Source: a virus. From it: a stretch of DNA of 64,000 nucleotides. The notes beneath the pieces were generated by a model that worked only from the letters and a program-made list of their open reading frames with translations, was not told the origin of the DNA and ran no database searches. A program made the translations under genes and the position numbers. Where the stretch lies: the IMG/VR virus record IMGVR_UViG_3300036715_003541, positions 21,346-85,345 of that record; one strand, written 5' to 3'. Of this stretch, positions 1 through 64,000 are shown in pieces (the first letter of the stretch is position 1; the number at the start of each line of letters is the position of its first letter).

Positions 1-666
1 ACCGTAGAAGTAGAATAAAGCGTATGAATAGCTTTGTGAGGTAGCAACTGCACCAACTGGTGAGTTAAGAGCGGAAACCATTTTGCTTTGTGTGGTAACG
101 AGTGAACCAGATGTCTGGAACTCAACAAAACGACCAACTGCGACAGTTTCGAAAGCTGAACCAGATGTTGGGGTTAAAAGACCTGTACTTGTTGCATAGA
201 TTGCTGAACCTGCATCAATTGAGGTATTTGTTGGGACAAGACCTGTTGAAGCGTTGGTATCAACTGCATCAAGAGAAACTGCGTAAAGACCTTGTGTATA
301 CCAGCAGCTAACTTTTCCAGAAGCTAAGGCAGTGTGTGGTCCGAGAACCGCTCCACCTGTAACTTGTTGACCAACTGTTCCGCCAACTACTGTGCCGAAA
401 AGTGTGCCGTAACCAACAACACCGTCGTCAGATAACATGAGTGGGCGTTTGCCAGAGGTAAGAGTTCTTGTAGCAACTGTGCGTTTTGCAACACCAGATG
501 GATTGACATATCCATCTGCAGAATCATAAGCAGATTTATCGCTGCCAGATACTGCAACTGAAGTTAATGTGAGGATTTCGCCACCTTTGAGAGAAGAAAG
601 TTCGGAGTCAAGCATATCATATGAGTATGCAGTTGCACCGGCTGTTTGTACTAGTTTAAGAGCCAT
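1..666 (-). CDS. Structural (coat/decoration-like) protein, C-terminus cut by window edge
   Basis: Starts at ATG 664-666 after an AGGA ribosome site and stays open for 222 codons to position 1, so the C-terminus is missing. The visible part is rich in G, A, S, T and V, has almost no long charged stretch and looks beta-rich. Base composition is clearly less AT-rich than its neighbours, as often seen for highly expressed virion genes. It resembles in style the protein at 6922-7611 (small residues, G-rich turns). No family was recognised. Position at the end of the head-gene run suggests a coat, decoration or tail-tube component, which is inference. Confidence 0.6.
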   Translation of the reverse strand, partial: MALKLVQTAGATAYSYDMLDSELSSLKGGEILTLTSVAVSGSDKSAYDSADGYVNPSGVAKRTVATRTLTSGKRPLMLSDDGVVGYGTLFGTVVGGTVGQQVTGGAVLGPHTALASGKVSCWYTQGLYAVSLDAVDTNASTGLVPTNTSIDAGSAIYATSTGLLTPTSGSAFETVAVGRFVEFQTSGSLVTTQSKMVSALNSPVGAVATSQSYSYALFYFYG

Positions 667-753
667 TGTATATCCTAATTTGTTTTAATACTTACACCTA
701 AGAGAGAATACAATTAGATTATGATTTATTACCTGTTTTACTAAAAAAAACGA

Positions 754-1989
754 TTATTTTTTCATTTTTCTAAAAGATTCCAAGAAATCTGCCTTGTCAT
801 CAACCTTTTTTTCACTTAAATCATTTTTTTTAGATTGATATGTATTTAAAATCTCATCCAAATTATTACCTGGACTATGTGTGTCTTTATAAATATCAGT
901 TTTTACTTCTTTTACATCACCAAATATATTATCTTCTTGCTTTGATTGCTCAATTTTTTTCTCACCATAAGAACGCAAAGAAGAAAGTGTTTCTTTTAAT
1001 TCTGACATTTTTAACTTGAATGAATTTATAGATTGTACCATTTCATCAAAGTCACTTGTAAATAAAGAAAAATCTTTTGAATTCGGATTATGTAAATAAG
1101 GAACTTGATCCACATATTTTTGCAATTCACCAGTTTGCTTTATATTCGCTTCTTTGTATCCAGGTTTTGAGAAATTATCAATCATGTCATTAAACATTTT
1201 TTCTAATACATCAGAATACTTCAAATAATTTTCATACAACTTTACAGAAGTATCCATATTTGAACTTGAACTACTTAATAAAGAAAGTAATCTTTTACCA
1301 ATCTCAGTAATAGCTTTAGAGTTTTTTTCTATGCTTTTTGCTTGGGCTTTCAATGAATCAGAATATTCGTAATCAAAACCAAGTGTTGTTGAGCCTTCGT
1401 AAATATCTTTACAATCTGCTTCTAATTTGTCATACGCTTCTTCCATTGTATTTACAATAGGTGACATATGTGAAATAGCTGCACCAGCAATAACTGGTAA
1501 TACAACTGCTAAGCCAATTACCCATGGAGCAAATGCTTTTTTAACAATATTATTTTGATCAGCACAATGGTCAGCTAAAACTAACAAATCATCATGATTA
1601 CCATCATCCAATTTATTGGCTATTGTTAATAGATTTCTATACAAATTTTGCTTTGCCAATGAGTATTTCATTTTGACTTGAGATAAGTCACGTACTTTCA
1701 TTTGATTAAGAATAATATTTTGACGTTCCTTATCATTCTCAATTAAACCATTTAACTTTTCATGCGCCCTAAATTTTACAACAGATTCAGGGTGAGCTTC
1801 CTCAAGCATTGACTTCTTACGTTTTGATTGATACAACTTCTCAAGTCTTTCCATTGTATCCGAAGAACCACGGGGATCTTTTTCTAATGCTTTTTTAGAA
1901 TCCTCAGAAGTAAGTTCTTTTGCATTCGAAACAAGACCTGTTTCCAATGCGATTTTGCAATATTCATCAAATATATTGTATCTAGCCAT
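754..1989 (-). CDS. Hypothetical virion-module protein with one membrane segment
   Basis: 411 residues, start ATG 1989 with AGGA a few bases upstream. The protein is mostly helical and highly charged, with one hydrophobic segment around residues 155-178 (starting near APWVIGLAVVLPVIAGAA), long enough to span a membrane, preceded by a KKAF motif. The N-terminus (FDEYCKIALETG) resembles starts of other proteins in this cluster with K-I-A or K-V-A motifs. The C-terminal half is likely coiled coil and ends in a K-rich tail. No family recognised. Its place between head genes argues for a virion or ejection protein, but this is only context. Confidence 0.6.
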   Translation of the reverse strand: MARYNIFDEYCKIALETGLVSNAKELTSEDSKKALEKDPRGSSDTMERLEKLYQSKRKKSMLEEAHPESVVKFRAHEKLNGLIENDKERQNIILNQMKVRDLSQVKMKYSLAKQNLYRNLLTIANKLDDGNHDDLLVLADHCADQNNIVKKAFAPWVIGLAVVLPVIAGAAISHMSPIVNTMEEAYDKLEADCKDIYEGSTTLGFDYEYSDSLKAQAKSIEKNSKAITEIGKRLLSLLSSSSSNMDTSVKLYENYLKYSDVLEKMFNDMIDNFSKPGYKEANIKQTGELQKYVDQVPYLHNPNSKDFSLFTSDFDEMVQSINSFKLKMSELKETLSSLRSYGEKKIEQSKQEDNIFGDVKEVKTDIYKDTHSPGNNLDEILNTYQSKKNDLSEKKVDDKADFLESFRKMKK

Positions 1990-2015
1990 AATTTTTCCTA
2001 TATTTTTATATGATA

Positions 2016-2972
2016 TTATCGAACTTCTTCTAAAACATTATCCATAAAATAATCAATTAGTAGGTTTTTACTATCAAATATTTCTGGTATCAATATGTTT
2101 TTATTCAATGTCTTTAAAGATGATTGCAAAATCATATTCTTTGCAACTTGAAATTCTTCGTTGTTAATAATTTGATTTTTTATCTTATCCAAATTATTAT
2201 ACTTCTCTTCTGCCAAATCTAATAAATACTGAGTAATACTAGCGTCAGTTGCGAGAATTGGAGCTGATCTAGCTGCAGTGCTAAAATATTTTTTATCTGT
2301 AAAGTTTCCATTGATAGGATATTTTGATTGTACAGCTGCAGGAACAGAAGTTTGTGGTTGATTTGGTTCTGTTACTTTTGAAATACCTTTACCTAATGCC
2401 TTACCAATAAGAGCAGAAAAGAAATGCTTAAAAAATGTTCGTAAACCTTGACTTAATAAAAATGAAGATATACCAGCTGTTTTATCTATTGAATAAATAT
2501 ACATTGCTGTTTTAAACCTTCTATGAATAGCGTCCAATTGCTCAATGGTTGAAGCTGTTGCTTCTAAAGGTAACTTCTCACCAATAGACTCATCTACAAT
2601 CTGAGAAATATCTTCATTTGATGGTTGTTTTTCTTGTTTTGCAAAAGAAAATATCTTTTTACAAATATTAGATACAATATCAAAAATATCTATATGAAAA
2701 ACCTCCAATAAAACACTTGTCAATAAAGAAAAAGCAGGGTTTATATTTGCAGCTTTAAAAATTAAAGAAATAACAGCTGGTTGCAATACTGCTTTTACAA
2801 CACTCCAGCCAGTTTCCCCTTTAAACCGCTCTTGTAAAAAAGAAGTAATATCTGATAATACCCCAGATGGAGAAATAGATATTTGGGCAAACTTATATAT
2901 TGGTTCATTAATATTTAATAAGTCAAATGCCACCTTTCTTTCATACTCATACAAATCAAATTCTTTTGTCAT
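2016..2972 (-). CDS. Hypothetical virion-module protein
   Basis: 318 residues. The start overlaps the stop of the gene at 2969-4669 by four bases (ATGA), indicating translational coupling. Two long hydrophobic stretches near residues 60-100 (AVLQPAVISLIFKAANINPAF, then a Leu/Ile/Phe-rich run) and 165-200 (SFLLSQGLRTFFKHFF onward) could be buried helices or membrane-active segments. Such segments would fit an internal or ejection protein, but no family was recognised. The N-terminus carries a YERKVAFDLL motif like the K-x-A motifs in neighbours. Confidence 0.55.
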   Translation of the reverse strand: MTKEFDLYEYERKVAFDLLNINEPIYKFAQISISPSGVLSDITSFLQERFKGETGWSVVKAVLQPAVISLIFKAANINPAFSLLTSVLLEVFHIDIFDIVSNICKKIFSFAKQEKQPSNEDISQIVDESIGEKLPLEATASTIEQLDAIHRRFKTAMYIYSIDKTAGISSFLLSQGLRTFFKHFFSALIGKALGKGISKVTEPNQPQTSVPAAVQSKYPINGNFTDKKYFSTAARSAPILATDASITQYLLDLAEEKYNNLDKIKNQIINNEEFQVAKNMILQSSLKTLNKNILIPEIFDSKNLLIDYFMDNVLEEVR

Positions 2973-4669
2973 ACAGGCTTCTCACTTCTAGCTGCAAAAT
3001 CATTTAAACTTCTTGATATTTGACCCATAAGTAAACGATTTTGACCAGCTGGTTTGTCTGTATCAAATCCCGTTTCACCAATTTGAGAATTAATATACTC
3101 AGATAATGCCCCAGATATGTTTCTTCCAGCCATTCTTTGTATTGCTCGTAATGTTTTTGATATAATTTGAACCAATTCATCGAGAGAAACAATAAGTGGT
3201 TGAAAATATTGCTTGTTTAATGAACTTGATGTGCTTTTTCCAGTTTGACCCTTATTATATACAGAGTTGAAAAAATTACTAAGAGAATTATAACCAAAAA
3301 TTCCTCCTAAATCAATTTCATCATCACCAAATACTCCAATTTTAGGAAGTTGACTGTAAATATTACTCAAAGAAGCATCAATCATTTGAGCATATTGACC
3401 TAAACCTATTTGTTTCAAAATATTCGAAAAATTACTTATATTTGTAAAGTTAATTACATTAAGTGATAAAGGTTTTGGCACATTTGCTGAAAATGTTTTG
3501 TTTAATAAACCAACATCTGCTGATTTACCAGATCCATTTTGTTGGGTGGCTGAAGGGGTTTGTTGTCCTTGTTGATTTTGTTGATTTTGTGTATTATTTT
3601 GTTGCGTAGCAGATAAACCTGTAATTTGTGTGGTTGGTATTGGACAATGACTTTGATTACGGATAATTTTATCCATAAATGAAAGATACATTTTGACACC
3701 TTTTGCTGCTGTAGCTAAAGATGGATTATTTGAAGAGCCAATAATTTGTTTTGATAAATACAAAGCTCTTAGATAAAAGTTTTGATATACTTGGCATCGC
3801 CACATATCAATACGTTCTAACTCAGGTGTACTTGGATTAAAGGGTACTTTTGGTGTTAAACCAGAGGCATTGATAAATGAATTAAATGCACCTTCATCTG
3901 AAATATCTTTAAGTGTAACCTTATGAGAAAATGCATTTAGTAATGCTGGTTTATCTTCTAATGCCGCCTTCATAACAACATCTAAGCCATCTTTTTCAAA
4001 GTTCTTTTGATCAATTTGTGTGGCATTAAATGCATCAATTACATAATCATCAGATTCATTTAGTAAATCTTGCTCTGATTTTTTATTATCTTCATCTTCA
4101 ATGGAGACTTTTGGTTGCAACACTTGATTTCCAGTTAATCTTGCTTCTGTATTAAAAGACTCAATGGATTTACCAATCATTGCTTTAAAAACAGGATTAC
4201 CTTCTCTAGCAGCTGTATCTCTAAATGCTGCTAAAGCTTCTTTGATTGTAGATTTATTCACCCAAAATTGATCTTTTACAGGTTGGCTTTGATCTGTACG
4301 AGCGCGATCGAATGTCATTGCATCAATCAATAGCCAATTTGTTCCAGGCGCGTTTTTTTGAGTTGCAGCCGAAATAGATAAAAGAGTTCCTTTGTATTGT
4401 ATTTGATTTTCAGCAAGCCAACGTATAAAATCACCAAAGTTTCTTAAATTTTCAACATTTAATGAAACGGGTTGACCGGATCCACTTGAAAAATAAGAAG
4501 ATACATCCGCAACTTGTTTACCAGTTACTTTGGATTTTAAATTGTTAACAAGTTCTTTTAATACAGTACTAGGGACAACTTCTGCTTGAGCAGATTGTCC
4601 CTCAGATTTCAAACCTATTGCTAGTAATTTATTTATTAAATCTGTTCTATCTAATTTGTTTAATTTCAT
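2969..4669 (-). CDS. Hypothetical virion-module protein with Q/N-rich linker
   Basis: 566 residues, ATG overlapping the previous stop (4666-4669). A low-complexity linker of Gln, Asn, Thr and Ser (residues about 350-380) divides it into a charged N-terminal half and a C-terminal domain. The C-terminal part has the motif SALSEYINSQIGETGFD-like helices and ends RSEKPV. No known domain seen. It is the middle gene of a tightly coupled run (2016, 2969, 4666), so the three products may act together in the particle. Confidence 0.55.
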   Translation of the reverse strand: MKLNKLDRTDLINKLLAIGLKSEGQSAQAEVVPSTVLKELVNNLKSKVTGKQVADVSSYFSSGSGQPVSLNVENLRNFGDFIRWLAENQIQYKGTLLSISAATQKNAPGTNWLLIDAMTFDRARTDQSQPVKDQFWVNKSTIKEALAAFRDTAAREGNPVFKAMIGKSIESFNTEARLTGNQVLQPKVSIEDEDNKKSEQDLLNESDDYVIDAFNATQIDQKNFEKDGLDVVMKAALEDKPALLNAFSHKVTLKDISDEGAFNSFINASGLTPKVPFNPSTPELERIDMWRCQVYQNFYLRALYLSKQIIGSSNNPSLATAAKGVKMYLSFMDKIIRNQSHCPIPTTQITGLSATQQNNTQNQQNQQGQQTPSATQQNGSGKSADVGLLNKTFSANVPKPLSLNVINFTNISNFSNILKQIGLGQYAQMIDASLSNIYSQLPKIGVFGDDEIDLGGIFGYNSLSNFFNSVYNKGQTGKSTSSSLNKQYFQPLIVSLDELVQIISKTLRAIQRMAGRNISGALSEYINSQIGETGFDTDKPAGQNRLLMGQISRSLNDFAARSEKPV

Positions 4670-5748
4670 TTTATACCCATAGGTGCAGTTGATACTTGAG
4701 TTTGTTGCTCAAGCAAATCAATGTATTGTAAAAGAGTTGTTTTTATTTGCTCTCTTGTAAATGTTGGTTTAATCGCACCCGCACTCATAAGTATTTGTTG
4801 AAATTTATTTAAATCTAATAAAGCATCAACGGGTACATTTATACCATTTAAACCAATTGGCGCATATTGTTTGCCAGTACTAATATCTTTTTTGATTTTA
4901 TCAAATGCTTGTTGATTTATCTTGGATTCTGAGCCACCTGAAGTAATTGTAAACAAAGGTTGACGAGGACCTTGACCATCCACGCCAGAAGAAATATAAG
5001 ATTTTAAACCAGCACGATCCGCATAGTTAATAAAGTTTTGGAAATATTTCTTTAAAGCTTGTATAAAAGAAATTGCATATCCAGCTAATTTTTCTTGGTC
5101 TTTTGCTGGTGGCTTTTCTGCAGTGTTAAACTTCTCATAAATTGCTTTTAAATATTTTGTGGCACGTGGATCAAATTGAACTTCTGATTTACCTTCTAAA
5201 GCATCAATCGCGTTCTCTAAAGCATCACCAAACATAAAAATGATTTTAAGAGCATTTTGTGTGCGTGGTCCCCATACACCATCTGTAATGCTTTCAGATT
5301 TGTTTTTTGGTGAACCAATTTGTGTGAGGGTTTGTGCTAGATTTTTCCCTTCAATAAAAGATGTTCCACGAAGTTGTTTTGCAGCATACTCCATTTCATT
5401 TTCTTTTGATGTAAATTCTTGAGCATCAGAGCTTGTTTGTATATTTTGTGCACCAAGAAAGTTTTCATCAATCCAATCTAAAATTGCTGCTTTACCTTTA
5501 TCTAACTTTGCTTCATTTGGTTTTTCATTTTTATTACCAGAGGCATACATGATAAGATATTGCGCAAAAGATTGTATCTCTTTTTGCATTTCTTTTATTT
5601 TAGCAGATGCTGATATAATTTCTCCAGATTGTGAGTTTTGTGGGGAAAAAGAACTTGGAGCAATAGAATTTTGATTTGGAGCTTTTTTTGGAGCCCCAGC
5701 TATATCTGTAAAAGAAAACTGACCTGGTTTTTTATTGGCTGGTGGCAT
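4666..5748 (-). CDS. Virion-module protein with peptidoglycan-binding-like motif
   Basis: 360 residues. The N-terminus is P/N/Q/S-rich and probably disordered. Around residues 160-175 is ITDGVWGPRTQNALK, which matches the core of the PG_binding_1 repeat (DGxxGPxTxxAL), so a cell-wall binding role is possible. The rest is helical. Overlaps the next gene by four bases. Only one copy of the motif is visible and it lies inside a longer helical region, so the assignment is tentative. It could simply be a structural protein. Confidence 0.55.
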   Translation of the reverse strand: MPPANKKPGQFSFTDIAGAPKKAPNQNSIAPSSFSPQNSQSGEIISASAKIKEMQKEIQSFAQYLIMYASGNKNEKPNEAKLDKGKAAILDWIDENFLGAQNIQTSSDAQEFTSKENEMEYAAKQLRGTSFIEGKNLAQTLTQIGSPKNKSESITDGVWGPRTQNALKIIFMFGDALENAIDALEGKSEVQFDPRATKYLKAIYEKFNTAEKPPAKDQEKLAGYAISFIQALKKYFQNFINYADRAGLKSYISSGVDGQGPRQPLFTITSGGSESKINQQAFDKIKKDISTGKQYAPIGLNGINVPVDALLDLNKFQQILMSAGAIKPTFTREQIKTTLLQYIDLLEQQTQVSTAPMGIK

Positions 5749-5756
5749 TTATATCC

Positions 5757-6884
5757 TCACAAATATGCGTTTTCTAATTTAACTAAGACACCTTCTAAAT
5801 ATGAAAACTTAGAATCAATCTTTTTTTGATTTACAGGTTGGTTTGAATTTAAATATCTATCCAACTCTTCCAAACGTGAAGTAATTAATGTATAAGATGG
5901 TTGAATAACATTATTATAATCTTTATCCCAAGGTGGCGACTTCATTTCTGCATCACCTTCTATAGCATTTTTAAAAGCAAGATATCTTTTCTTTAAAGCA
6001 GATAATCTAACTAAATTATTGCTGTTTATTTTAGAATCTTCTTTATCTTGCTTTACTTCATCATCTGTTTTGGTTAAACTTTCTGATTCAATTTTTTTAA
6101 CAATAGATTCACACCAATCAATTCTATGTGTGAATTCAGATTTTAATTTATCATACAATGCACGTCCATCAGAAGATAAATCATTTGCATCAAACCAATT
6201 ATTATACCAATCAGATTTTAATTTATTTTCAAATGATTTTATTTCATAAAGACTTGATAAAGTGATTGTACCAGATTTTGCAAATGAAATAATCTCATCT
6301 GCTTTTTTGCTGCAAGATAAAGCCACATCAGCTGCCTTACTAGAATCAGATGAGCTACTATCTGTTGAAATTAAAGAGCCCATAGATCGTATAATTTGAG
6401 CTATACCCACTAAATGTTGTGAAAGTATTTTTTTATCTTCAGAAAGAGTAGCATATTTAAACAAACTAGCAATAGCGGCTAATTTTGATTTTTTCTTTTT
6501 TTGTTCAACAGCTTTTAACATACTTTCTTGCACGTCATAAATATCATGAACTTCATAACCAGCAATTTCTGCAGATTTTGGATGTGCATCTTTAAAATAA
6601 TCTTCGTAAGATTTTATTTTTATGTTGTAAAGATTTTCCGCTTTTTTAAAAGCTAAAAAATTATCCTCAAGAACATCTGCTTCTATATGAAAGCCCTTGT
6701 CACGCAATCCGGCGCACAATTTGATAATATCACCGTCTTTATTATTTGTTGGTGTATAATCCTTTTTAACTTGCTCTAAAGAAGCTTGCTTTTGCAATTC
6801 AGGTTTGATCCAACCTTTTTTAAATGCAATTTTTTCAAGCTCTTTCATTACTTCTTCAGTATTGGAATTTGATTTGTGTGACAT
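5757..6884 (-). CDS. Hypothetical helical virion-module protein
   Basis: 375 residues, highly charged and mostly helical with coiled-coil character. The N-terminal 35 residues contain ELEKIAFKKG and then LQKQA/S at residues 30-35, which fits the K-x-A-[S/G] motif seen in many proteins of this cluster and could mark removal of an N-terminal propeptide. No known domain. Flanked by head genes and separated from the upstream gene by 37 bases. Confidence 0.55.
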   Translation of the reverse strand: MSHKSNSNTEEVMKELEKIAFKKGWIKPELQKQASLEQVKKDYTPTNNKDGDIIKLCAGLRDKGFHIEADVLEDNFLAFKKAENLYNIKIKSYEDYFKDAHPKSAEIAGYEVHDIYDVQESMLKAVEQKKKKSKLAAIASLFKYATLSEDKKILSQHLVGIAQIIRSMGSLISTDSSSSDSSKAADVALSCSKKADEIISFAKSGTITLSSLYEIKSFENKLKSDWYNNWFDANDLSSDGRALYDKLKSEFTHRIDWCESIVKKIESESLTKTDDEVKQDKEDSKINSNNLVRLSALKKRYLAFKNAIEGDAEMKSPPWDKDYNNVIQPSYTLITSRLEELDRYLNSNQPVNQKKIDSKFSYLEGVLVKLENAYL

Positions 6885-6921
6885 AAAATCCTATGATATT
6901 AATTTCTTATATTATGCTTGT

Positions 6922-7611
6922 TTAGTACCAAAGCAATTGTAAATTTGCGTTGAATGGACTTGGCGGACCAATTACCATACCCACTGGTGGATGATAAGGA
7001 CTTGCTTTTGCAGTTGTAAATTTTCCATTTCTACTAATATATAAGTTTGCGTTTACAAGATATTGTTGATTTGTTTCAAATTGATCTGTTTCTACCATCA
7101 TTCTTTGAAACCAAACTGTAATCCTACCTGATGCTGTTGAATCATCACCTGGCATATTTGGTATGTAATAAGTATAATTTACTACATTTTTTATAGAGTC
7201 ATAAGTTGTTCCAGATATGGAATAATTAAGAGGAGTTCCAGCTGGAAAAATAACCACACCATTCACTTCTTTTAATTGGCAACTAACAATTGAAAAGAAT
7301 GTATTTTTTAATATATTTGCATTATCCAAAGGATATGTTAAATCTCTTAATGTAACCGCCTCATTATTTGGACCTGTACCAATGGAATCACAAGGAACAA
7401 TAAAGCTTTCATTCCAAGCTGTAGATGTAAAAGCATTTGTACGTAGATCATCAATAATTCCAACTGGAGACAGACCATCAGATACCGTAGCCATTACGGT
7501 ATTTCCAACAACTGTAAGTTGAGCTGCTTGACCAGGCTGAAAAGATGCGGATGGGTCGCACGCAAAAGAATATGGAATTGCGTTTCCCGTTTCTAAAAGT
7601 CTAAAATGCAT
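6922..7611 (-). CDS. Beta-rich structural protein, likely capsid-associated
   Basis: 229 residues, low in Lys and rich in G, S, T, P and N. The N-terminal half contains FQPGQAAQLTVVGN and SPVGIIDDLRTNAF, a pattern I associate with small phage head or decoration proteins (a short beta barrel with a PG turn and a GIIDD motif). The remainder looks like extended beta strands ending in LQLLWY. The start CAT at 7609-7611 lies 9 bases after the stop of the upstream gene (7621). A decoration or minor coat role is inference from composition and context. Confidence 0.55.
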   Translation of the reverse strand: MHFRLLETGNAIPYSFACDPSASFQPGQAAQLTVVGNTVMATVSDGLSPVGIIDDLRTNAFTSTAWNESFIVPCDSIGTGPNNEAVTLRDLTYPLDNANILKNTFFSIVSCQLKEVNGVVIFPAGTPLNYSISGTTYDSIKNVVNYTYYIPNMPGDDSTASGRITVWFQRMMVETDQFETNQQYLVNANLYISRNGKFTTAKASPYHPPVGMVIGPPSPFNANLQLLWY

Positions 7612-7620
7612 AGCTTAACC

Positions 7621-8478
7621 TCAATATATTTTTTTATCCAATAAATCGCTGGCATCATCTTCTGATACAACAATACCTGGATCATCAGCATAAGATATAT
7701 CATCTGAATACATTTTTTTATCAAAAAGAGTTCCTGTTTGTTTTAAATTTTTTAGATATTTATTCACTTTTCCAGGTAATACTGATGGTGTGCGAGCAGA
7801 TTGTTCATCAAATGCTTTTGATAAAGAATCTTTTAAATCATCAAACTCAGTAAATTCTTTGCTGGATGGTGCTTGTTCTGGTTTATTATCCACAATTTTG
7901 CTACGACCAATAAAAGCGCTTGGATGACCATGTTCCAATATCTTTGTAAGAGTATGATTATCAATTCCAAGAGCACCGGAAATAATATCTAAAGAAAATA
8001 CCTTTCCATCTTCATTTTTTATTTCCTTACCAGCTGGCATGTTTACTGCACTGATATATCTTTTTAAAATAGAAAATAAAGCACGTGCACTTTCATGGTA
8101 CTCAGGATCCAATTTGTTTAAATTCTTCATATCTAAAACAATCCTGGAAGCGACTTTAAAATCTGTGTATACTTTGTGTGGAGTAAGACCAAGACGCTTT
8201 GTAAGCGAATCTGGACCTTCTAAAAAGCTAATGTACGCAGCTGCATGGCTAATGTCTTGAGCCCTTGTCATATCAGCAGCCATAACTTCTAATAAATAAG
8301 TCATACTTTCTGCTTCAGCGTATTTTTTTGACACTTCAAATTTATCACAATAATAAGCGACTTTTTTAAAAGTCTTCATATTTCTATCTTGCAATGATAA
8401 ATTTTGTTGTGCATTCTTCTTTAGATTTACTTGCATCTCCGCAATAAACTCATTTTCATCGAATTTAAATTTAAACAT
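7621..8478 (-). CDS. Hypothetical virion-module protein
   Basis: 285 residues, charged and helical, no domain recognised. It begins 15 bases past an intrinsic terminator (8494-8533) and has its own AGGA ribosome site between the terminator and the ATG. The C-terminus is acidic (SEDDASDLLDKKIY). It lies directly before the beta-rich structural gene, so it may be a scaffold-like or head-assembly factor, with no direct evidence. Confidence 0.55.
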   Translation of the reverse strand: MFKFKFDENEFIAEMQVNLKKNAQQNLSLQDRNMKTFKKVAYYCDKFEVSKKYAEAESMTYLLEVMAADMTRAQDISHAAAYISFLEGPDSLTKRLGLTPHKVYTDFKVASRIVLDMKNLNKLDPEYHESARALFSILKRYISAVNMPAGKEIKNEDGKVFSLDIISGALGIDNHTLTKILEHGHPSAFIGRSKIVDNKPEQAPSSKEFTEFDDLKDSLSKAFDEQSARTPSVLPGKVNKYLKNLKQTGTLFDKKMYSDDISYADDPGIVVSEDDASDLLDKKIY

Positions 8479-8493
8479 ATGTTTTCCTAATAA

Positions 8494-8533
8494 AAAACTC
8501 CTAGCAAAATGCTTTAAGATTGCTAGGAGTTTT
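8494..8533 (-). terminator. Intrinsic terminator after 8548-9327
   Basis: Perfect 13-bp inverted repeat (aaaactcctagca / tgctaggagtttt) with a 14-nt loop. On the minus strand it is followed by a run of T. It lies between the stop at 8548 and the next start at 8478. Confidence 0.85.
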
Positions 8534-8547
8534 AATTGTTTTAAAGA

Positions 8548-9327
8548 TTATTTTCTTTTTTCTTTTGATTTTTCAAGCATTTTCTTGGCTTTCGCTTCTT
8601 CTTCTTTTGCTTTTAAATCTAGTTTTTTCTTTTTGTCGCGGGCTGCCATCTCATCTTTTTTGGCTTTTTCTTTGGCAGCTTTTTCTTTTTCTTTTGCCTT
8701 TTCTTTAGCCATACGATCTTTTTCTTTTTGTTTTGCAGCTTTTTCTTTTTCTTTTAATTTAGCAGCTTTTTCTTTTTCTTTTTGATCTTTGTCATTTTTC
8801 TTTGCAGTAACAACAAACTCAGCTAATTCAAGTGCAGCTGTTGCTGTTTTAGAGAAATTCATATTATCTAAGGCTTCAGATGCAGCGATTAAATGAGCAA
8901 TTGCTGTGGAAGCGCAGGCACTTAATTCATCATCTGCCATTGCATAATCAGAACCCAATCGACCTTCTTCATCACGAATATCTTTGGAGTAATCTCCACC
9001 AATATCTTCCCCTTCATCTTCATCTTCAAAATCTACTGGGGTATCGTGAGATTTATCATAACTATGATCTTTGGCGGATTCACCAGATAAATCACAAAGT
9101 TCTTGCAATTTTTCTGTTGGTAGATCCATTAAAGAAACACGTAAAGCATCTAGTGCTTTGGATGGTGTTCCCATTTTTTTATAAGAATCCAAAATGCTTT
9201 CTACTAATTCTGCCGCACTTTTCTCACCATCTTCAAAGCTTGCTTTTTTGAATAATGATTTAAATTCTTTGCTGTTTAAAATTGTTTGCATATCGCGAGC
9301 TACTGTGTCGCCGTATTGATTTTTCAT
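8548..9327 (-). CDS. Scaffold-like protein with long K/E-rich tail
   Basis: 259 residues. Residues 1-165 form an acidic helical domain with an inner DEDEGEDIGG stretch. The last 85 residues are a nearly pure Lys/Glu/Ala repeat tail (KEKEKAAK units) predicted to be one long charged helix. The DNA of that tail is a degenerate tctttttctttt repeat. Residues 26-30 read FKKA/S, the putative processing motif. Charged helical proteins next to a maturation protease are commonly scaffolds, so that is the leading guess. The ATG follows AGAGGT. A terminator lies just downstream. Confidence 0.55.
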   Translation of the reverse strand: MKNQYGDTVARDMQTILNSKEFKSLFKKASFEDGEKSAAELVESILDSYKKMGTPSKALDALRVSLMDLPTEKLQELCDLSGESAKDHSYDKSHDTPVDFEDEDEGEDIGGDYSKDIRDEEGRLGSDYAMADDELSACASTAIAHLIAASEALDNMNFSKTATAALELAEFVVTAKKNDKDQKEKEKAAKLKEKEKAAKQKEKDRMAKEKAKEKEKAAKEKAKKDEMAARDKKKKLDLKAKEEEAKAKKMLEKSKEKRK

Positions 9328-9361
9328 GTATAAGACCTCTTTTTAAAAATATTAAAAAATA

Positions 9362-9383
9362 AGGGCTAACCGAGGTTAGCCCT
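9362..9383 (-). terminator. Intrinsic terminator after the protease/scaffold gene
   Basis: Nine-base-pair stem (agggctaac / gttagccct) with a 4-nt loop. The minus strand continues with TTATTTTTTAAT. It lies 8 bases past the stop at 9391. Confidence 0.88.
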
Positions 9384-9390
9384 CATAATA

Positions 9391-12300
9391 TCAGAATAAT
9401 TTGCGACCAATTCTTGGGCTAGAGAAAGCTTTTTCCAATTGATCAGCGAGAGATTCAGACTCTCCAGTGCTGACAGATTCTGTAACACCAACTTGTGGCA
9501 TTACACCAGCTTTTCTAACAATTGGCTTAGCTTCAACAATACGTTGCAATGTGGTGAATTGCTCATCAGCAAATGACATGAGTTCATTTACTTGGTTTGC
9601 AATGTGTGATTCGGTTGAATCACAGAATCCACGAGCAGCCATTTTATGAGCCAAGTTATAGGCACGAGCCATTTTAACTTTGTAAACTTCGAGATCTTTT
9701 TCCATAGCAGCTTTTGCATGTTCTTTTACAAGTTCACCTGCAAATTCACCACCACCATCTGCTTGACCCCAATATTTCTTGTAATAGTCAATGGTTGTTT
9801 TATCAACACCTTGAGCTGCAAGTTCATCCAAATCTGATTCATCTAGTTGACCAGATGAAATAAGTTGGTGAATTTTTTCAGCATCTTTTTTGACCTTTGC
9901 TTTTGACAAAGAATCCATCATTGCATCATGAGTATCTTCTAATGTTTTGAATTCTTCAAAACCATCAGATTTTGTGGTAAGTGAATCCATAGAAACACTT
10001 CCTTCTGGATGAGCTTTGTCAAGCATTGGGTTCATCTTGAGTGTTTCAGCAGCTAATTTTTGACGAGCTGCAACGCGATCTGCACGGGTAGCAAGACTTG
10101 CTGTAACTTTGGAACCATCTGGTACAGTTACTTTACCACCTGAAGGTGTTGTGAATTGAGTGTCTGCATCTTGTTCATCTTCATCTTCATATGATTCCTC
10201 TGAATCTTCAGAGTCATCAGCAGAGTAAGAATCATAAGCATCGGAATCATCTTCCGAAGAATCTTCACCAGAAGAATCATCTGCATCCATGATCATATCG
10301 TTGACTGCTTGCAAATCATTATCAACATCTTTAATATCTTTGCTCAAAATATCTGCCATAAAATCATCTGCTGTCATATCATCATCCATTCCTGTATCGT
10401 AGGCTTCCTCTGCGCTTTTAACAAGTTCATTACCTAGTTTGCAATATTTAAGGAAAGCAGCGATCACTTGGAAACCATCTGCGATTGCAGATTTTGCTTC
10501 ACTGACTGCATAAGCAGTTGTGCTATCGATAATTTCACGATTTGCTTTTTTGGTAATTCCTCTGCTGTACAATGCACTAAGAGAGGTAAGTTCAGTTTCT
10601 GAATCTCGTAATTCGGCGATAACTTCTTTGAAGGTTTCAGCAAGTTCACCATTTAATTGTCTACGTAATGAATGCATTCCGCGTTGTGATGCAGCCGCTG
10701 CCATTGGAGCTACTTCACCCATTTCAGCTTTTTCATTTGTTAAATCGCGATAAGCTTCCAATGCATCTGAAATAAGTTCTTGACATTTTTCAAGAGTAGA
10801 TTGAAGTTGTTCTTTTGGATCGCCATCACCACCCATGTCTGGCATTGGCATATCTGCACCCATAGAACCTGATTCTTCTTTTGCTGGAGTTGGTGCTGGG
10901 CTAACGCTAACTTCTGCGGCTGGAGCAGCTGGTACTTGAGCGATTTTAAATAATGATTTAACTGCGCTTACGCCAGCTGTACGAACTTGGTTTACCAATT
11001 TTTGACCGAATTCACGAGTGGCAATGCTATCTCTTAGCATTTCATTTTTCTGAGTAAGTTCATCAACAGTTAAGCTAAGAACAACTTTGTCATCACTTGT
11101 GATTTGCCAGACAGATTCGCCTGCATCAGCTTTGCGATAAAATGAAGCTTTTAATGCACCAGCGCGAGAAAGTTTTTGTTTACGCTTTAGCTCATCACGT
11201 TCACTAACAGATTCAGGGCTTGGATGCAAGCCATCAACATCACCAACACCTGGAAATGGTTTTTGACCATGAAGATGTTTATCTAATTTGCGGGCTTTTT
11301 CATTCCCTGGATCAACTGGGTACTTGCGTTTGCCCAATGTTGGCTCATTAACATCGCCACCACCTTGGTAATAAGACTTTGCTTCCAAAGCTGTTTCGGC
11401 TACACCTAATGCAGCACGTCTGCGAAGTTCACGACTTTCAATTTCTGCACGAGCTAGCATTTTTTTACGTTCTAACTCGCTTTGTGGAACACTTTTAATG
11501 CCAGGATGTAATCCATCACGACCACCCATATCATCAACTTGCATTTGTTTGTCGCCATGATTACGAACATCTTCGTTCATTGGTTCTTTTGGATATTTGA
11601 CTTCACCAGGTGTTGGTTCATTTACGCCTCCGCCACCTTGAAAATAAGCTGTTCTATTTTGTAATTTACCTGACATTTCTTTTTCCTTTTCAAATTTATT
11701 TAACTGGTCTTGCATTGTTCTTAACTGAGCTTCTATGGAAGCAATGGATTGTAAAAGATATTGATCTTCTGACGCGTATCGTGCAGCTGGAGGCGAAATT
11801 TGGTCTACCTCTGCGATTTGTGAATCATCTGAATTTTGAATGTCTGAATCTATTTTAGATTCATCATTATGCGTAGTTTCTGATAATGCATCAATGTATT
11901 CTAATGTTTTTTGTATTTCTGCTTTTAACTCGTCCAATGTTTTGATACTATTACCACCAAATGATTTTACGTTATTATCATCTTTTGCAACATCAATATG
12001 AAAGTTAAATGAAGAAGCTGTTTTTAAATTTCTTGCTTCAAAATATTTATCAATGTTTTGCTTCATAGCAATAACATGTTTGATTGTAGCTAAACGGTCA
12101 GCAGGTGTTACAACAATAGATAATTCAATTGGATTTAACTTTAAATTGATTTCACCTTCAGCTGTTTTTGTACGCATGTGAGTACAAAAATCTGATTCAA
12201 CAGTTGCTTGTTTTTGGCAATTCATGCAAACAGCAACGCCAACTCCAGTACCCATAGATACATTGTTAGATACGCCTGTTGAAACTTTTCTAGCTAAATC

Positions 12301-12828
12301 AGGATAATTTATTTTATCCAATGCACATAATGCTATAACTCTTTTTCTATCATGATCATAATAAGTATCAACAATGAAACCTCTAACATGATCTACAGAT
12401 GAAGATTTGTGATCAACACATAATGGTTTACCAACCCATTTTTTATATGCTGGTATTTTTTCACCGTCTTCTTCAGCATGAGCCAATAACTCTGACTCTG
12501 GGAATATATCACCATTTGCGTTTTTGTATGGACGAATTGTTGGATCATTGGTAATCCAACGCCATTTTTCATCCCAAGATACCTTTACAGGTTCGCCACT
12601 TTTTGTAATTTTAGATTTACCAGTGCCATCATATGCAGATGCTTCAGCAGCATGAATAATTGTTGCTACGAAATAAAGAAAATCTTTTGCTTTTGGCGCT
12701 ATATTTTTTAAATTATGTGCGATTTTTTTAAAATCATCTATAACAACATCATCTATAATTGGTGAGTCTGCATTAAACGCCTCAATCTTATCAATAGAAA
12801 GAGCTTCGCCTATTTTTTTAAAACCCAT
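9391..12828 (-). CDS. Capsid maturation protease fused to scaffold-like region (probable)
   Basis: 1145 residues. Residues about 80-260 look like a phage prohead protease. There is a GKPLCVDHKSSS segment (His near 138), a Ser-rich STGVSNNVSMGTGV segment near 185-197, and a following C-x2-C-x12-C-x-H zinc-like cluster (about 200-220). A long acidic, Ala-rich, coiled region follows, with two tandem copies of a unit beginning QGGGxVNEPTxGxxKYP (about 394-465 and 484-560). The acidic middle (about 830-900) and the helical C-terminus suit a scaffold or core protein. In transcription order it lies downstream of terminase and portal, which fits. The catalytic pair is inferred by pattern only. Many K-x-A motifs inside could be self-processing sites. 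Confidence 0.6.
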   Translation of the reverse strand: MGFKKIGEALSIDKIEAFNADSPIIDDVVIDDFKKIAHNLKNIAPKAKDFLYFVATIIHAAEASAYDGTGKSKITKSGEPVKVSWDEKWRWITNDPTIRPYKNANGDIFPESELLAHAEEDGEKIPAYKKWVGKPLCVDHKSSSVDHVRGFIVDTYYDHDRKRVIALCALDKINYPDLARKVSTGVSNNVSMGTGVGVAVCMNCQKQATVESDFCTHMRTKTAEGEINLKLNPIELSIVVTPADRLATIKHVIAMKQNIDKYFEARNLKTASSFNFHIDVAKDDNNVKSFGGNSIKTLDELKAEIQKTLEYIDALSETTHNDESKIDSDIQNSDDSQIAEVDQISPPAARYASEDQYLLQSIASIEAQLRTMQDQLNKFEKEKEMSGKLQNRTAYFQGGGGVNEPTPGEVKYPKEPMNEDVRNHGDKQMQVDDMGGRDGLHPGIKSVPQSELERKKMLARAEIESRELRRRAALGVAETALEAKSYYQGGGDVNEPTLGKRKYPVDPGNEKARKLDKHLHGQKPFPGVGDVDGLHPSPESVSERDELKRKQKLSRAGALKASFYRKADAGESVWQITSDDKVVLSLTVDELTQKNEMLRDSIATREFGQKLVNQVRTAGVSAVKSLFKIAQVPAAPAAEVSVSPAPTPAKEESGSMGADMPMPDMGGDGDPKEQLQSTLEKCQELISDALEAYRDLTNEKAEMGEVAPMAAAASQRGMHSLRRQLNGELAETFKEVIAELRDSETELTSLSALYSRGITKKANREIIDSTTAYAVSEAKSAIADGFQVIAAFLKYCKLGNELVKSAEEAYDTGMDDDMTADDFMADILSKDIKDVDNDLQAVNDMIMDADDSSGEDSSEDDSDAYDSYSADDSEDSEESYEDEDEQDADTQFTTPSGGKVTVPDGSKVTASLATRADRVAARQKLAAETLKMNPMLDKAHPEGSVSMDSLTTKSDGFEEFKTLEDTHDAMMDSLSKAKVKKDAEKIHQLISSGQLDESDLDELAAQGVDKTTIDYYKKYWGQADGGGEFAGELVKEHAKAAMEKDLEVYKVKMARAYNLAHKMAARGFCDSTESHIANQVNELMSFADEQFTTLQRIVEAKPIVRKAGVMPQVGVTESVSTGESESLADQLEKAFSSPRIGRKLF

Positions 12829-12950
12829 ATTGTTCCTCGTTAAATCAACTTTAAATTTGTAATCTCAGATATTATATATTAAATTTACCATATCAGAAGA
12901 TGAAAGGCTGAATTTCATAATATATATAGCATTTTAAATGGACTACAATA
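12829..12950 (-). promoter_or_regulatory. Leader with possible promoter for the protease/scaffold gene
   Basis: About 120 noncoding bases between a terminator and the start at 12828. On the minus strand there is TTGTAG (12948-12943) and, 16 bases on, TATATA (12926-12921), a plausible -35/-10 pair. A GAGG-type site (AACGAGGAACAAT) precedes the ATG. AT-richness makes chance matches likely. Confidence 0.3.
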
Positions 12951-12951
12951 A

Positions 12952-12980
12952 AAAATAATACGCATATTGCGTATTATTTT
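12952..12980 (-). terminator. Intrinsic terminator after small gene 12984-13124
   Basis: A 13-bp perfect stem (aaaataatacgca / tgcgtattatttt) with a 3-nt loop, continuing into TTTTTATTG on the minus strand. It starts 3 bases past the stop at 12984. Confidence 0.85.
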
Positions 12981-12983
12981 CGT

Positions 12984-13124
12984 TTAATTGCTTTTAACTT
13001 CCACTTCTTTCTTCGGAGTGGTTTTTTTTAATTTTAAAGGTTCTTTGGTTGCTTTCTTCTCTTCAACCAAATCTTCTTCTTTTATTACTGCATCAATTTT
13101 ACCATCACCGTTTTTAATAAACAT
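12984..13124 (-). CDS. Small Lys/Glu-rich protein (46 aa)
   Basis: Short gene between 13127-13729 and a strong terminator. From ATG 13122-13124 it encodes 46 residues, starting MFIKNGDGKIDAV and ending KEVEVKSN. GAGGA lies 6 bases before this ATG. An in-frame ATG at 13128-13130 would overlap the previous stop but leaves no room for the ribosome site, so the inner start is preferred. The NGDGKID stretch is reminiscent of an EF-hand loop but too short to call. Function unknown. Confidence 0.55.
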   Translation of the reverse strand: MFIKNGDGKIDAVIKEEDLVEEKKATKEPLKLKKTTPKKEVEVKSN

Positions 13125-13126
13125 AA

Positions 13127-13729
13127 TCATTCCTCATTATATAAACGTAAAAGCAATGGAGTTCTTTTTTGAAGCTTTAAATCCAAATCTTTACTCACTT
13201 GGTTCATCCAATTTTCTGACAATATATTTTCTTGAATATATTTCTTTACACGATCTTTCATAAGATCTTGCAATTCCTCAGATTGTACCTTTATAGAATC
13301 AATAGATTTAATTGCATTTGAAATAAAATCTTTGGAATCAATGGATTCAAATAATTTTACAAAATCATTGATTTTATCTTCTAAAATATCTATGGAAGAT
13401 ATAAAAGATTTTGTTATTTTTACAATTTGTGTATCAGATGAAAATGGTGTTAATGATTTAACACATTCTAAAGATGATTTCTTTAAATGATTAAAATTCT
13501 CAACAACTTTATCTCTAAATCTACGGAAAGCAGATCTGTGATTAAAATTTTCTTTTGGATCTACATTTTGCGCATCTTTGAACGAAGTGTAAATAATATT
13601 TAAATGGTCCAATGCACCATCCAATATTTTTTGGTTTCGTTTAAAACAAGAAATAGCGTGCATTGCTTGCTTTTTTTCTTCTGTAGTTACGTCATAAGAC
13701 ATGTTTGTAATGTAAGCTTTTTTTATCAT
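13127..13729 (-). CDS. Hypothetical helical protein
   Basis: 200 residues, basic and helical, with no known domain. The start (MIKKAYITNMSYD) may be internal, at M10. A ribosome site was not obvious for either. It sits 9 bases after the stop of 13739-14383 in the virion run. Cys and aromatic residues are scarce. Likely a structural or chaperone-like component by context only. Confidence 0.5.
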   Translation of the reverse strand: MIKKAYITNMSYDVTTEEKKQAMHAISCFKRNQKILDGALDHLNIIYTSFKDAQNVDPKENFNHRSAFRRFRDKVVENFNHLKKSSLECVKSLTPFSSDTQIVKITKSFISSIDILEDKINDFVKLFESIDSKDFISNAIKSIDSIKVQSEELQDLMKDRVKKYIQENILSENWMNQVSKDLDLKLQKRTPLLLRLYNEE

Positions 13730-13738
13730 ATCATCCCA

Positions 13739-14383
13739 TTAAACAGAGTTTAAATCACGCATTTGAGTTGGACCTAATCCATATATCAAGTCGGCACCTT
13801 CAGTTTGACCGTTTTGAGGAAACTGCTCTGTTATTTCTCCAGTCATAACCTCAGATTTACTACTTGTATTTCTTCCATCAGTTTGATCATCATAACTTCT
13901 ATAAGAAGGTAAAAATGGTGCTAAAGAAGTTGTATAATTACCCTCTACAACAGATGCCTTATCATCATCTACATTTTGTCTTGAAAGCATTAATATGTCA
14001 TCCGTGAAAAATGTATCAAGATTTTTTATCGTTTTTTCCAAAACATGTTCTTCCATATAATCTCGCTTGTTTTTCATACATTGTAAAAACTGATTATGGT
14101 ATTCTTTTAAAAACAAAATAACTTGATCTTCATTGCATCTCTTGCGAAGTAAACGCATAATCCCACTCAATGTGGTTGAATCTGCATCTTCTAAATTTAT
14201 TGTTTCAGCGGTTTTATTTTCAAAGTGAATTCGCTTAAAATTCTTCTCAGCTTCATTGTAACTATTATATTCACCCATTTTTTTTCCACCCTCGGAAAAA
14301 ACAATGTACTTACCTTTTGCCTTTTTAATAAAAGCAACCTTAGCAAGCTCTTGAATAAGATAATTTATTTTTGTGAAATTCAT
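13739..14383 (-). CDS. Hypothetical protein with GKKxGxYxSxxEAEKxFxRI motif
   Basis: 214 residues. Residues about 20-55 contain SEGGKKMGEYNSYNEAEK followed by FKRIHFEN, a short beta-beta-alpha motif I have seen in several large-phage proteins, where a GKxLGxYxSxxEAxxRLxQI pattern follows a K-x-A stretch. Just before it is LAKVAFIKKAKG. The remainder is helical, and the C-terminus has a GLGPTQMRDLNSV tail. Overlaps 14380-14769 by four bases. The function of the motif is not known to me. Confidence 0.55.
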   Translation of the reverse strand: MNFTKINYLIQELAKVAFIKKAKGKYIVFSEGGKKMGEYNSYNEAEKNFKRIHFENKTAETINLEDADSTTLSGIMRLLRKRCNEDQVILFLKEYHNQFLQCMKNKRDYMEEHVLEKTIKNLDTFFTDDILMLSRQNVDDDKASVVEGNYTTSLAPFLPSYRSYDDQTDGRNTSSKSEVMTGEITEQFPQNGQTEGADLIYGLGPTQMRDLNSV

Positions 14384-14769
14384 TTGTTGTTTTTAAAATA
14401 ATTAGCTATATCATTAACTTTTTTGCTGGAAACCATTGTATCTTGCAAATTACCATTATTATCCGCTATATTTACAGCTTTGATCGCTTTCTCATGAATA
14501 ATAACAATATTTCCAGATTTTATATTTTTTGTTTTTTGATCTACAGAAATAGAATCTAATATAATACACTCACCATATGCGCCAATAAATTTACCAACAA
14601 ATACAGCTGAATAATTAAATGAATTTTGATCTAAATGAACTTCCTCGAAAGCATCACCTGTATAAATTTCAACAATTTCATCTTCTAAAAAAGAAAACAA
14701 AAATTCACAAAATGAATTTGAACTTTTCTTAGATTCATTTATCTTATTTGTGATAAATTCTTTTTTCAT
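14380..14769 (-). CDS. Hypothetical small protein, beta-rich centre
   Basis: 129 residues. The centre (about 30-100) alternates hydrophobic strands and could form a small barrel. The N- and C-termini are charged helices. The pattern is loosely Sm-like, but I do not claim this. Coupled by ATGA overlaps to both neighbours, the transglycosylase upstream and 13739-14383 downstream, so it may be expressed with a cell-wall-acting tail component. Confidence 0.5.
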   Translation of the reverse strand: MKKEFITNKINESKKSSNSFCEFLFSFLEDEIVEIYTGDAFEEVHLDQNSFNYSAVFVGKFIGAYGECIILDSISVDQKTKNIKSGNIVIIHEKAIKAVNIADNNGNLQDTMVSSKKVNDIANYFKNNK

Positions 14770-15794
14770 AAAGAACCTAGTACCTTTAATGCAAATAATC
14801 TACCCATTGAATCAATGGAATGCTCTGTTAACTCAGAGGCATAAGGACTTCCAGTAGATATTTTAAAACTAACAGAAGTAAATCCTGATTTTTTCAATGT
14901 TTTATTGAAATGTTTTTCAATTGTTTCTAACAATAAAGCAACAGCTTGCTTTTGTGTTGGCTTTAATGCTTTATTAAAAGAAAGTTCTGTGCAATGCAAT
15001 CTATCTGAGTGTATAGAAGATGCTAAATTAAATTCTTCATACAATGCAAGTGATGCTATTTTTGAAAATTCAACCGCGCAATGAGAATCATTATGATTTA
15101 TGATGATTTTAGTTGCTGATTTTGGAAAATCTGTAAGTATTTGATTCATTAGTGCCCCAATTTCTTTTGATGCGTCTTTATTATCTGATTTTATTGATTC
15201 ATTATCCGATACATTTGAATTTGTAGCCATATAATAAGCTTTTAATGCATCTTGATACAACTTTGATTTTTTTTTATGATCAAGTATTCTTTCCAAATCA
15301 CCAAAAGTAATTTTACCATCCTTATCCTCGTCTAAACCAGGATTTTGTTGATAAACCAATCTTTCATATTTAGCGCTTTGACCAGGTATATGAGAGGTCA
15401 CCGCATTCTTATCTACCAATATAGCATTTGAATCTCCAGCTTGAATATCTTTTCTAGATAATAATGATGGTAAAAAGTTTGAACAATAATATTGAGCAGC
15501 ACTCGAAAACGGTTTACCACCATTCATCTTTTTTTGACCCTCTAATATTTTTTCAACATAATTTAATTGCTCGAAATCTTGCAACTTAGCAAATTCTTTA
15601 TGAGAGCCAGTAAAACCAGCTGCAGATAATGTTTGTGTTGTAGCGGCAATTAAACCTGACGCAATATGATTTCCAGCAGCTGGATTTAAACCAGATTCAC
15701 TACTCATAATTAAAAGAACATCCTCAGGCTTCATAGAAACCTTTTCGCATATCTCTTTTAATTTGATGAAAAATTTATTCGATAATTTAGACAT
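14766..15794 (-). CDS. Lytic transglycosylase-like protein with EF-hand
   Basis: 342 residues. Residues 20-110 match the SLT/lysozyme-like fold: SSESGLNPAAGN has the catalytic Glu33 in an E-S-G-L-N-P context, followed by a GLIAATTQTLSAAGF region and QYYCSNFLPS. Residues 155-166 (DEDKDGKITFGD) form a complete EF-hand or dockerin-type calcium loop with Asp at 1, 3, 5 and 12 and Gly at 6. The C-terminal 150 residues form an unrecognised domain. The likely role is local peptidoglycan cutting during DNA entry, since no signal peptide is seen and the gene is among virion genes. Confidence 0.7.
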   Translation of the reverse strand: MSKLSNKFFIKLKEICEKVSMKPEDVLLIMSSESGLNPAAGNHIASGLIAATTQTLSAAGFTGSHKEFAKLQDFEQLNYVEKILEGQKKMNGGKPFSSAAQYYCSNFLPSLLSRKDIQAGDSNAILVDKNAVTSHIPGQSAKYERLVYQQNPGLDEDKDGKITFGDLERILDHKKKSKLYQDALKAYYMATNSNVSDNESIKSDNKDASKEIGALMNQILTDFPKSATKIIINHNDSHCAVEFSKIASLALYEEFNLASSIHSDRLHCTELSFNKALKPTQKQAVALLLETIEKHFNKTLKKSGFTSVSFKISTGSPYASELTEHSIDSMGRLFALKVLGSL

Positions 15795-18576
15795 TGTATT
15801 TTTTATATTTTTCTAACAAATACCCATTGTTTCTATATGTTTTTGCAATTTTTCTGTTTGCTTTATTCTTAGAGATTTTTAACAGCATTTTCTTTATAGA
15901 CTTTATACTCGCATATGCAGAATCTTTTCTAGCATCCTCATCTTTTATTTCATCTGTATAAGTATGAGGTTCAACTTCATCCTCCATAGACTCCGTATCA
16001 ATTTCATCTACTTTTAATTCTTGTTTTGCTGGCTTCTCAGATTTCATGTCTGCTAATTGACTCACCAAAAACATCTTTATTTCTTCAAGTTGTTTTTTTG
16101 TTTTCTTAGATAAGCTACTTTTTAAAACATCCAATTGTTTACTAGTCATTTTATTTATCTTGCTTGTATTTTTTAAGATAAATTGTATTAACTCATCATT
16201 ATTTTCAGATTCTTCAACTTGCATCTCAGGCTCAGTAGAAGATTGTTCCGGTAAAGATTCAACTGGCTTAACAGTAGTATCTTCATATACAACTTCACTT
16301 GGAGCATTACTTAGCTCTACTTCTTCTTGGATAATTGCTTGTATAGAATTTATTGCTGAAATTAAATTTGATTTATATTCATTGTCAGGATAATGTTCTA
16401 TTTCATTTTTTAAAGATAAAAATTTAGAATAAAGATTGGTGAGCAACTCTTGTTTTTTATCTTTATTTAATTCAGAAGTTTCACCATTGTAGATTTTATC
16501 TACAAAAATACGATTACCATCTGTAATGTATGTGAATAATGTTTTTATTTTTTTAACAACACTTTCAATACCTTCTTTGTCTAGTAAAGATCTTCCAATA
16601 TTTGAAAACAAACCATTTAACTTGGAAGATGTATCTTCCACTAAAAGATTATTTATATTTTCATTTGTCTTGCTTTTTTCTTTTGAATATTGATATTCAA
16701 AAATGTTAGAATGAAATATGAATTTACCATTTTCATAAGAGCCAAGATTCATTAACTCAGATTCAACTTCACTTGGTAATTGACTTGTTGCAAGCAAATA
16801 ATTAATAGAAGATAACTCTTTGTTAAAACTTCTTGTGATATATTTTTCCAAATTTTTTATAGATTCTAATGTTTGATTTTCTTTCTTGAATTTCATGGAT
16901 TCTAATAGTGATTTTATTTTTGAAATCATTTTTTCATTAAAAGAAATAAATGAAGAATTCAAATCCTCCAAATCTACATCTGACAAATTATCAGAACTTA
17001 CCAACACACCATGTTCTTCAAACAAATCCATTAAATCTTTTTCGGATTTTGTTCCTTCATTCATTTTTTTCTTGAATGCAACAACAACTGGAATTTCTGG
17101 AGATTCAGTGGGTTTATGTTCTGTAATTAATGGCGCACTTTCTGTAATAACTTCTGTTGCTGTTTTTACAGCCGCTTCAGTAATTGCTGCAGCCTCTGGA
17201 TTTTTAGGAGTTTTACGTGGTCTGCCTCTGCCACGCTTTACAGGCTCTTCTACCTTTGTTGGCACTACAGTTGTGTCTACTACGATTGGAGCCGTAGAAT
17301 CGTTATCTATGGGGCTTACAGGTACTATCTCTGGACCTACTGCCATTGCTGTATCAATGGCTGCATCCGCAATGGATGAATCTGTATCCAATGATTGTTC
17401 TATCTTCTCATAAGAAGCGGCTGCAATATCTGATAATTCTGCATTGTCTGAAGATTCTAATTTCTTTAAAGATAAAACGGTAGCTTTTAATTTTGGAGAA
17501 GATACTTTTTTCTCCGAAGCTTGTATCGCCAAAGCGGCAACAGAATCTGTTAATGCCTTAATTTGATCTTGAATACCAGCTAAATTATCTTGGCTTCTGG
17601 AATTTAAAAGCATTAACATTCCATTTAATTTATCTTCTAAAGAATTTGAATATGCAGCCTCACTAATAGATTGTTCATTTAACTCACCGGGTACCACAGA
17701 ATCGATTTCTTTTTGAGCAACTTTCTTTTCTACCAATTCTTTTTTTACTGACTCTGTGTAAACTTCAGAACTTGGTAAAATAGATAAAATAGGTTTTAAT
17801 GTTGTTTCTTCAAATTTCTTAAAAGAAGCTAAAGCATTGTTTGCATCACGTGTAATACCAGCGAAAGAATTTAAATAAGAAGAGTAATTTCTTTTACTTA
17901 AATAAAGCTTCATTGCCTTAAATTTATCACGTATGCTTTTTTCAATAGATTTTGCTTTACGCAATTCTAATTCTGTATTTTGTGCAAATTGTTTGAATTT
18001 TGGATCAACTCTGCAAAGTTCATTAATACTTGAGCCAAAGAAAAAGTTTATAACCATAGAGCCAGCGAATGAATCCAATAATGAATCCATAACGCCAGCA
18101 GTTTTTACAAGTTGTTGACGAGATAATCTTGCTTCTTTTGTACCCATTCTTTGCAATAAATTTTGTATTTCTTGCTTTTGTTTTTCAGAATAGTTTTTAG
18201 ATCTATCTCGATAAAGATTTTCAGCAAATTGTTTTACATATTGACTATTTTCAATATCTGAAGAAAATTCCGCACCTTTTGCAGTAATTTCACCCAAACG
18301 ATAATAAAAATTAGAAATATAAGTGGAAGCCAAAACATAATCTTTATCTTTAATAGCAGTTGTTGCATTTTTTAAAATTCTTTCAAATGTTTCTGAAGAA
18401 CTAAAACCACTCGCATCACCAACTGCTATTTTACGAATATCACCATCAAGTGCACGAATCGCATCACCATATTGTTTTAAATCAGATGAAAAGAATTCTG
18501 CGATAGTTCCAGCAATATTTGTATTAAAATAAAAGAAGTTTCCAACTTCGTATTCAGATTGAGCTTTTTTTTTCAT
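15787..18576 (-). CDS. Large virion-module protein with AT-hook
   Basis: 929 residues, start after GGAG. The N-terminal 300 residues are helical with an LVKTA/GVMDS motif near 160. The middle is acidic and Pro/Thr/Val-rich, probably disordered, and contains VKRGRGRPRKTPKN near residue 447, a textbook AT-hook (GRP core flanked by R/K) that binds the minor groove of AT-rich DNA. The C-terminal part is helical, acidic, then strongly basic at the end (RKIAKTYRNNGYLLEKYKKY). It lies between portal and transglycosylase genes. An internal DNA-binding virion protein or ejected protein is a reasonable inference. Confidence 0.6.
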   Translation of the reverse strand: MKKKAQSEYEVGNFFYFNTNIAGTIAEFFSSDLKQYGDAIRALDGDIRKIAVGDASGFSSSETFERILKNATTAIKDKDYVLASTYISNFYYRLGEITAKGAEFSSDIENSQYVKQFAENLYRDRSKNYSEKQKQEIQNLLQRMGTKEARLSRQQLVKTAGVMDSLLDSFAGSMVINFFFGSSINELCRVDPKFKQFAQNTELELRKAKSIEKSIRDKFKAMKLYLSKRNYSSYLNSFAGITRDANNALASFKKFEETTLKPILSILPSSEVYTESVKKELVEKKVAQKEIDSVVPGELNEQSISEAAYSNSLEDKLNGMLMLLNSRSQDNLAGIQDQIKALTDSVAALAIQASEKKVSSPKLKATVLSLKKLESSDNAELSDIAAASYEKIEQSLDTDSSIADAAIDTAMAVGPEIVPVSPIDNDSTAPIVVDTTVVPTKVEEPVKRGRGRPRKTPKNPEAAAITEAAVKTATEVITESAPLITEHKPTESPEIPVVVAFKKKMNEGTKSEKDLMDLFEEHGVLVSSDNLSDVDLEDLNSSFISFNEKMISKIKSLLESMKFKKENQTLESIKNLEKYITRSFNKELSSINYLLATSQLPSEVESELMNLGSYENGKFIFHSNIFEYQYSKEKSKTNENINNLLVEDTSSKLNGLFSNIGRSLLDKEGIESVVKKIKTLFTYITDGNRIFVDKIYNGETSELNKDKKQELLTNLYSKFLSLKNEIEHYPDNEYKSNLISAINSIQAIIQEEVELSNAPSEVVYEDTTVKPVESLPEQSSTEPEMQVEESENNDELIQFILKNTSKINKMTSKQLDVLKSSLSKKTKKQLEEIKMFLVSQLADMKSEKPAKQELKVDEIDTESMEDEVEPHTYTDEIKDEDARKDSAYASIKSIKKMLLKISKNKANRKIAKTYRNNGYLLEKYKKYNV

Positions 18577-18612
18577 TTATATTTCTCCAAAAGAAATGAG
18601 ATAATATTCATA

Positions 18613-20340
18613 TTACTCAGGTAATCCAGGTGAAGCTGGCATTGGTGGTGCACCTAAATCTGTTGGTCCACCTGGTAATCCCATTCCGCTATTACCATCT
18701 GGATTTTCTCCAGGTACAAGATCATCTTTTGCTTCCGGAATTTCATCATCATCATTTAATGATCTTAGTTCATTTAATGTCATTGTTTCAAGAGAGGCTT
18801 TTTCTTTTTTCAAAATAGCTTCTTGAACCAATTCTTTCCTCATTTTAATGACTTCATCTTGATAATCTAAACCAAGTGATCTATACAATGTATGAGAAGA
18901 CACACGTTTTGAACCATCTTGACCTGGAGTTGATAATTCTTTTAAAGTAGAAATATAATCTGTAGCGTCAAACAAATTCATGTGATTCCAGTCAACTTCT
19001 GGAATAATTAATTTTTTAACATCACCATCATATTCATAAAATTCATGAATTTGTGCAATTGGAGCAAATACCTTTGTCTTGAGCCAATTTGACATTATAT
19101 TTCTAAAGGTCATATAACGTTGACGCAATACATCTAACGCAACACCACCATTGGCATAACTAATATCCGATGATCCGTCCATAACCACAGATGGTACCAT
19201 TAAACCAATATACATTTCTTTTAATAATTGTGTGATATCATTTCCAATATCATAAATACCACTACCAAATCCAATTCTATCAATAGTTACACCATCATGA
19301 GTAAATATCTTGAAATTCTTATCTCCTTCAGCTTGCTCAAAAGTAGCTCTATATGCTTCCAAGTCAGCTAATGTTGGTTTGAAATCAGCGCTACCAATTT
19401 TAACAACAGTTGTTGGATTAACCATAGATGAAGCTTGAACATATTTACTTTCACGCAACATATCAAAAAGCATTAAGTTTCTAAAAATAGATAATGGTAA
19501 ACCAGAACCACGAACTTCATAAGAAGACGTTTTATTCGCCAAATAAGAGGCATTGAAACTATTCATAACAATGTTACCACCCTTACGAACAGCATCTACA
19601 ATGTAAGGATTTAACTGTCTACGTTCTTCAATATCAGATGGCTTATTTGAACTTACTAATTTTTTCAAACGATCATCTGGCTTCATCATAATAATAGGAT
19701 GATTGCTTGATGGGCTTTTTTGAACAATCATGTAATCTGGATTTTGAATAATAATTCTACTCCACTTACCTGTTGATTCATCCAACTCTAAATAAGGGAA
19801 TACCTCACCCAAAAGCCAATACTCATGAGCCATTTCTATACAAACATTCATTAAATCTATTTCTTCAATCATTTCTGTGAAGAATCTTTCAATATCTTTG
19901 TTTGCACATTTAATATTTAATTTACTAATAGGATAAGTACTATGTAAACTAATAGCATTTCTTACAATTGGATTTAAAGCATAAAAAGCACGTGCCCATG
20001 CATTTACTGTAACTCTATCACGTGGTAAGCTTAAATTAGATGTAAGCCATAATGGAGAATATATCTCTGTTGCTTGACGGAAAGAATCCCCTTGTGAACC
20101 TGAGTATCCACCGGAACTGGCTGCAATTTGAGCTTTTTTAGAAATACCACCTAACACAATACCACTTGATGTTAAACCTTCTTTTCGGGTAACATAAGAT
20201 CCTTGTCGGAATAAACCATTTTCAACATCTTGAGTAATTTGTTCGCGACGAAACTGAGACACACTTCTTCGTATTGTTTCTGTTGCATCTGGTAAGTGGC
20301 TTTTATTTGACATGTATTTTTCGGATTTAGAGAAAGTCAT
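18613..20340 (-). CDS. Portal protein
   Basis: 575 residues. The body (about 75-480) has the typical portal layout: AWARAFYALNPIVRNAISLH, an alpha/beta wing, the EYWLLGEVFPYLELD segment, the QNPDYMIVQ segment and the long clip/stem helices, followed by GVALDVLRQRYM. The C-terminus is Pro/Gly-rich. The start at 20340 is favoured by AAGGTAGCAA just upstream, whereas M10 lacks a ribosome site. Forms the dodecameric DNA entry vertex. Directly downstream of the large terminase, as is usual. The N-terminal SKKAQIAASSGGYSGSQ could be a processed linker. Confidence 0.88.
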   Translation of the reverse strand: MTFSKSEKYMSNKSHLPDATETIRRSVSQFRREQITQDVENGLFRQGSYVTRKEGLTSSGIVLGGISKKAQIAASSGGYSGSQGDSFRQATEIYSPLWLTSNLSLPRDRVTVNAWARAFYALNPIVRNAISLHSTYPISKLNIKCANKDIERFFTEMIEEIDLMNVCIEMAHEYWLLGEVFPYLELDESTGKWSRIIIQNPDYMIVQKSPSSNHPIIMMKPDDRLKKLVSSNKPSDIEERRQLNPYIVDAVRKGGNIVMNSFNASYLANKTSSYEVRGSGLPLSIFRNLMLFDMLRESKYVQASSMVNPTTVVKIGSADFKPTLADLEAYRATFEQAEGDKNFKIFTHDGVTIDRIGFGSGIYDIGNDITQLLKEMYIGLMVPSVVMDGSSDISYANGGVALDVLRQRYMTFRNIMSNWLKTKVFAPIAQIHEFYEYDGDVKKLIIPEVDWNHMNLFDATDYISTLKELSTPGQDGSKRVSSHTLYRSLGLDYQDEVIKMRKELVQEAILKKEKASLETMTLNELRSLNDDDEIPEAKDDLVPGENPDGNSGMGLPGGPTDLGAPPMPASPGLPE

Positions 20341-20351
20341 TTGCTACCTTG

Positions 20352-22226
20352 TTAATATCTTCTTGAACTATAACCCAATATAGCAAGTGGTTTTTTATTT
20401 TTTTCTAAATTGTTTTTCTGTGATAACTGACTTGTATCTTTAAATGCTGATGTAATTAAATACTTATAAGCTAAATAAGCATTTAACAAAGCCATCAACC
20501 CGTCATTTGGTGTGCTTCCTTTAATATAAGTAATATTAGGTTCACCTGTAACAAGAGGAATTGCTGCTTTCAACTCCATACTGCAACAATGTTCAATCAA
20601 CCATGCTATTGCATCATAATTTTTTAATGGAAATCTAATAGATCCAGATTTAAACAAATCAAATATTTCACCAATATAATAACTTCTTTCAAATTGAATT
20701 TCTGGAACATCCATATTTCCAACAAATCTCGCTCTTCCAGCAGCTTTAATAGAACCTTGGGCGCGAGAAACAATATATTTATCACCATGCTCCAAATGTA
20801 ACATTTGAGACAAGTCATTAGAGAAACCGATATCACCAACAACCAAATCTACAGAGTATTTTCGAATTAACTCAGCTATAATTTGTTTCTTATATTCAGG
20901 TGTATTTTTCTTTAACTTAATAGCAAGTTCAATGTCAAATAAGTTAGGTCCTTTAACAGATAATATAACTACTGTTGAATAAGATTTTCCCTTTCCACTT
21001 TTATCAGGGTAAGCCAATTGTTCGGCATCAGACTTGCCACCAAAGTCGATACCCATAATAACCATTTTTTCATCACCTTGTTTTATTCCCGCTCTCATAG
21101 CGCGATCAAGATCACCACAATTATTATAAATTTCCTCTGTATCCATAGGAGAGGTATCTCCTTGGTAAAATTCTCCTAATGTTTCATTTTGATAACTACG
21201 CTCTGTAACGTTTGGATTAAAACTTGGCTTTTGTTTTAATAAATCTTCCTTAGTAATGTTAGGCATGTATAATTGATTGATATGATAACCAACATACATA
21301 CATTTATCTTCGTTTTCATTAAAAGCAACCCATTTACCTCTACCAGCTGCGGGTCTTTTATCTTGTTCATGACCACAATGTGTACATTTTACAGTGTAAC
21401 CTGTAATCCAAATGTTTTCCCATTCATTTGATTCTGGTGTATACAATGGGAAATATTCTTTACAAGATTCACACCCCAAATAATAATATTGTTGATTTGA
21501 ACTTAACCACATTTCATGGAAGTCAGATCCTTTTTTCTTTGCGGTACCAAAGTAAACTTGCACACCACTACCTGGTGGTCCTATTTTTGATTGATTGAGG
21601 ATTTTTGTACAATTGTTTATTGCATCCAATCTCATATCTTGCACTTCGTCAAAGAAAATAATATCACAAGTACGACCACGAATACGGTCGCCGTTTGCGC
21701 CTGTTGATTCAATCGCCAATGTATTTTTATTGAATTGTTTAAAACTTAATGATTCTTCAATACCTTTATCCAACTTGGAAACCATAAAAGGTATTTTATT
21801 TTGTACTTTTTTTGTTTTTTTATTTACTGTAACTTCAGTTTCTAAAACAATAGGAACTGATTCTTGAATCATTGGTTGAAATTTTGTTTTTGAATAAATT
21901 TGAGCCAAACCAATTGTTGGGAATAAATGAATAATTCTTAATGGTATTCTATCTTCCACACCATACAAGCCAGATGCTAAAAAATAACATTCCATAACAG
22001 AAGCCATGGTTGTTTTACCAACCTGACGTGAAGCAACAATAACAAGTGGTTTGCCTTGTCTTTCAATAGACTTTAAACCAACATATCTATAAATATCAGC
22101 AAATGGCTTCCAGCTAAGTTCACTTACTCGAAATTTACCACCATCAATGGTTAGATATTTTTCAACAAAATAAACGGGATCATAATTTAATATTTTTTCT
22201 TTTAATTTATCAAAAAAATCTTGCAT
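20352..22226 (-). CDS. terL: Terminase large subunit with zinc ribbons (GpA-like)
   Basis: 624 residues from ATG 22224-22226. A longer reading from GTG 22269-22271 would translate through a terminator hairpin and is rejected. Walker A is SRQVGKTT at residues 66-73, and Walker B is CDIIFFDEVQD. Between the ATPase and nuclease is a pair of C-x2-C knuckles (CESC and CTHC), as in the GpA terminase family. The C-terminal RNase H-fold nuclease has Asp in IMGIDFGGKSD, VVGDIGFSND and the late NDGLMALLNA. Packages DNA through the portal and cuts concatemers. No clear Shine-Dalgarno before the start. Confidence 0.9.
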   Translation of the reverse strand: MQDFFDKLKEKILNYDPVYFVEKYLTIDGGKFRVSELSWKPFADIYRYVGLKSIERQGKPLVIVASRQVGKTTMASVMECYFLASGLYGVEDRIPLRIIHLFPTIGLAQIYSKTKFQPMIQESVPIVLETEVTVNKKTKKVQNKIPFMVSKLDKGIEESLSFKQFNKNTLAIESTGANGDRIRGRTCDIIFFDEVQDMRLDAINNCTKILNQSKIGPPGSGVQVYFGTAKKKGSDFHEMWLSSNQQYYYLGCESCKEYFPLYTPESNEWENIWITGYTVKCTHCGHEQDKRPAAGRGKWVAFNENEDKCMYVGYHINQLYMPNITKEDLLKQKPSFNPNVTERSYQNETLGEFYQGDTSPMDTEEIYNNCGDLDRAMRAGIKQGDEKMVIMGIDFGGKSDAEQLAYPDKSGKGKSYSTVVILSVKGPNLFDIELAIKLKKNTPEYKKQIIAELIRKYSVDLVVGDIGFSNDLSQMLHLEHGDKYIVSRAQGSIKAAGRARFVGNMDVPEIQFERSYYIGEIFDLFKSGSIRFPLKNYDAIAWLIEHCCSMELKAAIPLVTGEPNITYIKGSTPNDGLMALLNAYLAYKYLITSAFKDTSQLSQKNNLEKNKKPLAILGYSSRRY

Positions 22227-22240
22227 ACATATATGCAACA

Positions 22241-22266
22241 AAAAAGCCCATAAAAATGGGCTTTTT
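22241..22266 (-). terminator. Intrinsic terminator between 22268-22843 and terminase
   Basis: A 10-bp stem (aaaaagccca / tgggcttttt) with a 6-nt loop, followed by a T run on the minus strand. It begins 1 base after the stop and ends 15 bases before the terminase ATG. Confidence 0.85.
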
Positions 22267-22267
22267 A

Positions 22268-22843
22268 TCACATATTGCTTTTAAATCCGAATGGATCATC
22301 TTGAATATCATCGAATTCAACTTTTTTATCTACTCGACCTAAACGGCTTTCATCTTGATTATTAGGTATCTTAGATCTTTCTTCTTTGTTTGCTTTGCTT
22401 ACATAAAGAATCAAGCGTTCATCTCCCCAATGTTTTGAACTTTTGCTTTCTTTTGAATAAATCTTTTGCAGTCTTTCAAAAATAGCAGGTACAGGTAGTA
22501 AGCCTTTTGTATCTTGTATGATATTATGTATTGTATTTTGTATGGATGGTAATTCTTTGAAAATTTCAGGTTCACCCCTGTCAACATTACCTTCAGCTTC
22601 CATAGGTGATTTTTGTTGTTGTGCTTTTTTGCCTTTCAAGTAATCATAATAACCACTACGCTTTTGCATATCTTCAACAATTGCTTTTACAGTTGGAAAT
22701 TTTGATTTTTTATTCAAAATATTATTGATTTGATCAATCATAGATGAACTTGGTTGAACAGCTTTTTTATTAAGTTCCTCTTTGAAATATTTTTCAATTT
22801 CTGAGGAATTGTCGGATACTTTAGAAAATGGTTTATATTTCAT
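22268..22843 (-). CDS. Hypothetical protein with internal helical repeat, next to terminase
   Basis: 191 residues from ATG 22841-22843, chosen because AGGACA precedes it, while the longer upstream start overlaps the preceding gene. Two similar helical segments are visible: IDQINNILNKKSKFPTVKAI onward (about 33-65) and IQNTIHNIIQDTKGLLPVPA onward (about 105-135), both ending in an aromatic-rich helix with a Q-K pair. The position immediately upstream of the large terminase would suit a small terminase, but no DNA-binding motif is clear. An alternative is a head protein. Confidence 0.5.
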   Translation of the reverse strand: MKYKPFSKVSDNSSEIEKYFKEELNKKAVQPSSSMIDQINNILNKKSKFPTVKAIVEDMQKRSGYYDYLKGKKAQQQKSPMEAEGNVDRGEPEIFKELPSIQNTIHNIIQDTKGLLPVPAIFERLQKIYSKESKSSKHWGDERLILYVSKANKEERSKIPNNQDESRLGRVDKKVEFDDIQDDPFGFKSNM

Positions 22844-22862
22844 AATTGTCCTAATGTTAACT

Positions 22863-23741
22863 TTATGATTGATAACTTGCAGCAAAATCAAAATTATCTG
22901 AAGAAGTCAAATCAATATTATCATCTCCAAATAAACCACGATCCAAACGTAGTGGATATCCCATATCTTTTAATAACAACATCATTTCCATTTTTTCACG
23001 CTCATCCAATTTATATTTTTTAGCCAAAGTCATAAATGTTTCTTCCAAATCATGACCAGCAGATACTTTGCTATTTATACAAATTTTGCACAAACCTAAA
23101 ATAAGTAAAGGAACAGTTACACTAATTCCATGGATTTTTGTACTACCAGCATTCTTTACAAACTGAGAGTCATATACAGAGAAAAATGCTTTTTTCTTTT
23201 TTCTTTGCTTTACTCTTTCCAATCTATTTTCTAAAGAATCTAATCCATCTTCTATTTTTTGACGAATAACTTCTATTTTTTCATGAGGAAGTTCGCCATC
23301 CAAATCCAAACGCATAGCTGTTGATATTTCTTTATCTAGCTTTTCCATATAAGCAATGGCTCGCTCTAATCCCGCAGTATCAACCCCTGAATGTCTAGGT
23401 ACAGAATTGACTCTTTCTTGTACCCAAGGAACAAACCCCTCTGGACCGTATGCCTCCCAATCCCACTTGTCTTTTGGAGCGTTTGATTGGCTGTCAAACT
23501 CACTTTCTTCTTCTTCATCTTCATCTTCATCAATAACAATTTCTTCAATTGGACCACTTACACCCAATAACTCAGGCATTACAATGATCTGTGGCTCTTC
23601 TTCATCTGCAATTTCCACAACATCTGTTGGTAGTTCGTCGATGATCATATCACCATCTTCATCCATAGAAATACTAGCTTCTGGTGCATGTTCCAATTTT
23701 GAAAAAATTGCTTCTATTAATTCTTGTGCTGTTTTATTCAT
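22863..23741 (-). CDS. Hypothetical acidic protein
   Basis: 292 residues. The N-terminal third is very acidic (an IVIDEDEDEEEES run), the middle has a W-D-W-E-A-Y-G-P-E-G-F motif and helices, and residues near 195 read QFVKNA/GSTK, the putative processing motif. The C-terminal part contains LILGLCKICIN and an MLLLKDMGYPLRLDRGLFGDD segment. Starts in a TAATG overlap with the upstream gene. No family recognised. Confidence 0.5.
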   Translation of the reverse strand: MNKTAQELIEAIFSKLEHAPEASISMDEDGDMIIDELPTDVVEIADEEEPQIIVMPELLGVSGPIEEIVIDEDEDEEEESEFDSQSNAPKDKWDWEAYGPEGFVPWVQERVNSVPRHSGVDTAGLERAIAYMEKLDKEISTAMRLDLDGELPHEKIEVIRQKIEDGLDSLENRLERVKQRKKKKAFFSVYDSQFVKNAGSTKIHGISVTVPLLILGLCKICINSKVSAGHDLEETFMTLAKKYKLDEREKMEMMLLLKDMGYPLRLDRGLFGDDNIDLTSSDNFDFAASYQS

Positions 23742-24268
23742 TAAAACCTCTTATAGTTACGTACTATTGTATTATTTATATGATAATATTTATTATCATC
23801 ATAAAATTTTGTTTGAAGATCTGGATCATCCACTTCATCTTCTGGTAAACCTTGATTCAAATAAGAATTTTCAAACAAAGATTGAATAGATTTATTAATT
23901 CTTTCCATTTTACATTTAAGTTTTTGAGACTTATTTTCATCTATAACTTTATCATCTAAATCGTAACCATAATTTAATTGATCTTGAGTTTTACCAGCAT
24001 CATCTGGTTCATACACAGGGTAACTATCAAAACTAAATGGATTTATATTTAATGTTGGTTCTATTGTAGAATAATTATCAGCATGAAAATCAAAACCAAG
24101 TGATACAAATGCTTGCCTTTTTATTTTTCTTTTCTTTCTAGCATTTCTTTTTTTTCTTGATTTATCTAAAAAATCTTTCACACTTTTATATTCAGACATA
24201 TGCTCATACAAGCCAGCGCCAGGACCCGTTGGATCATCTACTTTATCGTAGTTTTTAAAAAATATCAT
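23741..24268 (-). CDS. Hypothetical basic/acidic protein
   Basis: 175 residues from ATG 24266-24268, which overlaps the stop of the nucleotidyltransferase gene (ATGA) and has AGGGA upstream. A reading from 24325 would lie inside that gene and is rejected. Residues about 35-55 are a dense basic cluster (KKRNARKKRKIKRQA) that could bind nucleic acid. The rest is Asp/Tyr/Asn-rich. No family recognised. Coupling to the nucleotidyltransferase hints at a shared task. Confidence 0.5.
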   Translation of the reverse strand: MIFFKNYDKVDDPTGPGAGLYEHMSEYKSVKDFLDKSRKKRNARKKRKIKRQAFVSLGFDFHADNYSTIEPTLNINPFSFDSYPVYEPDDAGKTQDQLNYGYDLDDKVIDENKSQKLKCKMERINKSIQSLFENSYLNQGLPEDEVDDPDLQTKFYDDNKYYHINNTIVRNYKRF

Positions 24269-25005
24269 TTGTCCCTGCTCTTGTAAAAAGGATATAAAGT
24301 AGTTGTAATTGGTATTTTTTCCCACAAATTTGTTTTATTAATTGTATCAATTGTTTTCTCAAGATTTAACTCTAAACATTGATCTATTTTCTTTTTTAAA
24401 TAAGATGCCTGATCAATCACAATTGGGCTTTGTCTTAAAAATTCTATACAATCATCATTTAAATTGTAATCCAATTTCGCGCAAAGATAAATAGCTCGTA
24501 TAATCCTTTTGTCATCATGAAAGGTTGTCTCAGCATCAATAGGAGGCAAAAGCATCTTTGTTTTTACACTTTCTGAGCCTTTGTTTGTTGGATCAAATAT
24601 CTTATGGAAATTCATATCTGACAAAAAAGCATTGCATGTAAAATCTCTACTATACATTTCTTTTAATAAATTTGTTGGATTTACATTTAAATCTTTCAAC
24701 TTGTTTTCAATATCTGGATGATTATAATTTGAAGAAAAATCCATTTTAATATTCGCAAATTGAACGGATTTGTGACCATCTGTTGCTGTTGTGGTAGTGA
24801 TATTAAAAGACTTCTTGAAATAATTGGAAACTTCATCGGCTAATAAGAAAACAGATTTATCACCCGTTGTAATATCAATATCATTGATATCGGATAAATC
24901 ACCACGGTATTTATCACGAACAAGACCACCACAAAGATATGGAGTAGAAAACCCATTATCTTTTGCGATGGTATCAATGGTTGATAAAATTTCCTTTAGT
25001 TTCAT
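24265..25005 (-). CDS. Poly(A) polymerase/CCA-family nucleotidyltransferase
   Basis: 246 residues. The class II pol-beta head is clear: YLCGGLVRDKYRG at residues 23-35, then the DIDI motif with metal-binding Asp42 and Asp44. SRDFTCNAF follows (the RDFTxNAL motif), then a DPTNKGSESVKTK segment (equivalent to the conserved DPFGG-D-L-K region) and DDKRIIRAIYLCAKLDY (equivalent to the RxLRAxRFAAxL motif). The body and tail domains that bind tRNA are mostly missing, so this is a minimal form. It could repair or add tRNA CCA ends, or tail RNAs. It sits inside the virion module, which is odd. Confidence 0.85.
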   Translation of the reverse strand: MKLKEILSTIDTIAKDNGFSTPYLCGGLVRDKYRGDLSDINDIDITTGDKSVFLLADEVSNYFKKSFNITTTTATDGHKSVQFANIKMDFSSNYNHPDIENKLKDLNVNPTNLLKEMYSRDFTCNAFLSDMNFHKIFDPTNKGSESVKTKMLLPPIDAETTFHDDKRIIRAIYLCAKLDYNLNDDCIEFLRQSPIVIDQASYLKKKIDQCLELNLEKTIDTINKTNLWEKIPITTTLYPFYKSRDK

Positions 25006-26579
25006 TTAACTTCCGTTGGAAGGTTAGGCGCTACTGGAGCTGCTGGTGTAACTGGAGTTTGTGTGGATGCTGCTGGAACAGCCGCTTCTTCTACTTCAAT
25101 TTCTGGCGCTTCTTGTTTATTGATTGAATCGTTTTCTTTTTGTTTTTTCATTTCATACTTTAACTTTTCATTTTGTTCATCTTTTTCAAGACCTGATTTT
25201 AAAGCATCAACTTCTGGGTTTGAAATTTTAGTGGAATTATCTTGTGATAAATCTAAATTTTTAATCTTCAAACTGCTATACAAACGAGATAAAATAGCGT
25301 CAATACGAGTAGCAACATAGTTATTTGATTCTAAGCTTTTATTTGTTGCTTCTGATAATTCAGGAAAATAAGTTGATAAATCTAATTTATTTAACATTAA
25401 ATCGACCAAAGATAATTGTCTTGGTATCTCACGTGTTTTAAAGATTTTTGATATTTGCTCAAGCTTATTAATAACATCTTGCAATTTAACATTACCTAAT
25501 GCTCCATCTAATAGCGAATCAAATTCATTGGCATTAATTTCGCCTACTTGCCCCGTGGAAGCGTCTTCGCCTACCTCAATATCTGCTTGTGGCTTATCAA
25601 TAGGTGCAGTTGTTACAGGAGCTTGTGCGCTGTTTAAAGCATTACCCTCTGGAAGCTGTTGAGCAAATGATGTTAACTCCGATTCTTCTTGACCCTCATC
25701 ATAAATAACAATTTCATCTTTTTCATCTTCTTCTTCTTCCTCTTCTTCATCATCATCTGAATCAAATGTATCTGATTCAAAATTATCACCATTTAGTTTT
25801 TTTATAAAACTTTCAATACCTGAGTCATTATCTACTGGTGGAGAAGATTCTGGTGCAGCTTGTGGGGGTGCTGAGGAATCACCACCAAATGCATCGCCAG
25901 TATTTGTTGTATCTGTTAAATTTGGAGTTAGATTTGGTAGGAAGTTTGTGGCTTCCCCTGTATCTGGACCTTTACCAACCATTTGAGCGATTTTATAAAG
26001 ATAATTAGCTCCCACTGAAAAACCATCGCGAGAAAGTTTATTACCTTCTCGAACAATCATATCTTCATATATTTTTCCACTTGTACTTGCTTTTTTTATT
26101 TTTGCAATTGTCTTTCTAACATTATGTAAAGCATCAATAACATTTTCATACTCTTGACCAATTAAATCGGGAGCATATTCATGTTCAAGTAATTTTTCGG
26201 CAGCTTTTAATCGTGCAAGTATTTTTGTTCTTAATTTCATCAATTGATCATTTTTTATATGATCATTTGCATGTGATTCATCAATGGTTTGATCGGGTTG
26301 TTTATAAAAAGGAAGATCAATTGGTAACATATAATCACCATTCGTATAATATTTTTGCGCTTTTTTATATTTCAAGTGAACTCCTTCTTGATAAAATTTT
26401 ATCCAATTTAAAAAATGTTCCTTTTCATTATCAGACCAAGATTCGGTGAGAAAATGAAAGGCGTTTTTATTTTGCTGTTTATAATACTGCAAATCTTCAA
26501 AACATTTAACCCACTTTTCAACATCATATGTTTTACCTGGATTTATGAAATCAAAAGTTGGATAAGATATTTTTTTCAT
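25002..26579 (-). CDS. Hypothetical acidic virion-module protein
   Basis: 525 residues. The N-terminal 200 residues are helical with aromatic residues. They are followed by the motifs IKKA/STSG and LYKIAQMVGKG, then a long acidic disordered region (a DDEEEEEEEDEKDE run) and a Pro/Ala-rich C-terminus (VAPNLPTEVK). Overlaps both neighbours by four bases. The composition is like a scaffold or internal head protein. No known domain. Confidence 0.5.
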   Translation of the reverse strand: MKKISYPTFDFINPGKTYDVEKWVKCFEDLQYYKQQNKNAFHFLTESWSDNEKEHFLNWIKFYQEGVHLKYKKAQKYYTNGDYMLPIDLPFYKQPDQTIDESHANDHIKNDQLMKLRTKILARLKAAEKLLEHEYAPDLIGQEYENVIDALHNVRKTIAKIKKASTSGKIYEDMIVREGNKLSRDGFSVGANYLYKIAQMVGKGPDTGEATNFLPNLTPNLTDTTNTGDAFGGDSSAPPQAAPESSPPVDNDSGIESFIKKLNGDNFESDTFDSDDDEEEEEEEDEKDEIVIYDEGQEESELTSFAQQLPEGNALNSAQAPVTTAPIDKPQADIEVGEDASTGQVGEINANEFDSLLDGALGNVKLQDVINKLEQISKIFKTREIPRQLSLVDLMLNKLDLSTYFPELSEATNKSLESNNYVATRIDAILSRLYSSLKIKNLDLSQDNSTKISNPEVDALKSGLEKDEQNEKLKYEMKKQKENDSINKQEAPEIEVEEAAVPAASTQTPVTPAAPVAPNLPTEVK

Positions 26580-27331
26580 AATTTACTGGATATCGATTCT
26601 GTAAGTAACTGTGCTTCTATATAACGTTCTTCTGTGCTTTGAACCGCTGTTGATAGTTCTTTTACTTTATTCATTTTATCATGAAACTTTTCCATAAACA
26701 ACAACGAAGATTCAACATCAATTTCACTTAATGTTTCTCGCAATGCTTCATAAAATACTGTTGCACTTTGATCAATCATATTAAAAGTAATATTATTTGT
26801 TGTATTCGCTGCAGCCAATTGTGGTGGCTCAATAACAAGTTTGTGATATTTTTCAAGCATTGTACCAAGTCTATCAAACCACTCCATTAAAACTCTATCT
26901 GCTTTTATAGTATCTGGATTGTCTTGAATTTGATCGAAAACTTGAGCTGTTCTTGTTTCAATATTTACAATCATTGTTAATAACATTGATTTTATATCCA
27001 ACTCATTATTTGCAAGTTTTGTTAATGCATCTTTATAAGATGAATTGTTTTTAACATTAAGTTCAAGTTCTTTTGATAAATCAATATTTGATTTTATAGA
27101 AGCAGATGTTTTTGCCAAATCTTCTTTTAATGCAATATGAAAATCAAGATATTTATCTTGATATGTTTTTAATAATTTTTCAGACAAAATAAAATTTGAC
27201 TCATCTTTATCTGTGTATTTAGCTGATAACCATTCGTGAATATCTTTTGCAGAAATACCAATAATCAACTTAGATGTGATTTCATCTAAATCTGGTGAGC
27301 TAAGTATTTTTTTTATAGATGGGTCTTTCAT
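26576..27331 (-). CDS. Hypothetical helical protein with HTH-like N-terminus, possible small terminase
   Basis: 251 residues. Residues about 15-55 (SKLIIGISAKDIHEWLSAKY, then a helix ending LLKTYQDKY) resemble a helix-turn-helix followed by a linker helix, like those of phage small terminases or recombination-directionality proteins. The rest is coiled coil (about 60-110 and 190-250). It lies four genes upstream of the large terminase. A small-terminase role is inference. Other DNA-binding or oligomeric functions are possible. Confidence 0.5.
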   Translation of the reverse strand: MKDPSIKKILSSPDLDEITSKLIIGISAKDIHEWLSAKYTDKDESNFILSEKLLKTYQDKYLDFHIALKEDLAKTSASIKSNIDLSKELELNVKNNSSYKDALTKLANNELDIKSMLLTMIVNIETRTAQVFDQIQDNPDTIKADRVLMEWFDRLGTMLEKYHKLVIEPPQLAAANTTNNITFNMIDQSATVFYEALRETLSEIDVESSLLFMEKFHDKMNKVKELSTAVQSTEERYIEAQLLTESISSKL

Positions 27332-27338
27332 AACAAAA

Positions 27339-28052
27339 TCACATTCCTAGTTTTTCTTCACGAGTTTGATAAGATTCGTTGTAATTTGGTTTCTTATAAT
27401 ATTGAGATTGATTTTGAACGCTTCCACCTGGAACTTTATCACCATTTAATAATGTATATCCAGCTGGGTAATTATACACACGACCATCCAATGAACATTG
27501 ATATGTATCCTCTGATAATCTACGCATTTGTGCGCCAGCATGATCTGGACAGCTTCTTGTTTGCAAAGCATGTTCCATAATTGTATATTCCTTCATAGAT
27601 GGATGATCTTCAACTTCTTTTTTTACATCACCTAACTTATTAACTTCTTCAAATCTTTTTGAGCTTTCTTCATAACGCTTCTTCATTTCTTCAATGCGTT
27701 TGTTATCAGATTCTTTTCTAGCTTTTATAGACTCAGGAGTTGCTGCAATTGTAAATAATAATTGATCCAATACAGAGGCTTTTTTTTGTAAATCTGGATC
27801 ACCAGAGGCATCCAAATCAGAGGCGAAAGAAGCCAAATCTTCAAGATGTTCTTTGGTTAAAAAAACGTCTGAATGTGGTTCAATTTCTTCAAGTTGTTCG
27901 GCAGCATTTTTTAAAATTTTTGCTGCTGCGATACAAGCTGTTGCGACAATAGCTAAACAATCATCATCATCCTCAGCGAGTAATAACGCTTCGTTTTCTG
28001 TAGATTCTAAAGAGTTTGCGATAGCTTTTAACATTTCGGAAGATTTAATCAT
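27339..28052 (-). CDS. Hypothetical protein with short C-terminal Cys/His motif
   Basis: 237 residues. The N-terminus is acidic and Ala-rich (DDDDCLAIVATACIAAAKIL). Residues 89-93 read LQKKA/S, matching the shared motif. A C-terminal part has CPDHAGAQMRR and later YQCSLDGRVYNYPAGY, a small Cys/His arrangement that may hold a metal, followed by a Q/N/Y-rich tail. No family recognised. Start ATG 28052, ribosome site weak. Confidence 0.5.
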   Translation of the reverse strand: MIKSSEMLKAIANSLESTENEALLLAEDDDDCLAIVATACIAAAKILKNAAEQLEEIEPHSDVFLTKEHLEDLASFASDLDASGDPDLQKKASVLDQLLFTIAATPESIKARKESDNKRIEEMKKRYEESSKRFEEVNKLGDVKKEVEDHPSMKEYTIMEHALQTRSCPDHAGAQMRRLSEDTYQCSLDGRVYNYPAGYTLLNGDKVPGGSVQNQSQYYKKPNYNESYQTREEKLGM

Positions 28053-28118
28053 AAAACACCAGTATTTATTGTTTACTTTACTTTAGTAATGCTTTATTAT
28101 AGCTACTAGAAAATAAAA

Positions 28119-28144
28119 AAAAGCAGCTTGTATAAGCTGCTTTT
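28119..28144 (-). terminator. Intrinsic terminator after 28165-29763
   Basis: An 11-bp stem (aaaagcagctt / aagctgctttt) with a 4-nt loop, then a T run on the minus strand. It lies 20 bases past the stop at 28165. Confidence 0.85.
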
Positions 28145-28164
28145 TATATAACGTAGTTATTTTA

Positions 28165-29763
28165 TCACATGAAAATTTTATTATAAAAGAAACCAACAGT
28201 TGGGTTATTTACAGTCTCATGATTTCTATCTACTGCACAGCAATTTCCAAATTTATCCTGAACAACCTTATCAATTGGTAAATTCAAGTGACCACAAACT
28301 GGTTTCAAACTTGTTTTGCTTTTAACAACAAGTGAACATGTTGATTTTGGAGCTGCTTCTTTCTTAGCATTCAAGTTAGACATATATTCTTTTACAGCGA
28401 TTGTATAAGAGTTGTTGTCACCACTTTGCAATATAATATTCATTGCATCTTCTGCACGATCAAAGTTGCTATCTAAAGCTGCTTGTCTAACGATTTCAAT
28501 AAGCTCAGAATTTTTCATTCCATATTGAGGAGAAACCAATGCGGCTGATTTTTTATCAAACACACCATTGTTGCTCATTTCAATTAATGTATTTTCAGAT
28601 ATTGGAGAAATTGAACCTTCGCAAATCAAAACAGATGGTTTTAATGCTTTACCTTCTTTTACCTTTACAGGTACTGTGAAAGACAATCTACCACCGCCAG
28701 TGCTAACTGCAAAGTAAATAGATGACTTATCTGATTTTGCAACTTTTATTTGATTGTATTTTTCACCAGCTTGTTTCAAAGCTTGATCAACCAAATCACG
28801 TGCTTTGTTTACAAAGCTTGTACCAAAAGTAATTTCAGCGGCACCTTTTGCAGAAGCTAACTTTTCTTCAAATGTATCTGCTTCTTCTAAACGAAGTTGT
28901 GGAACTTCTTTTGCTTCTGGATAGAATGTTGTTAATATAGAATTATTAAATACTTCTGTTTTAGGAGCTTCTTCTGCTTTTTTGATTTTTAATGCAGCAA
29001 CTGCTAATTCTGGTTGAGAGAGTTTTTCTGTTTTTTCTGTAACTAAATCTAAAACAACAGAAGCTGTGACATTTAATTTGCTACCCGCTTTATTTAACAA
29101 ATAACTTGTTAATGAAGCTTTAGATATTTTCTCAGCACCATTGTTTCCTAAAAACACTTCTGGTGAGGATATTCTTTTTTCTTTTGTTTTAACAGGAATA
29201 AATACAGCAGTTTTGCCACGTGGTGTAGTGAAAGAAGCATTTACAATAATATATTGTTCATTACCAGAGGCAACAGATAATTGAGCTTCAGGTAAATCAT
29301 GAAGGTTTAATACTGTTTTTGTTTGATTTAAAGCTTTTGTAGCAACTTCTTCAGAGTATGCTTTAGGTTCTTCGCCTGAAAATACACTGGAAAGTAAATT
29401 TTGCAATACTGGGTCTGCAGATGCGTATAAAGAAATGACTTTTCCATCTTGTTTTTCAGCATATTTGGGTTTTAAAAAATTGATTTCTTGATCACCAATT
29501 TCTTCCTTTAGTAATTCGCCAGCCATAGAAGATACTGTGTAAAATCTATTATAAATGTTTACTAGCTCCGCTTTCTTTGTAATCAATGATTTTTCACCCA
29601 TTTTATTAAAAACCTGAGCCATTTGAATAATGGTTTGGTCATTTGGGTATTTCTCAGCTAATTTTGCTAATTTATTTTGTAACACAGATGTGAGAAATGG
29701 TTTTTCATTATCCATCTGTGCAGCAAGATTTTGAGAAATTTCAGTAAGTTTATTAAATTTCAT
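28165..29763 (-). CDS. Virion-module protein with duplicated domain
   Basis: 532 residues. Two halves share a pattern. Around residues 135-225 a helix leads into YIIVNASF and then KTAVFIPVKTKEKRISSPEV. Around 310-400 a helix leads into SSIYFAVS and then RLSFTVPVKVKEGKALKPSV. This indicates a tandem duplication. The C-terminal 60 residues contain four Cys (CSLVVKS, KPVCGH, GNCCAVD) plus His that may bind metal. Ends FYNKIFM. A virion role is inferred from place. Confidence 0.55.
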   Translation of the reverse strand: MKFNKLTEISQNLAAQMDNEKPFLTSVLQNKLAKLAEKYPNDQTIIQMAQVFNKMGEKSLITKKAELVNIYNRFYTVSSMAGELLKEEIGDQEINFLKPKYAEKQDGKVISLYASADPVLQNLLSSVFSGEEPKAYSEEVATKALNQTKTVLNLHDLPEAQLSVASGNEQYIIVNASFTTPRGKTAVFIPVKTKEKRISSPEVFLGNNGAEKISKASLTSYLLNKAGSKLNVTASVVLDLVTEKTEKLSQPELAVAALKIKKAEEAPKTEVFNNSILTTFYPEAKEVPQLRLEEADTFEEKLASAKGAAEITFGTSFVNKARDLVDQALKQAGEKYNQIKVAKSDKSSIYFAVSTGGGRLSFTVPVKVKEGKALKPSVLICEGSISPISENTLIEMSNNGVFDKKSAALVSPQYGMKNSELIEIVRQAALDSNFDRAEDAMNIILQSGDNNSYTIAVKEYMSNLNAKKEAAPKSTCSLVVKSKTSLKPVCGHLNLPIDKVVQDKFGNCCAVDRNHETVNNPTVGFFYNKIFM

Positions 29764-29775
29764 ATGTTTCCTGGA

Positions 29776-30234
29776 TTAGCCTAATTCTGGAAATTTTTTA
29801 ATTATTTCTTGACGCATAGATGCAGAAACTTCTTTTAACAAATTAGAAACCATTTTCTTATTTTTTAACAGCGTTTTTGGCAAATACTCTGGCACGAATG
29901 CCAATTCTTTCTTATCTAATCCTAATTTATTAGCTGCAACTTTTGCTATTTGCTCATTTTTATAAAAAATAGATAAATTATCTTTGCCCACCTCAACATA
30001 CCAAGGGTTTGCAGAGGATGCTTGTTTCTCTAAAAGATCATCATACATAGCTACTATGTATTGCTCATCATCATTATCACCATTAACAACTTGCCACAAA
30101 TTAGACATATCATCATTATCTTTAAATTTTACAACATCAAAAGCAACTTTAACAATTTTATCTTTAACATCAGATAACTTATATGCTTTTTTTAGCAAAA
30201 TTTTCTCTAAAAGAGTTTTATTATAATCAATCAT
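29776..30234 (-). CDS. Hypothetical protein at the head of the virion module
   Basis: 152 residues, first gene of the virion run. Two motifs of the shared type are visible: LLKKAYKL (13-20) and LLEKQA/SSANPW (67-78). An SKxxxDxx-like start and a C-terminal amphipathic helix (LLKEVSASMRQEIIKKFPEL) follow. No known domain. Preceded by a 57-base AT-rich gap that may carry a promoter. Confidence 0.5.
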   Translation of the reverse strand: MIDYNKTLLEKILLKKAYKLSDVKDKIVKVAFDVVKFKDNDDMSNLWQVVNGDNDDEQYIVAMYDDLLEKQASSANPWYVEVGKDNLSIFYKNEQIAKVAANKLGLDKKELAFVPEYLPKTLLKNKKMVSNLLKEVSASMRQEIIKKFPELG

Positions 30235-30270
30235 ATTTATCCCTGATATTTTAGTTCAAATTTTATATTG

Positions 30271-30287
30271 TTTTATTGCTTGTTTTT
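30271..30287 (-). promoter_or_regulatory. 17-nt motif repeated at 34122-34138, possible promoter element
   Basis: The minus strand reads AAAAACAAGCAATAAAA here and identically at 34122-34138. Each copy lies 37-66 bases before the start of the next gene (30234 and 34056). Low complexity makes coincidence possible. Confidence 0.25.
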
Positions 30288-30291
30288 ATTG

Positions 30292-30747
30292 TTAAAATTT
30301 TTCTTCCCTTAATTTTTGCATTTTGTCAAGTATTGTTTTGATTTTATTATCCTTCTCAACTATTTTCTTTATTCTTTGAAAAGAACCACCATATTGTGTT
30401 TTTTTATCTTTTTTATAATCAACATTTCCATGTAACGATTTAGTGATTGAACTTTGATTTACACTTAAAATTTTTGCAATTTCCATTTGTGTGTAACCAT
30501 CTTTTACTGACAATGTAATTACTTCTCGTTGACGATCTGTAAGCATTGTATCAATAATCCTCCAAAGTTCTTTTTTTAATTCATCCTCTAATGCAAATAA
30601 TTCTTCATCATATGCCCAAGGGTTTAATCGAGATTCAATTGAATCATTGTTCGAAAACGCTTCCATCATATCATGAGAGCAAGATTGTTCAACAATTAAA
30701 TATTGATAAGAGTCACTTCTATTCTTACGTTTTTCAGATTTTTCCAC
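30292..30747 (-). CDS. Sigma-70 region 4-like transcription factor
   Basis: 151 residues. Residues 69-108 hold a sigma region 4 or LuxR-type helix-turn-helix: LTDRQREVITLSVKDGYTQM, continuing EIAKILSVNQSSITKSLHG. The N-terminal part is acidic and helical, and a basic tail of about 40 residues follows (SFQRIKKIVEKDNKIKTILD). Regions 2 and 3 are absent. It probably redirects or assists host RNA polymerase. Its position right at the border between replication and virion genes fits a late-gene regulator, which is inference. A GGAGG ribosome site precedes the ATG. Confidence 0.75.
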   Translation of the reverse strand: MEKSEKRKNRSDSYQYLIVEQSCSHDMMEAFSNNDSIESRLNPWAYDEELFALEDELKKELWRIIDTMLTDRQREVITLSVKDGYTQMEIAKILSVNQSSITKSLHGNVDYKKDKKTQYGGSFQRIKKIVEKDNKIKTILDKMQKLREEKF

Positions 30748-30803
30748 ATAACCTCCATGCGACTTAATATAATATATCTCACCATTTTTGTTATGTTTGA
30801 TTT

Positions 30804-31547
30804 TTAATAAGATGTTATCTCTAAAGAAAACTGATGATTCCTTGTAATATATTCATCAATGTCTTTATATCCCATGGGTACCGATAAATGTGTGATAATT
30901 GCTTTATCACCATATTTTTCATCTATTTTTTTGCGACCCTTTAATCCAGCTTCATCATTGTCAAACACAATAATAATATTATCTGTATATCGAATAAGAG
31001 TTGCAAATTGATAAGCTGATAAAGAAGAAGATCCAACTGCTACAACATTTTTTATTCCAAACTCATAGCACTTAATCGCATCTAATTGACCTTCAACCAC
31101 ATATGCAAAACCTTCTTTTAAAATATGCTCTTTTGCAAAGTTTAAGTTAAAACAATAGTTACCTTTTTTAAATACAGTATTCTTATATTTTATAAGACTT
31201 CTTTGCTTTCTTTCTTCTTCACCTAATAATGTCCTGCCAATAAGAGCAATAGGTGTGTTATTTGCATTGTAATATGGTATCACTAAACCATGATTTTCAA
31301 AATAAGAAAATAAACCAGATTGCTTTTTCCAAGCTAAACCAACATCTATTAAGTCTTTACTTGATATTGCGTTAGATATCAAATTCATGTAAATAGAAGG
31401 TGGGAAATAACCTATGTTATATTTATTTATTATCTCATCTGATAGTCTTGAATAAATATATGTTCGATATTCTTCCGCTTCTGAGAAATTTAATAGTAAG
31501 TTCTTTGATATTGATATTACTTTTTCAAAAACTTCAGATTTAAACAT
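30804..31547 (-). CDS. DnaG-type primase catalytic core (TOPRIM), lacking zinc finger
   Basis: 247 residues. Residues 25-50 (EYRTYIYSRLSDEIINKYNI, continuing GYF) match the region of DnaG after the zinc domain. The TOPRIM domain carries VVEGQLDAIKCYE (Glu152), an AVGSSSLS loop and VFDNDEAGLKG (Asp196, Asp198). The CHC2 zinc finger is missing from the N-terminus and the helicase-binding C-terminal domain is short or absent. A separate CHC2 protein is encoded at 51073-51630. Makes RNA primers for replication. Confidence 0.85.
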   Translation of the reverse strand: MFKSEVFEKVISISKNLLLNFSEAEEYRTYIYSRLSDEIINKYNIGYFPPSIYMNLISNAISSKDLIDVGLAWKKQSGLFSYFENHGLVIPYYNANNTPIALIGRTLLGEEERKQRSLIKYKNTVFKKGNYCFNLNFAKEHILKEGFAYVVEGQLDAIKCYEFGIKNVVAVGSSSLSAYQFATLIRYTDNIIIVFDNDEAGLKGRKKIDEKYGDKAIITHLSVPMGYKDIDEYITRNHQFSLEITSY

Positions 31548-31548
31548 A

Positions 31549-31872
31549 TTACTTTATTTTCTTCAATTGCTCAATCATCATTATTTTAAATGGGACAGAC
31601 AACTTATAAGCTTGTCCACAACCACTGCATAATACATTTTTTTCATCTTTGGATATTTTAGGCGTTTCTATAGAGCCACAATCACACTTTATATTCCAAA
31701 AGGGTTTTTTATCACCTGAACGCCAAAGTTGCAATGTTTCTAATTGATACTTTAAGTAATGATTATCTGGCTGCACTTTATCACAATTTCCACAATGAAT
31801 TTTCTTTGTTTTTTTATCCAAACAAGGTTCCGATTGTTTTTTACATAATTCACAATTTAATGATACACGCAT
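31549..31872 (-). CDS. Zinc-ribbon protein next to primase
   Basis: 107 residues with two Cys sets: CELCKK...CGNC (about 8-34) and CDCG...CSGCG (about 64-86), so probably two zinc ribbons. It ends one base before the primase core begins. It may supply the nucleic-acid-binding zinc function missing from the primase core, but its pattern is not CHC2. No close family recognised. Confidence 0.6.
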   Translation of the reverse strand: MRVSLNCELCKKQSEPCLDKKTKKIHCGNCDKVQPDNHYLKYQLETLQLWRSGDKKPFWNIKCDCGSIETPKISKDEKNVLCSGCGQAYKLSVPFKIMMIEQLKKIK

Positions 31873-31873
31873 A

Positions 31874-32722
31874 CTACTCCAATGCTTTCTTTACTTTTAA
31901 GAATTCTTCATTTGTTAAAAAAGAAACACTCACCCTCACAAGGTGATCCGTTGTTTTATTCTTTGATTTAATACCTTCGTTTTTGATAACTAAACAATCT
32001 TCATTCCTTGTGTTTGCAGGTATAATAATCGTTTTTTCACCATGAATTGTTTTTACTGATTTTGAACAGCCAAGTATTGACTCTGTAAAACTAATATTAA
32101 GGTAAGAAATAATATTATTATTTTCTATCGAAAAATACTCACTATCAAAAACCTTTATTTGAATAAAAGCATCACGCTTTATATCCTTGTAAAAATCACC
32201 ACCACCAGATATTCTTAATACAAAACCATTGATTGTACCAGGGTCTATTTGAATAGAATAACTTTTTGTTACAAATGAATATCCATTGTCACAATCGCAA
32301 GAAGATGTACATTCACACATTACTGTTTTATAAGAAGTCTTATTACATTTATTGCAATTAACATCTTTTACTTTACCAAATCCAAGGCATTTTTCACAAA
32401 GAGATTTACTAGTTATTTTTACATCTTTCACACAACCAAGTGTGGCTTCCAAAAAAGATAATCCCAAGATAACATGTATATCAGATAACTTTAAAGTGTG
32501 TGAAAAATTATGTTTAAAATCTTTTATCTCAACTTTTTCTTTATGGTTTTTCTCAAGAAAAGAATAAGCTAAATTTATTTTCTTTAAAATTTCTTCAGAT
32601 TGTGGATCTTTGTTTACATCTGGGTGATGTGTTTTTACTAACTTTTTAAATTTTAACTTTATATCATTTAAAGAATGATAAGAAGTTGCACCCAATGTTT
32701 TGTAAGCTTCTTTTAAGTTCAT
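31874..32722 (-). CDS. dnaJ: DnaJ (Hsp40) co-chaperone
   Basis: 282 residues. The J domain spans 1-65 with HPD at 33-35. A cysteine-rich region (about 105-145) follows, with one canonical CEKCLGFG repeat and degenerate CNKCNK and CECTSSCDCDNGY repeats instead of four regular CxxCxGxG units. The beta-sandwich substrate domains then follow (IDPGTINGFVLRISGGGDF, then IIPANTRNEDCLVIKNEGI). The Gly/Phe linker is nearly absent. It should stimulate host DnaK and present clients such as virion or replication proteins. It overlaps the ruvC-like gene by four bases. Confidence 0.88.
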   Translation of the reverse strand: MNLKEAYKTLGATSYHSLNDIKLKFKKLVKTHHPDVNKDPQSEEILKKINLAYSFLEKNHKEKVEIKDFKHNFSHTLKLSDIHVILGLSFLEATLGCVKDVKITSKSLCEKCLGFGKVKDVNCNKCNKTSYKTVMCECTSSCDCDNGYSFVTKSYSIQIDPGTINGFVLRISGGGDFYKDIKRDAFIQIKVFDSEYFSIENNNIISYLNISFTESILGCSKSVKTIHGEKTIIIPANTRNEDCLVIKNEGIKSKNKTTDHLVRVSVSFLTNEEFLKVKKALE

Positions 32723-33291
32723 TTTTTCTTTGTTTTTTTAACTTTGGGATTGTTAGCTTTCAATGCATAAGCTAGTGCTACTGCAATACCATCAGCACGG
32801 TCATAGTTTTCGACTTTAAGCTTACTTGCACCTCCCCGTGGCTTGGAGTGCTCCCAAGGGAATGTAATCCCTAAATGCTCGGAAACAAGGTCTGGCACTT
32901 CGGTTTTATCAGGTAGCACCTTTGTTTTTTTTATGGCATGACGTATTGTCATAACATTTAATAATTCAACTGTTGCTCCATTGTGAGCGTTTAACCAATC
33001 ATGACAAATTAAACCAATTGTTCTATTAAATACAGACAAGGCAATAATTGTTTTTGCAGTGCTTTTACCCTTCATAAATTGAATAATATCTTCAATGATA
33101 ACTTTATCAGGATTGTATTTTTCTAATATTGTTAACACCCATTTTCGTAAAGCTACTAACTTTTCAAAGACAGATCCTTTTTTTAAAGGCTTGTAATAAC
33201 CAGAATCAATATATGTTATTTTTGAATCTTTATTTTTAATTACTGACCAACCAACTGTATTTGTAGATACGTCAAAACCTGCTATAATCAT
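32719..33291 (-). CDS. ruvC: RuvC-like Holliday junction resolvase
   Basis: 190 residues with the RNase H-fold pattern of RuvC: Asp7 in GFDVSTNTVGW, Glu67 in VIIEDI, and Asp164/Asp167 in YDRADGIAVALAYAL. Resolves branched recombination intermediates before packaging. The C-terminus is basic (KVKKTKKK). No Shine-Dalgarno is evident. The start lies 25 bases past a terminator. Confidence 0.85.
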   Translation of the reverse strand: MIIAGFDVSTNTVGWSVIKNKDSKITYIDSGYYKPLKKGSVFEKLVALRKWVLTILEKYNPDKVIIEDIIQFMKGKSTAKTIIALSVFNRTIGLICHDWLNAHNGATVELLNVMTIRHAIKKTKVLPDKTEVPDLVSEHLGITFPWEHSKPRGGASKLKVENYDRADGIAVALAYALKANNPKVKKTKKK

Positions 33292-33316
33292 AATTTATCT
33301 ATAACAACAAATAAAA

Positions 33317-33346
33317 AAAAGAAGAGCCTTTTAAAGCTCTTCTTTT
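33317..33346 (-). terminator. Intrinsic terminator after the SSB gene
   Basis: An 11-bp stem (aaaagaagagc / gctcttctttt) with an 8-nt loop, followed on the minus strand by a T run. It lies 11 bases past the stop at 33358. Confidence 0.85.
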
Positions 33347-33357
33347 AAATTACAATT

Positions 33358-34056
33358 TCAAACTTCTGCTGAAGGAAACTCGTCGTCATCATCACTAATC
33401 ATTGCTGGTGCTGGTGAAGCGGTTGCGCTTGTTTGGGTAGCAGTTGAACCAGTTACTGTTTTTGTTGCTGTCACACCATTAACTTTATCTCGGTAAGTCT
33501 TGTGATAAGAAGAAACTTGTTCTGGTGTAAGTGGAATACAACGTTGCTCAATAGCTTCTTTATCGAATGAATCAACCAATTTCATATCTTCTGGAGTAAG
33601 AGGGCGTTTTTCATAAGGCATTACCATGTAATAACCGGATGGACCATCTTCTGGATGTACAGTGATTGTAATCTCGTATTTTGTTGGATCACCCCATTTT
33701 GAAGCCTGTGCATATTTCTTGATTTGTGAATATAAAACATATCCTGTGTCAAGAATTTGAATCTTATTTGCTTTGCGATTGATTACAATCAAATACCATC
33801 TTGGTTTTGCTTTATTACCAGCTAAGCATAATGGACAATTGTCTTTATTTCCAGTGCAACGAATACGTGTACCATATTGCTTGTCACTTTCTTCTTTTAC
33901 TTGATGGACTAAATATTGCATTGGTTTTGCAACAATGCGAAGATCATTTCCTTCTTGGCTTTTATCTAATTTTAAGAATAAATCTTTTGCGGACTCACGT
34001 TTACCACCAGAGCCACCGCCCTCAGACCAATCGATTTCACCAAATGTTGTTGTCAT
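33358..34056 (-). CDS. gp32-like single-stranded DNA-binding protein
   Basis: 232 residues. The OB-fold core carries a C67-x6-C74-x2-C77 zinc-type cluster (CTGNKDNCPLC) followed by KPRWYLIVINRKANKIQILD, as in T4 gp32-like phage SSBs. The N-terminal GGGSGGK segment resembles a cooperativity arm. The C-terminus is a Thr/Ala/Ser linker ending in an acidic tip (DDDDEFPSAEV), as used for partner binding. AAGG precedes the ATG. Flanked by recA and ruvC, consistent with replication/recombination. Confidence 0.85.
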   Translation of the reverse strand: MTTTFGEIDWSEGGGSGGKRESAKDLFLKLDKSQEGNDLRIVAKPMQYLVHQVKEESDKQYGTRIRCTGNKDNCPLCLAGNKAKPRWYLIVINRKANKIQILDTGYVLYSQIKKYAQASKWGDPTKYEITITVHPEDGPSGYYMVMPYEKRPLTPEDMKLVDSFDKEAIEQRCIPLTPEQVSSYHKTYRDKVNGVTATKTVTGSTATQTSATASPAPAMISDDDDEFPSAEV

Positions 34057-34116
34057 ATATTTTACCTTTTTGTTAAGTTGCTATCTGCAATCTCTATTTT
34101 GTTATAGTTTCGTTGA

Positions 34117-34446
34117 TTATTTTTTATTGCTTGTTTTTTGAAAAGTTACAATTCGTGTTCCACCAGGCATTTTTTTAAATGATACTGAAACTCTTTTGTT
34201 TCTTATTTTATTTACAATTTTATTTAATGTAAACCTAAATGAAATTGGGCTTTGTGGAACATCAATATTCATCTTTGAAAGTTCACTGACAAGTTGTGTC
34301 ATTGTTCCTGTAAATGTATTTGATGCTAAATCCACAATTGCTTTTACAATTGCTTCATGGTTACTGTTAGATGTAACATTATTAGTGGTTTTCTTAATGT
34401 TTTTCGGTGTTTTTACAACTTTATTTGTCATTTTTTTTTCTTTCAT
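34117..34446 (-). CDS. Winged-helix protein like the C-terminus of phage primases/helicases
   Basis: 109 residues. After a basic Lys/Thr/Asn N-terminus, residues about 28-105 form a small wHTH: HEAIVKAIVDLA, FTGTMTQLVSEL, PQSPISFRFTLNKIVNKIRN, then a wing VSVSFKKMPGGTRIVTF. The pattern of an Ser/Pro turn, Leu-x3-Leu helices and a G-x-R-x-I wing is what I know from C-terminal domains of plasmid and phage primase-helicases. Here it stands alone. It may bind DNA at forks or origins. ATGA overlap with 34443-34745. Confidence 0.6.
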   Translation of the reverse strand: MKEKKMTNKVVKTPKNIKKTTNNVTSNSNHEAIVKAIVDLASNTFTGTMTQLVSELSKMNIDVPQSPISFRFTLNKIVNKIRNKRVSVSFKKMPGGTRIVTFQKTSNKK

Positions 34447-34745
34447 TTGCCACTTTTTACATAAGCCAAATTTTGTATATAATCAACTTTCCTTGATGGA
34501 AGAATGATATCAACAGTCTTTGTTGGGTCTAAAAATAATGTGTAATTTTCTCTTATGTAATCATCTGTATTTGTCGTTGTGTCTGGTATAAAGACACCTT
34601 TTGTTTCGATGAAATCAGGAAAAAAAGAAGGTTTACCTATTGATAAAAAGAATGTGTAATCGCTAAACATAATTAAGAAAACTGGCTTATTAGGTAGTGG
34701 AAACCTAGTTACTTCTCTTACTTCAGGAATATACGCATCAGACAT
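34443..34745 (-). CDS. Hypothetical small protein
   Basis: 100 residues, with a beta-rich pattern (PLPNKPVFLIMFSDYTFFLS; FLDPTKTVDIILPSRK). No family recognised. It overlaps the start of the winged-helix gene and the end of recA, so is co-expressed with them. Confidence 0.5.
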   Translation of the reverse strand: MSDAYIPEVREVTRFPLPNKPVFLIMFSDYTFFLSIGKPSFFPDFIETKGVFIPDTTTNTDDYIRENYTLFLDPTKTVDIILPSRKVDYIQNLAYVKSGK

Positions 34746-35901
34746 TTTTTACCTTCTTGGTCTTAGACACTAAACCCTCCAACAGATCGTCTTCTGGCTT
34801 CTCTATAACTGGTTGTGGCAGCCTTTTATTGTTCTTATTATCACGTGCTATTGCAATTTCTTCAGTTAATTCTTTTGCCAATGCAGGATCTGATTTAATT
34901 CCTTCTTGAAATTTCGCCAATCCAACCCACTTTTGATCCTTGTATTCATGAGTTACAGATGATGGTTTTTTAACCACATCATATTCAACTGCTAATTCTG
35001 CAATTTCTTCATGAATATCTACAATACCAATATTAAAGTTTACCTTAAACTCACATTTGCGTGGATGTGGTCCGAATTTACTTTTCTCAATTGTTGCACG
35101 GATTGTGTGACCAATTTTATTATCTTTTTCATCCAAAATTTGTGCATCTTTACGCATCACGGATTCAAAATAAATATTTGCACTTAAAGAATGATTGTAT
35201 GTGTTTCCACCTGTAAATGTATGGTCAGGACCATACATATCCATAGAATCTTTTTTGTGATTGATAACAATGAATGGAATATCTGCTTTACCAACCTCAA
35301 GAATAAGCTTCCTGAATGTTGGAGTAAGGAATCTTGAAAGAAGACTCATATTCATTTTACCAATTGCAGATGTATCTTCACCTGGTGGAATGATAGCCCC
35401 CAAAGAGTCAAGTACAATAAGATTTACATTGATTTCTTTTTTGCAAATCTTATCCAATAAACCTTCTTTAGATTTACCTTTTAATACGTGTGATTTTGCA
35501 TCTTCTTTTGGAACACCTAAAAGCATCTCAAAACATCGACGACCATTTGCTGCTTGTTCTTTTTCAACAACAATAATTCGACTAATATCACAACCCAATT
35601 CCATTGCCCACTTTTCAGAGAATGTACCCTCTGCATCAATAAAAACCTGATAAGACTCAGGATCTTGTGCTTGAGCATTTTTGATAGCAATAATCGCCAT
35701 CAATGTTTTACCAGATCCACCCGATCCATAAAATTGGATAATTCTACCTTTTGGTAAGCCACCACATGATAATGCGTCATCAAGTAATAAAGAACCTGTT
35801 GGTACAACTTCTATTTTTTTATTTTCTGAGGCTATGTAGTAGCCTAGTTCACCTTCAGCTTCTGCGTATGATTCAAAAAATGATTTGAATTTATTTGACA
35901 T
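34738..35901 (-). CDS. recA: RecA recombinase (UvsX-type role)
   Basis: 387 residues. Walker A is GSGGSGKT at 59-66. Walker B-like is LIVLDSLGAIIPPGE. There is a PFIVINHKKDSMDMYG segment (with the RecA switch region) and a TFTGGNTYNHSLSANIYFE loop. The N-terminal polymerisation helix is short, and the C-terminal extension is charged (PEDDLLEGLVSKTKKVKNV). Performs strand exchange for replication restart and recombination-driven DNA synthesis, working with SSB, RuvC and SbcCD of this window. Confidence 0.9.
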   Translation of the reverse strand: MSNKFKSFFESYAEAEGELGYYIASENKKIEVVPTGSLLLDDALSCGGLPKGRIIQFYGSGGSGKTLMAIIAIKNAQAQDPESYQVFIDAEGTFSEKWAMELGCDISRIIVVEKEQAANGRRCFEMLLGVPKEDAKSHVLKGKSKEGLLDKICKKEINVNLIVLDSLGAIIPPGEDTSAIGKMNMSLLSRFLTPTFRKLILEVGKADIPFIVINHKKDSMDMYGPDHTFTGGNTYNHSLSANIYFESVMRKDAQILDEKDNKIGHTIRATIEKSKFGPHPRKCEFKVNFNIGIVDIHEEIAELAVEYDVVKKPSSVTHEYKDQKWVGLAKFQEGIKSDPALAKELTEEIAIARDNKNNKRLPQPVIEKPEDDLLEGLVSKTKKVKNV

Positions 35902-35919
35902 GTTTTTCCTATTTTATAA

Positions 35920-36396
35920 TCACCACCCACCAGTATCTACTGGTGAGTGACCTAATATTGTTTTTCTTAAACCTTGTGTAATATCTTTTGCATGATGATG
36001 ATATTTGATAATTATATCATATTTTTTCTCTAATAATGCTTTAGCGCCTTTTGCTCTGGCTAAGGTTTCCTGCAAAGCCACAACATCTGGATCTGATTCT
36101 GAAGCGTATTTCCTCATATCTGCTGTTACTTTACTTCCAGGATCATATTCCAAAGCAACTTTGTTTTTTAATGAAGATACTTTTGACTCTAACATAGAAG
36201 TTGTTTTAACAATTCTACTTAGATATTCAGATAAAAGATCTGCAGCACGTAATGTTTTTACTTGAACCATTTCCGCATGAGGAATATCTGATAATTGATC
36301 CGATGCTAAATGTTGTAAAATTTCTTGAATTTCAGTTAAATCAAAGTCGGAGAATTTATCTTCACCCGAACCCATAATATCATTTATTGTTACCAT
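35920..36396 (-). CDS. Hypothetical protein, possible UvsY-like mediator
   Basis: 158 residues, mostly coiled coil with an acidic N-terminus. The C-terminal region (RKYASESDPDVVALQETLAR, continuing AKGAKALLEKKYDIIIKYHH) has the K/Y-rich helix pattern seen in small recombination-mediator proteins next to uvsX. The identification rests on length, helices and the neighbouring recA only. The start overlaps the end of a terminator hairpin, and its only ribosome site (GAGG) is within the hairpin arm. Confidence 0.5.
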   Translation of the reverse strand: MVTINDIMGSGEDKFSDFDLTEIQEILQHLASDQLSDIPHAEMVQVKTLRAADLLSEYLSRIVKTTSMLESKVSSLKNKVALEYDPGSKVTADMRKYASESDPDVVALQETLARAKGAKALLEKKYDIIIKYHHHAKDITQGLRKTILGHSPVDTGGW

Positions 36397-36402
36397 AAAA
36401 AT

Positions 36403-36431
36403 GCCTCTACAGATTATATATCCGTAGAGGC
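36403..36431 (-). terminator. Terminator hairpin that also holds the ribosome site of 35920-36396
   Basis: An 8-bp stem (gcctctac / gtagaggc) with a 13-nt loop, followed on the minus strand by ATTTTT and then ATG 36396. The GAGG Shine-Dalgarno for that ATG is in the downstream arm, so folding should hide it. Confidence 0.7.
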
Positions 36432-36438
36432 TGTTTCA

Positions 36439-36768
36439 TTATTTTAACTTTTCATCTAAGAGCTTTATTTTCTCATCCAACATAATCATCTTTTGATTTA
36501 CTTTATCCGATAATTCTTTTATTGTATTATACATAATTCTTGTATGCTGATGCTGAAAAATACTTATAATAAAAAAAGTTATTTCGTAAGAAATGAAATT
36601 CTTAGATGGTGGCTTTATAAATAAAATAATACCATTATCATCAGACTCAAATAAATCTTCAAATAAAACAGAACCACCATGAACTTCATAAGATTTGCAT
36701 AACTTATTGTAAATATTAAATTCATCATCTGTAATATCTACTTTTTTATTATCAATTATTCTAATCAT
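36439..36768 (-). CDS. Hypothetical small protein with C-terminal coiled coil
   Basis: 109 residues. An N-terminal mixed part (IRIIDNKKVDITDDEFNIY) leads to a C-terminal coiled coil with repeated LxDxKIK(L) heptads. Its start overlaps the stop of the zinc-ribbon gene (TAATG). No family recognised. Confidence 0.5.
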   Translation of the reverse strand: MIRIIDNKKVDITDDEFNIYNKLCKSYEVHGGSVLFEDLFESDDNGIILFIKPPSKNFISYEITFFIISIFQHQHTRIMYNTIKELSDKVNQKMIMLDEKIKLLDEKLK

Positions 36769-37472
36769 TACGCTCTCCTAAATCCACCACCAGAACCGTT
36801 TAATGCATTTTTTGCTTGCTTTCTTTTTTGCTTTTCTCTTGCATGGAAGATTTTTACCGCAGCATCATCTGGTAATGTTTTTGTAGATGCCCTCTTCGCC
36901 AAAGCATATGCCAACGGATGAATCTCATTTCCATAATCTTCATCCTCATCCTCATAGTCTTCGCCATTGTCTTCGCCATTATCTTCACCGCCATATTGGT
37001 TATTGAATAATTTATTCAATGATTTGGCATCTGTGAAGCCTTTAGGGATAGCATCTCCTGTTGGAGCAAGTAAGAGACTTTCTTCTGACTCACCTTTTTT
37101 AAATTTATCTGCTATTTCTTTTAGTTTTGATTGCTTTGTCATCACACCTGCATGTTGCTTATCCATGAATTTATTGAAAGACTCAGAAGGTTGATCGGAT
37201 GAATCCGATGAATCTCTTTTGGGTTTTGCTTTTTTGGCGTATGACTCAAGTTCTTCTGTTGTTAAAACATGCAGCTTTAAATTGGATGTTATCCAATCTT
37301 TAATTTCAATTTCATACGTTTCGTAGTATTGTGAATGAATTGCGTTTAAACCAGCTAAACATGTTTTTAATTCAACACTCATGATCTCTCCACCACAAGA
37401 TGGACAAATATTTGAATCAATTGCATACTTCCATTTTGGGTCAACTATACTTTGACAAGATTTACATTGCAT
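36768..37472 (-). CDS. Zinc-ribbon protein with acidic GEDN repeats
   Basis: 234 residues from ATG 37470-37472. A longer reading to 37517 runs through a terminator and is rejected. The N-terminal MQCKSCQSIVDPKW...CPSCGG is a C-x2-C / C-x2-C zinc ribbon. The centre has Ser/Asp-rich and GEDNGEDNGED segments, then ALAKRA/STKTLPDD (the shared K-x-A-S motif) and a basic C-terminus (REKQKRKQAKNALN). No ribosome site before the start. Function unknown. Possibly a nucleic-acid-binding factor. Confidence 0.55.
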   Translation of the reverse strand: MQCKSCQSIVDPKWKYAIDSNICPSCGGEIMSVELKTCLAGLNAIHSQYYETYEIEIKDWITSNLKLHVLTTEELESYAKKAKPKRDSSDSSDQPSESFNKFMDKQHAGVMTKQSKLKEIADKFKKGESEESLLLAPTGDAIPKGFTDAKSLNKLFNNQYGGEDNGEDNGEDYEDEDEDYGNEIHPLAYALAKRASTKTLPDDAAVKIFHAREKQKRKQAKNALNGSGGGFRRA

Positions 37473-37478
37473 AATATA

Positions 37479-37505
37479 AAAAACAGGCTTGAGCGCCTGT
37501 TTTTT
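37479..37505 (-). terminator. Intrinsic terminator before zinc-ribbon gene
   Basis: About 10-bp stem (aaaaacaggc / gcctgttttt) with a 6-nt loop and a T run on the minus strand. It lies 35 bases past the stop at 37540 and ends 7 bases before the ATG at 37472. Confidence 0.8.
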
Positions 37506-37539
37506 ATATATCATCACTTTTATCTTCAGATTATTTTAT

Positions 37540-38055
37540 TTACTCTCTTAATAATGGTTCATGGAAAGATGTTCTTCGTGGCATATAATGCTCTGGCACA
37601 TTATCTATATGCAAAATCGTAGCATCAAAAGAACCACCAATAAAATAATCAACAAGCACACAGATACCATTATCTGATATTTCTAATAAATCGTACATTG
37701 ATATACTTCTAGATAAGTAATCATCTACTAATTTTTGTGATGTTCTAACACGAAGCATACGCATTGAATCATTGTCTTCTTCACAATATTTTTCAATAAA
37801 TAAGTTACCATACTCATCACCAAGCAATGTTAAAATAGGACCTTGTAGATATTCTAGATCTTCAATTACATCTGGTAACTTTACATTTGGATAAGGTATT
37901 CCTTCTTTTTTTGAAAGTTTAGGTCTACCATTTGGAGGCGTAGGTTTATCACTTGCTTGTATTTCTTCGCCTGTTTTTAATAAGGATAGAACATCTATAT
38001 ATCTATGGTAAATAAATATAAATAATATTTTAATCCATGAAAGAATCTTCGTCAT
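37540..38055 (-). CDS. Hypothetical protein after DNA polymerase, start uncertain
   Basis: The recognisable body begins near YIDVLSLLKTGEEIQ and continues through LTLLGDEYGNLFIEKYCEE, DYLSRSISMYDLLE and GICVLVDYF. This pattern resembles a small family in which a gene product describes a strand-rich sensor domain with an xSxYDLL helix (DUF6575-like, tentative). No ATG occurs after the polymerase stop at 38030, so the start lies inside the polymerase gene or uses a rare codon. The best ATG is 38053-38055 (171 aa). Length is approximate. Confidence 0.5.
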   Translation of the reverse strand: MTKILSWIKILFIFIYHRYIDVLSLLKTGEEIQASDKPTPPNGRPKLSKKEGIPYPNVKLPDVIEDLEYLQGPILTLLGDEYGNLFIEKYCEEDNDSMRMLRVRTSQKLVDDYLSRSISMYDLLEISDNGICVLVDYFIGGSFDATILHIDNVPEHYMPRRTSFHEPLLRE

Positions 38056-41000
38056 CTTCAACCAATCCTTCATTAATAAGTTCATCCTCAATAGAATCTA
38101 AATCACTTGAATTAGATTTGTTTGTTTTTAAGCTGACTTTTTTATGAGCCAATTCTTCTTTAGATGGAATTGGTGGTATTGGTAATACATCATAAATGCC
38201 ATTCAAAATAAGCCCCATTGTTTCGTTATACACATTTACAGTGCAGTAACTTTTAACAGCCACACCAGACTCTACTTTTATATCTTTCTTAATAAATGCA
38301 TTAAGTAATTTTTCCCAATCATCTGGGAAAACTGTTAAGTCTATTGTTTCATTATTCTTGTCTTCAACCATACATTTAGCCATTGTTCGACCAAAGTATT
38401 TAGAATCTTCTTTCTTAATCTTAAATGCAAAGAAATCTCTTAAAATAAAATGAAATGGATCAACAGGATACTTATCCCTCATTTTCTTTATATCAGCAAT
38501 TGTTTTATGCTGAGGCTTAAATAAAACAGAATATCCATCTTTTGTTGGGCAAGAAAAAGCCTCACCAATAAATTTAGTTTCTAAAGCAAACCTTTCTTGA
38601 ACAGTCCATTCTTTTTCTTTTGGAAATGGATACTCAAATTGCTTTTCTAATGGATCATTTTTCTTTAACCAAACTTGTAGCTTTTTACGATAGTCAGATG
38701 TATATAAATACATTGTTTTTCTATTCATCTTAAATCTATCAAAACCACCTGAAGCAATAATTGCTTGTATAGCATTCGCACGAACAGTACGAGAGTTACA
38801 GCGACACATAAAATCAAAATAACTTGTAAAAGGTCTGTTTTCAACAATGTTTTTTATAGCATCATCACCAACATTTTTTAAACCCTTAAAACCAGTAATT
38901 AACTGATTCTTATTATTTATACTATAATTATCTTCTGATTCATTTACATCTGGTGGTAAAATATTAACGTTTAACTTACGTAACTCATTCTTATATTTCA
39001 ACACATTCGCATCTGCATCTGGTGCGGAAGAATGACTTTCTTGAATTAAATTCGCTAACAAAAATTGAATTGGATAATTTGCTTTGTAATAAGCAGTATA
39101 ATAACTGATCATAGAATACATAATACTATGAGAAATATTAAAACCATAACCACCAAATGGTAAAACAACTTCATCCCAAATTTTAACAGAAATATCATCA
39201 GGTACATTATTCTTTGTAGAGTCATCAATAAATTCTTGGCGCCACTTTAAAGCTTTTTCTGGATTCTTACCTTTTTCTTTTGTAAGTTTACGTAAACGAT
39301 CCGCTTCATGCAAAGACCACCCGGCAATATCTTGCGCCAAATACATTAAAGATTCTTCATACAAACCAAAACCATAGGTTGCTCCAAAAGCCCGATTAAG
39401 TCTGGAGTCAATAAGTTTCAATGGTTTCCTGCCATCTCTTGTTGCAATGAAATCTGTTCTTATTTCTTTTGCAGAAGGACGAGCTAAAGCATTGATATGG
39501 CTAATATCTTCAATTGTTTTTGGTTTTATCTTTTTACAAAGTTCAGTTGTTCCACCAGATGTCCCCAATTGGAAAACCCCAAGAGTATTACCATCACATA
39601 ATAATTGATATGTTTTCTCATCATTAAATGGTATGTCATCAATGATTGGAGCTTTTTGACCTGACTTTTCAATAAGTTCATTTGTCATTGTTAAAATATC
39701 TAATGTAGATAATCCTAGTAAGTCCATTTTAACAAGCCCCATTGCCTCTGCATCATCTTTTGTTAGCTCAAGGGCAAGTGAGTTGTCTTTATCGTGGCGA
39801 AGCGGTACAAGTCCTTTTAAAGACCGTGCGCCTATTACTAAACCAGCAGCATGGGTTGACCAAGCTCTAATTTTACCAGAAATATCTTTGTATCTAAGAA
39901 TCTCTGGATACTTTTTACAATACTCAACAAATAAAGGGCATTTTTGATAAGCGGATTCTACATTACGAACTTCTTTATCAGAAATACTATCCGCAATTTC
40001 ATCACCAATTGTAACAGCTTCATCACGGCTTCCACCTAATTCACAAGCACGAGCAACGTCTCTTGCATATACTTTTGCTGTAACTGTATTTAAATTGGAA
40101 ACGTGAGCAACGTTGTTTGAACCATATTTGTTGATAATATATTCTTCAACTTCATGACGACGAGAAGTTGCAAAGTCAACGTCAATATCAGGGAATGATG
40201 TTTTTTCTTTATTGTGAAAACGAGCAAAGATAAGTTTATATTGAATTGGATCAGCTTTATGAATGTTGATAAGATAAGCAACCAAACAACCGCCAACAGA
40301 TCCACGACCAGGACCAACTGGAATGTTCTTTGACTTAGCCCAATTAATATAATCAGCAACAATCAACATGTAAGATGAAAAGCCATGAAATTCTAATACA
40401 TCTAGCTCTTCAACCAATCTATCTTCATAAACCTTTTCTTCTTCCTTTGACATTTCCCTTGAAAGAAATAAGCGGCTTAAACCTAAGTTACATTTATAGC
40501 GAAGATAAGATTTATCTTCTGATAATACCTGCACATCACTTGGTTGATTTGATAGCCATTGCTTATACTCAAAATAATCTTTTTCATCTGATACTGGAAA
40601 TATTGGCAGTTCTTTACCACTTGGGTTAGAGTGCTTTGGATTTATCCAATCAGGATTCTCACACAAATTAGCAAAGTAAACGCTATTATTTACAAATTCA
40701 ATCGCATCTTCTTTTGGGTAATTTCTAGCAAAAAAGTTAAAAACCTCTTCACCTGTTTTGAAATAAAAATCAGGATTTGGGAATTTTTTTCTGTAGTTAG
40801 AGAATTTATTTTGATGAGAGCCAATAGCTAAAAAAACATCATGTGTTTCATGATCTTCTTTATTTATGTAATGTGTATTTACAGTTGCAACAATCCTTAC
40901 ATTGTATTTTTTACCTAAATTGTAAATCTGACGATTCAAAAAGTTTTGATCAAATGCATTGTAATCATGAATCTCTGGTCTTTTAATATTTGTTGTTTGA

Positions 41001-41515
41001 ACTTCTAAACCAAGATTATCACCAAATAAAGAAATCAAACGCTCCAATGTTTTTTCAACATTTTCTTTGTTGTAAGACATTAGGTCTTTTGATAAGATTC
41101 CATTACCCGATCCTGTTAAACAAATTAAACCTTCGCTATATTTTTCTAGTAATGACCAGTCACAAACAGGAATGGCTTTTTTGTCTGTAAAGATGCCATT
41201 TTCAAATGCTTCTTTATTTAATTTCAATAAGTTAGAATATCCAACTTGATTTTTAGCCAACAATACAATAGACTTTAAAATATCTTCTTTGTTTTTATTA
41301 TCATCTGTAAAAGATAATTCAACGCCAATAATAAACTTAATGCCTGTATCTTTGTACAAATTGTACCCAGACCAAGCACTCGCTAATGAATTTGTATCAG
41401 TAATTCCTACTGACTTTTGATCCAATGTCTTTACTTTTTTAAATATTTCCTTAACAGTTGATAAGGATGATAATACAGAAAATTCACTATGATTATGAAG
41501 TGATACGAATTCCAT
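38030..41515 (-). CDS. dnaE: DNA polymerase III alpha subunit (DnaE type)
   Basis: 1161 residues from ATG 41513-41515. A GTG start at 41543-41545 is possible but adds ten residues before the PHP domain. The PHP domain starts immediately with LHNHSEF (His7, His9). The polymerase palm holds FPDIDVDFA near 440-447 and a GGSRDEAVTIG segment, followed by GVFQLGTSGG, the SLHEADRLRKLTKEKGK region, and a C-terminal OB-fold (near GRTMAKCMVEDKN). Length equals bacterial DnaE. Phages usually carry family A or B polymerases, so a bacterial C-family enzyme marks this as an unusual large phage. Confidence 0.92.
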   Translation of the reverse strand: MEFVSLHNHSEFSVLSSLSTVKEIFKKVKTLDQKSVGITDTNSLASAWSGYNLYKDTGIKFIIGVELSFTDDNKNKEDILKSIVLLAKNQVGYSNLLKLNKEAFENGIFTDKKAIPVCDWSLLEKYSEGLICLTGSGNGILSKDLMSYNKENVEKTLERLISLFGDNLGLEVQTTNIKRPEIHDYNAFDQNFLNRQIYNLGKKYNVRIVATVNTHYINKEDHETHDVFLAIGSHQNKFSNYRKKFPNPDFYFKTGEEVFNFFARNYPKEDAIEFVNNSVYFANLCENPDWINPKHSNPSGKELPIFPVSDEKDYFEYKQWLSNQPSDVQVLSEDKSYLRYKCNLGLSRLFLSREMSKEEEKVYEDRLVEELDVLEFHGFSSYMLIVADYINWAKSKNIPVGPGRGSVGGCLVAYLINIHKADPIQYKLIFARFHNKEKTSFPDIDVDFATSRRHEVEEYIINKYGSNNVAHVSNLNTVTAKVYARDVARACELGGSRDEAVTIGDEIADSISDKEVRNVESAYQKCPLFVEYCKKYPEILRYKDISGKIRAWSTHAAGLVIGARSLKGLVPLRHDKDNSLALELTKDDAEAMGLVKMDLLGLSTLDILTMTNELIEKSGQKAPIIDDIPFNDEKTYQLLCDGNTLGVFQLGTSGGTTELCKKIKPKTIEDISHINALARPSAKEIRTDFIATRDGRKPLKLIDSRLNRAFGATYGFGLYEESLMYLAQDIAGWSLHEADRLRKLTKEKGKNPEKALKWRQEFIDDSTKNNVPDDISVKIWDEVVLPFGGYGFNISHSIMYSMISYYTAYYKANYPIQFLLANLIQESHSSAPDADANVLKYKNELRKLNVNILPPDVNESEDNYSINNKNQLITGFKGLKNVGDDAIKNIVENRPFTSYFDFMCRCNSRTVRANAIQAIIASGGFDRFKMNRKTMYLYTSDYRKKLQVWLKKNDPLEKQFEYPFPKEKEWTVQERFALETKFIGEAFSCPTKDGYSVLFKPQHKTIADIKKMRDKYPVDPFHFILRDFFAFKIKKEDSKYFGRTMAKCMVEDKNNETIDLTVFPDDWEKLLNAFIKKDIKVESGVAVKSYCTVNVYNETMGLILNGIYDVLPIPPIPSKEELAHKKVSLKTNKSNSSDLDSIEDELINEGLVEDDEDSFMD

Positions 41516-41545
41516 GTTGTCTTTCTTTACCCTTTTAAAAGCCAC

Positions 41546-41617
41546 TTATATTTCAAAGCATTACTGACGACGTGCCAGTGCAAGAGCGTTTTTGAACACC
41601 AGCTTCCCGTCCAGGGT
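41546..41617 (-). other. GC-rich structured spacer between M41 peptidase and polymerase
   Basis: This 72-base spacer is about half G+C, well above its surroundings. The minus strand can fold into TTGAAC...GTTCAA (18-nt loop; the left arm begins in the end of the M41 gene) and ACTGGC-ACGTC-GTCAGT. Read in frame past the M41 stop it gives TLDGKLVFKNALALARRQ and a stop, with GC-rich codons. This could be a foreign fragment, readthrough tail or structured RNA. Confidence 0.4.
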
Positions 41618-42211
41618 TCAAGCGTCACTATAACCAAGCAATTCGGGGGTCAATTCAAAATCATTCCCTCTTATTTTTTCAATAACCAAAAACTTATTCT
41701 TCCAAGCTTTTTTGTTTTTGGATTTCTGCAATAATATTTTCTTCAATCTATCATATTTTGTATATTTATGTCTTAATAAAAAATGAGAAAGTAATGAAAT
41801 ATCATTCCAATAATATTGCACCAATTTGTATGTTTTTTTATATAGCTTTTTTTTATAATTTGTTCGGTTTGTTTTTTTGTTTAAATTTGATTTTGCAATA
41901 ATTTTTGATATTTGAGTTAAATCAAAAGAAGATGGTCTTTTTAAGAAAAAAGGTAATTTGGAGTTTCCAGTAGACAAATAATAATGGTAACTTTCAGAAG
42001 CTAAACCAGCATAGAAAAATTGTATTATTTTTAAAGCATATTTATCATCATCAGATTGATAATCTATATAAAAAGTTTCACCATGAATATACTTTTTGCT
42101 ATGCATAGAAATAGAATCAATAAACAAACAATGATGTAAACCAATGATAGCATGTGCTGCTTCATGGAAAGCCAACAAAATTTTTTCATATACCAAGCCT
42201 GTATTTCTCAT
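41618..42211 (-). CDS. FtsH-type (M41) zinc metallopeptidase without AAA domain
   Basis: 197 residues. FHEAAHAIIG gives the HExxH site (His16, Glu17, His20), and SSFDLTQISKI carries a candidate third ligand Asp97, as in M41 peptidases of FtsH. AGLASESYHYYLSTG fits the helix before it. The AAA+ motor and membrane helices of FtsH are absent, so it must work with another unfoldase or on loose substrates. It is AT-rich and very Lys/Tyr/Asn-rich. AGGA precedes the ATG. It lies beside the IscB remnant. Confidence 0.75.
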   Translation of the reverse strand: MRNTGLVYEKILLAFHEAAHAIIGLHHCLFIDSISMHSKKYIHGETFYIDYQSDDDKYALKIIQFFYAGLASESYHYYLSTGNSKLPFFLKRPSSFDLTQISKIIAKSNLNKKTNRTNYKKKLYKKTYKLVQYYWNDISLLSHFLLRHKYTKYDRLKKILLQKSKNKKAWKNKFLVIEKIRGNDFELTPELLGYSDA

Positions 42212-42284
42212 TTTTATTACTTCCTAACGATTGGAGCGTTCAGTCGAACTCGAACCAAAAACAACTAGAATGGAAACCCACTAA
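42212..42284 (-). other. Noncoding spacer between M41 peptidase and iscB remnant
   Basis: 73 bases. The only notable piece is GGTTCGAGTTCGACTGAACGCTCCA (minus strand), slightly reminiscent of a tRNA 3' end, but it has no matching 5' half. The AGGA ribosome site of the M41 gene lies at the low-coordinate end. Nothing else supported. Confidence 0.4.
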
Positions 42285-42765
42285 TTATCCTAAAAATACC
42301 ATTTTGTATTTTAAATACGTTTTTATTTTTAAATCTTCTGATTTAATATTTTGCGCCAATCTTTTATAATTAAAAGTATCATGTAAACTAACTCTATTAT
42401 TACTAGTGCACCAATTAAACAATATCCATATTTCTTATGTCTCACCAATGTCCCGCGCTTTATTCCAAGACTCATTGTTGATCCATATTTCTTACGAATA
42501 CATCCTTTTGATGGTATTAATACATGTAACTACCTTCTGGAAAATACTAATGGTTCTAAATATGTTAATCTTTTATTCTCTGGTAACTTATCGCCACCTA
42601 AAACTAAATTACATAATGTCCAACTATCTACAGCATGTGCCTCAAATATTTTATCCAATTTCTTTGAAGTTTTCTTTAAATTAAGTCTTTGACGCTCATT
42701 ATTCTTGCTCTTTTTTCCGAACAAGGCATTAATGACTTTTTATTTTTATCTAATACTGGTATCAT
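42285..42765 (-). pseudogene. Decayed iscB (RNA-guided IscB/OMEGA nuclease)
   Basis: Three pieces align in order with IscB. First, from ATG 42763-42765, IPVLDKNKKSLMPCSEKRAR matches the PLMP/RRXRR N-terminus. Second, in the next frame (to 42530), LDKIFEAHAVDSWTL matches the RuvC-III segment, then LEPLVFSRR meets a TAG where Gln is expected. Third, beyond it, KKYGSTMSLGIKRGTLVRHK and KYGYCLIG, then after a one-base shift TSNNRVSLHDTFNYKRLAQN, match the C-terminal domain. RuvC-I, RuvC-II, the bridge helix and HNH are deleted. It is dead: a deletion, a nonsense codon and a frameshift. Confidence 0.85.
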
Positions 42766-42985
42766 ACTTTATCTTTGTTGCGCTTACGCGCCTTGTTTTA
42801 ATTTCTCTTCGCTACTCGTCAATATAGGGAAAAAGGACTAGAGAGGTATCCTTAATGTATAATGGTCTACCACGACCTATTGACTTAGTTGACTTCAAAT
42901 AACCCTGCTTACGCATGATTTTGTCTAAGCTAATCTCCATTTACTTTACTTAGTCTTGGTTAAAGTTTTCATAAAGCACCTATTG
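42766..42985 (-). ncRNA. Candidate omega-RNA-like structured region upstream of iscB remnant
   Basis: IscB guide RNAs are encoded directly 5' of iscB. This roughly 220-base region can form several hairpins: gcgc/gcgc at 42780-42791, aagga/tcctt at 42833-42853, ggtc/gacc at 42864-42877 and ctaag/cttag at 42925-42953. None is strong and no covariance can be checked here. A 42-aa ORF lies in the same place, so the two readings compete. Confidence 0.25.
42812..42940 (-). CDS. Possible small protein (42 aa), competes with omega-RNA reading
   Basis: From ATG 42938-42940, 42 residues with protein-like composition: MEISLDKIMRKQGYLKSTKS, then IGRGRPLYI and a hydrophobic end. It has no clear ribosome site. 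It may be a small gene, a fragment of a gene broken by the iscB element, or chance. Confidence 0.25.
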   Translation of the reverse strand: MEISLDKIMRKQGYLKSTKSIGRGRPLYIKDTSLVLFPYIDE

Positions 42986-43032
42986 CTAGGCTGTTGATAT
43001 TCTATTGATATTTTTTTCTTAATTTTGTTAGA

Positions 43033-43311
43033 TTACTCATGCAATTTTAAAATATTTTCTATGTTTGATATTACATAATTTGTATCTTTGTTTTTGAATT
43101 TCAATGTTAATTTATTTTGACCAATTGTACCTGTAATAATGCAGTCATCATTTTCCATGTAAATAATTCCATTTTTTGTAAAATGTGACAATTCATTAAA
43201 ATGAAAAGAAGCCAGATGAGATATTGTTAATATACTCGCTGGCTTCTCCAATATAAATATAATGCTTTGAGCACCACAGCATGAATTAATTGATAGCTTT
43301 TCAAATTTCAT
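43033..43311 (-). CDS. Hypothetical small protein
   Basis: 92 residues, with CC in NSCCGAQSIIF and a beta-rich middle. No family recognised. Separated by 14 bases from 43326-43631. Confidence 0.5.
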   Translation of the reverse strand: MKFEKLSINSCCGAQSIIFILEKPASILTISHLASFHFNELSHFTKNGIIYMENDDCIITGTIGQNKLTLKFKNKDTNYVISNIENILKLHE

Positions 43312-43325
43312 GCATAGATGCTGTC

Positions 43326-43631
43326 TTATTCTTTTTCTTCAGAGGAATCTAAATCGATACCTCTACTTTCCATTAGCCATAAGCAATATTGAATTTTGGC
43401 TGATTGCACACCTTTTGCTTCATTGTAAGGACCATTTAAATCCTTTATAATTGCTTTTGCTGCATTTAGTTTTTCATCAACTGCTTTTTCTTTTTGAATG
43501 GTATAAATATTGCCTTCACAATCTACGATGATTTTTTTCAAATCTTTTGTATCTACAGATTGTATTTCATCAATCCAGCCAGTGGGTAGTTTTTTTGCTA
43601 ATTTTTGTGGGAATTCATTTTCATCTGACAT
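43326..43631 (-). CDS. Hypothetical conserved-looking small protein
   Basis: 101 residues. The middle has LPTGWIDEIQSVDTKDLKKI, a short beta stretch, then a helical LNAAKAIIKDLNGPYNEAKG and KIQYCLWLMESRG, a pattern I have seen in unnamed small proteins of large phages beside recombination genes. The tail is acidic. Immediately downstream of trigger factor. Confidence 0.5.
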   Translation of the reverse strand: MSDENEFPQKLAKKLPTGWIDEIQSVDTKDLKKIIVDCEGNIYTIQKEKAVDEKLNAAKAIIKDLNGPYNEAKGVQSAKIQYCLWLMESRGIDLDSSEEKE

Positions 43632-43648
43632 AATAATTACTTTCTAAA

Positions 43649-44899
43649 TCAAGGTAGCAAAATCGTACGTTTAGCCAATGTTTCTAAAACGTGTATGTTT
43701 CTTATTTTTTCAAACATCAATTGAATTGTTCCATTATCTTGGGCATTACGTATAATCTTCTCAAAATAATTTTCTTGACCAGACTTTCTAGCTTGTTGAT
43801 ACAACATATCTAAAACTTCAGTATCTGATAAGAATGCCTCAGGATCATTCATTTGAATAGCTCCCAAGATAAGTGAAAGCTTTAAAGCTCTTTCTGCAAT
43901 AGTTAAGAATTGATCTTTCACAGATTGTGGTACAGAATCATAATCAGCACCCATAGATTTTAATTGTGCCTTTGCTTGTCTTTCAGACAAAAATGCAGGT
44001 ACTTTAAAATCATGCATATCGATAAGTTTATCACCAACAGCATCATTTACTTTTTGTTGCAATTCCAAGCCAATTTGTTCATGAACAAAATTGCTAATCA
44101 CACCTTTTAATTCTTCGATTGAAGAGTATCCGGATTTCTTAGCCAATTCATCATCCAAAGGTGATGGTATTGATTTTGATCCAGCTAAAAGAGTAACTTC
44201 AACTTCAACTTTTTGGTCACCTAACTCAACCAATAATTTTGATTTGTCATTTAAAACAAAACGTCTTGTTTCTGTTAGTTTCATCCCCAATAAATTGGTG
44301 TCAAATTCTGGTATTTTTGAAAAACCAACATCAATCATTTCCCCCTCTTGAGAAAGTTCTTTTTTAAGAACTCCATCAAAGAAATAATAAACATCAATGA
44401 TTATAGAATCATTTGTTTGAATGAAATCTTCTTCTGTAAAAGAAACGATATCTGAAAATTTCCTTCTTACATCTTCTAGCTTTTGTTGGACAATTGCCTC
44501 TGCATCTGCTGAAGAATAAGGTTTAGGAACTTCTAAAGAAGATAAATCTTGAAGATCAAATGTTGGTGCACTTTCTACGATAAAAGTACATTCAAATTGA
44601 TCTTTGTCAATTTTGATATCCAATGGTGTTTGATTGATTGGTTTTAGTTTTTGATCAATAACAACATCATTGAAAGCTTCTTCAACATAAGCTTGTTTTA
44701 AAGCTTCATCAATTTGTTTTTTGTAATAAGAAATTACAGTTGCTTCTGGCGTTTTGCCTTTTCGATTGCCTGGTACTGGCGCTGATTTGAATGCCTTTAT
44801 TACATTTCTTTTTTTATCAGACATTTTTTTATCTGATAATGAGCATTTATAATTTATTTTTTGTTTACAATATTCTAATTCTTGCGATTCAATTTGCAT
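43649..44899 (-). CDS. tig: Trigger factor (ribosome-associated chaperone)
   Basis: 416 residues, close to bacterial length. The N-terminal ribosome-binding loop is present as GNRKGKTPEATVISYY (bacterial GFRKGKxP), about residues 43-60. The FKBP-like PPIase domain (about 145-235) aligns by pattern: DSIIIDVYYFFDGVLKKE, then VGFSKIPEFDTNLLGMK and KVEVEVTLL. The C-terminal arms follow (PSPLDDELAKKSGYSSIEEL, later ERQAKAQLKSMGADYDS). The tip changes F to N in the first loop position. It should dock at the exit tunnel and fold nascent phage proteins. Phage trigger factors are rare. Confidence 0.87.
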   Translation of the reverse strand: MQIESQELEYCKQKINYKCSLSDKKMSDKKRNVIKAFKSAPVPGNRKGKTPEATVISYYKKQIDEALKQAYVEEAFNDVVIDQKLKPINQTPLDIKIDKDQFECTFIVESAPTFDLQDLSSLEVPKPYSSADAEAIVQQKLEDVRRKFSDIVSFTEEDFIQTNDSIIIDVYYFFDGVLKKELSQEGEMIDVGFSKIPEFDTNLLGMKLTETRRFVLNDKSKLLVELGDQKVEVEVTLLAGSKSIPSPLDDELAKKSGYSSIEELKGVISNFVHEQIGLELQQKVNDAVGDKLIDMHDFKVPAFLSERQAKAQLKSMGADYDSVPQSVKDQFLTIAERALKLSLILGAIQMNDPEAFLSDTEVLDMLYQQARKSGQENYFEKIIRNAQDNGTIQLMFEKIRNIHVLETLAKRTILLP

Positions 44900-44906
44900 T
44901 TTGTTT

Positions 44907-45788
44907 TCACCAATTTATTTCACCAAATTTGTTTTTATTTTTGAAAGAACTCATTCTTGCCTTAAATTCCATACCAGGTTTACAATAATGATCTGGATCT
45001 TCATTGTATTCTGAGAATTCGCAATAACTGCATAATGGAGTTACTGTAGGCTCATAACGTAGCTCTTCCCTGATTTGTGCGCCGTACTGCTTATATTTAT
45101 CGTGGATCGTGACGATCTCATCTAAATTAAATTCAACAGTGACATGCTCGAAATTGTTTCTAAGCAAAACATAACTTGCTCGTACTTTTGTTAATGTTGG
45201 ATCATCTTTCCACATTACATAAGCATATGTTAATAATTGAAAATAATCTTTTACAAGATATTTTGAATTCTTAGATGTTTTATAATCCGCAACATGAACA
45301 ACCCCATCAGGATCTATTTGAACCTTATCGATCATGCCATTTAAAATAACTTCATCATCAATATTAATATTGAATTGCTTTTCAACGCCAATAACTTTTT
45401 CTACTTTATTTTCTTTTTCAAGTAAAGCCATTCTTTCAAGATATTTTTTCATAATATCTTTTACTTCAGCTTTTTGCTCTGGTGTTAATTTCTCACGATA
45501 TTCTTCCAAAGCGCTTTTAAAAGCTTTCGTCATCACTACATTATGAGGTTCTGTTGAACCTTCCATGTAAAACAAGTGAAAGTCTTCTAAAACTTTGTGT
45601 GCGAATCTACCAAAAATATGATGCTCCCACTCTTTTGTGGGCATCTTTTTAATGTAAACAAATTCAAATTTTTTCTTACATGATAAATATGTTTTTGTTT
45701 TTGAAACACTTAACTTTAATATTGGTAAATGTTTTTTTTCAGGTTCTGTTTCTTGATTTTTTGTTATATTATATTCTTTTTCAGGCAT
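44907..45788 (-). CDS. PD-(D/E)XK nuclease of Cas4/AddB type with Fe-S cysteines
   Basis: 293 residues. Motifs: FGRFAHKVLED (Gly-x-x-x-His), ILNGMIDKVQ (Asp) and VADYKTSKN (Asp-x-Lys), which is the RecB-family active site. A first Cys (residue 37, TYLSCKKKF) and three late ones (C253, C256, C269 in CSYCEFSE...DHYC) match the 4Fe-4S arrangement of Cas4 and AddB. Likely a 5'-3' or end-processing exonuclease for recombination. The gene is solitary: no cas1/cas2 is nearby. Confidence 0.83.
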   Translation of the reverse strand: MPEKEYNITKNQETEPEKKHLPILKLSVSKTKTYLSCKKKFEFVYIKKMPTKEWEHHIFGRFAHKVLEDFHLFYMEGSTEPHNVVMTKAFKSALEEYREKLTPEQKAEVKDIMKKYLERMALLEKENKVEKVIGVEKQFNINIDDEVILNGMIDKVQIDPDGVVHVADYKTSKNSKYLVKDYFQLLTYAYVMWKDDPTLTKVRASYVLLRNNFEHVTVEFNLDEIVTIHDKYKQYGAQIREELRYEPTVTPLCSYCEFSEYNEDPDHYCKPGMEFKARMSSFKNKNKFGEINW

Positions 45789-45823
45789 TGCATATAATAT
45801 ATATCAGTCGAAAAAGTAAGGTA

Positions 45824-46819
45824 TCAAAATAGATAACGCCTCATGCCTGGATACCATTTGAAAACAAATCCACAAGAATTTGGAGCACGTGAAAAAATAA
45901 CATTTTCCAAATGACCACTATTTTCTGAAGGTGTATAATTATATTTTGAAATAATCCAGCGCAAAGACCTTGAGTCAAAATAATAATGTGTATATGTATT
46001 ATCTTTTGAATTATAAAATTGTCTCACCAAACTACCTGTTGGAGAAGTTGTGTCTTTTGAAGCAATAAAATAATCATTGCGAGGTGATTTTGTTTTATTT
46101 ACAATTGGTGGTATAGAGAAATTTGTTGTATGAATAAGTGGCGGATCTTCTGGGTTTTGATCTTCTACATTATGATAAATAACCATTGACTTTGGATTAA
46201 ATAACATCTTTGAATAAAATGTTTCTTCAACAGCTGGGGGATCTTTTATATAAGTAACTGTACCAGGCAATGTACCAACATTTGGCAATAAAGGTTTGTT
46301 TTGACGATCACTTATTGTATATATTTTATTGTTTGATTCAATGTAATTATTATTTGTAAACCCAGAAGGATTTCCATCATTATCAAAACCCGTAGAAACA
46401 AGAGGCTGCGATGGGTCGCTTATATTCAATCCTGAGCCCCCTTCAGGGATAATGACCGAAGTATGCGGTTGCACACCGGAACCAAAGGGAAACGTCATGT
46501 AAGGTAGCTCTGTGCCCACTGCCTGAGAATTGGTTGATCTTATATTGCGAACATTATCACCATTTTCAGCACTATACGTTTCTGTTAGTATTGGAGAAGA
46601 ATCAATGCCATTTGATGCTAATACTTTTAAAGTAACTGTTGTTTTATTTGTTGGTAAAAGAAGAGTATCTATGTATTGCTCTGAATACAAAGTTGGATCA
46701 GTACCATCCAATGTATAAAAAATAATACAAGGAATATTGGCTGTTATTTTTACGTATTTTGGAATACCAACAATAATGCCTTCTTTAGATTCTGTGATTT
46801 GAACGGAAATAACTGACAT
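45824..46819 (-). CDS. Virion-type protein with CHB_HEX_C / FN3-like domain
   Basis: 331 residues. Residues about 18-85 read IPCIIFYTLDGTDPTLYSEQY then TTVTLKVLASNGIDSSPI, the pattern of the C-terminal chitobiase/hexosaminidase (FN3-like) module common in phage tail and baseplate proteins. The rest is Pro/Asn/Ser/Thr-rich. It ends with a hydrophobic C-terminus (FVFKWYPGMRRYLF). It sits among DNA-metabolism genes, away from other virion genes, so it may be a separate tail-tip protein or attachment protein. Confidence 0.65.
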   Translation of the reverse strand: MSVISVQITESKEGIIVGIPKYVKITANIPCIIFYTLDGTDPTLYSEQYIDTLLLPTNKTTVTLKVLASNGIDSSPILTETYSAENGDNVRNIRSTNSQAVGTELPYMTFPFGSGVQPHTSVIIPEGGSGLNISDPSQPLVSTGFDNDGNPSGFTNNNYIESNNKIYTISDRQNKPLLPNVGTLPGTVTYIKDPPAVEETFYSKMLFNPKSMVIYHNVEDQNPEDPPLIHTTNFSIPPIVNKTKSPRNDYFIASKDTTSPTGSLVRQFYNSKDNTYTHYYFDSRSLRWIISKYNYTPSENSGHLENVIFSRAPNSCGFVFKWYPGMRRYLF

Positions 46820-46820
46820 A

Positions 46821-47159
46821 TTAAACCAAGTTAAAGAATTTTTTATTTTTATTTACAAAACCCTTGGACAATAAAAACCTGTAAATTTGATTAGCAGCAC
46901 GTCGAAATATTTCTGCTATTTCAAAATATTCTTTAACACCCTCTCTTCTGTATGCAATCAAAAACTCATTATAATAATAATGATACTCTTGATCGGGGGA
47001 CTTGTTATTTGTCCACTTAATATCCTTTATACCCAAAGTAAAAGAACATGAACAAACTTTCACTTTATTCATGCCAGAATCAATAAGATACTCCAAAAAT
47101 TTAGTGTCACCTAAATTCTTGTATTTACTTAATACTTCATTTTTGAAGTTGGATTGCAT
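46821..47159 (-). CDS. Hypothetical small protein
   Basis: 112 residues, basic and helical with Tyr-rich patches (YHYYYNEFLIAYRR; FRRAANQIYRFLLS). Contains a CSCSF motif. No family recognised. The 36-base gap to dNMP kinase contains an imperfect AT-rich inverted repeat (about 47168-47195) of uncertain meaning. Confidence 0.45.
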   Translation of the reverse strand: MQSNFKNEVLSKYKNLGDTKFLEYLIDSGMNKVKVCSCSFTLGIKDIKWTNNKSPDQEYHYYYNEFLIAYRREGVKEYFEIAEIFRRAANQIYRFLLSKGFVNKNKKFFNLV

Positions 47160-47195
47160 TTGTTTAAATGCATAATAATTGATTACTATCGATTA

Positions 47196-47777
47196 TTATT
47201 TCTTTATAACCAATGATTTCAAACATTTATCAATTTTTTGATAAAAACTATCAATACTTAAATCATTATTAATAACATAATCAAACTCATCATCTAAAAT
47301 GAAATCCATTTCGTTTTCGGATGGTGAATCTATTTTAGATATTTTCTCTCTTTTCACACGTATCATAAAAAAACCATTTTTCTTTAAAGAATCAAATTCA
47401 TTTCTAAATCTAACATCTGAAAATATAAATGATTTTTCTTTTGATTTTCTTACATCTGCCAAGGCAGATTCAATCCAAATATTTTCATTATAATTTCTAC
47501 CATTTGTCCCAATATCAATTAAAAGCTGTCTTACTGTTAGTTTTTCATTTTCTTTAAATGAATCATCTATTACAGAAGCTCTTAATTGTGAGGGTCCATA
47601 AATCCATTCTTTTGGAATATCAGGGTACATAATACCAGCTATTTCTTTTAATGGATCGGCAAATGCTTTTTTTGTTAAATTGAAATCTTTCATCATTTCG
47701 TGATTTAAAATAAAAGAAGCGGCAGTATCTTTTCCTGATCCTGCCTTACCTGAAATTGCTATCTTAACTTGTTTCAT
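47196..47777 (-). CDS. Deoxynucleoside monophosphate kinase (T4 gp1-like)
   Basis: 193 residues. P-loop GKAGSGKDTAA (10-20). The motifs FADPLKEIAG, LTVRQLLIDIGTN, SDVRFRNEFDSL are those of phage dNMP kinases. Phosphorylates dNMPs from host DNA breakdown for phage DNA synthesis. Overlaps sbcC by four bases. Confidence 0.85.
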   Translation of the reverse strand: MKQVKIAISGKAGSGKDTAASFILNHEMMKDFNLTKKAFADPLKEIAGIMYPDIPKEWIYGPSQLRASVIDDSFKENEKLTVRQLLIDIGTNGRNYNENIWIESALADVRKSKEKSFIFSDVRFRNEFDSLKKNGFFMIRVKREKISKIDSPSENEMDFILDDEFDYVINNDLSIDSFYQKIDKCLKSLVIKK

Positions 47778-49921
47778 ACAATCCTTGATACTTTATTATA
47801 ATCTTGGGTTATGTTTATTGTATTATTCATTTTAGACTTAAATTCTTTATTATGTGAAATTACCAAAACTTTGAATATTTCTGAGAATTTTTTAATAATC
47901 TCATAATATGAATCAATAGATGATTCATCCAAAGGATGATCTACTTCATCTAATAATAACATTCTAAAATCACTGCCAATAATGTTTTTTAAAATAAACA
48001 TCAAACCTATCTTTAGAGAAAAAATAGCAGCTAAACTTTGTGCTCCTGATAATTGCTCAAATACACGCTCTCTACCATTGATGTGATAAAATATATCTAG
48101 TGTATCTTGAGATTCATCTTTTTTCATTCTCTGAGTAGAAAATGATAAACTTAAACCTTCATGCAATTGTGGCAATATATTATTCGCTTCTGCCTGTAAA
48201 TCATCTAACATATTTTGAACAATAAAGTTAGGAATACCAGTAGATGAAAACGCTTGGACAACATATGGATAAGCTTTTATCTTTTCATTTAAATCTTGAA
48301 TTTTTACATTTATCTCTTGTATTTTTTTAACATTCGCTTGAATTGTATCTATCTCATATTGATAATTATTTATTGATTGACTTGATATCTTTGATTCAAA
48401 AGCTTTGATTTGATTTTCGATATCTTCCTTCTCAGATAAACATTCTTTATAAGCCTTGTATTCATCTGTAATTGAAATATCAATATTTGTTTTTGATAAA
48501 TCATCAATCTCTTGAGAAACTTTTAATATCTTTTCTTTTTCAACATTCAATTGTTGATTATATTCCTCATACATTTTCTTACGCTCCTCATAAAGAGGTT
48601 TTGCATCTTCAATGTATTTAGTATGTTCAATTATTTTTTGATTATTCTTTTGACCATTTGTAAATAACACATTTAATTCATTTAATGTTTTTATAGTATT
48701 TAATAATTGCAATTTATAATCAGTTAATTCTTTTTCTTTACTTGAAATGGAATTATCAATATCTTCTTGACATTTTTGAAGATGCTCTTTGGACAAATCA
48801 TTTCTACAATAATCACATTTTGTTCCACTTGGAAGTGGAATTTTTAACTTTTTAATTTCATCTTCAATTTGCTTGATACTTGACTTTAATGAAATAATAT
48901 TATTTTCAGTAGTTGATATTTGTGATTTAATTTCATTTAAATCAACATTTGATAACAAAGATAAGTTTTTCTTTGATTCATCAATTTTAGATACAATTTC
49001 TTTTGCACTAGCTGCTGTTTGAGATTTTCTCGTAGAAATAGTGGTGATGTTTTTATCAACATTTACTTTATCTAAAAGTAATGTATCTATTTTTGATTTA
49101 ATAGATTTGTAATATGTTTGCTTCTCTAAAACCTTTTGATGTTTTAATGAATATTCGGGTTTTTTAGAATCTAAAAGAAAACAAAGCTTTTCTTTTTCAG
49201 CAACAAGTTGTTCTTTTATTTTATTACTTTCACTTATCTTCTCTAGTAAAGCAGGTATTTTGTAAGAACAATCTTCCATGACTTCTAGCTGGGCATTGTA
49301 CTTGTCAATTTCTTTTTGAAGCAATGAGCTTTTTTCTTTTGCTATTTTTTCTAACTTTGCATAAATGGCTAAATTCAAAGATTCTTTTAATAAAGATTTT
49401 CTTTTTGTAGGTGTAAGTTCTGCCAAACTAGAATTATCATCTTTTTGAACAAAATGAACAGTGCTTCTAAAAGAAGTGTAATTCATTTTTATTAATCCAC
49501 TTAAGAACTTTTCTGTGTGTGAAGTTGTTCTTGATGACAAATCCTCCCAATATGGCTCCGAATCTTTACCAAAAGACTTATGCAAATCATTATCTTCTTT
49601 TAGTTTTAATATAGTTAAATCTGTACTTCCTCTTTTGTTTCTTGAGCGAGATACACGGTATGTATTATCATCTAACTCAAAATCCAAAATAACTTTGCAT
49701 GAATCTTGATCATCTCTAATAATTCTTTCTAATGCAAAATCACACTCATTGAATAAAACATATTCAATGGCTTTAAACAAAACACTTTTTCCAATTGCAT
49801 TTGTTTTTGTGCTATTACCTTCTACCGCCCCTGTAATAAGTGCATATGAAAACTTTGTAAAATCAACCGATGATTCTGCGAAACAACAAAAATCTTTAAC
49901 ATATAATCTTAAAGGTAACAT
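47774..49921 (-). CDS. sbcC: SbcC/Rad50-like ATPase (gp46-type)
   Basis: 715 residues. The P-loop at 31-46 is GAVEGN...NAIGKS, in which the usual G-x-N-G-x-G-K is stretched (T4 gp46-like). A coiled coil follows with a zinc hook CDYC near 370, then the second half of the coil and a signature motif ERVFEQLSGAQSLAAIF, and a Walker B MLLLDEVDHPLD near 653. Forms a nuclease complex with the next gene to process DNA ends. Directly adjacent and co-directional with sbcD. Confidence 0.9.
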   Translation of the reverse strand: MLPLRLYVKDFCCFAESSVDFTKFSYALITGAVEGNSTKTNAIGKSVLFKAIEYVLFNECDFALERIIRDDQDSCKVILDFELDDNTYRVSRSRNKRGSTDLTILKLKEDNDLHKSFGKDSEPYWEDLSSRTTSHTEKFLSGLIKMNYTSFRSTVHFVQKDDNSSLAELTPTKRKSLLKESLNLAIYAKLEKIAKEKSSLLQKEIDKYNAQLEVMEDCSYKIPALLEKISESNKIKEQLVAEKEKLCFLLDSKKPEYSLKHQKVLEKQTYYKSIKSKIDTLLLDKVNVDKNITTISTRKSQTAASAKEIVSKIDESKKNLSLLSNVDLNEIKSQISTTENNIISLKSSIKQIEDEIKKLKIPLPSGTKCDYCRNDLSKEHLQKCQEDIDNSISSKEKELTDYKLQLLNTIKTLNELNVLFTNGQKNNQKIIEHTKYIEDAKPLYEERKKMYEEYNQQLNVEKEKILKVSQEIDDLSKTNIDISITDEYKAYKECLSEKEDIENQIKAFESKISSQSINNYQYEIDTIQANVKKIQEINVKIQDLNEKIKAYPYVVQAFSSTGIPNFIVQNMLDDLQAEANNILPQLHEGLSLSFSTQRMKKDESQDTLDIFYHINGRERVFEQLSGAQSLAAIFSLKIGLMFILKNIIGSDFRMLLLDEVDHPLDESSIDSYYEIIKKFSEIFKVLVISHNKEFKSKMNNTINITQDYNKVSRIV

Positions 49922-51094
49922 TCATTTCTCCAATGAGTTAAATAATTCAATCATAATAGAAGTTGCCTCATTCCTTATTGAATCGGGAAGTGTTTTGCTA
50001 TATTCTACAATAGATTCTTTTACAGAAATTCCAGCAGAAATATTTGTGTTTTTCTTTTTTACTAAATTTAGCTTCTTGCTTTCAGTAATAGAAGAAACAG
50101 ATCTCACACCATTTGCTTCAAGCATTTTTTCTATTTGTTTTTTGTCCGTTGATTTTGTACCAACCGAATTTGATTCTATTTCAACTTTAATAATTTGATT
50201 CTTTAAATCAAGTTTTGAAATATAATCCTTTACATATTCTGTTCCATCTTCAATATTTTCTGGAATTGAAATGCTAATTTTATGTAATTTTTTTGTAGGG
50301 ATAACTACTGTTTCATGAGAGAAGTTATCATAATTAAAAACAACAATATTTTTTATATGTTCAGACTCTCCAAAGTTAGAAATATCCATGCTTCCAACAT
50401 GACTAATCAAAGGTTTTTTTGAAAGAACTTGTGGAGTGTGAACATGTCCCATCCAAACAGCATCATATCCTTCAAAATAATCCAATGGAACAATCAACTC
50501 ATTAAGCAAATCATCAAACTCATCTCCAACAGGGATTGAGCCTTCTAAGGCTAAATGTCCTATGCAAATTTTTACCATTGAGTTTGGTATTTCAATTCTT
50601 TGATAATCCAATGTAGATTTGATCTTGTGCAATGCTTCAATTGGTGTTTGAACAAAATATGACTTTTTATCTCGAAATGGTGCGATTGTTATACCACAAT
50701 TTCCAATATATATATTTGTAAATGAATTGTAAACATATACATTTGGTATTTCAGCTTCATTTATAATATCCAATGGTGAGGTATAAAAATTACCAAATCT
50801 AAAAAAATCATGATTACCAAATATAATATGAATTTCTATATTATTTATAGAACATGATCTTAACCATTTAATCAATTCAACAATAAGCTCTTGATTTGGT
50901 TTTGGGTCTTCAAATAAATCTCCTGTTATAATAATATGGCTACAATGATTATTTATTGCATAATCGGATACCCAATGTAATAAATTGAATTGATCTTGTA
51001 TTTTTGAATTTGACAATAGTAAAGCATCGCTTTTACCTAATGCAGAAGCCCCCTTACCAATGTGTGGGTCTCCTAGAATAATTGCTTTTGACAT
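49922..51094 (-). CDS. sbcD: SbcD/Mre11-like nuclease (gp47-type)
   Basis: 390 residues with the calcineurin-like phosphoesterase motifs: LGDPHIGKG (Asp9, His11), ITGDLFEDPKPN, FGNHDFFRFG, GHLALEG and WMGHVHTPQ. The C-terminal capping region is present. The metal-dependent nuclease partner of SbcC. Overlaps the CHC2 primase piece by 22 bases. Confidence 0.9.
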   Translation of the reverse strand: MSKAIILGDPHIGKGASALGKSDALLLSNSKIQDQFNLLHWVSDYAINNHCSHIIITGDLFEDPKPNQELIVELIKWLRSCSINNIEIHIIFGNHDFFRFGNFYTSPLDIINEAEIPNVYVYNSFTNIYIGNCGITIAPFRDKKSYFVQTPIEALHKIKSTLDYQRIEIPNSMVKICIGHLALEGSIPVGDEFDDLLNELIVPLDYFEGYDAVWMGHVHTPQVLSKKPLISHVGSMDISNFGESEHIKNIVVFNYDNFSHETVVIPTKKLHKISISIPENIEDGTEYVKDYISKLDLKNQIIKVEIESNSVGTKSTDKKQIEKMLEANGVRSVSSITESKKLNLVKKKNTNISAGISVKESIVEYSKTLPDSIRNEATSIMIELFNSLEK

Positions 51095-51630
51095 ACGTTG
51101 TTCTCTATAATGAAATCTTGAATCTTTTTATCTGTTTTTTCAATCAAAGATAATAATGCTTTTGGATTATCATTTAAATTATACTTATCATAAAGTATAT
51201 CAAATTTCTCCAAAACATTTTCTAAGAAAAGTGAAAACTCTTCTGAATTTACATCACTTCTTATATTTCTTATTTTTGTGAAAAATAAAAGTAAATTGTC
51301 TGTAAGGTCTTCGTAGGGTTCATCTGTATATGTCGCATCTTCGCAGTTGAACAACTGAATTATTTTGCGCGCCGCTTCAATCGGCTTACAATTTTCATAT
51401 GCGCTTACAAAGTCAACAGCATGAATACCTGTTTTACACCCAAAACACCAAAATGTATTTTTATCTGGATAATAGTAAAAAGAAGGTGTGGATTCACGCC
51501 CTTGTGCATGTGATTTAAAAGGACACTTTATTTTCCTATTACTTTCAGATAATTTTAAGTTGTAGTATTTAAACAGCTTTGTTAACTTTAATGTATTTGC
51601 TGTTTTAAATATATTGCTAGTTGTTTCCAT
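51073..51630 (-). CDS. CHC2 zinc-finger domain of DnaG-type primase, separate polypeptide
   Basis: 185 residues. KCPFKSH (Cys36, His41) with STPSFYYYPDKNTFWCFGC (Cys62, Cys65) is the CHC2 zinc finger that recognises initiation sites, followed by a helical region (DFVSAYENCKPIEAARKIIQ). The TOPRIM core is not present and is encoded at 30804-31547. The start is preceded by a terminator hairpin ending 10 bases upstream and no ribosome site is seen. Confidence 0.82.
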   Translation of the reverse strand: METTSNIFKTANTLKLTKLFKYYNLKLSESNRKIKCPFKSHAQGRESTPSFYYYPDKNTFWCFGCKTGIHAVDFVSAYENCKPIEAARKIIQLFNCEDATYTDEPYEDLTDNLLLFFTKIRNIRSDVNSEEFSLFLENVLEKFDILYDKYNLNDNPKALLSLIEKTDKKIQDFIIENNVCQKQLF

Positions 51631-51640
51631 AAATATAAAA

Positions 51641-51656
51641 GGCGCTTTGCAGCGCC
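51641..51656 (-). terminator. Intrinsic terminator before the CHC2 primase piece
   Basis: Six-bp GC-rich stem (ggcgct / agcgcc) with a 4-nt loop, followed by TTTTATATTT on the minus strand. It begins 4 bases past the stop at 51661. Confidence 0.8.
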
Positions 51657-51660
51657 TAAA

Positions 51661-52104
51661 TTAGTAAGTGACTTGATTTTGTGTTACTTTGTCTATCTCA
51701 GATAGTTTATGCTCTATACTATTCAATCGATCTCTCAATGAATTCATAAGAGTTAAAACAAGAGTCATACCAACCAAAGAGCCGGTTCCTTCTGGTTCAT
51801 TTTCATCTTGATTTAAAGATGAGATAAGTTCAAGCAACTCCTTTAAATTTGATCTTTCCATTTCTTTAACAATAACGCTTTTGTTTTCTGTTAAAGTTTT
51901 GTTATCAAAATCTTTTTTGAATTTCAAAACAGACAATGCTGCTTTTTCTTTGTTTTTTCTTTGCTGATCAATAATCTCATCAACCTTCTCATCAAATTGC
52001 TTAACAGTTGGTTGCTCTTTATCCGCTTTCTTTTTATCAAAAACAGATGGCTTTGAGAAAAAACCATCTTTTAAAGAACCTGATGGTTTAGAGTCATTAC
52101 TCAT
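51661..52104 (-). CDS. Hypothetical coiled-coil protein
   Basis: 147 residues, Lys/Glu-rich N-terminal half with helices, then MERSNLKELLELISSLNQDE and a Gly/Thr stretch, ending in a helix (LRDRLNSIEHKLSEIDKVTQ). No family recognised. ATGA overlap with 52101-52415. Confidence 0.5.
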   Translation of the reverse strand: MSNDSKPSGSLKDGFFSKPSVFDKKKADKEQPTVKQFDEKVDEIIDQQRKNKEKAALSVLKFKKDFDNKTLTENKSVIVKEMERSNLKELLELISSLNQDENEPEGTGSLVGMTLVLTLMNSLRDRLNSIEHKLSEIDKVTQNQVTY

Positions 52105-52415
52105 TTTTTTCTCTCAATAACAACAAACTTATCTACTTGACTAATCGTAAATCCAAATGGCGCAACATATTCTTCAATGGCTGGTAAAGCCGCTGACGCC
52201 TTTAATGTAACATACAATTTACTTGGATCAACTGTAACGGGTGTTGCGTGTGTGTGAACAAATTGTTTTGGCAATGAAAACAAATGTATTTCAATATTTT
52301 TAATGGTATCCCAAATAACATCAGCTTCACTTCTTGAATGACTTTGTGTAAATGTTGGTTGTGATGTAGGTTGTACAACTGTTTCGGAATCTTCAATACG
52401 TTTAATTTTTGTCAT
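52101..52415 (-). CDS. Hypothetical small protein
   Basis: 104 residues, with a Gln/Thr/Pro/Ser-rich N-terminus and a beta-rich C-terminal half (TPVTVDPSKLYVTLK; GFTISQVDKFVVIERKK). No family recognised. Overlaps the thioredoxin-fold gene by four bases. Confidence 0.5.
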   Translation of the reverse strand: MTKIKRIEDSETVVQPTSQPTFTQSHSRSEADVIWDTIKNIEIHLFSLPKQFVHTHATPVTVDPSKLYVTLKASAALPAIEEYVAPFGFTISQVDKFVVIERKK

Positions 52416-52714
52416 TTTTTTTCTCCAAAATATTTAATTAATTTTGATTTTAGCGCGCTCGCCATAACTATACCCTCTGTGCGTGATCTCTCTATCTTGT
52501 CTTTTATAAAAATAAATGTTGGCACACAAGTGATGTTATGTTTTATTTTTAATTTTTCAAATTGATAAACATCAATAGCAAATATATCACACTTGTATTT
52601 TTCAGATAAATTATTAAGTACTTTAACAAATCTTTGTTTAAAAGGCATTTGCTGTGTATAAAAATACAAGATGCAATTTTGTGTTATTTCAGATTCATTA
52701 ACTATAAAAATCAT
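52412..52714 (-). CDS. Thioredoxin-fold protein lacking the CxxC active site
   Basis: 100 residues. The fold is suggested by CILYFYTQQMPFKQRF, a helix, IDVYQFEKLKIKHNI, cis-Pro VPTFIFI (Pro65) and a final helix. At residues 20-26, where thioredoxin has WCGPC, it reads TQQMPFK, with no Cys pair. It is therefore probably not a redox enzyme; it could be a binding subunit, as host thioredoxin is for some phage polymerases. Confidence in the fold is moderate. Confidence 0.6.
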   Translation of the reverse strand: MIFIVNESEITQNCILYFYTQQMPFKQRFVKVLNNLSEKYKCDIFAIDVYQFEKLKIKHNITCVPTFIFIKDKIERSRTEGIVMASALKSKLIKYFGEKK

Positions 52715-52905
52715 TACACTTCTTTTTTCTCTTTTGCTTTAATATCTGTTACTTCTTTTAACTTTTCAGTCAACATGTTTGCAAGATCTAAATGATAAGT
52801 ACTTATATCCTCAGACTTAAGAACTTGTTTATCTATTAAAATCTTTTCTAATGCAGAAACTCTAACTAACAAATCAGCAACCAACACAATTAATTCTTCG
52901 TTCAT
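52714..52905 (-). CDS. Hypothetical small helical protein
   Basis: 63 residues from ATG 52903-52905, chosen because AAGGA lies 7 bases upstream. An upstream in-frame Met at 52933-52935 would overlap the zinc gene. Leu/Val-rich helix (NEELIVLVADLLVRVSALEK) then a Lys-rich C-terminus. No family recognised. Confidence 0.5.
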   Translation of the reverse strand: MNEELIVLVADLLVRVSALEKILIDKQVLKSEDISTYHLDLANMLTEKLKEVTDIKAKEKKEV

Positions 52906-53102
52906 TTTTTTTCCTTTTGGATGCAAGAAAAACAACCCATAGATTGTTCTACTTTAACAGTTGTTTTTAAACAATGTTGACATTTTTTATCTGCGCATAA
53001 TTCGCAAATAACATACAAAGAAAAACAAATTGGTTCCTTACATTTAAGACACAATTTATCTTTCTTTATATTCATTAGTTTTTGGCAGGTATTACAAAGC
53101 AT
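52902..53102 (-). CDS. Small multi-CxxC zinc protein
   Basis: 66 residues with Cys pairs CNTC, CLKC, CELC, CQHC and CFSC: ten Cys in five CxxC pairs, enough for two or more zinc sites. No family recognised. Part of a run of small zinc proteins (52902-53329). Confidence 0.55.
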   Translation of the reverse strand: MLCNTCQKLMNIKKDKLCLKCKEPICFSLYVICELCADKKCQHCLKTTVKVEQSMGCFSCIQKEKK

Positions 53103-53329
53103 TATTTTTTTAGTTTTTTCAATAGGCTTTTGAAAGATTTTTTATCTGTATACCAAGCGATTATTTTTTTAATATCTTTATAGCCTTCTAATGGATCAGA
53201 CTTATCAATGCATTCTTTGCATATTTTAAAATTTGTTACATTAATTTCACTTGACACTTCATCATCCAGTAAATCTGGATCAAATTCTTTGGCACAAACA
53301 ATACAATTAATATTCATAATCACACTCAT
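53102..53329 (-). CDS. Small zinc protein
   Basis: 75 residues. NCIVCAKEF and FKICKECIDK give a C-x2-C...C-x2-C site. The start may be M5 (53315-53317). Ends in a Lys/Leu-rich helix. ATG at 53329 lies inside the tail of the HNH gene (overlap). Function unknown. Confidence 0.5.
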   Translation of the reverse strand: MSVIMNINCIVCAKEFDPDLLDDEVSSEINVTNFKICKECIDKSDPLEGYKDIKKIIAWYTDKKSFKSLLKKLKK

Positions 53330-53846
53330 CTCTAAAAAAATTATCCCATTCTTGATTCCAATCCAAAGGACGATCTACCAACATTGTGATGGGTATATAC
53401 CTTGGAATAATAGGCATGGAATGAAGCTTCATATTAGCTTCCGAGGGTGTTTTACAATCTTTTTTATTATTGCATTCCCAACAAGATATTACACAATTTG
53501 TATATGTTGTTTTACCGCCACGAGATTGTGGAGTAACATGATCAATTGTTAGTTGTGTGGGAGATAATTTCTTTAAACAATATTGACAAGTAAACCTATC
53601 TCTTTTCGCTAAAAATCTTTTAGAAAAAGAAAGGTTCTTAAAACCATTAACTTTTACAAAATATTTTAAACGGATGATAGAAGGTTGCTTTATTTTTTTG
53701 TCCATAAATTTAAATTTACGAGAGTCTTCCCAATAAGAAATAACTTCTACTTTATCTTTAAATAAATATGTGAGAGCTTTTTTCTCAGAGACAAAATTAA
53801 TCACCTTATAATCTTGATTCAATAATAATATTTTTCTATCATCCAT
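53307..53846 (-). CDS. HNH endonuclease
   Basis: 179 residues. The N-terminal domain (LLLNQDYKVINFVSEKKALT) and PSIIRLKYFV match a common standalone HNH family. The nuclease core has CQYC, LTIDHVTPQSRGGKTT (Asp-His pair), N in YTNCVISC, and CWECNNKK. It does not look like a homing nuclease within an intron. A role in phage DNA processing or exclusion is unknown. Confidence 0.83.
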   Translation of the reverse strand: MDDRKILLLNQDYKVINFVSEKKALTYLFKDKVEVISYWEDSRKFKFMDKKIKQPSIIRLKYFVKVNGFKNLSFSKRFLAKRDRFTCQYCLKKLSPTQLTIDHVTPQSRGGKTTYTNCVISCWECNNKKDCKTPSEANMKLHSMPIIPRYIPITMLVDRPLDWNQEWDNFFRDECDYEY

Positions 53847-53873
53847 GTTAAATATCTTTCCAGTATATAATGT

Positions 53874-54572
53874 CTAGCTCACGACAAAATCCTTTAACTC
53901 AAATAACCCTTGTCTTTTTTCAACAGTAATTGGGTATTTTATTTCAATTGGTTTTTTTATACCATTTACAGGTGCTTTTTGCAACTTAACCATGTATGTG
54001 CCAGGAGGCAAGGATCCGCTCCACCTTCCCGTATTGTTTGTTCTTGTTTTTAGTAAAAGCTCATTTGTTTTTTCATCCATTACTTCAATCGATGCCATGA
54101 ACACAGACTTATTGGTAGATGTAATAATGCGTTGAGAGAAAGGCACAGAGCCCATCATAGGCGTTTTCGACTCGGTGGGTGGGGCGGCAGGCACGAAGTC
54201 TTCAGAATCGATTTTAAACTTATCCTCGCTTGATAGCAATGCTGGTGTAAATTTTACATTTGTTTCTTCGCGCTTACTTCTAGGTGTTTCTTGTGGGCTT
54301 TCATTTTTTTGAACAAAAGAACCTGATTCAATATAAGTTGCGCCATTATCTTTTTTCATAGGAATATGTTGATCATCTAACCCATCTGTAATAATAAATC
54401 TTGGTGTAACTTGAGGCTGAGATTCAGGTGCTTTATTTTGAAATACTTGTGTTATTTTATTGGATAGAATCTTTATTTGCAAATCCTGAGATTTAACAAT
54501 ACCAACCAATAAATCAATTTTAGATTCTAAATCAACCAAAACTTCTACTGCTGTTCTTGTTTTTACACTCAT
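53874..54572 (-). CDS. Hypothetical protein with carboxypeptidase-regulatory-like domain
   Basis: 232 residues. The N-terminal 45 residues form a helix (VEVLVDLESKIDLLVGIVKS), then a disordered P/E/S-rich region. The C-terminal part (about 155-232) has NTGRWSGSLPPGTYMVKLQK, the pattern of the carboxypeptidase regulatory-like beta sandwich used in surface and tail proteins. Four bases upstream of 54576-55058. Role unproven. Confidence 0.55.
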   Translation of the reverse strand: MSVKTRTAVEVLVDLESKIDLLVGIVKSQDLQIKILSNKITQVFQNKAPESQPQVTPRFIITDGLDDQHIPMKKDNGATYIESGSFVQKNESPQETPRSKREETNVKFTPALLSSEDKFKIDSEDFVPAAPPTESKTPMMGSVPFSQRIITSTNKSVFMASIEVMDEKTNELLLKTRTNNTGRWSGSLPPGTYMVKLQKAPVNGIKKPIEIKYPITVEKRQGLFELKDFVVS

Positions 54573-54575
54573 AAA

Positions 54576-55058
54576 TTACTCCAAAAAATCTATAGCCAAT
54601 TTTATTTTCTTATACACACTAATATTTGACATATCCACATTGTCTTTTAAACAAGAAATAGCTGTATTAAGAGCGCCAGATTTATTACCAACAAAAATAA
54701 TTTCATCTATATTGTAAACAATATAATCACATGATTCTTCTTTTGATTCAAGATTTACTACATCTTGATTATTATCCAAATAACCAGAAGAAGGAATTTG
54801 ATAATTCATATTTTGATCTTCATATTCAAGATCATCTTGTTTTTTATTTGAAGAAGGCTCTTGCTCTTCATCAACATATTCTTGAATATCAGTCTTATAT
54901 TTGGTCCACTCTGCATCTGGTTTACGTGCTTCATTAAGTTTTTCTTCTAATTCTTCTTTACTTAAGAAAGTTTTTTTGCTTTGTGGTCTGTTTAAAATAG
55001 AATCATCAAATTCTTTTGGTTTTATATTCAATTGTTTGTATGCTGGTATGTATTTCAT
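54576..55058 (-). CDS. Hypothetical acidic protein
   Basis: 160 residues, rich in Glu, Asn, Gln and Ser. A disordered centre (EEQEPSSNKKQDDLEYED), then CDYIVYNIDEIIFVGNKSGA and a final helix. The start follows a terminator by 4 bases with no ribosome site. No family recognised. Confidence 0.5.
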   Translation of the reverse strand: MKYIPAYKQLNIKPKEFDDSILNRPQSKKTFLSKEELEEKLNEARKPDAEWTKYKTDIQEYVDEEQEPSSNKKQDDLEYEDQNMNYQIPSSGYLDNNQDVVNLESKEESCDYIVYNIDEIIFVGNKSGALNTAISCLKDNVDMSNISVYKKIKLAIDFLE

Positions 55059-55062
55059 ATAA

Positions 55063-55090
55063 AAAAGACAGCGTATAATCGCTGTCTTTT
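55063..55090 (-). terminator. Intrinsic terminator after the bS21 gene
   Basis: An 11-bp stem (aaaagacagcg / cgctgtctttt) with a 6-nt loop and TTTTTTATAT on the minus strand. It lies 5 bases past the stop at 55096 and ends 5 bases before the ATG at 55058. Confidence 0.85.
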
Positions 55091-55095
55091 ATATA

Positions 55096-55401
55096 TCACT
55101 GATCTTGATAGTCTTTTTCTTTTGATTTGCCGTCTTTTTTATCTTTTGGCTTTTTGGCTTTTTCAGTTTGTTCAAATAACTTTGATTTTGCTTCTTGTCG
55201 TTTTCGACGGCGTTTTTGAGATGGCTTCTCGTAAGTCGATTTCTCCTTATAAAGAGAAATGATTTTTTCCTTTTGAACAAGCGCTCGAAACATTCGAGAG
55301 GCGCGATCGAAATTACCGCCATGAACTTTTACTTCAAGTGGTTTTAAATCAAGTAATTCACCAGGACGAACAGTTTCAGTTTCTTTGTATTCTTTTTTCA
55401 T
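55096..55401 (-). CDS. rpsU: Ribosomal protein bS21 homologue
   Basis: 101 residues from ATG 55399-55401 (GAGG 6-7 bases upstream; an earlier Met at 55413 would use part of the overlapping stop). Residues 22-75 match bS21: LEVKVHGGNFDRASRMFRAL, then a KEKIISLYKEKSTYEKPSQK segment and KRRRKRQEAKSKL (bacterial pattern F-D-x-A-L-R-R-F-K-R ... YEKPxxxRKRK). The C-terminal tail is a basic extension (KAKKPKDKKDGKSKEK). bS21 helps bind mRNA near the anti-Shine-Dalgarno site. A phage copy could bias host ribosomes toward phage messages. Confidence 0.87.
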   Translation of the reverse strand: MKKEYKETETVRPGELLDLKPLEVKVHGGNFDRASRMFRALVQKEKIISLYKEKSTYEKPSQKRRRKRQEAKSKLFEQTEKAKKPKDKKDGKSKEKDYQDQ

Positions 55402-55409
55402 AACTAGCC

Positions 55410-56705
55410 TCATTTAATATATTGATCAATTGAAAATTGTGTTTGTGAAGATTGTTTTTTATCATTCACGATTTGTTGTAATGCAGATTTTACATCTTTA
55501 TAAGATGCTTTCAAATTGGACGTGTTGCTTGACTCTTTTTTAGACAAACATGAAAACATAGAAGAAACGTATATTTCTTTCAAATAAGCATAAGATAATT
55601 TATTTGAAAAACATTCTTTTGCTACCTCAGTATATTGCTTTTGAGTTAATGATTTCTTAAACCATTTCTTCAAATAAACTTCACACATTTCTTGTGTGGG
55701 TAACTTTATCTCAAATTTACGATCAAATCTTGATGGTCTTTCAAGAATAGATGACTTTAATTTCTTTGGATCATTTGCCGTTGCTACAATGAAAAAACCA
55801 TTTGCAGAAGACACACCATCAAGCAAATTCAAAAATGCTGACATATCAATTGCACCAGATGCCATCATGGAATCTAAATCTTCTATATAAAGAAGAGCAG
55901 GGCTTTGTGTTTTTGCATAAGCAAATGCTTCTTGCAATGAAACTAAATCTGATTGTGGTGGAATGGTAATTGGCTTAAAATTATAAACAGACATTATTGT
56001 TTTGATAATGCTTGTTTTGCCAGTGCCAGGTGGACCCAGTAAAAGCATACCTCTTTTCCAAGGTATTTTATTATCCAAGTAAAATTGTTTGTTATTCAAA
56101 AATCCCTCAATTGTTGAAATAACTTGTTCTTTTGTTTCTTGCTCAAGAAACAGATCATCCCAAGATAAATCCTTGGAATAAGGAATAGGTGAGCTATTTA
56201 CTACAGCAATAACATGATTCTCATGGTCTTTTTCAATAAGCCATTGCTCATATTCTTTCTTGAATTCAAGATACTTATCAAGTAAGGAATCTTCCACACC
56301 AACAACAAATGTTAATTCATCTTCATTGTTTGTACCTTTTTGAAACAAGGAAGATAATACAAATACTAAATCTCCCTTGGAAACTTTAAAAGCACCAATC
56401 AATATGTATCTTTCCTCAAGATCCGTTTGAGCCCATGATGTAACAGAATGCTTGTAAACGTAACTTACTTGAACATCCTTTTCTTTACAAAAAGAAACAA
56501 ACTTATTATCAACCGTTATTTTATTATGTGCCAATAATGTGTATTTTTCGCCGGGTATTGCCTGGTCTAAATAATTTGAAACCATTTGACAATGCTCTCC
56601 GTAAGAATTTATATCTGATGGTTTAAATCCGGATGTGAGACTTTCATCTTTAATAAATTCTAATACGTCTTTATTTAATTTCTTTAATTCCATTAATTTT
56701 TTCAA
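55410..56705 (-). CDS. BCS1-like AAA+ ATPase
   Basis: 431 residues. Walker A LLLGPPGTGKTSI near 215-228, Walker B ALLYIEDLDSMM, sensor and arginine-finger region IVATANDPKKLKSSILERPS then RFDRKFEIKLP. The N-terminal 190 residues are a partner domain, not a transmembrane one. The closest known type is the BCS1/proteasome-like clade of AAA ATPases. Substrate unknown. It could act as an unfoldase for phage or host proteins, for example with the M41 peptidase. Confidence 0.82.
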   Translation of the reverse strand: MKKLMELKKLNKDVLEFIKDESLTSGFKPSDINSYGEHCQMVSNYLDQAIPGEKYTLLAHNKITVDNKFVSFCKEKDVQVSYVYKHSVTSWAQTDLEERYILIGAFKVSKGDLVFVLSSLFQKGTNNEDELTFVVGVEDSLLDKYLEFKKEYEQWLIEKDHENHVIAVVNSSPIPYSKDLSWDDLFLEQETKEQVISTIEGFLNNKQFYLDNKIPWKRGMLLLGPPGTGKTSIIKTIMSVYNFKPITIPPQSDLVSLQEAFAYAKTQSPALLYIEDLDSMMASGAIDMSAFLNLLDGVSSANGFFIVATANDPKKLKSSILERPSRFDRKFEIKLPTQEMCEVYLKKWFKKSLTQKQYTEVAKECFSNKLSYAYLKEIYVSSMFSCLSKKESSNTSNLKASYKDVKSALQQIVNDKKQSSQTQFSIDQYIK

Positions 56706-58471
56706 CCTTTTAGTACAAATTTACATTTTGGATATCCAGAACATCCTTTAAATGCTTCATTTGTTTTGCTGTTTTTTCTATCTACAAGCGGACTGCCACA
56801 CGTAGGGCACATTGAGTAACCTGCATCGATATATGCCTTCGTTAAATCAATGCTCAATTCTTTATAAAATGAATCAAGAATCTGACCCTTATCACTTTTT
56901 CCAGTATGAATATCATCTAATGCTTTTTCCATATCTGCAGTAAATTTATAATTCATAAACTTAAAATACTTATTTAAAGTATCAACAACTTTAATACCAA
57001 GTTCTGTACCATAATACGTATTTCCCTTTTTTTCAACATAATTTCTTGCAATAATATTCTTTAATATCTGCGCAAATGTTGCGGGTCTACCAATTCCACG
57101 AGAATCCATTTCTTTAATAATGGATGCTACATTGTAACGCTCTGGTGGTTGTGTTTTCTTTTTCTCAATACTTAGATTCTTTGAGTTAACTTCAAACTCA
57201 TCACCAACACTTAAATCAGGTAAATCAATGGCAGCCATGGATACATCACCAAAAACAGCCAAATATCCAGGGTCTGAAATGGATTTGCCACTTACCTTAA
57301 ATGAATATGTACTAGATACATCCAATGCAGTTATTCTTAATGTGTTATAAATTGCCGGAGCACATTGGCTTGCAACAAAATACTTCCAAATCATATCATA
57401 TACTTGTTTTTCTTCATTGCTTGTAAAGATAAAATCATTATCTGATTTTAAATCCAAATCTGTAGGACGAATACACTCGTGAGCATCTTGTGAAGAATCT
57501 TTATTTTTATAAAGATTTTCCTTAGGAGAAAGTTTGAATGAAGTTTCTCCCGCAATATAGGCTCTACAGCCTTCTGTTGCCTCAGGACTTGCACGCAAAG
57601 AGTCTGTACGTAAATAAGTAATCAAACCACGTTCATACAAAGATTGAGCAATTTGCATTGTATCTTCTGCTGAAAATGAAAACTTCTTTGCCATTACTTG
57701 CTGCAAAGAAGAAGTAATTAATGGTGGTTGTGGATACTCTGGTTTTTTATCAGAATCCACTTTCTTTATAATAAGTTTTGAACCTTGAATAATCTTTGAT
57801 ACACAAGATTCAGCATCTTCTTTCTTTAAGAATTTGCCATCCAACTTCAACTTAAATGATTTCTTTGGATGTTTAATATCCGCATATACATTGAAAAAAT
57901 CTTCGGGCTTAAAAGCTTCAATATCTTTTTCGCGTTCACAGATAAGTCGAACAGCCACACTTTGTACGCGTCCAGCCGACATACTTCCTGTAAATGTTTT
58001 CATAAGATAAGGCGAAACCTTATAACCAACAAGCCGATCTAAAATACGTCTTGTTTCTTGAGATTCAACAAGTTTATAATCAATATCTCTCGCATTTTTC
58101 AATGCTTTTGATATGGCTGATTTTGTGATTTCGTTAAATGTACATCTTTTGAATGGAATATCTAATGTAGAAAGTCTTTCTTTTAAGTGCCAGGAAATAG
58201 ATTCACCCTCACGATCAGGGTCGGTGCATAAATAAATGGTATCACAACCTTTTGCAGAATCCATTAAGTCACCAACTACTTTATATTTGTCTGGACTAAT
58301 TACATACTTGGCTTTAAAATTTTTTTCTATGTCCACGCCCGTGTTCGCGTGACCATTCTTAGCTAGCTCAGTAATATGACCAAAACAAGCTTTTACAACA
58401 TAATTGTCGCCAAGTGCTTCAGATACTTTTGTTATTTTACTTGGAGACTCTACTATAATAAGTTTTTTCAT
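56702..58471 (-). CDS. topA: DNA topoisomerase I
   Basis: 589 residues. TOPRIM (KKLIIVESPSK; DPDREGESISWHL), SAGRVQSVAVRLICEREKDI, active-site Tyr near 285 in LITYLRTDS, AHECIRPTDL, RGIGRPATFAQIL, then one C-terminal zinc finger CPTCGSPL...CSGYPKC. Shorter than E. coli TopA because extra zinc fingers are missing. Relaxes negative supercoils during phage replication. Four-base overlap with the AAA gene. Confidence 0.93.
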   Translation of the reverse strand: MKKLIIVESPSKITKVSEALGDNYVVKACFGHITELAKNGHANTGVDIEKNFKAKYVISPDKYKVVGDLMDSAKGCDTIYLCTDPDREGESISWHLKERLSTLDIPFKRCTFNEITKSAISKALKNARDIDYKLVESQETRRILDRLVGYKVSPYLMKTFTGSMSAGRVQSVAVRLICEREKDIEAFKPEDFFNVYADIKHPKKSFKLKLDGKFLKKEDAESCVSKIIQGSKLIIKKVDSDKKPEYPQPPLITSSLQQVMAKKFSFSAEDTMQIAQSLYERGLITYLRTDSLRASPEATEGCRAYIAGETSFKLSPKENLYKNKDSSQDAHECIRPTDLDLKSDNDFIFTSNEEKQVYDMIWKYFVASQCAPAIYNTLRITALDVSSTYSFKVSGKSISDPGYLAVFGDVSMAAIDLPDLSVGDEFEVNSKNLSIEKKKTQPPERYNVASIIKEMDSRGIGRPATFAQILKNIIARNYVEKKGNTYYGTELGIKVVDTLNKYFKFMNYKFTADMEKALDDIHTGKSDKGQILDSFYKELSIDLTKAYIDAGYSMCPTCGSPLVDRKNSKTNEAFKGCSGYPKCKFVLKG

Positions 58472-58472
58472 A

Positions 58473-58838
58473 TTAAAACCCGATAATTGCTTGAAATTTG
58501 TAATTTATAAAATATTTTGTATTTTGGTGAATATCATGGAAAAAAGACAAATCATCTTTTACAAGCCATGCTGAATGTTTGCATTTACAAAGCATTACCT
58601 CAACAATCTCTTCCTCAGAAGGTTGCTTTATATTTTGAGATAAGTTAACCTTATTACCAATAAACTTTAAATTTTGTAATGTTATTTTTTTTGATTTTCT
58701 AATATCTTTTTCAACTGGTCTATGCAAACCAAATTTTGCAACTTTCATATCTTTTGGCATGAAAACAAAGAAAGCTGGGGAAGACCCACACTTTAAGCAA
58801 GCTGAAGCATTATAAAATATATGATATTTTGTTTCCAT
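58473..58838 (-). CDS. Hypothetical protein with CxxC pair
   Basis: 121 residues. SACLKCGSS and MLCKCKHSAW could form a zinc site. No family recognised. One base upstream of topA. Confidence 0.45.
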   Translation of the reverse strand: METKYHIFYNASACLKCGSSPAFFVFMPKDMKVAKFGLHRPVEKDIRKSKKITLQNLKFIGNKVNLSQNIKQPSEEEIVEVMLCKCKHSAWLVKDDLSFFHDIHQNTKYFINYKFQAIIGF

Positions 58839-59428
58839 TATTTCTTTCTTAATTCATTTAGAATTCTATTGATATGACCTAATGCTCCAGATTCATGATG
58901 TGGCTTTATTTTAAAATAAGACACAATGTATTTTTCACACTCAGCATTTGGCATGTAAATTTTATTAAATGTATAGCTGGAAACATTGGCAATATGGTTT
59001 TGTAATGTATCTATATCAAGCAAAGACACCAGCTTACCAAAATAAAAAGGCTTCAAAACATCGGAGTTAGACCTTGTAAAAAACATATCCGTTGATGAAT
59101 TTCGAATAATACCATTTTTCACACAACCTTCGAAAGTAGATAAGCCTTCAAATATATCGAAATCCAATATAGACATATTGGTTTTTTCTTTTTTATTGCA
59201 AAGATATTTATAAGGCAAATTATCTTCTAAGATTTGAATATATTTTTGAAATAACTTTGAGTGAAAATTACCAATTCTTGTATTGTTATACAAGAAATTA
59301 TGAAATTCATTATTATCTATAAAATCATGGAAAGCTTGGTACATAAATGTTTTACCAAGTTTTCCATAAGAGTAATCATTGTAATAAGAATGACTTTCCA
59401 ATTGCATTAATTTTGTTTTTAAACTCAA
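58838..59428 (-). CDS. Hypothetical protein
   Basis: 196 residues, Tyr/Phe/Asn-rich and AT-rich. No known domain. Overlaps the translocase stop by four bases, so probably made with it. Confidence 0.45.
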   Translation of the reverse strand: MSLKTKLMQLESHSYYNDYSYGKLGKTFMYQAFHDFIDNNEFHNFLYNNTRIGNFHSKLFQKYIQILEDNLPYKYLCNKKEKTNMSILDFDIFEGLSTFEGCVKNGIIRNSSTDMFFTRSNSDVLKPFYFGKLVSLLDIDTLQNHIANVSSYTFNKIYMPNAECEKYIVSYFKIKPHHESGALGHINRILNELRKK

Positions 59429-60369
59429 ATTGCTACCTGAAATCGAGTAAGTTGTCCATTCATTTTCATGATTGCATCACCACGACCCATTAGTTTTTCT
59501 GCGCCAACTTCATCCAAAATGATTTTAGAATCAATATGAGAGGCGGTTCGACATGTAATTCTTACCGGGAAATTTGCTTTAATATTACCATCAATAATAT
59601 TTGCGGCGGGACGCTGTGTTGCAGCAATAATAAAGATATCTGCAGAACGACACTTTTGAGCCAAAAAGCAAAGTTTACGCTTAAATTCTCCAGAGGGATC
59701 ACTCATGACAATATCAGATAGTTCGTCAATAATTAGAAAATATGGAGGAACAGTCTTATAATCAAACTTACAATCTTCATTCGAAAAACGAATGCGGTAA
59801 TCCATTGCCTTAATCAAAGAATCCAAAAATGTAATATAAGAATCAATATCAGAAAATACTTTGGAATTATTTTGATTGAAAAATTCATTCTTCTTTGGGT
59901 CGAAGATAAAAATATTATCCTTTGTGTATTTTTTATCAGCATTCAATCTTTGAATGTTTTTAATAATACTTTTCATAAGAACCGTCTTACCAGAACCAGT
60001 ACTTCCACCAATCAAAATGTGAGGACAATCAGGCATAAACAAAGATACGTTTTCTCCAACGTATGTTTGACCAATATGAAATTGAGAATCATGTTTCATA
60101 ATTTTATCTAAGAAAACTTTATCTCTGCTTTCAGAAATAAAAGTAAAGATAATTTCTTGATTCTTATAATCATGATCAATTGCTGGTTCATACTTTTGAC
60201 CCAGCAAAAAAGCAATTTCAGGAATGTATTTTGTAAGATCTTTTATCTTACAACGTTCTCCCAATTTAATTTTCGCCCTAGATGTTGTTTGAGTATGTTC
60301 TACAGAGATACACTCAGCTTTAATTTTATAGTTTCGAAAAACAAAATTTACAGAGTCTTTGCTAAACAT
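59425..60369 (-). CDS. FtsK/SpoIIIE-like DNA translocase ATPase
   Basis: 314 residues from ATG 60367-60369, chosen over TTG 60381 because GAGG lies 7 bases upstream. Walker A GGSTGSGKTVLMKSI near 117-130, Walker B FLIIDELSDIVMS, and FIIAATQRP then IDGNIKANFPVRITCRTAS with ADxxxxLxxxGAEKLMGRGD motif, the core of FtsK. No membrane helices and no gamma domain. It may pump or pack DNA during segregation or replication. This is a separate engine from the terminase. Confidence 0.85.
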   Translation of the reverse strand: MFSKDSVNFVFRNYKIKAECISVEHTQTTSRAKIKLGERCKIKDLTKYIPEIAFLLGQKYEPAIDHDYKNQEIIFTFISESRDKVFLDKIMKHDSQFHIGQTYVGENVSLFMPDCPHILIGGSTGSGKTVLMKSIIKNIQRLNADKKYTKDNIFIFDPKKNEFFNQNNSKVFSDIDSYITFLDSLIKAMDYRIRFSNEDCKFDYKTVPPYFLIIDELSDIVMSDPSGEFKRKLCFLAQKCRSADIFIIAATQRPAANIIDGNIKANFPVRITCRTASHIDSKIILDEVGAEKLMGRGDAIMKMNGQLTRFQVAI

Positions 60370-60411
60370 GCTTAACCTCAAGGGATACTATAAGCACGCA
60401 AACGCAACCTG

Positions 60412-60762
60412 TCAAGACCCTGGGAATGTCACCGGATCACCAACTTCTAATCCTAATTCACTATATGTGCCACTTGGTAATTCAATAATAAGATCTGATA
60501 CTTTTGAACTTTTTATTAAATTTGTTGAATGTGGTATCCCATCTTTTTTATCTACAATTTTACCATTGCAGCAAAATACAATATCCAAAGGACTTGGAGT
60601 ATTTTTCATCCAAAAAATATTTTCCTTTGGATAAGGATAAACAAAAGCCATTGCAGGTGGCTTCCATTTTTTAAACATTAAACCTTGCATTTGCTCTTCA
60701 GCTGTTTCTGCTATCAAGACTTCAATAGTATGATCTTTTATTTTTAAATTACTTTTTTTCAT
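60412..60762 (-). CDS. DUF192 protein
   Basis: 116 residues. AETAEEQMQGLMFKKWKPP, FVYPYPKENIFWMKNTPSPL, DIVFCCNGKIV and ELPSGTYSELGLEVGD match the DUF192 family, which has a conserved FWMxNT-DI pattern and unknown biochemical role. Overlaps the start of its neighbour by 14 bases. Found in some phages as well as bacteria. Confidence 0.8.
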   Translation of the reverse strand: MKKSNLKIKDHTIEVLIAETAEEQMQGLMFKKWKPPAMAFVYPYPKENIFWMKNTPSPLDIVFCCNGKIVDKKDGIPHSTNLIKSSKVSDLIIELPSGTYSELGLEVGDPVTFPGS

Positions 60763-62287
60763 GTTTTGGTAATTTCTTTGTGTCTTTTACAAATCTATGC
60801 TTATCAAGAACATGTTTTATTTTAAGCATAGATTGATGAATGTTTTCTTTTTCATTCCTCAATCCTTTAATATCTACATCGGGATCCTCTAATCTATCCA
60901 TTAGATCTTCTGCTATTTTACAGCACTCATCTAAAATTTGATAAATATCAATTCTTAAAGCAGATCCATTACCAAAAGATAAATGATTCTTTAATTTTAA
61001 CCAAAGTCTATTTAAATAACCAGCTTGCTTTAATAATGAAGCTGTTGTCACCATAGATGCATCTGTGAAAAATTCATCAAAAAAAGAATCATCAATTTCT
61101 GGAATAACTCCGGTTTCCGCTATTTTTTTAAAAAAGAATTTGTTGGCTTGTGATAATTTATCAAAATCAAAAAAAGCTTCACTATTTTCTAAAGAATAAA
61201 TATCTAATGTCGCACCATCATCCCAAATTTCATCAGCAACTTCACCCTTGTATTTTTTACGTAAATACTCTATGCCAATATTAATGATTCTTTTTGCAAC
61301 ACCAAGCTTGTAATCAGATTGAGCAAATTGACCCTGAAATTGATCTAAAAATGATTGTGCAAAATATTTGATAATATTTTGTGTATCCATTTCGTTAAAA
61401 TAATCATTTAACATAACATGATTAATTTTGTTTTTTATGTAAGAAATTTCTTTTTCTGTCATATGATGCCCACCAGAAATATTTTCATTTATTTCTGGTG
61501 AATTTAAAACCTCATCAATATTTACAGAACTTATGTTTCCAGCTATTTCATTAATCTGCTCTTGACGTTCTTCTTTTGTGGGTGGAGTTGGGAATGTAAA
61601 ACGTGTTTCTTTTTTAGACTCATTATTTACTTCTTCACCCACTTCTTCTGTTTCCAAAATAACCGGAACCTCATCGTTTTGATTTGTATGAGTTGTTTTA
61701 TTTTCTAAAATATAATTCGGATTATCTTCAATAACTTGAATTAATTCCTCTGAGAATTCAATAAAAGAATCAAATTCACCATGAAACTTGGAGTAATCAC
61801 TAAATACATCATATAAGAATTTATCTTTTACAGATGTATCTATTGTTTTCACAGAAAGAATATATTCTTGATATTTACGCATACTTTCTTCAAGAGTTGC
61901 CAATTGAGAAAGTAAAGATCGCCTGTAGTTTTGTGTGCGATCCCCAAACCATTTTCCACGAAGCTTAGAAATAAAACGAGTAAAAGAATTACTAGAATAT
62001 TTGCTAAATTCTTTATTTTTTCTTTTAGCTAATTTTTTGTTTTTTAAATACTCTTTTTTATCTGTAAGAAATTTCTTTGTCAAAGAATTGATTTCATCAG
62101 ATTGTGATAATATTTTATCAAACTTATCTCTTAAAGAAGATGGGTAATTAGAAACGTCTTCCTTATCTTCTAATTTATTTGATAATGTCTTTTTTTTAAA
62201 CATAGCAAGATCTTTGTTGAAGTCAATTATTTTGCTTTTAAATTCTTTATGCAAAGTATGTGTGTTGGGTTTCTCTTGTTTTAACAT
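60749..62287 (-). CDS. Hypothetical large protein
   Basis: 512 residues, charged and helical with coiled-coil parts. Residues near 415-425 read LLKQA/GYLN, the shared K-x-A-G motif, and CKIAEDLMDRLEDPDVDI follows. The N-terminal region has a Lys-rich helix. No known domain. The motif suggests it may be a virion protein encoded outside the virion module. The start follows a terminator by 12 bases and has no ribosome site. Confidence 0.5.
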   Translation of the reverse strand: MLKQEKPNTHTLHKEFKSKIIDFNKDLAMFKKKTLSNKLEDKEDVSNYPSSLRDKFDKILSQSDEINSLTKKFLTDKKEYLKNKKLAKRKNKEFSKYSSNSFTRFISKLRGKWFGDRTQNYRRSLLSQLATLEESMRKYQEYILSVKTIDTSVKDKFLYDVFSDYSKFHGEFDSFIEFSEELIQVIEDNPNYILENKTTHTNQNDEVPVILETEEVGEEVNNESKKETRFTFPTPPTKEERQEQINEIAGNISSVNIDEVLNSPEINENISGGHHMTEKEISYIKNKINHVMLNDYFNEMDTQNIIKYFAQSFLDQFQGQFAQSDYKLGVAKRIINIGIEYLRKKYKGEVADEIWDDGATLDIYSLENSEAFFDFDKLSQANKFFFKKIAETGVIPEIDDSFFDEFFTDASMVTTASLLKQAGYLNRLWLKLKNHLSFGNGSALRIDIYQILDECCKIAEDLMDRLEDPDVDIKGLRNEKENIHQSMLKIKHVLDKHRFVKDTKKLPKHEKK

Positions 62288-62298
62288 GATTAAATGCT

Positions 62299-62334
62299 AA
62301 AAAATGACTACCAATATTATGATAGTCATTTTTT
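62299..62334 (-). terminator. Intrinsic terminator after clpP
   Basis: A 12-bp stem (aaaaaatgacta / tagtcatttttt) with a 12-nt loop, a T run on the minus strand. It lies directly after the stop at 62336 and 12 bases before the ATG at 62287. Confidence 0.8.
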
Positions 62335-62335
62335 A

Positions 62336-62917
62336 TCAATGTTCAATTATTTCATCTATAATGCCATATTCTAAAGCCTCTTCTGCAGTCAAGAACAAAT
62401 CTCTTGAACAATCATTAATTACATCCTCTAAAACTATTCCTGTTTTATCAGATACAATTTGCATAATATCTACGTTCTTTTTATTTAAAAAAGAAAGATA
62501 ATCCATAGAGTATTTTTCTTCGGGAGCATTTGGGAATGTACACTGAATACCATGAATCATAATATCAGAATGCTTAAATGCACTTCTTGTACCCGTCCCT
62601 GAACAAAGTAAGAATGCGCCTGCAGAATATGCTTTACCTAAACAAATCGTAGATACTGGGCATGGAATAAGTTGCATTGTATCATAAATTTGAAAAAATC
62701 CATCTACATCACCACCATTACTGTGTATATAAAGATTTATATTTTCATCTGGATCTTGAGCTGCATAATGATAAAGAAGAGCACAGATAATTGCGGCGGA
62801 ATCTTTTGTTACATTTTCTTTTAAGAAAATAGAACGGTTTTTTGATAACTCTGCATATGTTTTTGCATGACTTGGATTTTCCATCACTGGAATATCTTGG
62901 TGTATTTTTTTACTCAT
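62336..62917 (-). CDS. clpP: ClpP protease, catalytic triad intact
   Basis: 193 residues. Triad: Ser98 in GKAYSAGAFLL, His122 in IMIHGIQ, Asp173 in CSRDLFLTAEEALEYG. NLYIHSNGGDVDGFFQIYDT and MQLIPCPVSTICLG match the usual ClpP handle and core. Forms a proteolytic chamber, presumably fed by host ClpX/ClpA. Four-base overlap with the inactive paralogue at 62914-63498. Confidence 0.9.
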   Translation of the reverse strand: MSKKIHQDIPVMENPSHAKTYAELSKNRSIFLKENVTKDSAAIICALLYHYAAQDPDENINLYIHSNGGDVDGFFQIYDTMQLIPCPVSTICLGKAYSAGAFLLCSGTGTRSAFKHSDIMIHGIQCTFPNAPEEKYSMDYLSFLNKKNVDIMQIVSDKTGIVLEDVINDCSRDLFLTAEEALEYGIIDEIIEH

Positions 62918-63498
62918 ACATCACTTCTTTCTGGTCCCAAAATACCATCAATGATTCCAATTTTCTTAGCTTGAACTGGAGTTAAATATTTCTTTTCTTC
63001 AAAAAATGTTTTTAACTGGATTTTTGGACAGTGTTTTTGCATTGCCTTTAAATACATATCATTATTAATTTTTAATCGACGCTGCATAATTGCGGCATCG
63101 ATTAAATCTGAATAACCCATTCCATAATGTTTTAATTTGTCAATTCCAATTGTTGCATGTGGAGTGGCAAATCTAAAACCTGGTGTACCACCAACCAAAA
63201 GCAATACAGCCTCATCTTCTGCTGCCCCTGAACAAACCGTTTTTATAGTACAATCTACCATTTGCATGGCATCATAAATCATAAAAATATTACGAATGTC
63301 GCCGCCAGGAGAGTTAATAAAAAGAGTAATATCTTCTTTTGACTCTTGTGATTTTTGTAATATATTCGCTGAAATATATGTGGCGATATCGTCGGTTATT
63401 TCTTCATAGATAAAGAAAGTTCTACTTTCTTCTAATTTTGAAAAAACATCAATATATTCATCTCCCATAGGAGTTTCTTCACAAATTAATTTATTCAT
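62914..63498 (-). CDS. ClpP-fold protein with all three catalytic residues lost (ClpR-like)
   Basis: 194 residues. The ClpP fold is clear (ITLFINSPGGDIRNIFMIYD then AMQMVDCTIKTVCSG; ending YLTPVQAKKIGIIDG). Aligning by eye, the catalytic Ser becomes Asp95 in CSGAAEDEAVLLL, His becomes Asp120 in HATIGIDK, and Asp becomes Lys169 in FEEKKYLT. It should be inactive, but may form rings with the active ClpP, as ClpR does in cyanobacteria and plastids. The pairing and overlap with clpP support a complex. Confidence 0.85.
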   Translation of the reverse strand: MNKLICEETPMGDEYIDVFSKLEESRTFFIYEEITDDIATYISANILQKSQESKEDITLFINSPGGDIRNIFMIYDAMQMVDCTIKTVCSGAAEDEAVLLLVGGTPGFRFATPHATIGIDKLKHYGMGYSDLIDAAIMQRRLKINNDMYLKAMQKHCPKIQLKTFFEEKKYLTPVQAKKIGIIDGILGPERSDV

Positions 63499-63511
63499 AT
63501 ATTCTCGCTCT

Positions 63512-63856
63512 TTATTTTACTATTTTAGCTTGTGCTTCTCGATCTGATGCACAATCCACACAAGTATCGAACCAAGGCGTGTAAGAAAGTCTTTTCTCAG
63601 CTATATCATCTTGGCAACTAATGCAAACCCCGTAAGTTTCAGCAGCTATCTTTTCTAAAGCAATATCAATTTTCTTTATTTGTCCACGTTTTCTTGCACT
63701 TAATGCTAAATCTACATTTGCTAAAATAGTTGCTTGAATATGATCTGTTTCATCACCTTGAGAGTCAAGTAAAATTTCTTTACTTAGTTCTTCTTCAAGC
63801 TTTGATTTCATTGTTCCAAGTTTTGATTTCATTTCTTTTAAAAATTCTTTTCTCAT
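63512..63856 (-). CDS. DksA/TraR-family zinc-finger protein
   Basis: 114 residues. Helical N-terminal coiled coil, then YGVCISCQDDI...DTCVDC with Cys78, Cys81, Cys99 and Cys102, the DksA C4 zinc finger. DksA lacks an apparent DxxDxA tip match, so details differ. Likely binds host RNA polymerase through the secondary channel to change promoter choice. ATGA overlap with the partial gene at the right edge. Confidence 0.82.
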   Translation of the reverse strand: MRKEFLKEMKSKLGTMKSKLEEELSKEILLDSQGDETDHIQATILANVDLALSARKRGQIKKIDIALEKIAAETYGVCISCQDDIAEKRLSYTPWFDTCVDCASDREAQAKIVK

Positions 63857-64000
63857 GATCTCTCAATTTCTTTTATGTGAATTACAATAGGTTTACTAGG
63901 TCGTTTCAAAGCATTATTATTTAACTTTGATATAAATATAATCATGGCGCAATCTACAGGATCTTTTAGTGGGACGTACTTCACTTTCCACCCCATGTAT
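63853..64000 (-). CDS. Hypothetical protein, N-terminus cut by window edge
   Basis: The visible C-terminal 48 residues read MGWKVKYVPLKDPVDCAMII onward and end HIKEIERS. The frame stays open to position 64000. The Met seen could be the start or internal. Its stop overlaps the dksA-like start. No family recognised. Confidence 0.55.
   Translation of the reverse strand, partial: YMGWKVKYVPLKDPVDCAMIIFISKLNNNALKRPSKPIVIHIKEIERS

What the first reader, a model, noticed from the sequence alone, without database searches (positions are those of the whole stretch)
42285..42985. Dead IscB (OMEGA) locus inside a phage genome
Three separate frames carry, in order, the IscB N-terminus (IPVLDKNKKSLMPCSEKRAR), RuvC-III (FEAHAVDSW) and the C-terminal domain (KKYGSTMSLGIKRGTLVRHK). 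The middle with HNH and most of RuvC is deleted, plus a nonsense codon and a frameshift. Upstream, on the correct side for an omega RNA, lies a region with several weak hairpins. The scar suggests a phage that once carried an RNA-guided nuclease, perhaps used against rivals or as a mobile element.
Basis: partly seen in the sequence, partly recalled or inferred. Interest (0 to 1): 0.85.

Follow-up and report, generated by a model that had tools for sequence, protein, structure and literature searches.

The report
Broken IsrB element in phage gene
A phage genome carries a small mobile element whose RNA-guided DNA-nicking enzyme (IsrB, a relative of the ancestor of Cas9) has been wrecked by a large deletion, while the guide-RNA part and both ends of the element are still there, sitting inside a phage gene that lacks the element in related phages.

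Summary
Window 42285-42765(-) holds the first ~21 residues, RuvC-III and the TAM-interacting domain of an OMEGA protein. About 180 codons are missing, with one nonsense codon and a frameshift. None of the relatives fetched and examined (about 340-410 aa) has an HNH-type motif, including an intact copy in a related 394-kb phage, so an HNH domain was probably never there. Upstream, a covariance model trained without the window finds the omega-RNA scaffold at 42796-42894(-): 83.7 bits, E = 2.4e-19, the only hit in the 85-kb record, 19 of 21 pairs kept. Two related phages have an empty site; joining the window's flanks restores frame and length. The element (about 42190-42998) therefore sits inside the HExxH gene, and its right flank starts with ATGA, matching the published IsrB TAM (NTGA). 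It is most likely a recently killed IsrB/omega-RNA element, an ordinary fate for mobile elements. Similar internal-deletion and omega-RNA-only elements occur in other phages, so work in trans is possible but unproven. Novelty is modest: a new member of a known kind, with an interesting omega-RNA-only side finding.

The parts
42190..42998 (-). whole element footprint (~809 bp, +/- 1 base at each end): omega-RNA, broken isrB, right end
   Evidence: 5' end from conserved omega-RNA start in relatives; right end from in-frame joining of flanks to match G002/G003 and BLAST alignment starting exactly at E of EKILL (one residue earlier)
42766..42998 (-). omega-RNA scaffold; core 42796-42894 hit by CM, 3' hairpin GGCGCGTAAGCGC at 42780-42792
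   Evidence: model R1 built from 31 relatives without the window: 83.7 bits, E=2.4e-19, 19 of 21 pairs kept; blastn to omega-RNAs of relatives at the same offset
42999..43018 (-). presumed 20-nt guide: left flank of the element, last bases of the interrupted gene's 5' part
   Evidence: position directly 5' of the scaffold as in IsrB (PMC9581776, 20-nt guide); inference, no RNA data
42676..42765 (-). IsrB N-terminal fragment (PLMP motif: LMPCSEKRAR identical to the IsrB of related phage G003)
   Evidence: Pfam RRXRR 1.7e-4, NCBIfam 5e-4, 14/21 identical to G003 N-terminus
42530..42724 (-). IsrB RuvC-III fragment (RLNLKKTSKKLDKIFEAHAVDSW...), ends at a TAG nonsense codon
   Evidence: tblastn 45-54% to relatives
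42329..42529 (-). IsrB WED/TAM-interacting domain fragment, same frame after TAG
42285..42422 (-). IsrB C-terminal fragment in a third frame (TSNNRVSLHDTFNYKRLAQNIKSEDLK)
   Evidence: second hit
42271..42279 (-). right-end motif GGGTTTCCA shared with relatives' elements
   Evidence: downstream sequences of relatives
42186..42189 (-). ATGA, first bases of right flank, fits IsrB TAM NTGA
   Evidence: TAM from PMC9581776 and PMC11237433
42999..43040 (-). 5' stub of the interrupted HExxH gene (MSNLTKLRKKYQ, then TAG)
   Evidence: aligned with G002/G003
41618..42211 (-). remainder of the HExxH (Peptidase_M41-like) gene; first ~7 codons, start codon and RBS lie in the element's right end

Best explanation
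This is a decayed IsrB/omega-RNA (OMEGA) mobile element in a large tailed phage. The intact ancestor inserted into the 5' end of a phage HExxH gene at an ATGA motif. It made an omega-RNA whose guide is the adjacent left flank, and an HNH-less RuvC nickase, IsrB. That complex would nick DNA carrying the uninterrupted site (guide match followed by NTGA), favouring retention or spread of the element among co-infecting genomes. An internal deletion of about 540 nt, a nonsense codon and a frameshift then killed IsrB. The omega-RNA and the ends remain because too little time has passed, or because the element can be served in trans. Shown here: fragments, omega-RNA, insertion, empty sites in relatives. 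Inferred: guide identity, nicking, homing, and time of death.
For: IsrB fragments with E to 5e-33. Full-length relatives carry only RRXRR in Pfam, with no HNH, none of those fetched matches the CxxC...H screen, and P0001 hits solved IsrB 8dmb at 4.5e-39 against IscB at 2.4e-10 or weaker. Omega-RNA CM hit E=2.4e-19 with a model that has compensatory changes at 19 of 21 pairs. Empty site in two relatives, G002 and G003, flanking genes homologous. Joined flanks give RKK+5 codons+E as in both relatives. G003, a 394-kb relative, has an intact IsrB at another place, and the window's N-terminus matches it best. Precedent: Microcystis IsrB gene with 207 bp upstream and 59 bp downstream inserted at ATGA in phage Mic1 gp49 (PMC11237433).
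Against: The original middle of this very copy is gone, so absence of HNH is inferred from relatives. The left flank has a TAG where the intact gene should read through; it must be a later mutation, or the boundary is a few bases off. The stretch from GGGTTTCCA to ATGA is ~80 nt, longer than in most relatives. No near-identical sister phage covering the locus was found, so the deletion cannot be dated. The tree join with G003 is long-branched.
Confidence: 0.85

Rival explanations
1. Non-autonomous omega-RNA element: the omega-RNA is still transcribed and works with an IsrB supplied in trans, from elsewhere in the phage genome, a co-infecting phage or the host. The internal deletion made a MITE-like derivative rather than a corpse.
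For: Scaffold score lies within the range of intact relatives (83.7 against 43-107 bits for most held-out loci); protein keeps fewer near-invariant residues (30/36, 1st percentile) than the RNA (43/53, 15th percentile). Recurrent pattern in phages: L088/L137 truncated, L140 reduced to stubs in a 618-kb phage, L144, L146, L148, L154 omega-RNA without IsrB. L144 and L146 share 86% over 301 bp ending at ATGAG with unrelated right flanks. Related phage G003 keeps an intact IsrB.
Against: No IsrB other than the broken one in the 85-kb record. No transcription data. Retention of RNA may only reflect recent death; the loci were found through omega-RNA or protein similarity, so the sample is biased. 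G003's own omega-RNA is divergent (51 bits), so its IsrB may not bind this one.
Confidence: 0.2
2. Dead IscB (with HNH).
For: N-terminal fragment matches the NCBIfam guided_IscB profile, but only in the shared PLMP region.
Against: Relatives fetched by C-terminal similarity are about 340-410 aa where complete, and none shows an HNH-type motif; Pfam finds only RRXRR in representatives; the closest N-terminus belongs to an HNH-less protein; top solved structure is IsrB.
Confidence: 0.05
3. Chance matches or unrelated gene fragments.
For: Individual Pfam hits are below the gathering score because the pieces are short.
Against: Independent E-values of 1e-28 or better for the C-terminal part, 2.4e-19 for the omega-RNA, correct order and spacing, and an insertion relative to two other phages.
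Confidence: 0.01

Closest known systems
IsrB of Desulfovirgula thermocuniculi (DtIsrB, PDB 8dmb, PMC9581776)
   Same: PLMP N-terminus, RuvC-III and TAM-interacting domain order, omega-RNA upstream, no HNH in relatives, NTGA TAM fits ATGA here
   Different: DtIsrB is intact and active; the window copy lacks RuvC-I, bridge helix and RuvC-II; omega-RNA is ~230 nt here against 284 nt including guide
Microcystis ORF2067 IsrB inserted in cyanophage Mic1 gp49 (PMC11237433)
   Same: IsrB gene plus ~200 bp upstream and a short downstream piece, inserted in a phage gene at ATGA
   Different: there the IsrB gene is full length and came from the host; here it is broken and its source unknown
Intact IsrB of the related 394-kb phage contig IMGVR_UViG_3300047994_000374 (G003, L213)
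   Same: LMPCSEKRAR N-terminus, HNH-less, omega-RNA upstream, related phage
   Different: different insertion site, divergent omega-RNA (51 bits), open reading frame
IscB / HEARO (Rfam RF02033)
   Same: shared PLMP, RuvC and C-terminal architecture; L003 omega-RNA weakly hits HEARO (E=0.0024)
   Different: HNH present in IscB, absent in these relatives; window omega-RNA not hit by RF02033
omega-RNA-only phage elements L144, L146, L154 (found here)
   Same: omega-RNA plus right end without a working IsrB
   Different: they keep no recognisable IsrB sequence

Membership tests
IsrB (OMEGA nickase) | N-terminal PLMP domain motif | tested here: met
   Pfam RRXRR 1.7e-4 on 42676-42765; LMPCSEKRAR shared with G003 IsrB
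IsrB (OMEGA nickase) | split RuvC (I, II, III) with bridge helix | tested here: not met
   only RuvC-III (HAVDS) remains; RuvC-I, bridge helix and RuvC-II deleted. Intact relatives have them. So it is a remnant, not a working member
IsrB (OMEGA nickase) | no HNH domain, ~350 aa | tested here: inconclusive
   region lost in this copy; about 340-410 aa and no HNH motif in relatives
IsrB (OMEGA nickase) | TAM-interacting C-terminal domain | tested here: met
   42-47% identity to relatives across the RuvC-III to C-terminal region, with TAG and frameshift
IsrB (OMEGA nickase) | upstream omega-RNA | tested here: met
   CM R1 E=2.4e-19
IsrB (OMEGA nickase) | right flank starts with NTGA TAM | tested here: met
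   ATGA at 42186-42189 at the flank junction deduced from empty sites
IsrB (OMEGA nickase) | RNA-guided nicking | not testable with these tools
   needs biochemistry
IscB | HNH domain between RuvC-II and RuvC-III | tested here: not met
   no HNH in the window; none in relatives
HEARO RNA (RF02033) | reaches Rfam gathering score | tested here: not met
   no hit in window even at E<=10
IS200/IS605 transposon | Y1 transposase TnpA | tested here: not met
   no PF01797 in the 85-kb record or G003; record is a fragment
non-autonomous (MITE-like) element | several dispersed copies mobilised in trans | tested here: inconclusive
   one copy in the record; dispersal suggested only for L144/L146

The most novel reading that the evidence does not exclude
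Phages carry a class of non-autonomous OMEGA elements: omega-RNA plus element ends, with IsrB deleted or absent, kept and spread in trans by an IsrB encoded elsewhere in the same phage, a co-infecting phage or the host. The window locus would be an early internal-deletion member of this class.
Probability: 0.2. Interest if true: 0.65.

Novelty: new member of a known kind. Interest (0 to 1): 0.42.

Why it matters
It shows that IsrB, the HNH-less relative of Cas9's ancestor, moves through large phage genomes. The window and two relatives show the element inside a phage gene and the same place empty, which gives a natural guide, target and TAM set that can be tested. The recurrent loss of the protein with retention of the RNA in several phages makes it testable whether omega-RNAs act in trans as non-autonomous elements.

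Tried and rejected
Rfam HEARO on the window at gathering and at E<=10: no hit. Single-sequence RNA fold: not more stable than shuffles. Single-protein searches of viral contigs with the HExxH protein, the RuvC-III ORF and DnaE: no relative. Genome scan with the bare fragment: none, then an alignment worked. I first placed the right end at TTGG (42255-42258) from the GGGTTTCCA spacing in relatives, and rejected that because only ATGA at 42189 restores the frame and codon number of the interrupted gene. Restart of the HExxH gene at 42211 as the native start rejected: homology begins at E of EKILL (one residue earlier). Literature for Ktedonobacter trans omega-RNAs not in the library.

Full report
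What is there. The minus strand of 42285-42765 carries, in order, an IsrB/IscB-type N-terminus (42676-42765), a RuvC-III piece (42530-42724), the first part of the C-terminal domain in the same frame after a TAG (42329-42529), and the last ~45 residues in a third frame (42285-42422). The N-terminal piece hits Pfam RRXRR at 1.7e-4 and NCBIfam guided_IscB at 5e-4. The rest, read through with X at the stop and at the frameshift, hits a Stanieria plasmid protein at 50% identity (5e-33) and huge-phage record LR745208 at 45% (9e-29).

Which family. Complete relatives fetched through the C-terminal part (80 cellular and 40 viral loci) are about 340-410 residues long, and none shows a CxxC...H HNH-type motif. 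Pfam finds only RRXRR in representatives, including the intact protein of the related phage G003. The Stanieria relative hits the solved IsrB 8dmb at 4.5e-39 and IscB chains at 2.4e-10 or worse. IsrB is described as a ~350-aa IscB homologue lacking HNH, with an NTGA TAM (PMC9581776). The parent was therefore almost surely IsrB, and the claim that HNH was deleted is not supported. The deletion removed about 180 codons: RuvC-I, bridge helix, RuvC-II and linkers.

The omega-RNA. The upstream region aligns with the corresponding regions of relatives. A covariance model from 31 relatives, window left out, has 21 pairs, 19 with compensatory changes. It finds the window at 42796-42894(-) with 83.7 bits, E=2.4e-19, 19 of 21 pairs kept, and nothing else in the 85-kb record. 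Most held-out relatives score 43-107 bits. The window keeps 43 of 53 omega-RNA columns conserved at 80% (15th percentile of intact loci) but only 30 of 36 near-invariant protein residues (1st percentile). The difference fits a dead protein and a less damaged RNA, but does not prove selection.

The insertion. A terminase search found relatives of the phage, among them a 394-kb contig (G003) and a 35-kb contig (G002) sharing DnaE and trigger factor in the same order. In both, the 92-aa gene (homologous to window 43033-43311) is followed at once by the HExxH gene (homologous to 41618-42211), with no element. In the window about 820 bp separate them. The left flank reads MSNLTKLRKKYQ from an ATG at 43040; homology on the right begins at EKILLAFHE. 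Joining the left flank ending at 42998 or 42999 with the right flank starting at ATGA (42189), or one base earlier, gives RKK, five codons, E, as in both relatives; one of the five is now TAG. The element is thus about 42190-42998, inside the 5' part of the HExxH gene, with ATGA as the first bases of the right flank. The current start codon and ribosome-binding site of the HExxH gene (42211) come from the element's right end. A host IsrB gene inserted at ATGA in phage Mic1 is a published parallel (PMC11237433).

Mechanism. Shown: an IsrB-type element with omega-RNA inserted at NTGA and later broken. Inferred from the known biochemistry of IsrB: the guide is the left flank, so the complex would have addressed uninterrupted alleles, as a homing or retention device. 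There is no evidence for use against rivals. No Y1 transposase is in the record or in G003, but the record is a fragment.

Wider pattern. G003 has an intact IsrB elsewhere, and the window N-terminus matches it best (14 of 21); the tree also joins them, with a long-branch warning. A pattern scan of viral contigs for the omega-RNA core gave mostly loci with IsrB. It also gave truncated copies (L128/L137; L140 in a 618-kb phage) and four loci without IsrB (L144, L146, L148, L154). L144 and L146 are 86% identical over 301 bp that ends at ATGAG, with unrelated right flanks. This keeps open the reading that such loci are non-autonomous elements served in trans. The sample is biased towards loci that still have the RNA or the protein, so I put that reading at about 0.2.

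Limits. No sister phage covering the locus was found, no expression data exist here, and the record is a fragment of a probably much larger genome.

Noticed in passing
L144 (IMGVR_UViG_3300037086_000458) and L146 (IMGVR_UViG_3300038499_000012): omega-RNA-only elements without IsrB in two phage contigs, 86% identical over 301 bp, similarity stopping at ATGAG with unrelated right flanks: candidates for trans-mobilised OMEGA elements.
   Followed up: partly
L140, contig IMGVR_UViG_3300022719_000283 (618,736 bp), omega-RNA at 604951-605049(-): IsrB reduced to about 8 N-terminal and 28 C-terminal residues beside an intact omega-RNA (97.1 bits); the same contig has a Y1 transposase at 55131-55493.
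   Followed up: partly
L088/L148, contig IMGVR_UViG_3300035150_000015: one phage with two omega-RNA copies, one beside a truncated IsrB, one with no IsrB at all.
   Followed up: partly
window 43649-44899(-): phage-encoded trigger factor (TIGR00115 E=1e-47, just below cut-off), conserved next to DnaE in relatives including a 394-kb phage.
   Followed up: partly
window 41618-42211(-) and 43033-43311(-): conserved pair of small genes between trigger factor and DnaE: a HExxH protein resembling the Peptidase_M41 domain and a 92-aa protein of unknown function.
   Followed up: partly
window 42190-42270(-): about 80 nt between the right-end motif GGGTTTCCA and ATGA, longer than in most relatives, containing GGTTCGAGTTCGACTGAACGCTCCA, which looks a little like a tRNA 3' end; ARAGORN finds no tRNA.
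   Followed up: no
G000 (85,345 bp): record is probably a fragment of a much larger phage genome: DnaE of a 394-kb contig is 56% identical with shared gene order.
   Followed up: partly
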